Shown: in pieces, positions 1 through 11,950 of the stretch
Numbering within the stretch: position 1 is the first letter of the stretch
Layout: each line of letters opens with the position of its first letter
DNA from: Cyclostephanos tholiformis
Taxonomy: Eukaryota; Bacillariophyta; Thalassiosirophyceae; Thalassiosirales; Thalassiosiraceae
Assembly: GCA_036939975.1 (NCBI GenBank)
Contig: JALLPB010000973.1
Location: 1-11,950, forward strand
DNA: 11,950 nt
Reading direction: 5' to 3'
Notes under the pieces: generated by a model
What the model was told of the DNA's origin: nothing
Databases searched by the model: none
Seen by the model: only the letters and a program-made list of their open reading frames with translations
Made by a program: the position numbers and the translations under genes

Positions 1-480
1 TGTTTGCAGGGATTGTGTTAGAATTATTTTATCAAGATTGTTTAGGATTGTTTGCTCCCCTTGTTTAGGATTGTTTGGAGCAAATAAAGATATCAATACT
101 TAGGAATTTACATGGTGACTCCAAATTATTTGATGATAATATAAAATACAATGTCAATTCAACCTAAAATCTTCTCTTTCTTTGCAGCAATGTTCTATAT
201 TATGGTGATTCCTCTCATGTAAAAGGAAGCAGGGACAATGCCGGCCGCGTCAGGGGGGCGGCATCTCCATGATTCACCGGTGCGGGCTCAGACCTGTTGG
301 TGGTGAAGTGAGCCTAAAGTATCTTTAGGCTACAACTAGTGGATCAAGGACAGACGGAGAAACACCGTTAGGGTAGCCTCCCAGGAATCCCGGCAGAATT
401 GTTCGACCAAGTTAGCACCAAAGCCTGTTAGGCTGAGATGAATGTCAACCCGTGAAGATGTCATGCGCCAAGAAAAATGA
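1..480. other. Unassigned left flank with short repeats
   Basis: No coding region is recognisable here on either strand; all frames are broken by stops. A perfect 17-nt direct repeat (TTGTTTAGGATTGTTTG) occurs at 38-54 and 61-77. A perfect 9-bp hairpin with a 3-nt loop lies at 311-331 (AGCCTAAAG / CTTTAGGCT), and a weaker 5-bp hairpin of the same flavour (AGCCT GTT AGGCT) lies near 424-436. The stretch 235-460 is more GC-rich than its surroundings. It may be the decayed end of another mobile element, but nothing identifies it. Confidence 0.4.
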
Positions 481-529
481 ATCCCAAGAAACCACTCGAT
501 TCAAATATACCCATTTTTTCACCATGTAA

Positions 530-890
530 TATCAAATATGGAAACTTCCGTAAAATGCATATTCAATATTAGATGGCAGTAGTAACCTGTAACTTCAAAG
601 TTACGGGTCTTGTCACCATCTAATATTGAATATGAAAAATGCTGTAAACCTTATATTTGATATTAGATGACTACAGTATATTGTAACTTCAAAGTTAGAT
701 AGTGGAGGGCCATCTGATATCGAATATGGAATTGCTGTATATTTGATATTAGATGGCAGGAGTAACCTGGGTAGCCCCTGCCATCTAATATCGAATATGA
801 CCCTTAAAAAATTACTACATTTCCCGTAATGCCAAAATTACGTTCGTTACTACGTATGTAACTTCGAAGTTACCAATATTCGATATAGCT
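530..890. repeat. Inverted-repeat cluster, about 90-bp period
   Basis: This AT-rich block is built from one motif in both orientations. CATATTCAATATTAGATGG at 558-576 and its exact reverse complement at 616-634 form a 19-bp inverted repeat. Variants of the forward arm recur ending near 670 and 756, and variants of the reverse arm at 710-728 and 781-799. Arms 740-760 and 777-797 pair with one mismatch. Between and after the arms lie smaller dyads: GTAACTT/AAGTTAC at 589-604, a related half at about 682-697, and a perfect 16-bp palindrome GTAACTTCGAAGTTAC at 858-873. Spacing of the AGATGG motif is 94 then 86 bp. It could be a satellite fragment, nested MITE copies, or the terminal repeats of the adjacent DNA transposon. 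Confidence 0.75.
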
Positions 891-893
891 TGT

Positions 894-1195
894 ACAGATC
901 CGCACAACCTTGACAAGTTGACTGCAAATGTCAAAGAGGCCTATGCCAAACTGCCTCTTGACATTTGCCCACATGTTTGGTTGGTGACACAGATCGTCAT
1001 GAACTACATCCTTCTTTGTGATGGTGGTTACAATTATATGCTCCCACACGTCAGGAAGCTTAAAGTTGTTGTGTGATTGGCCGTGACTTCCCAATGAGGC
1101 TCCCATGCAGAGTAATAGATGCCAACAAAGATATCAATGAAGCCACAATCACCGCTTTTGTTGCTGCAAGGGACAGAAATGGTACATTATGGTTG
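894..1195 (+). pseudogene. C-terminal relic of a Tc1/mariner-like transposase
   Basis: A frame running to the TGA at 1074-1076 encodes the segment LDKLTANVKEAYAKLPLD, then a Trp/Leu-rich stretch, then GGYNYMLPHVRKLK. This pattern (alternating Leu helix, then GG-x-N-Y-x-x-PH-x-x-K) is typical of the extreme C-terminus of mariner-like transposases of plants and protists, where it follows the last catalytic residue. After a one-base frame change the next conserved element, a G-x-x-[FL]-P-x-x-[LI]-x-C stretch (GRDFPMRLPC), follows at about 1076-1110. The DDD/E catalytic core is absent, because repeat sequence begins immediately upstream, so this is a truncated, frame-broken copy. Family assignment rests on motif memory only. 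Confidence 0.5.
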
Positions 1196-1470
1196 TTTGT
1201 TGTTGTGTCATGTTCAAATTTGCCACTCATCAACTCCCTTGCATTGTCCTTTTTTTAATTAATTGTTGTCTCATTTGCTTTTTCATATAGGAGGTTGCAA
1301 TTGCCCTTCTTGACCACATTCCTGATGCCGCCAACAGAAATGGTATTTGGTGGTGCCTTGTTTTTGTTTGCCCTCTGTCGTATCCCTCACATCACCATTT
1401 TTACTAATTGATTGTTGTGAGGCCGTGATCGCCCTCGTCAACTTTGTTCCCAATGCTGCCGCAGATGATG
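1143..1470 (+). other. Three similar exon-like units
   Basis: Three plus-strand stretches beginning near 1138, 1291 and 1422 encode related peptides: EATITAFVAARDRNG, EVAIALLDHIPDAANRNG and EAVIALVNFVPNAAADDE. The second is preceded by a pyrimidine-rich tract ending in CATATAG and the third by TTGTGAG, both acceptor-like. The first two are followed by AAATG|GTA, donor-like. The intervening sequence is T-rich and has stops. They resemble alternating exons of a small helical repeat protein, or triplicated tail sequence of the transposase relic just upstream. Splicing at the donor-like sites would not preserve the matching frame, so I do not call a gene. Confidence 0.3.
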
Positions 1471-1479
1471 AGTTGATTG

Positions 1480-2514
1480 TTCAAATTGTCCATTTGATCC
1501 AACAATTAGTTTCTTGATGGCTCTGCATCAGGCAAACCAATTGAACCCTAACCCCAACCCTAAAAAAAATCATTGTGGTACCACTGCATGATGGCTATGT
1601 GGACAATAATCACAGCAATGGTGGCAATGGTGGTGACTGCAATGGCAAGGACTTAGATGGCCTCCATCTGATGGGATGGTGACTTCATCAATTTGACGAG
1701 TTGAAAAAGTTGTTTGATAATTTCATGGCCGAGTTGGAGTGGGGTAACAAAGACTATGTCCACAACTTGGTCGTGAAAGAAGATGGTGAGTATGCTCCAG
1801 AGGGGTAGCTCTCCATCCGATGTCATGGTGGTGGGGAACCCATCGTAGAGTACTCCACTTTTCCATCCTGTTAACATTGTTTTTGGGAGGTCGGATGTTG
1901 TGTTGTGTGTTTTTTGTTACATGCATTGAAGTCCTGTGCAAAAAATGAAGAAAGCAACATTCACCAAAATTGCAGTTTAACTTTGAAATTCATAAAAACT
2001 ATAAATGTGGGACATGACTGTACATTACGCCACATAATAAGATTGCTGGTTCAGACAGCAGCAGAATTCTTTATTTTTTGGCTATTTTTGCTTGGCAGGA
2101 GAGAACCGCCAAAAAAACCGCCCAATTCAATGGTCTCTTCTAGTGTGTGTTTTGCTTTTTATTGAGCTGAAGTACCACTAGTACTTGCAGGACTTGGTAA
2201 ACACTGACACAGCACATCGATGATGCGCCGTGCATATAAATAGCAAATAAAAGGTAATAATAATTAGATATTCTAGTTTTAACAATGTAGACTTGTTGTG
2301 TAATATGTGGGCTGCCTGTGGAATGTCACAGTGCTGGATGGGAGCCACCATAGAGGCCGTAGATCAGTGGTGGCTGCCATGGTAGGGGTGTATTTTTTTC
2401 TTAACTTGCCTAGATAATCGATCATATGTTTAATTTCTACAGTACTCATGTATTATTCCTACATAGGTAGTCCACAAAAATTGACCTCAACGAACCAAAA
2501 ACCACTGTAGTATG
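1480..2514. other. Stretch without a supportable gene
   Basis: No conserved protein is visible. At 1544-1564 there are about three degenerate copies of a telomere-like CCCTAA unit, too short to mean much. From about 1693 to 1808 the plus strand has a 38-codon open stretch (FDELKKLFDNFMAELEWGNK and onward) that ends at a TAG and matches nothing I know. From 1880 to 2514 the sequence is AT-rich with many stops, including a TATAAATA at about 2234 with no gene downstream of it. Confidence 0.4.
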
Positions 2515-2519
2515 ATAGC
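2515..2519. repeat. Left target-site duplication (ATAGC)
   Basis: The 5 bp left of the 3' LTR read ATAGC. The 5 bp right of the 5' LTR (7518-7522) read ATAGT. Four of five bases agree, consistent with the 5-bp target duplication usual for Copia elements after one later substitution. Confidence 0.6.
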
Positions 2520-2845
2520 TGTTGATGCAATACCATTACTAGGGTCCGTGCAAGTAATGATGCAATGGAATGCCTGTGTATAACGTAGTAAAGAGAGATT
2601 AGAATTAAAAAGTGACAAGAGGGATAAAAGCCCTCTTCCACACTCAACTTCCCTGGCATTCTTAGTGCACGGTACATGCCCAGGCTCCAAGGCTATCCAC
2701 CAATGTATTGGAGAGAAGCCCTTCCCTCACCTGCCACGTCGTTGTTTCCTCTTGCCACATCAGAGACAGCCATCTCTTTCTCTATTAACCCACCTTCATT
2801 GCCATCTGCTCGTTCGTCTTGTTTTCCTGCCTGTTCTCCAATACA
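2520..2845 (-). repeat. 3' LTR
   Basis: This LTR is about 93% identical to the 5' LTR at 7186-7517. Read on the element's strand it begins TGTATTGGAG (2 nt longer than the 5' copy at this point) and ends GCATCAACA, giving TGT...ACA ends. The pol frame continues across the boundary and ends at a TAG at 2695-2693 inside the LTR. The purine-rich tract just upstream on the element's strand is short (GCAGGAG, 2846-2852), a weak polypurine tract. Confidence 0.9.
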
Positions 2846-3412
2846 CTCCTGCAATATGAGGCTGTCCCTTGAGGGTACTGTGAATATCGGTCCACCCCTG
2901 TGACTTGTTGTGGCTGGAGTGAAGGGAATTGATGGTCTGGTCTGTACCCACTGCTCAAAATCTCCATCGTTGTGCTCCACTGGGATACCCATGACTTGGC
3001 TGCAAAATACCTATTAATGTTGCTCCACATTTGCTCCATGGGACAGTGCTTGTGAGTGATTTCCCATTAATCAATCTTATCCCTCACATAAAAATATTTG
3101 ACCTTGATGTGTTTGGTTTGCTTCGTACTGCTCACCTTTCCATTTGTCTCCAATAGGATAGCACTCATGTTGCCTTGATATACCAAGGATGGGTAACTTA
3201 TCACCATTCCTTTCCCAAGGCTCATCCCGGCCCTGGCCCTGGTATATTCTTTGCAATCCTGGTGTATTGCGTACAAAGCATCCACCCACCACCGTGCCAT
3301 AGTCAAGGAGTCCGCCGAAAGTACTAGCGGCATGTGGACTTTTCCTTGAGGTACTGCGACACCCTCGTCAGCTTCCCCAAATCGTCTTCATCCGGACATT
3401 TCACTCTCGTCG
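2693..3412 (-). pseudogene. Copia pol: RNase H remnant and C-terminal tail
   Basis: A broken reading contains the RT-RNase H connection (FLTTRVKCPDEDDLGKLTRV near 3420-3360), then after a frame change the start of RNase H (LVLSADSLTMARWWVDALYA, with Asp in the VDA motif, from about 3333). It then jumps at about 3192 from ISY straight to PSLVYQGNMSAILLETNG, normally the region after the active-site-containing middle of RNase H. The SSTEAE-type motif is therefore missing, an inferred in-frame deletion of roughly 40 codons. The tail reads TKQTKHIKVKYFYVRDKI, then a stop, then after another frame change MGIPVEHNDGDFEQW and onward into the 3' LTR. The deletion size is inferred from the usual family layout. 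Confidence 0.8.
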
Positions 3413-4583
3413 TCAAGAAAGTGACTGTTGGTTGGATATCTCTGCAAGCCCGTGCACTGAGGAACAAGATGTGAGCCACCATGTGATGAACTCCCTGGCC
3501 TGCTCCTCTGGCAGTGGGCGGGCATCTTTGTCTTCCCTCACGTTAAACAGGTGATCTGCCACCAGTGTACACTTTGTTGCTGATATATCTTCTGGGAAAT
3601 TAGAAATGATTCCCTTGACATATTCCACCATGTTGATTATCACGTGCCCATCCACCAAATAGTCCAGGATCATCCCCAAGTAATCATGGACCTTCCCTCT
3701 GTGTTCCACCATGGCTACCTCCTATGCTCCGCTGAGCCCAAACTTCATTACCTCCCCCGTATCCACGTGTGACACCTTGAGGTCATCTACGTGCCAGCAC
3801 ACTGTCATCTGGTTTCCATTGATCATTTTGTTTGCAACACATGGAAAGTGACAAGCATCTGATAGAACAACAGAGCACTCCTGAGCAGTTCATACAACGC
3901 CTTCTGTATTTTAACATAGAGAATAGGTGTGTTTCAATTATTGACTGTGACATACTTACAATACAGGTTGGGCACCACTTGTACCATCAGCTCCGCCAGT
4001 CACCCTTTTAGCACCATGGTGATGTCCTTGTCACTGTTGGCGTGAAGGAAAGCACCTCGGATATCATAGCTCACCACCTCCCTGCACTCATGTGCCTCTA
4101 TTACGGCAGTCAAGAATACTGACTCGGTTGTAACAGTGAGAGATGTGGTCTCTTGCTTCGCCCATTCCTCCCGCTGTTTCCTCCCATCCATGCAGAATTG
4201 CCGTTTGATGGACTTATCTTGCTTCTCTTTTAGGAACACCATGAGAGATGACACAGCCTTGGCCCTCTCCTCACGAGTTAGGTCACTCCTGTACACTGGC
4301 ATGAACACAGTCATATTGTGCATTTGGGCCAGTTCCTTCATCATGCCCTCCACCCTCCTCACCTCATTCCTTGAACTTCTTGAGGCCGGCCCTTAATGGA
4401 GTATTGCTGAAGGATTACCCCTAGGGCATACTCAAGTCTGTCCTCGACTGGGATTGGCTTGGTATCGCTGAGATCATCAGAAGAGAATATCATATATCCA
4501 TCCTTGATGATTCCTTGCTTGGGTTCCCCCTTCTCTTGTGCTCATCCTTGTATGAGTAGAGCGTAGTTGTCATAACGTGTTGT
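3413..4583 (-). pseudogene. Copia pol: reverse transcriptase (RVT_2), broken
   Basis: Reading leftward, an open stretch from 4362 gives QMHNMTVFMPVYRSDLTREE, a basic finger region, and SYDIRGAFLHA, which holds the first catalytic Asp (codon 4065-4063). A TGA at 4002-4000 follows, then LAELMVQ, another TGA at 3936-3934, ALYELLRSALLFYQ, and then a frame change with apparent loss of a short segment. Next comes MTVCWHVDDLKVSH, whose Asp pair (3787-3782) is the second catalytic motif (the YVDDL equivalent). A TAG at 3724-3722 is followed by HDYLGMILDYLVDG and the thumb region to 3413. Both catalytic motifs survive, but at least three stops and a frameshift prevent a product. The N-terminal approach (LEYALGVILQQYSIK, about 4460-4400) is in another frame from the fingers. 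Confidence 0.85.
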
Positions 4584-6057
4584 TCATCCCTTGTTCTGCC
4601 TCTTGGAGCGGTGTATGTCATTTGGGTACTCATCCTCATCATCATTATCAGCTTTATTGTCCGTTATCAGCTTTATTGTCCGATTCTTTATCGGAATAGT
4701 CGTCTTCATCTGTCTTGTTGTCCTTGTTGTCGTCACTGAGCACGATTGCGTCCCTCTTGTTCCGCTATAGCATGGGTAGGTCAGATACCATGATGATACC
4801 AATGTCATCAATTTCTTGAGTGCCAATCTCCCCATAGTCTGCATTGATGATGGCGGCTGGGAGAACATTTGGGATGACATTCCTGTCTACTCCTGCAATG
4901 TCCACTGGTTCAAGCCTGGTGTTCCATGCCACCCTGAGTCAAGTTTGTCTTCAATAGTTGGCATGGGTGTAGGCCGGTCTTGCTCTAGGGTCACTTCTGG
5001 AACCTCCACCACAACGGGCTGGTAGGGGATCACATCATCCTCAATTAAGCCATCAGGGGACTTGTCAATAGATTCATTCCACTCGAAGAGCACTCCTGTT
5101 TGGTCCGCAAAGTCAAAGCGTACCATTCCACCTTCGCGATGATGGAGTCCGGCAATTCCTGTTTCAAGGTTGAAAAACTTATACGTCCCCTGCAGGTTCC
5201 CCTTGGATCCAAGCACTATAGCCGATGTTGAACGGGGGGTTATGTCATTAGTAGGTGATGGCTCATCATGGGCTTCACAATACAAACCAAATGGGGCCTT
5301 GCAGTGCTTCTTAAAATCGAGTCGATGCCAAAGAACAATCCCTCGTGGGGATAGGTTTTCCGATAGTCCAGACTTTGATGGGAATGCATTTAGCCAAAGC
5401 ACCATGTGATAAATGAGTTCTATAAGGATAACTTGCAGCAGCCACTTGAAAGGCAGAGTGCTAAGGATCCTTTGTCCTTGCTCTTTGATCACCCGGATAT
5501 GCCACTTGATCTCCGGAATGTGTGCTTTTGCAGCCGTGGTGTTGATATTCAGAATCGGGATGAGGGGGGGAGTTTTTCAAATTCGTTGTCCATCAGTATC
5601 ATCCCAACTGTAAAGCCCCCTCAACCGTATAGATGTCGGACCTGTTCTATCCTTCTGATGAGAGACTTTGCTGTTCGGACTGGCAGAAACTCAGCTGTTA
5701 ATGGGTTAAGGCCCCTGGCCAGACTAACTAAGAATGGTACCCCATTTACAAACATCACACCCTTGAATCTTGCCCAGGTTCTGACCTCATTCATGTTGCT
5801 ATGCCCCACGAGCCCTCACTCGGCCTCGTGCACGTTGTTGAGAAGTCCCTGTATGGCATGCTGACATAGCTCACACATGTGTCAATGTAAAGGTGATGGG
5901 GATGCAACATTCCCGATACTCTGATCCGTTTGTTTCCCTGCTGCACAAGGGTCCACTCCTGCAACTCGATCCCGCACCTGCAACCCGACGGTTCCACCCT
6001 GAATAAAGCGCGCGTGTCATCAAGCTCGTCAACATTTAGGTTGTTGATTCCTTCCAC
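4584..6057 (-). pseudogene. Copia pol: protease remnant and integrase, broken
   Basis: From 6057 the frame downstream of the zinc knuckle runs to YIDTCVSYVSMPYRDF, the retropepsin-like D-T motif in a degenerate form. After a frame change GLVGHSN is followed almost at once by VMFVNGVPFLVSLARGLN of the integrase core. The protease C-terminus and the pre-integrase zinc-binding region are therefore apparently deleted. The expected first catalytic Asp is Gly (codon 5761-5759). A TGA at 5623-5621 precedes LMDNEFEKL (second Asp). A 7-base G tract at 5564-5570 coincides with a frameshift, followed by NINTTAAKAHIPEIKWHIRV (catalytic Glu) and the integrase C-terminal domain (LPFKWLLQVILIELIYHMVL). The acidic linker to RT has a frame change near 4900, a TAG at 4767-4765 and a frameshifting 19-bp duplication at 4645-4682. 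Confidence 0.85.
4645..4682. repeat. 19-bp tandem duplication inside pol
   Basis: TTATCAGCTTTATTGTCCG is present twice head to tail (4645-4663 and 4664-4682). Nineteen is not a multiple of three. Removing one copy restores a single minus-strand frame running from the acidic KTDEDDYSDKESDNKADN stretch into DDEDEYPNDIHRSKRQNK. The duplication is therefore a late inactivating lesion rather than original sequence. Confidence 0.85.
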
Positions 6058-6069
6058 CGCTAGGTCTGG

Positions 6070-7146
6070 GCATCACCGCATCTGGTGTCCTGGCTTTTCA
6101 CAGTGCCAGCAATTGGGATTGTTAGAGTCTCGACCGTCTCCCAGCTCCGCACTCCTGTATAAAAGCAAGCCCTTCCCTTGCTTTATCACGGGCATGCTGT
6201 GGCCGGATCATGATCTTGTAGTCATTGAGGAGCCACGTTGCCTCCACCATAGTCTTTGGGTAGTTGTCTGTACCCTTGGTCATGTCATTTGACAGCTCGA
6301 CTTTTAAAGGCCCATACCTAATGTTGTCAGCACCTCGTAAAAGCATGCACGCAAGGTATTCCTCCCAACAAGTGGCTTTCACAGCTTCAATCTGTGTGGG
6401 AGTCATGTTCTTGAGGTGATCAGGGTCCACTCTCTGCCCCACCAAGTGTGTGTTGATGGGCCCAGGTGCGTTTCTGTATGCTCGTCCATATGTCTCGACC
6501 ACTCTGATGGGCATGGTAAAAAATTTTACATAATTGGTGTTAGTCATCTCATGCCTCTGATAGTAGGTAGGGATGCAGTGCTTGGCTTGTTCTAGTGCCC
6601 ACATGCTTTGTTGATGTGCTCTGAAGTCGCAGCAATACCCTCGGATCAGTTGGAGTAGCTCCACTATGTCCTGCAAGGTGTTGATCATGGAGTAGTTGGT
6701 GGCTCCCTTAATCTTGCTCTCTAGCTCGGGGGAACACTGCCCTAGCACAAGTGCGTAGGCCCTTTTCTTGCTCTCTTCAATTTGGATAGCTTGTGTTCTC
6801 TTTTCTTGTGTCTCTTCTTTCCAGATGTACAATGCCTCTTGATCTACTGGATCTCCTGGAGTGGCTGGGGTGGGGAACCTTGGCAGCATAGTGATGGTGG
6901 GAAGTACCAGGTCACACATGGCTTGCGCAATCTCTGCCCCTGACTTATATTTCTGTTGGATGTACCTTGCAATCATACAACCAATTGTCACTACTTTGTG
7001 GCATACTTCACATTTCCTATATCCAAAGTGTGGGTTTTGAGCCCGACCACCCTGGTCGTGAACTCCTTTTCCTGTGGTTTGGTCCGCCTTCGGGGCTTTT
7101 TCCCCTCCACCTTCGGCTTCTGTTCCTCTGTTGTCATGTTGATCAT
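6070..7146 (-). pseudogene. Copia gag with CCHC zinc knuckle, broken
   Basis: On the minus strand gag starts at an ATG at 7146 (or 7137), giving MTTEEQKPKVEGKKPRRRTK, a basic N-terminus. It reads to GNVKYATK and a TAG near 6994, where a one-base shift is needed to enter the long open stretch 6991-6122 (VTIGCMIARYIQQKYKSG onward, largely helical, capsid-like). A second shift close to 6150 leads into a nucleocapsid zinc knuckle at 6111-6070. It is spaced CX2CX4HX4C exactly (C-W-H-C-E-K-P-G-H-Q-M-R-stop-C), with an in-frame TGA at 6075-6073 in the residue before the last Cys. The intact order and clean knuckle support Gag; two frameshifts and the stop make it a pseudogene. Gag would package the element RNA. 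Confidence 0.85.
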
Positions 7147-7171
7147 GCTCCGATCGGTTCTGGCAGTAGAC

Positions 7172-7185
7172 CTTTTTAATTCTAA
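7172..7185 (-). promoter_or_regulatory. Primer-binding site region, complementary to own LTR
   Basis: These are the first bases after the 5' LTR on the element's strand: TTAGAATTAAAAAG. They do not start with TGG, as a site for a tRNA 3' end would, and do not resemble an initiator-Met tRNA half-molecule site. They are the exact reverse complement of LTR positions 7265-7278, and the match extends one base into the LTR end (7186 with 7264). The position is that of a primer-binding site; self-priming is inferred. Confidence 0.6.
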
Positions 7186-7517
7186 TTTTGATGCAATACC
7201 ATTACTAGGGTCCGTGTGAGCAATGATGCAATGGAATGCCTGTGTATAACGTAGTAAACAGAGATTAGAATTAAAAAGTGACAAGAGGGATAAAAGCCCT
7301 CTTCCACGCTACTGTAGTTGACTTCCCCAGCATTCTTAGTGCATGGTACACACCCGGGCTCCACGGCTTTCCACCGATGTATTGGAGAGGAGCCCTTCCC
7401 TCACCTTCCACGTCGTTGTTTCCTCTTGCCACATCAGAGACAGCCATCTCTTTCTCTATTGACCCACCTTCATTGCCATCTGCTCGTTCGTCTTGTTTTC
7501 TTGCCTGTTCTCCAACA
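7186..7517 (-). repeat. 5' LTR
   Basis: On the element's strand this begins TGTTGGAGAACAGG at 7517 and ends GCATCAAAA at 7186, against GCATCAACA in the 3' copy, so the last Cys-to-Ala-type base change (C to A) is probably a mutation. It contains an initiator-like TCACTTT (YCAYTYY) at 7281-7275 and, just upstream on that strand, a 7-bp hairpin at 7283-7303. Relative to the 3' LTR it has an 8-nt indel in the region of 7308-7320. Confidence 0.9.
7275..7281 (-). promoter_or_regulatory. Candidate initiator (YCAYTYY) in the LTR
   Basis: TCACTTT on the minus strand fits the YCAYTYY initiator pattern used in stramenopile core promoters, with the A at 7279 as a possible +1. The same bases are kept in the 3' LTR. 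No TATA box is seen at the expected distance. Transcription from here would make R plus U5 about 94 nt. The motif is short and would be unremarkable alone; its weight comes from lying one base before the segment complementary to the primer-binding site. Confidence 0.4.
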
Positions 7518-7522
7518 ATAGT
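7518..7522. repeat. Right target-site duplication (ATAGT)
   Basis: This 5-bp flank pairs with ATAGC at 2515-2519, with one mismatch, and marks the right edge of the Copia insertion, about 250 bp before the start codon of the PsbP-like gene. Confidence 0.6.
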
Positions 7523-7668
7523 GCACCACCAAATTTGTCATGATAAACTTGGTCCCCTCAAGCCGCCACAATTTCGCGAGAGATAGAGGCCAAGGCCGAC
7601 AGGATGGTGCCTGGGCTTCGGACGAGTGCTATGGCATCACTTACTCCTTAAATATGGGTGAGACGGGA

Positions 7669-7701
7669 GACTGAATTCAGTCAAAAAGACTGAATTCAGT
7701 C
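7669..7701. promoter_or_regulatory. Duplicated 14-bp palindrome upstream of the PsbP-like gene
   Basis: The perfect palindrome GACTGAATTCAGTC occurs at 7669-7682 and again at 7688-7701, separated by AAAAA. The copies are 19 bp apart, start to start. They end 66 bp before the ATG, so they lie in the promoter or the 5' UTR. As DNA they could be a paired dimer-binding site; as RNA the whole unit could fold into a 14-bp stem with a five-A loop. No factor is recognised. Confidence 0.6.
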
Positions 7702-7767
7702 GGTGTGGCAAGGAACCGACATTATTTCCATCTGATTTTTTTTCTTGAAAACCTCCTGTCGACCACG

Positions 7768-8730
7768 ATGAAAGGCTCCGCCCTCCTAGGATTTGTCTTA
7801 TGCCTCCGAGCCGTTTCGGCTTTTCATTTTCACAGTGCACTCACTCCTCGATCAACGAGTCTTTCCCACTGCGTCCTGAGTAGTCATGACGATATCGTAA
7901 ACAATGACCCGACGTCGGTCACTCGTCAGGCGTTTCTCGGGAAAGCTCTCGTCGCCTCGTCTCTCCCGTCTCTCCTGGGAGGGATCCCTTCTGCATTCGC
8001 CAATGACATCGCCGGTGCGTGCAACTATTTCGATGATTGCCATTTGTCGTCCCGACAATCATGATTTCTTATAAATTGTCCAGGCCCCCCTCCCGGAGCT
8101 GCCATCTACGCCTTTAGATCTGGAGGCCTGCCATCCCTACGCCCACTCGGGCTAACGAAACTCCTCACCCGATACGAGGGGTACGTCGAGGCGCCGAAGT
8201 CATATCCCAGGAGCAATATTCCCATAGCCTTCGACCTCCCATCTGATTGGCTCCAGCTCGACAAACTGGGCGGGGGCATCCAATACGTCGATCAACGGAA
8301 CGGCGACAAGTTGTACATGCTTCGTGCCACCCTACCGGAGGGGACCGATCTGAAGAGCGTGAACAAGCAGTGGTTCGCGGACGTCGTGCTAAGTCCGATG
8401 GGAGACGTCGTACGGAGCGGGGTGGTGGCCGAGGGGGGGAGGATATCCAGATCCCAGATGATCGTCGATTGCGACTCGGAGGATTCGCCACCGTCGTCGT
8501 GTCCCGCACCACGTCGTCGATTGGTGCTGAAGTACGATACCGTCACGGGAAGCGGCGTCCAGACCGTGGAGAGGAGAGGATTGATAGAGTCGTATCAGGT
8601 GGGGAACGACGTCTACATGATGCTGACCACGATGAACGCGGTGAAGTTCGAGCAGAAGGGCGGCAAGGAGAGGGAAACCGTAGATAACATCGTGAGCTCG
8701 TTCAGGATCGGCCAAGGTGCCTTTTCTTAA
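7768..8730 (+). CDS. PsbP-like thylakoid lumen protein, plastid-targeted
   Basis: Two exons (7768-8014 and 8084-8730) encode 297 residues. The leader has three parts. First is a signal peptide (residues 1-18) ending in AVSAF-H, close to the diatom ASAF plastid-import motif. Next is a Ser/Thr-rich transit peptide. Last is a thylakoid signal, TRQAFLGKALVASSLPSLLG, ending in SAFA with likely cleavage after Ala78. The mature part, from about residue 112, has PsbP-family features: IPIAFDLPSDW near the start, a central strand region, then YDTVTGSGVQTVERRGLIES and a C-terminal ETVDNIVSSFRIG helix. PsbP and its relatives sit in the lumen at photosystem II, in water-oxidation support, assembly or related roles. 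The ATG at 7768 has A at -3 and begins the signal peptide; an upstream in-frame GTG at 7705 is not a eukaryotic start. I cannot tell true PsbP from PPL or PPD subfamilies. Confidence 0.78.
8015..8083 (+). other. Spliceosomal intron of the PsbP-like gene
   Basis: The intron is 69 nt with GTGCGT at the 5' end and TTGTCCAG at the 3' end. Its length is a multiple of three, but reading through meets a TGA at 8062-8064, so splicing is required. It splits codon 83 (G|GC, Gly) in phase 1. Joined, the protein reads DIAGPPPGAAIYAF without a break. Confidence 0.85.
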
Positions 8731-8835
8731 ATGTTGCAATGGATTGTGAGTTATACACAACAAGCCGTCACTCGCTTTCGCGACCGAGTGGAGTATTCCG
8801 TGCTTTGTATACAGCTATGACTATCCAATCCCTAT
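8731..8835. other. Convergent intergenic region
   Basis: 105 bp separate the stop codons of two genes that point at each other, so their 3' UTRs must be very short or overlap. A possible hairpin CACTCG / CGAGTG lies at about 8769-8790. No clear AATAAA is seen on either strand. Confidence 0.5.
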
Positions 8836-11447
8836 TTAGACAAATACAATTTGTTCGAGCCCATTATCCCCTACATCCTCCTCTTCCTGATGTTGCAACG
8901 GTGAAAAATACTCGCCACGATCGGCATCTTGATTTCCTGCAGCCCCTGCGGGTTGCCCTGTTGCGCCCACCATGCAACCATACCAAGCACTGTCGCGACT
9001 CAGATTGGCTCTTTTTCGCGGTATCGGTTGACCAAACTCATACCGCTTTTCATCTTGTTCTATAGGGTGTGCTTTTCCATCGGAATCTCCGGCCACGGCC
9101 ATGACCATTCCGCTTCCCACGGTCAAGACGAACCACGCAACCCCGACAGTCAAAAAGCTATCCATTGCGTTAAATTGGACCTCGATGCACGTTTGGCCAT
9201 GCTCTGGGTCCGCTTCCCGACACCTATCGTCCTGGTAGATTGTGTCAGTGATGGCGGGAATTTCCCATTGAATCATGAACAGGGCGACGATGAGAACCTC
9301 CCAGCAGCAAAATGCCCCAAGCGCATCGATGACGGGCAGCAGTGCTCTCCGAAAGGTCGACGTAGCCCGGTAAAGCGCCAAGCGCAACGTCGTGCGACGA
9401 CGCGGCCGCTCGATGCATTCGCCCAACAACGCCTCCGGCAGTCCCAAGAGGACGTGCAGCAACAGGCATATCGAACGAAGGATAGGCCCAACGATCGCAA
9501 ATAACCCAAAGGTCAGCATAAGGAACTTATCCCATCCCCCGGCATCTCCCGTAGTTTTCACCAAGGAAGTTAGAGAATATTCCTTTTCCCAAATCATCCC
9601 CAGTACCTCGTGAAGCAGGGTCGGCCCACCGCCATATACGAGGCGTTGCATCGTCGGGAGGGTGACGGCGTACAGAACGAGCGGAAGGGACGAAACGGAG
9701 AGCAAGATTAGGACAGCTCGTTTGAGCAGGCGGCAGTTCGTGGTGGGGGAGGGCGTCGCGTAGTACGATTGACGTCGTAGTAACAAGCGGCTATCGCCGC
9801 CGCCTCTCGCAAGCCTGGCATACTGATCGCCGACTCGGGATGACGTCGCGGACATGTAAGATCGAGGAGAAGACGGGGGTATGCCGTCCGACCTCGACGG
9901 CAAAACAGGATTCGACTCGTCTCTAAGCTCCAACTCGTTTCCCGATCCGCCCTGATTGTCGTCGCTGATCTCACCCGGCACTAATATGAACTCCAAATCT
10001 CTCCTACGATCCAGAAGATCCTCCTCGACTCGATTTCGATCCCTCACGTCGAAAACGTCAACGACCAGGCTAAGTAGTATGCTCGATATGACCGCGGCGC
10101 AGAAATAATACGTCCCCGACATCCCCATTACGCGAAGCTGGGCGTGTCCCCCCCCCTCGAGAGTTATGCCATCGAGTATATCCCTACCCTCACCGGCGGT
10201 CCACTCGGGATGGGAGTAGGCGTTGTTAATTAATGTCTCGCACGCGAAGCAGGCGGGATAATGTATCACGAGGGCTTCGCCGACCTTGCATTTGTACTTC
10301 AACAATGCCGTGCAGTCCTCGATCGAATCCGGATACTTCAATTTTACATAATCCAATAGGGTCGGTAGCTGTTCCTCGATGCCATTTCGTATCTCGTCGG
10401 GATGGACGTTCCAGTCCAAATGTAATACGGCGATGAGTATGCACACGACCAACACGTCCGCCAACGACCACTTCCCGAGCGTGGACAGCGCGCGCAGGAA
10501 GGGCGTGCGGAGCGTTCGGGATTCGTGCTTGCGTCCGTCGGAACAGCATAGGCCGCATAGCGTGCCGGACGATGATGCGTATCCGCCGCCGTCGTCCCCG
10601 CCCGATGATATTTCGGTTATCCTCCTGCTCATCAGCGAGCGGGAATAACGGATATTCCTCCTCCCCACGCCCCCCCCGTCGTTGTCGTCGCCGTACATGT
10701 CGCGATCGAGGTCATCGTCGTCCGTCCCCCCCCCCAGCACCACGCCGTGCGCGAAGGGCAAAAACCAACAAAGGTGCATTAGCAACAGCTTCAGGTGGGG
10801 CCATATTCCCGATGCGATTACCAATAACGCCGCCGCTACCTTCGACATTTTTTTAGCATCGCCCAATCCATCCCCCCTCCAAAGCTTGTTTATCGCGTCC
10901 ATGTACGTGAACGTCTCGATAAGTCCATTATCCTCCCTCCTCGCATACCTGTACTCGTGCGGCAGGTTGAGCACGTCCATGGCGGCCTTCGATTTGACCG
11001 TGGTGGCGGATGCCATAACGTTAACGTCGATGGTGTACGACAGGTTCCACATCGGCAGTGTCTGCGCCTTGAAGAAAAGAGCGTGATTAACGAGTATCAA
11101 GATCGGTATCAGCACCTTGGCGATTTTGGGCGTCGCGGACGATCCGACGAGGGTGGAAGAATGGGTTAACGTCCCGTTGGTTATGCCGCGACGATTATCG
11201 GATCGGGAGGGAGGCCGTTTCGTCCTACCCCCCCCCCCCCCGTCGCCGCACACGGGCATCATCGACCCGGCCTGACGGCCGATGACGAGCAGACGACGAC
11301 GCGCCGCTAGGTAGAGTGATGCGATCGCACGCCTCGTGCGTATCGACGCGGAGATGGGACGGGGATGATCGGTCGTGGTGACGAGCGAGCCGAGGGAAAG
11401 GGAAGAGGACGGCGACGATCGTCGTTCTCCTCCTCCTCCTCCTCCTC

Positions 11448-11478
<31 letters not shown>

Positions 11479-11664
11479 TGGTCCGTCGTCATCGCGGACG
11501 TCCCGGCCACAGAACATGTAGCGCACGTCCACGGTTTCACCGTGGAGGGTGATCCCGCACCCATCCACGTCCCTTCCTCCTCCCGCTCCCACCGCAATCG
11601 TGGCACCCTCCGACAGCAGTGGTGCCGCTAGGTCGGTATCGCCGCGGACGTCCTGTTGGTTCAT
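8836..11664 (-). CDS. PqiA-domain multi-pass membrane protein (two modules)
   Basis: One uninterrupted frame encodes 942 residues from the ATG at 11664, whose context (ACAAACC before ATG) is better than that of an in-frame ATG at 11691. Residues 1-180 are low-complexity and include 17 consecutive Gly (63-79). Two PqiA-type modules of four membrane segments follow. In module 1 the segments are about 182-199, 275-304 (with WPHLKLLLMHLCWFLP), 401-418 (after GKWSLADV, the family's WS-x-x-D-V signature) and 517-537. In module 2 they are about 649-670, 714-746, 783-803 (FCCWEVLIVALF, a diverged signature) and 834-858. Loops before the fourth segment carry Cys: 451, 459 and a CFAC at 472-475 in module 1, and 815 and 826 in module 2. 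Bacterial PqiA/LetA also have two modules and work with MCE proteins in lipid traffic between membranes; here function and membrane are unknown. A loop of about 110 residues (about 540-648) links the modules. The zinc ribbons of bacterial PqiA are not seen. Confidence 0.7.
11428..11478. repeat. (TCC)15 microsatellite encoding poly-Gly
   Basis: TCC is repeated 15 times at 11428-11472 and runs into a C8 tract ending at 11478. On the minus strand it is read as GGA/GGG, giving 17 Gly codons in the N-terminal tail of the PqiA-like protein. Such triplet tracts change length readily but keep the frame. A second tract of 14 C at 11228-11241 also lies in the coding region and could cause frameshifts or sequencing error. 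Confidence 0.9.
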
Positions 11665-11950
11665 GGTTTGTAAACGATATCCGTGTAACATAAAAGAAGA
11701 ACAGGATTTATTTTTCCGTTCGGGAGCCTTCCATTTCGCTCCCGCCACAAAAGCATTCCTTCCGTCGCCAATGATGTAGCGCCCTCCCGCCCCCCCGCCC
11801 CCCCGCCACCCTGAGGATATACGAAATTCTACCGAAGTAGTATTTCCAAAATTTGGGACCTAACTTCAACTAAATAAAATCGAATACCTTTTGTCTACAT
11901 ACACGTGGAATCTATATCCCCTGGAGAATTTTTTGTACATACCTCAGATT
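11665..11950 (-). promoter_or_regulatory. Upstream region of the PqiA-like gene with G-quadruplex motif
   Basis: On the minus strand, 118-140 nt before the ATG, two G7 runs and two G3 runs are separated by single C, C and A bases (11782-11804), a textbook short-loop G-quadruplex motif on the sense strand. The region 11811-11950 is AT-rich and shows no coding potential and no clear TATA box. Where the 5' UTR begins is unknown. Confidence 0.5.

What the first reader, a model, noticed from the sequence alone, without database searches (positions are those of the whole stretch)
7172..7281. Copia retrotransposon with Tf1-like self-priming signature
Seen: the 14 bases directly after the 5' LTR (7172-7185) are the exact reverse complement of 7265-7278 inside the LTR, and 7186 also pairs with 7264, giving 15 bp. 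On the element's strand the LTR segment starts one base after the A of a TCACTTT initiator-like motif (A at 7279), and both LTRs keep it. Known: in Tf1 and related Ty3/gypsy-type elements the first bases of the mRNA fold back on the primer-binding site and are cleaved to form the primer, instead of a tRNA. Inference: if RNA starts at 7279, nucleotides 2-16 pair with the site, and a primer cut after about nucleotide 15 would begin cDNA exactly at the LTR end. No tRNA-type site (TGG start) is present. A chance 14-base match at precisely this junction is very unlikely. I know of no self-priming Copia element.
Basis: partly seen in the sequence, partly recalled or inferred. Interest (0 to 1): 0.86.

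Follow-up and report, generated by a model that had tools for sequence, protein, structure and literature searches.

The report
Self-priming Copia retrotransposons in a diatom
A family of jumping genes in a diatom carries, next to its left end, a short stretch that matches the start of its own RNA in mirror form, and in many relatives both stretches have changed together, so these elements very probably start copying themselves from their own RNA end instead of borrowing a cellular tRNA.

Summary
In detail: window 7172-7186 and 7264-7278 are perfect 15-nt reverse complements, and the second stretch recurs in the 3' LTR. Of 35 candidate LTR/PBS junctions examined in the same genome, 31 have a 14-nt PBS pairing with an LTR segment (25 perfectly, 6 with one mismatch), 53-85 nt before the LTR end. 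Sequences differ (19 PBS cores) but pairing is kept: covariation score 0.425 (type A) and 0.330 (type B), reached by 0 of 500 shuffles. No PBS matches the 30 tRNA hits clearly better than shuffles; another Copia there has a half-tRNA-iMet site. Four sampled self-primed elements form one RT clade (support 1.000). Two of three related contigs from other organisms pair too. Best reading: Tf1-like self-priming by the RNA 5' end in a Ty1/copia clade. Transcription start and cleavage are inferred; there are no RNA data. New here: the diatom clade, the covariation and a U5 hairpin.

The parts
7186..7517 (-). 5' LTR (TGTTGG...CATCAAAA), 332 bp
2520..2843 (-). 3' LTR (TATTGG...CATCAACA), 324 bp; carries the same primer segment
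7518..7522 (.). target-site duplication, upstream side (ATAGT on +)
2515..2519 (.). target-site duplication, downstream side (ATAGC on +), one difference
7279..7281 (-). TCA of the initiator-like motif; A at 7279 is the inferred transcription start
   Evidence: sequence; CA stands directly before the 14-nt primer core in 29 of 31 paired elements, CAT in the other two, C1367 and C1474; the start itself is not tested
7265..7278 (-). self-primer segment (14 nt); nucleotides 2-15 of the RNA if it starts at 7279
2599..2612 (-). copy of the self-primer segment in the 3' LTR
7240..7261 (-). U5 hairpin just 3' of the primer segment (4 pairs, covarying among 17 type A elements)
   Evidence: alignment A1 columns 20-41
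7172..7185 (-). primer-binding site, directly after the 5' LTR, complementary to 7265-7278
6122..6991 (-). gag-position open frame (no Pfam match)
4000..4362 (-). fragment of Copia reverse transcriptase (RVT_2, 20 bits, below cut-off; 70% identical over 76 aa to two self-primed relatives)

Best explanation
The element is a decayed copy of a Ty1/copia retrotransposon that primes reverse transcription with the 5' end of its own RNA. Transcription starts at or near the A of TCA in the LTR (inferred). The first about 15 nt of the RNA fold back on the PBS directly after the 5' LTR (pairing supported by covariation). The RNA is cut after the primer, in front of a U5 hairpin, by the element's RNase H as in Tf1 (inferred), and the 3' OH starts minus-strand DNA exactly at the LTR end (follows from the position). 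The 3' LTR copy restores the primer segment after strand transfer, and copying of the primer into plus-strand DNA remakes a matching PBS each cycle (inferred; it would explain why the match stays exact while the sequence drifts).
For: Position at the LTR end and perfect 15-nt pairing in the window. 31 of 35 candidate junctions pair over 14 nt, 25 perfectly and 6 with one mismatch: 17 of 18 from the type A pattern, 14 of 17 of type B. Seven elements picked by RT profile range and mostly long open frames, not by PBS, all show it: C66 and C87 at once, C138, C1367 and C1028 and, with one mismatch, C77 after extending the stretch, and C159 against its 3' LTR because its 5' LTR is off the contig. 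Covariation, type A: 98.7% of cells paired, 35 cells changed on both sides, score 0.425 against a shuffled mean of 0.120, each 0/500; slid controls at most 0.096. Type B: 99.0%, 23 cells, 0.330 against 0.109, each 0/500; slid at most 0.091. Own PBS/LTR pairs beat all 20,000 permutations within each type. tRNA: the run anchored at the PBS start is at most 6 of 14 against 30 tRNA hits. In the same genome C1467 has a 14-nt half-tRNA-iMet site, so tRNA priming exists in this host. The four self-primed RTs sampled group with support 1.000. Related contigs L120 and L121 pair as well.
Against: No transcript, cDNA or cleavage data: start and cut are inferred. 4 of 35 junctions do not pair: C6, C349, C1470, C1339; decayed or chance pattern hits, not resolved. 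LTR ends of relatives are taken from the shared CAACA, not from LTR pairs; only the window's were checked by its LTR pair. Not every covariation measure stands out: pairs with a double change 21/500 (A) and 11/500 (B), further pair types 276/500 and 150/500, and shuffles ignore relatedness. Complementarity runs past the expected RNA start in some elements: 10 nt beyond the 14 in C74, 7 in C811, 4 in C1408, 8 with one mismatch in both C35 copies; a single fixed start does not explain this. The tRNA set is 30 hits of an incomplete assembly with no organelle set identified; internal runs reach 8 nt (C8 with tRNA-Arg). The Tf1 three-duplex structure was not reproduced. Of the three related contigs, L122 gave no pairing that could be placed at an LTR; no LTR was in hand there.
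Confidence: 0.88

Rival explanations
1. A tRNA or half-tRNA primes at this site and the LTR match is incidental.
For: Half-tRNA-iMet priming is indicated for other Copia of this genome; the window PBS shares 6 nt from its first base, 7 with the last LTR base, with the anticodon loop of tRNA-Arg(UCU).
Against: 19 different PBS cores, none with more than a 6-nt anchored run or an 8-nt run anywhere to the 30 tRNA hits; at least 7% of shuffles did as well in every case. None of the 35 PBS begins with TGG. The PBS tracks the LTR instead.
Confidence: 0.03
2. The stem is a structural or regulatory leader hairpin (packaging, dimerisation, masking of the site) and priming is by some other RNA at the same place.
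For: Covariation shows that pairing is kept, not what it is for; a covarying hairpin lies next to it.
Against: One strand of the stem begins directly after the conserved CAACA (window CAAAA) in the 31 paired junctions, where a primer must sit to make a correct LTR end, and no other complementary primer was found in the tRNAs at hand.
Confidence: 0.06
3. The primer is the RNA 5' end, but acting in trans (from a second RNA in the particle) or as a separately made short RNA.
For: The sequence data do not separate cis from trans.
Against: The short loop (53-85 nt) and the neighbouring hairpin favour folding in cis.
Confidence: 0.03
4. A local inverted duplication or chance in this copy.
For: None beyond the single copy.
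Against: 31 of 35 junctions pair, with diverged, compensated sequences; chance simulation 0 of 20,000.
Confidence: 0.001

Closest known systems
Tf1/sushi group (Ty3/gypsy chromoviruses; Tf1, Tj1, Tosmo)
   Same: PBS directly after the LTR and complementary to the (here inferred) first bases of the RNA; no tRNA match; structured U5. Tf1: first 11 bases, cut between 11 and 12 (PMC7175516, passages); pretzel structure (PMC10085805, passages); Tj1 (PMC4600332, passages).
   Different: Reverse transcriptase is Copia type (RVT_2); predicted primer about 14-15 nt; a local U5 hairpin rather than the published three-duplex form; no experiment here.
TAR lineage of plant Ty1/copia (Houba, Osr-1)
   Same: Ty1/copia with predicted self-priming (PMC6317226, passages).
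   Different: Plant hosts; the passages seen give a prediction from at least 10 bp complementarity in the 5' LTR; relation of the RTs not tested because no TAR sequence was held.
Half-tRNA-primed Copia (Osser, Bryco in PMC6317226; here C1467, probably C53)
   Same: Superfamily; C1467 and C53 share the host genome.
   Different: PBS GGTTATGAGCCCAA pairs with tRNA-iMet positions 26-39, and no run of 9 nt or more of the C1467 site pairs with its own LTR; C1467 RT about 25% identical to C811 RT.
Fungal GalEa Copia with conserved hairpin site
   Same: Copia lacking a tRNA site (PMC5445492, passages).
   Different: Its site is palindromic and its authors found no U5 complement; here the complement is in the LTR.
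Diatom CoDi1-7 Copia groups
   Same: Diatom Ty1/copia.
   Different: A word search of the main text found nothing on primer binding or tRNA (PMC2806351); group assignment not tested.

Membership tests
Ty1/copia superfamily | Copia-type reverse transcriptase (RVT_2) | tested here: met
   Window fragment 20 bits, below cut-off 31.6, but 70% identical over 76 aa to RTs of C811 and C1408; C811 scores 62.7.
Ty1/copia superfamily | Integrase before reverse transcriptase in pol | not tested
   Integrase was not looked for.
Ty1/copia superfamily | LTR pair with TG..CA ends and short target duplication | tested here: met
   TG kept in the 5' LTR, CA in the 3' LTR, each lost in the other copy; ATAGT/ATAGC.
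Self-priming LTR elements (mechanism of Tf1) | PBS at the LTR end complementary to a segment inside the LTR | tested here: met
Self-priming LTR elements (mechanism of Tf1) | No tRNA-complementary PBS | tested here: met
   against 30 tRNA hits of the same, incomplete assembly.
Self-priming LTR elements (mechanism of Tf1) | RNA 5' end lies at the primer segment | not testable with these tools
   No transcript data.
Self-priming LTR elements (mechanism of Tf1) | RNase H cut frees the primer | not testable with these tools
   Needs biochemistry.
Self-priming LTR elements (mechanism of Tf1) | U5 structure next to the primer/PBS duplex | tested here: inconclusive
   Type A hairpin: covariation score 0/500, though pairs with a double change 140/500. 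Type B: score 5/500 and one slid version nearly as high, 0.183 against 0.195. Not the published pretzel.
Tf1/sushi group (as a lineage) | Ty3/gypsy chromovirus | tested here: not met
   RT matches the Copia profile RVT_2.
Half-tRNA-primed Copia | PBS complementary to an internal tRNA region | tested here: not met
   (30 tRNA hits); contrast C1467.
Plant TAR lineage | RT clusters with TAR | not tested
   No TAR sequence held.
Fungal GalEa CHS elements | Palindromic site without U5 complement | tested here: not met
   Complement in the LTR is present.

The most novel reading that the evidence does not exclude
A whole old clade of Ty1/copia elements, in diatoms and in other hosts so far seen only as contigs misfiled in bacterial genome bins, has given up tRNA priming for its own RNA end, independently of Tf1/sushi; because the primer is copied into the PBS each cycle, primer and site evolve in step, and the length of the match in each genomic copy records where its parent RNA began.
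Probability: 0.65. Interest if true: 0.8.

Novelty: new variant of a known kind. Interest (0 to 1): 0.7.

Why it matters
Self-priming was shown for Tf1 of the Ty3/gypsy superfamily and, in the papers seen here, only predicted for plant Copia. A diverse Copia clade with compensatory changes gives comparative evidence that the pairing is kept, suggests that the switch away from tRNA happened in diatom Copia too, and offers a testable idea: self-primed elements keep a genomic record of their RNA start. It also means that annotation which looks for a tRNA-type PBS will miss such elements.

Tried and rejected
Considered and dropped: tRNA-Arg(UCU) half-tRNA priming (6-7 nt only); chance or a local duplication; GalEa-like palindromic site. 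C1434 and C195 were tried as further tRNA-primed controls: the C1434 stretch gave no recognisable LTR junction and the C195 primer stayed unknown. Viral-contig scans found no relative. The RT matched no solved structure by sequence. A free-running scan for the signature is not specific alone: 24 hits of at least 13/14 in 165,372 strand-bases around tRNA genes, 21 of them from one GAC repeat in three overlapping loci, and 2 in 213,924 around RTs; it flagged L120 but not L121, which only the wider scan (gap up to 250 nt) showed. In one search the L122 hits could not be tied to an LTR/PBS junction and were set aside; a similar hit (score 11) appeared once in the coding part of L121 and none in that of L120.

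Rows left out of counts: of 33 matches, 17 read as PBS-like; C159 is not in the table of 35 because its contig starts 50 bases upstream, the other 16 are; the remaining 16 were LTR-side (antisense) or unclear matches. C87 entered through its RT, not by a pattern. C159 in the seven-of-seven statement is judged from its 3' LTR match alone. Identical LTR/PBS pairs were merged (23 unique of 31). C221 was realigned by 3 bases by hand and is not in the extension count. The RT tree used 21 of the 30 RT loci L009-L038.

Full report
What is there. The window is contig C948 of a 24.95-Mb assembly that encodes a silicon transporter (PF03842, E 4e-206), so the host is very probably a diatom. An LTR element lies on the minus strand: 5' LTR 7186-7517, 3' LTR 2520-2843, 4998 bp in all, flanked by ATAGT/ATAGC. 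Its coding region looks broken: a gag-position frame at 6122-6991 without Pfam match and an RVT_2 fragment at 4000-4362 below the cut-off. The fragment is 70% identical over 76 aa to the RTs of C811 and C1408.

The observation. The 15-nt inverted repeat 7172-7186 / 7264-7278 is exact and is also in the 3' LTR. Simulated LTRs never gave more than 10 anchored nt (20,000 trials). The LTRs differ at 22 aligned positions, yet the three stretches agree over 14 nt.

Relatives. A first look at LTR-similar loci showed that LTR segment and PBS had changed together. A pattern for the LTR end plus PBS, with no letters of the LTR segment in it, gave 18 hits against 1 for the reversed control; 17 of 18 pair with an LTR segment. 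Independently, seven elements were picked by RT profile range and mostly long open frames, and their 5' regions fetched. They have a second type of PBS, and all seven show the match, C77 with one mismatch and C159 through its 3' LTR only. Further type B junctions bring the table to 35, of which 31 pair (25 at 14/14, 6 at 13/14) and 4 (C6, C349, C1470, C1339) do not. CA stands directly before the 14-nt segment in 29 of 31 (CAT in two), and TCTC or TCTT follows it in 31 of 31 (27 and 4); the gap to the PBS is 74-85 nt in type A and 53-61 in type B. In C77, C138, C1367 and C1028 the LTR segment occurs twice, 5.68-5.85 kb apart, as expected for two LTRs, with open frames of 1798-1903 aa at the RT.

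Covariation. Merged, there are 23 different LTR/PBS pairs with 19 PBS cores. Type A (17 elements, 16 distinct rows): 98.7% of cells paired, 7 of 14 pairs changed on both sides, score 0.425 against 0.120 in shuffles; cells paired, double-change cells and score 0/500, but pairs with a double change 21/500 and further pair types 276/500; slid controls at most 0.096. Type B (14 elements): 99.0%, 5 of 14 pairs, 0.330 against 0.109; the same three measures 0/500, the other two 11/500 and 150/500; slid at most 0.091. Shuffles do not keep relatedness; the slid controls do. RNAalifold finds the same stem unaided. A hairpin just after the primer has double changes in 4 of 4 pairs in type A (score 0/500, number of such pairs 140/500); in type B the support is weak.

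Not a tRNA, as far as tested. Against 30 tRNA hits of this genome no PBS core has more than 6 anchored complementary nt or 8 anywhere, and in every case at least 7% of shuffles did as well. As a contrast the Copia element C1467 carries GGTTATGAGCCCAA, complementary to positions 26-39 of tRNA-iMet. Of 11 exact matches in the genome two are the tRNA genes themselves and one, C53:6013, begins directly after an LTR match ending at 6012.

One clade, other hosts. RTs of the window, C811, C1408 and C1367 group with support 1.000, apart from 21 other Copia RTs of the genome. 1766 proteins of the public set match the C811 RT at E 0.001 or better (120 listed). Three contigs filed in bacterial genome bins encode relatives (46-48% identity) and fall in the same RT clade. 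Two of the three show the pairing after the main pol frame and just before a gag-position frame: L120 (12 exact nt, 14 with one G-U) and L121 (18 of 19, one mismatch near the LTR end, gap 143 nt). The third, L122, had no LTR in hand.

Mechanism. Supported by sequence: position at the LTR end, pairing, covariation, no tRNA match in the set held. Inferred: RNA start at the A of TCA, cut in front of the U5 hairpin, priming, and remaking of the PBS from the primer. Beyond the 14 nt the match runs on by 0 nt in 15 of 30 elements, 1 nt in 9 (C77 past a mismatch at position 14), 2 in two, and 3, 4, 7 and 10 in one each (C221 not counted). Most matches thus end at about nucleotide 1-2 of the inferred RNA; the long ones are not explained by a single start.

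Known or new. Self-priming is established for Tf1: first 11 bases, RNase H cut between 11 and 12 (PMC7175516, passages), with a three-duplex structure (PMC10085805, passages). In Copia it was predicted for the plant TAR lineage with Houba and Osr-1 (PMC6317226, passages). Fungal GalEa elements lack a PBS and any U5 complement (PMC5445492, passages). A word search of the diatom CoDi paper found no text on primer binding (PMC2806351, passages). Seven paper searches (listings only, beyond the papers named) showed me no self-priming Copia in a diatom; subscription papers are mostly not held and supplements could not be read, so this is not proof of absence.

Noticed in passing
L077 (C74), L089 (C811), L082/L083 (C35): Primer/PBS complementarity runs to 21-24 nt, past the inferred RNA start (one mismatch in both C35 copies); may mark other transcription starts.
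   Followed up: partly
window 520-800; L037 at about 667 and 3149: Dispersed palindromic repeat with core CCATCTAATATYGAATATG; the word CTAATATCGAATAT turned up in L037 as well.
   Followed up: no
L120, L121: Contigs in bacterial genome bins whose two ends repeat the same gag-position stretch at 95% identity with one LTR/PBS region in between: misbinned eukaryotic sequence, tandem elements or LTR circles.
   Followed up: partly
L118 (C195:2790-2910): Copia with a short LTR of about 90 bp; a stretch of about 20 nt is repeated in tandem at the LTR end; primer unknown.
   Followed up: no
window 7283-7303: Short inverted repeat (AAGAGGG..CCCTCTT) just upstream of the inferred start, with related forms in other LTRs.
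   Followed up: no
window 11428-11472: TCC repeat inside a 970-aa frame, read as a glycine run; the frame has only a weak PqiA match below cut-off.
   Followed up: no
window 7768-8060: Frame with MKGSALLGFVLCLRAVSAFHF looks like a diatom plastid-targeting leader (motif recalled, from no call); no Pfam match for it or the stretch downstream.
   Followed up: partly
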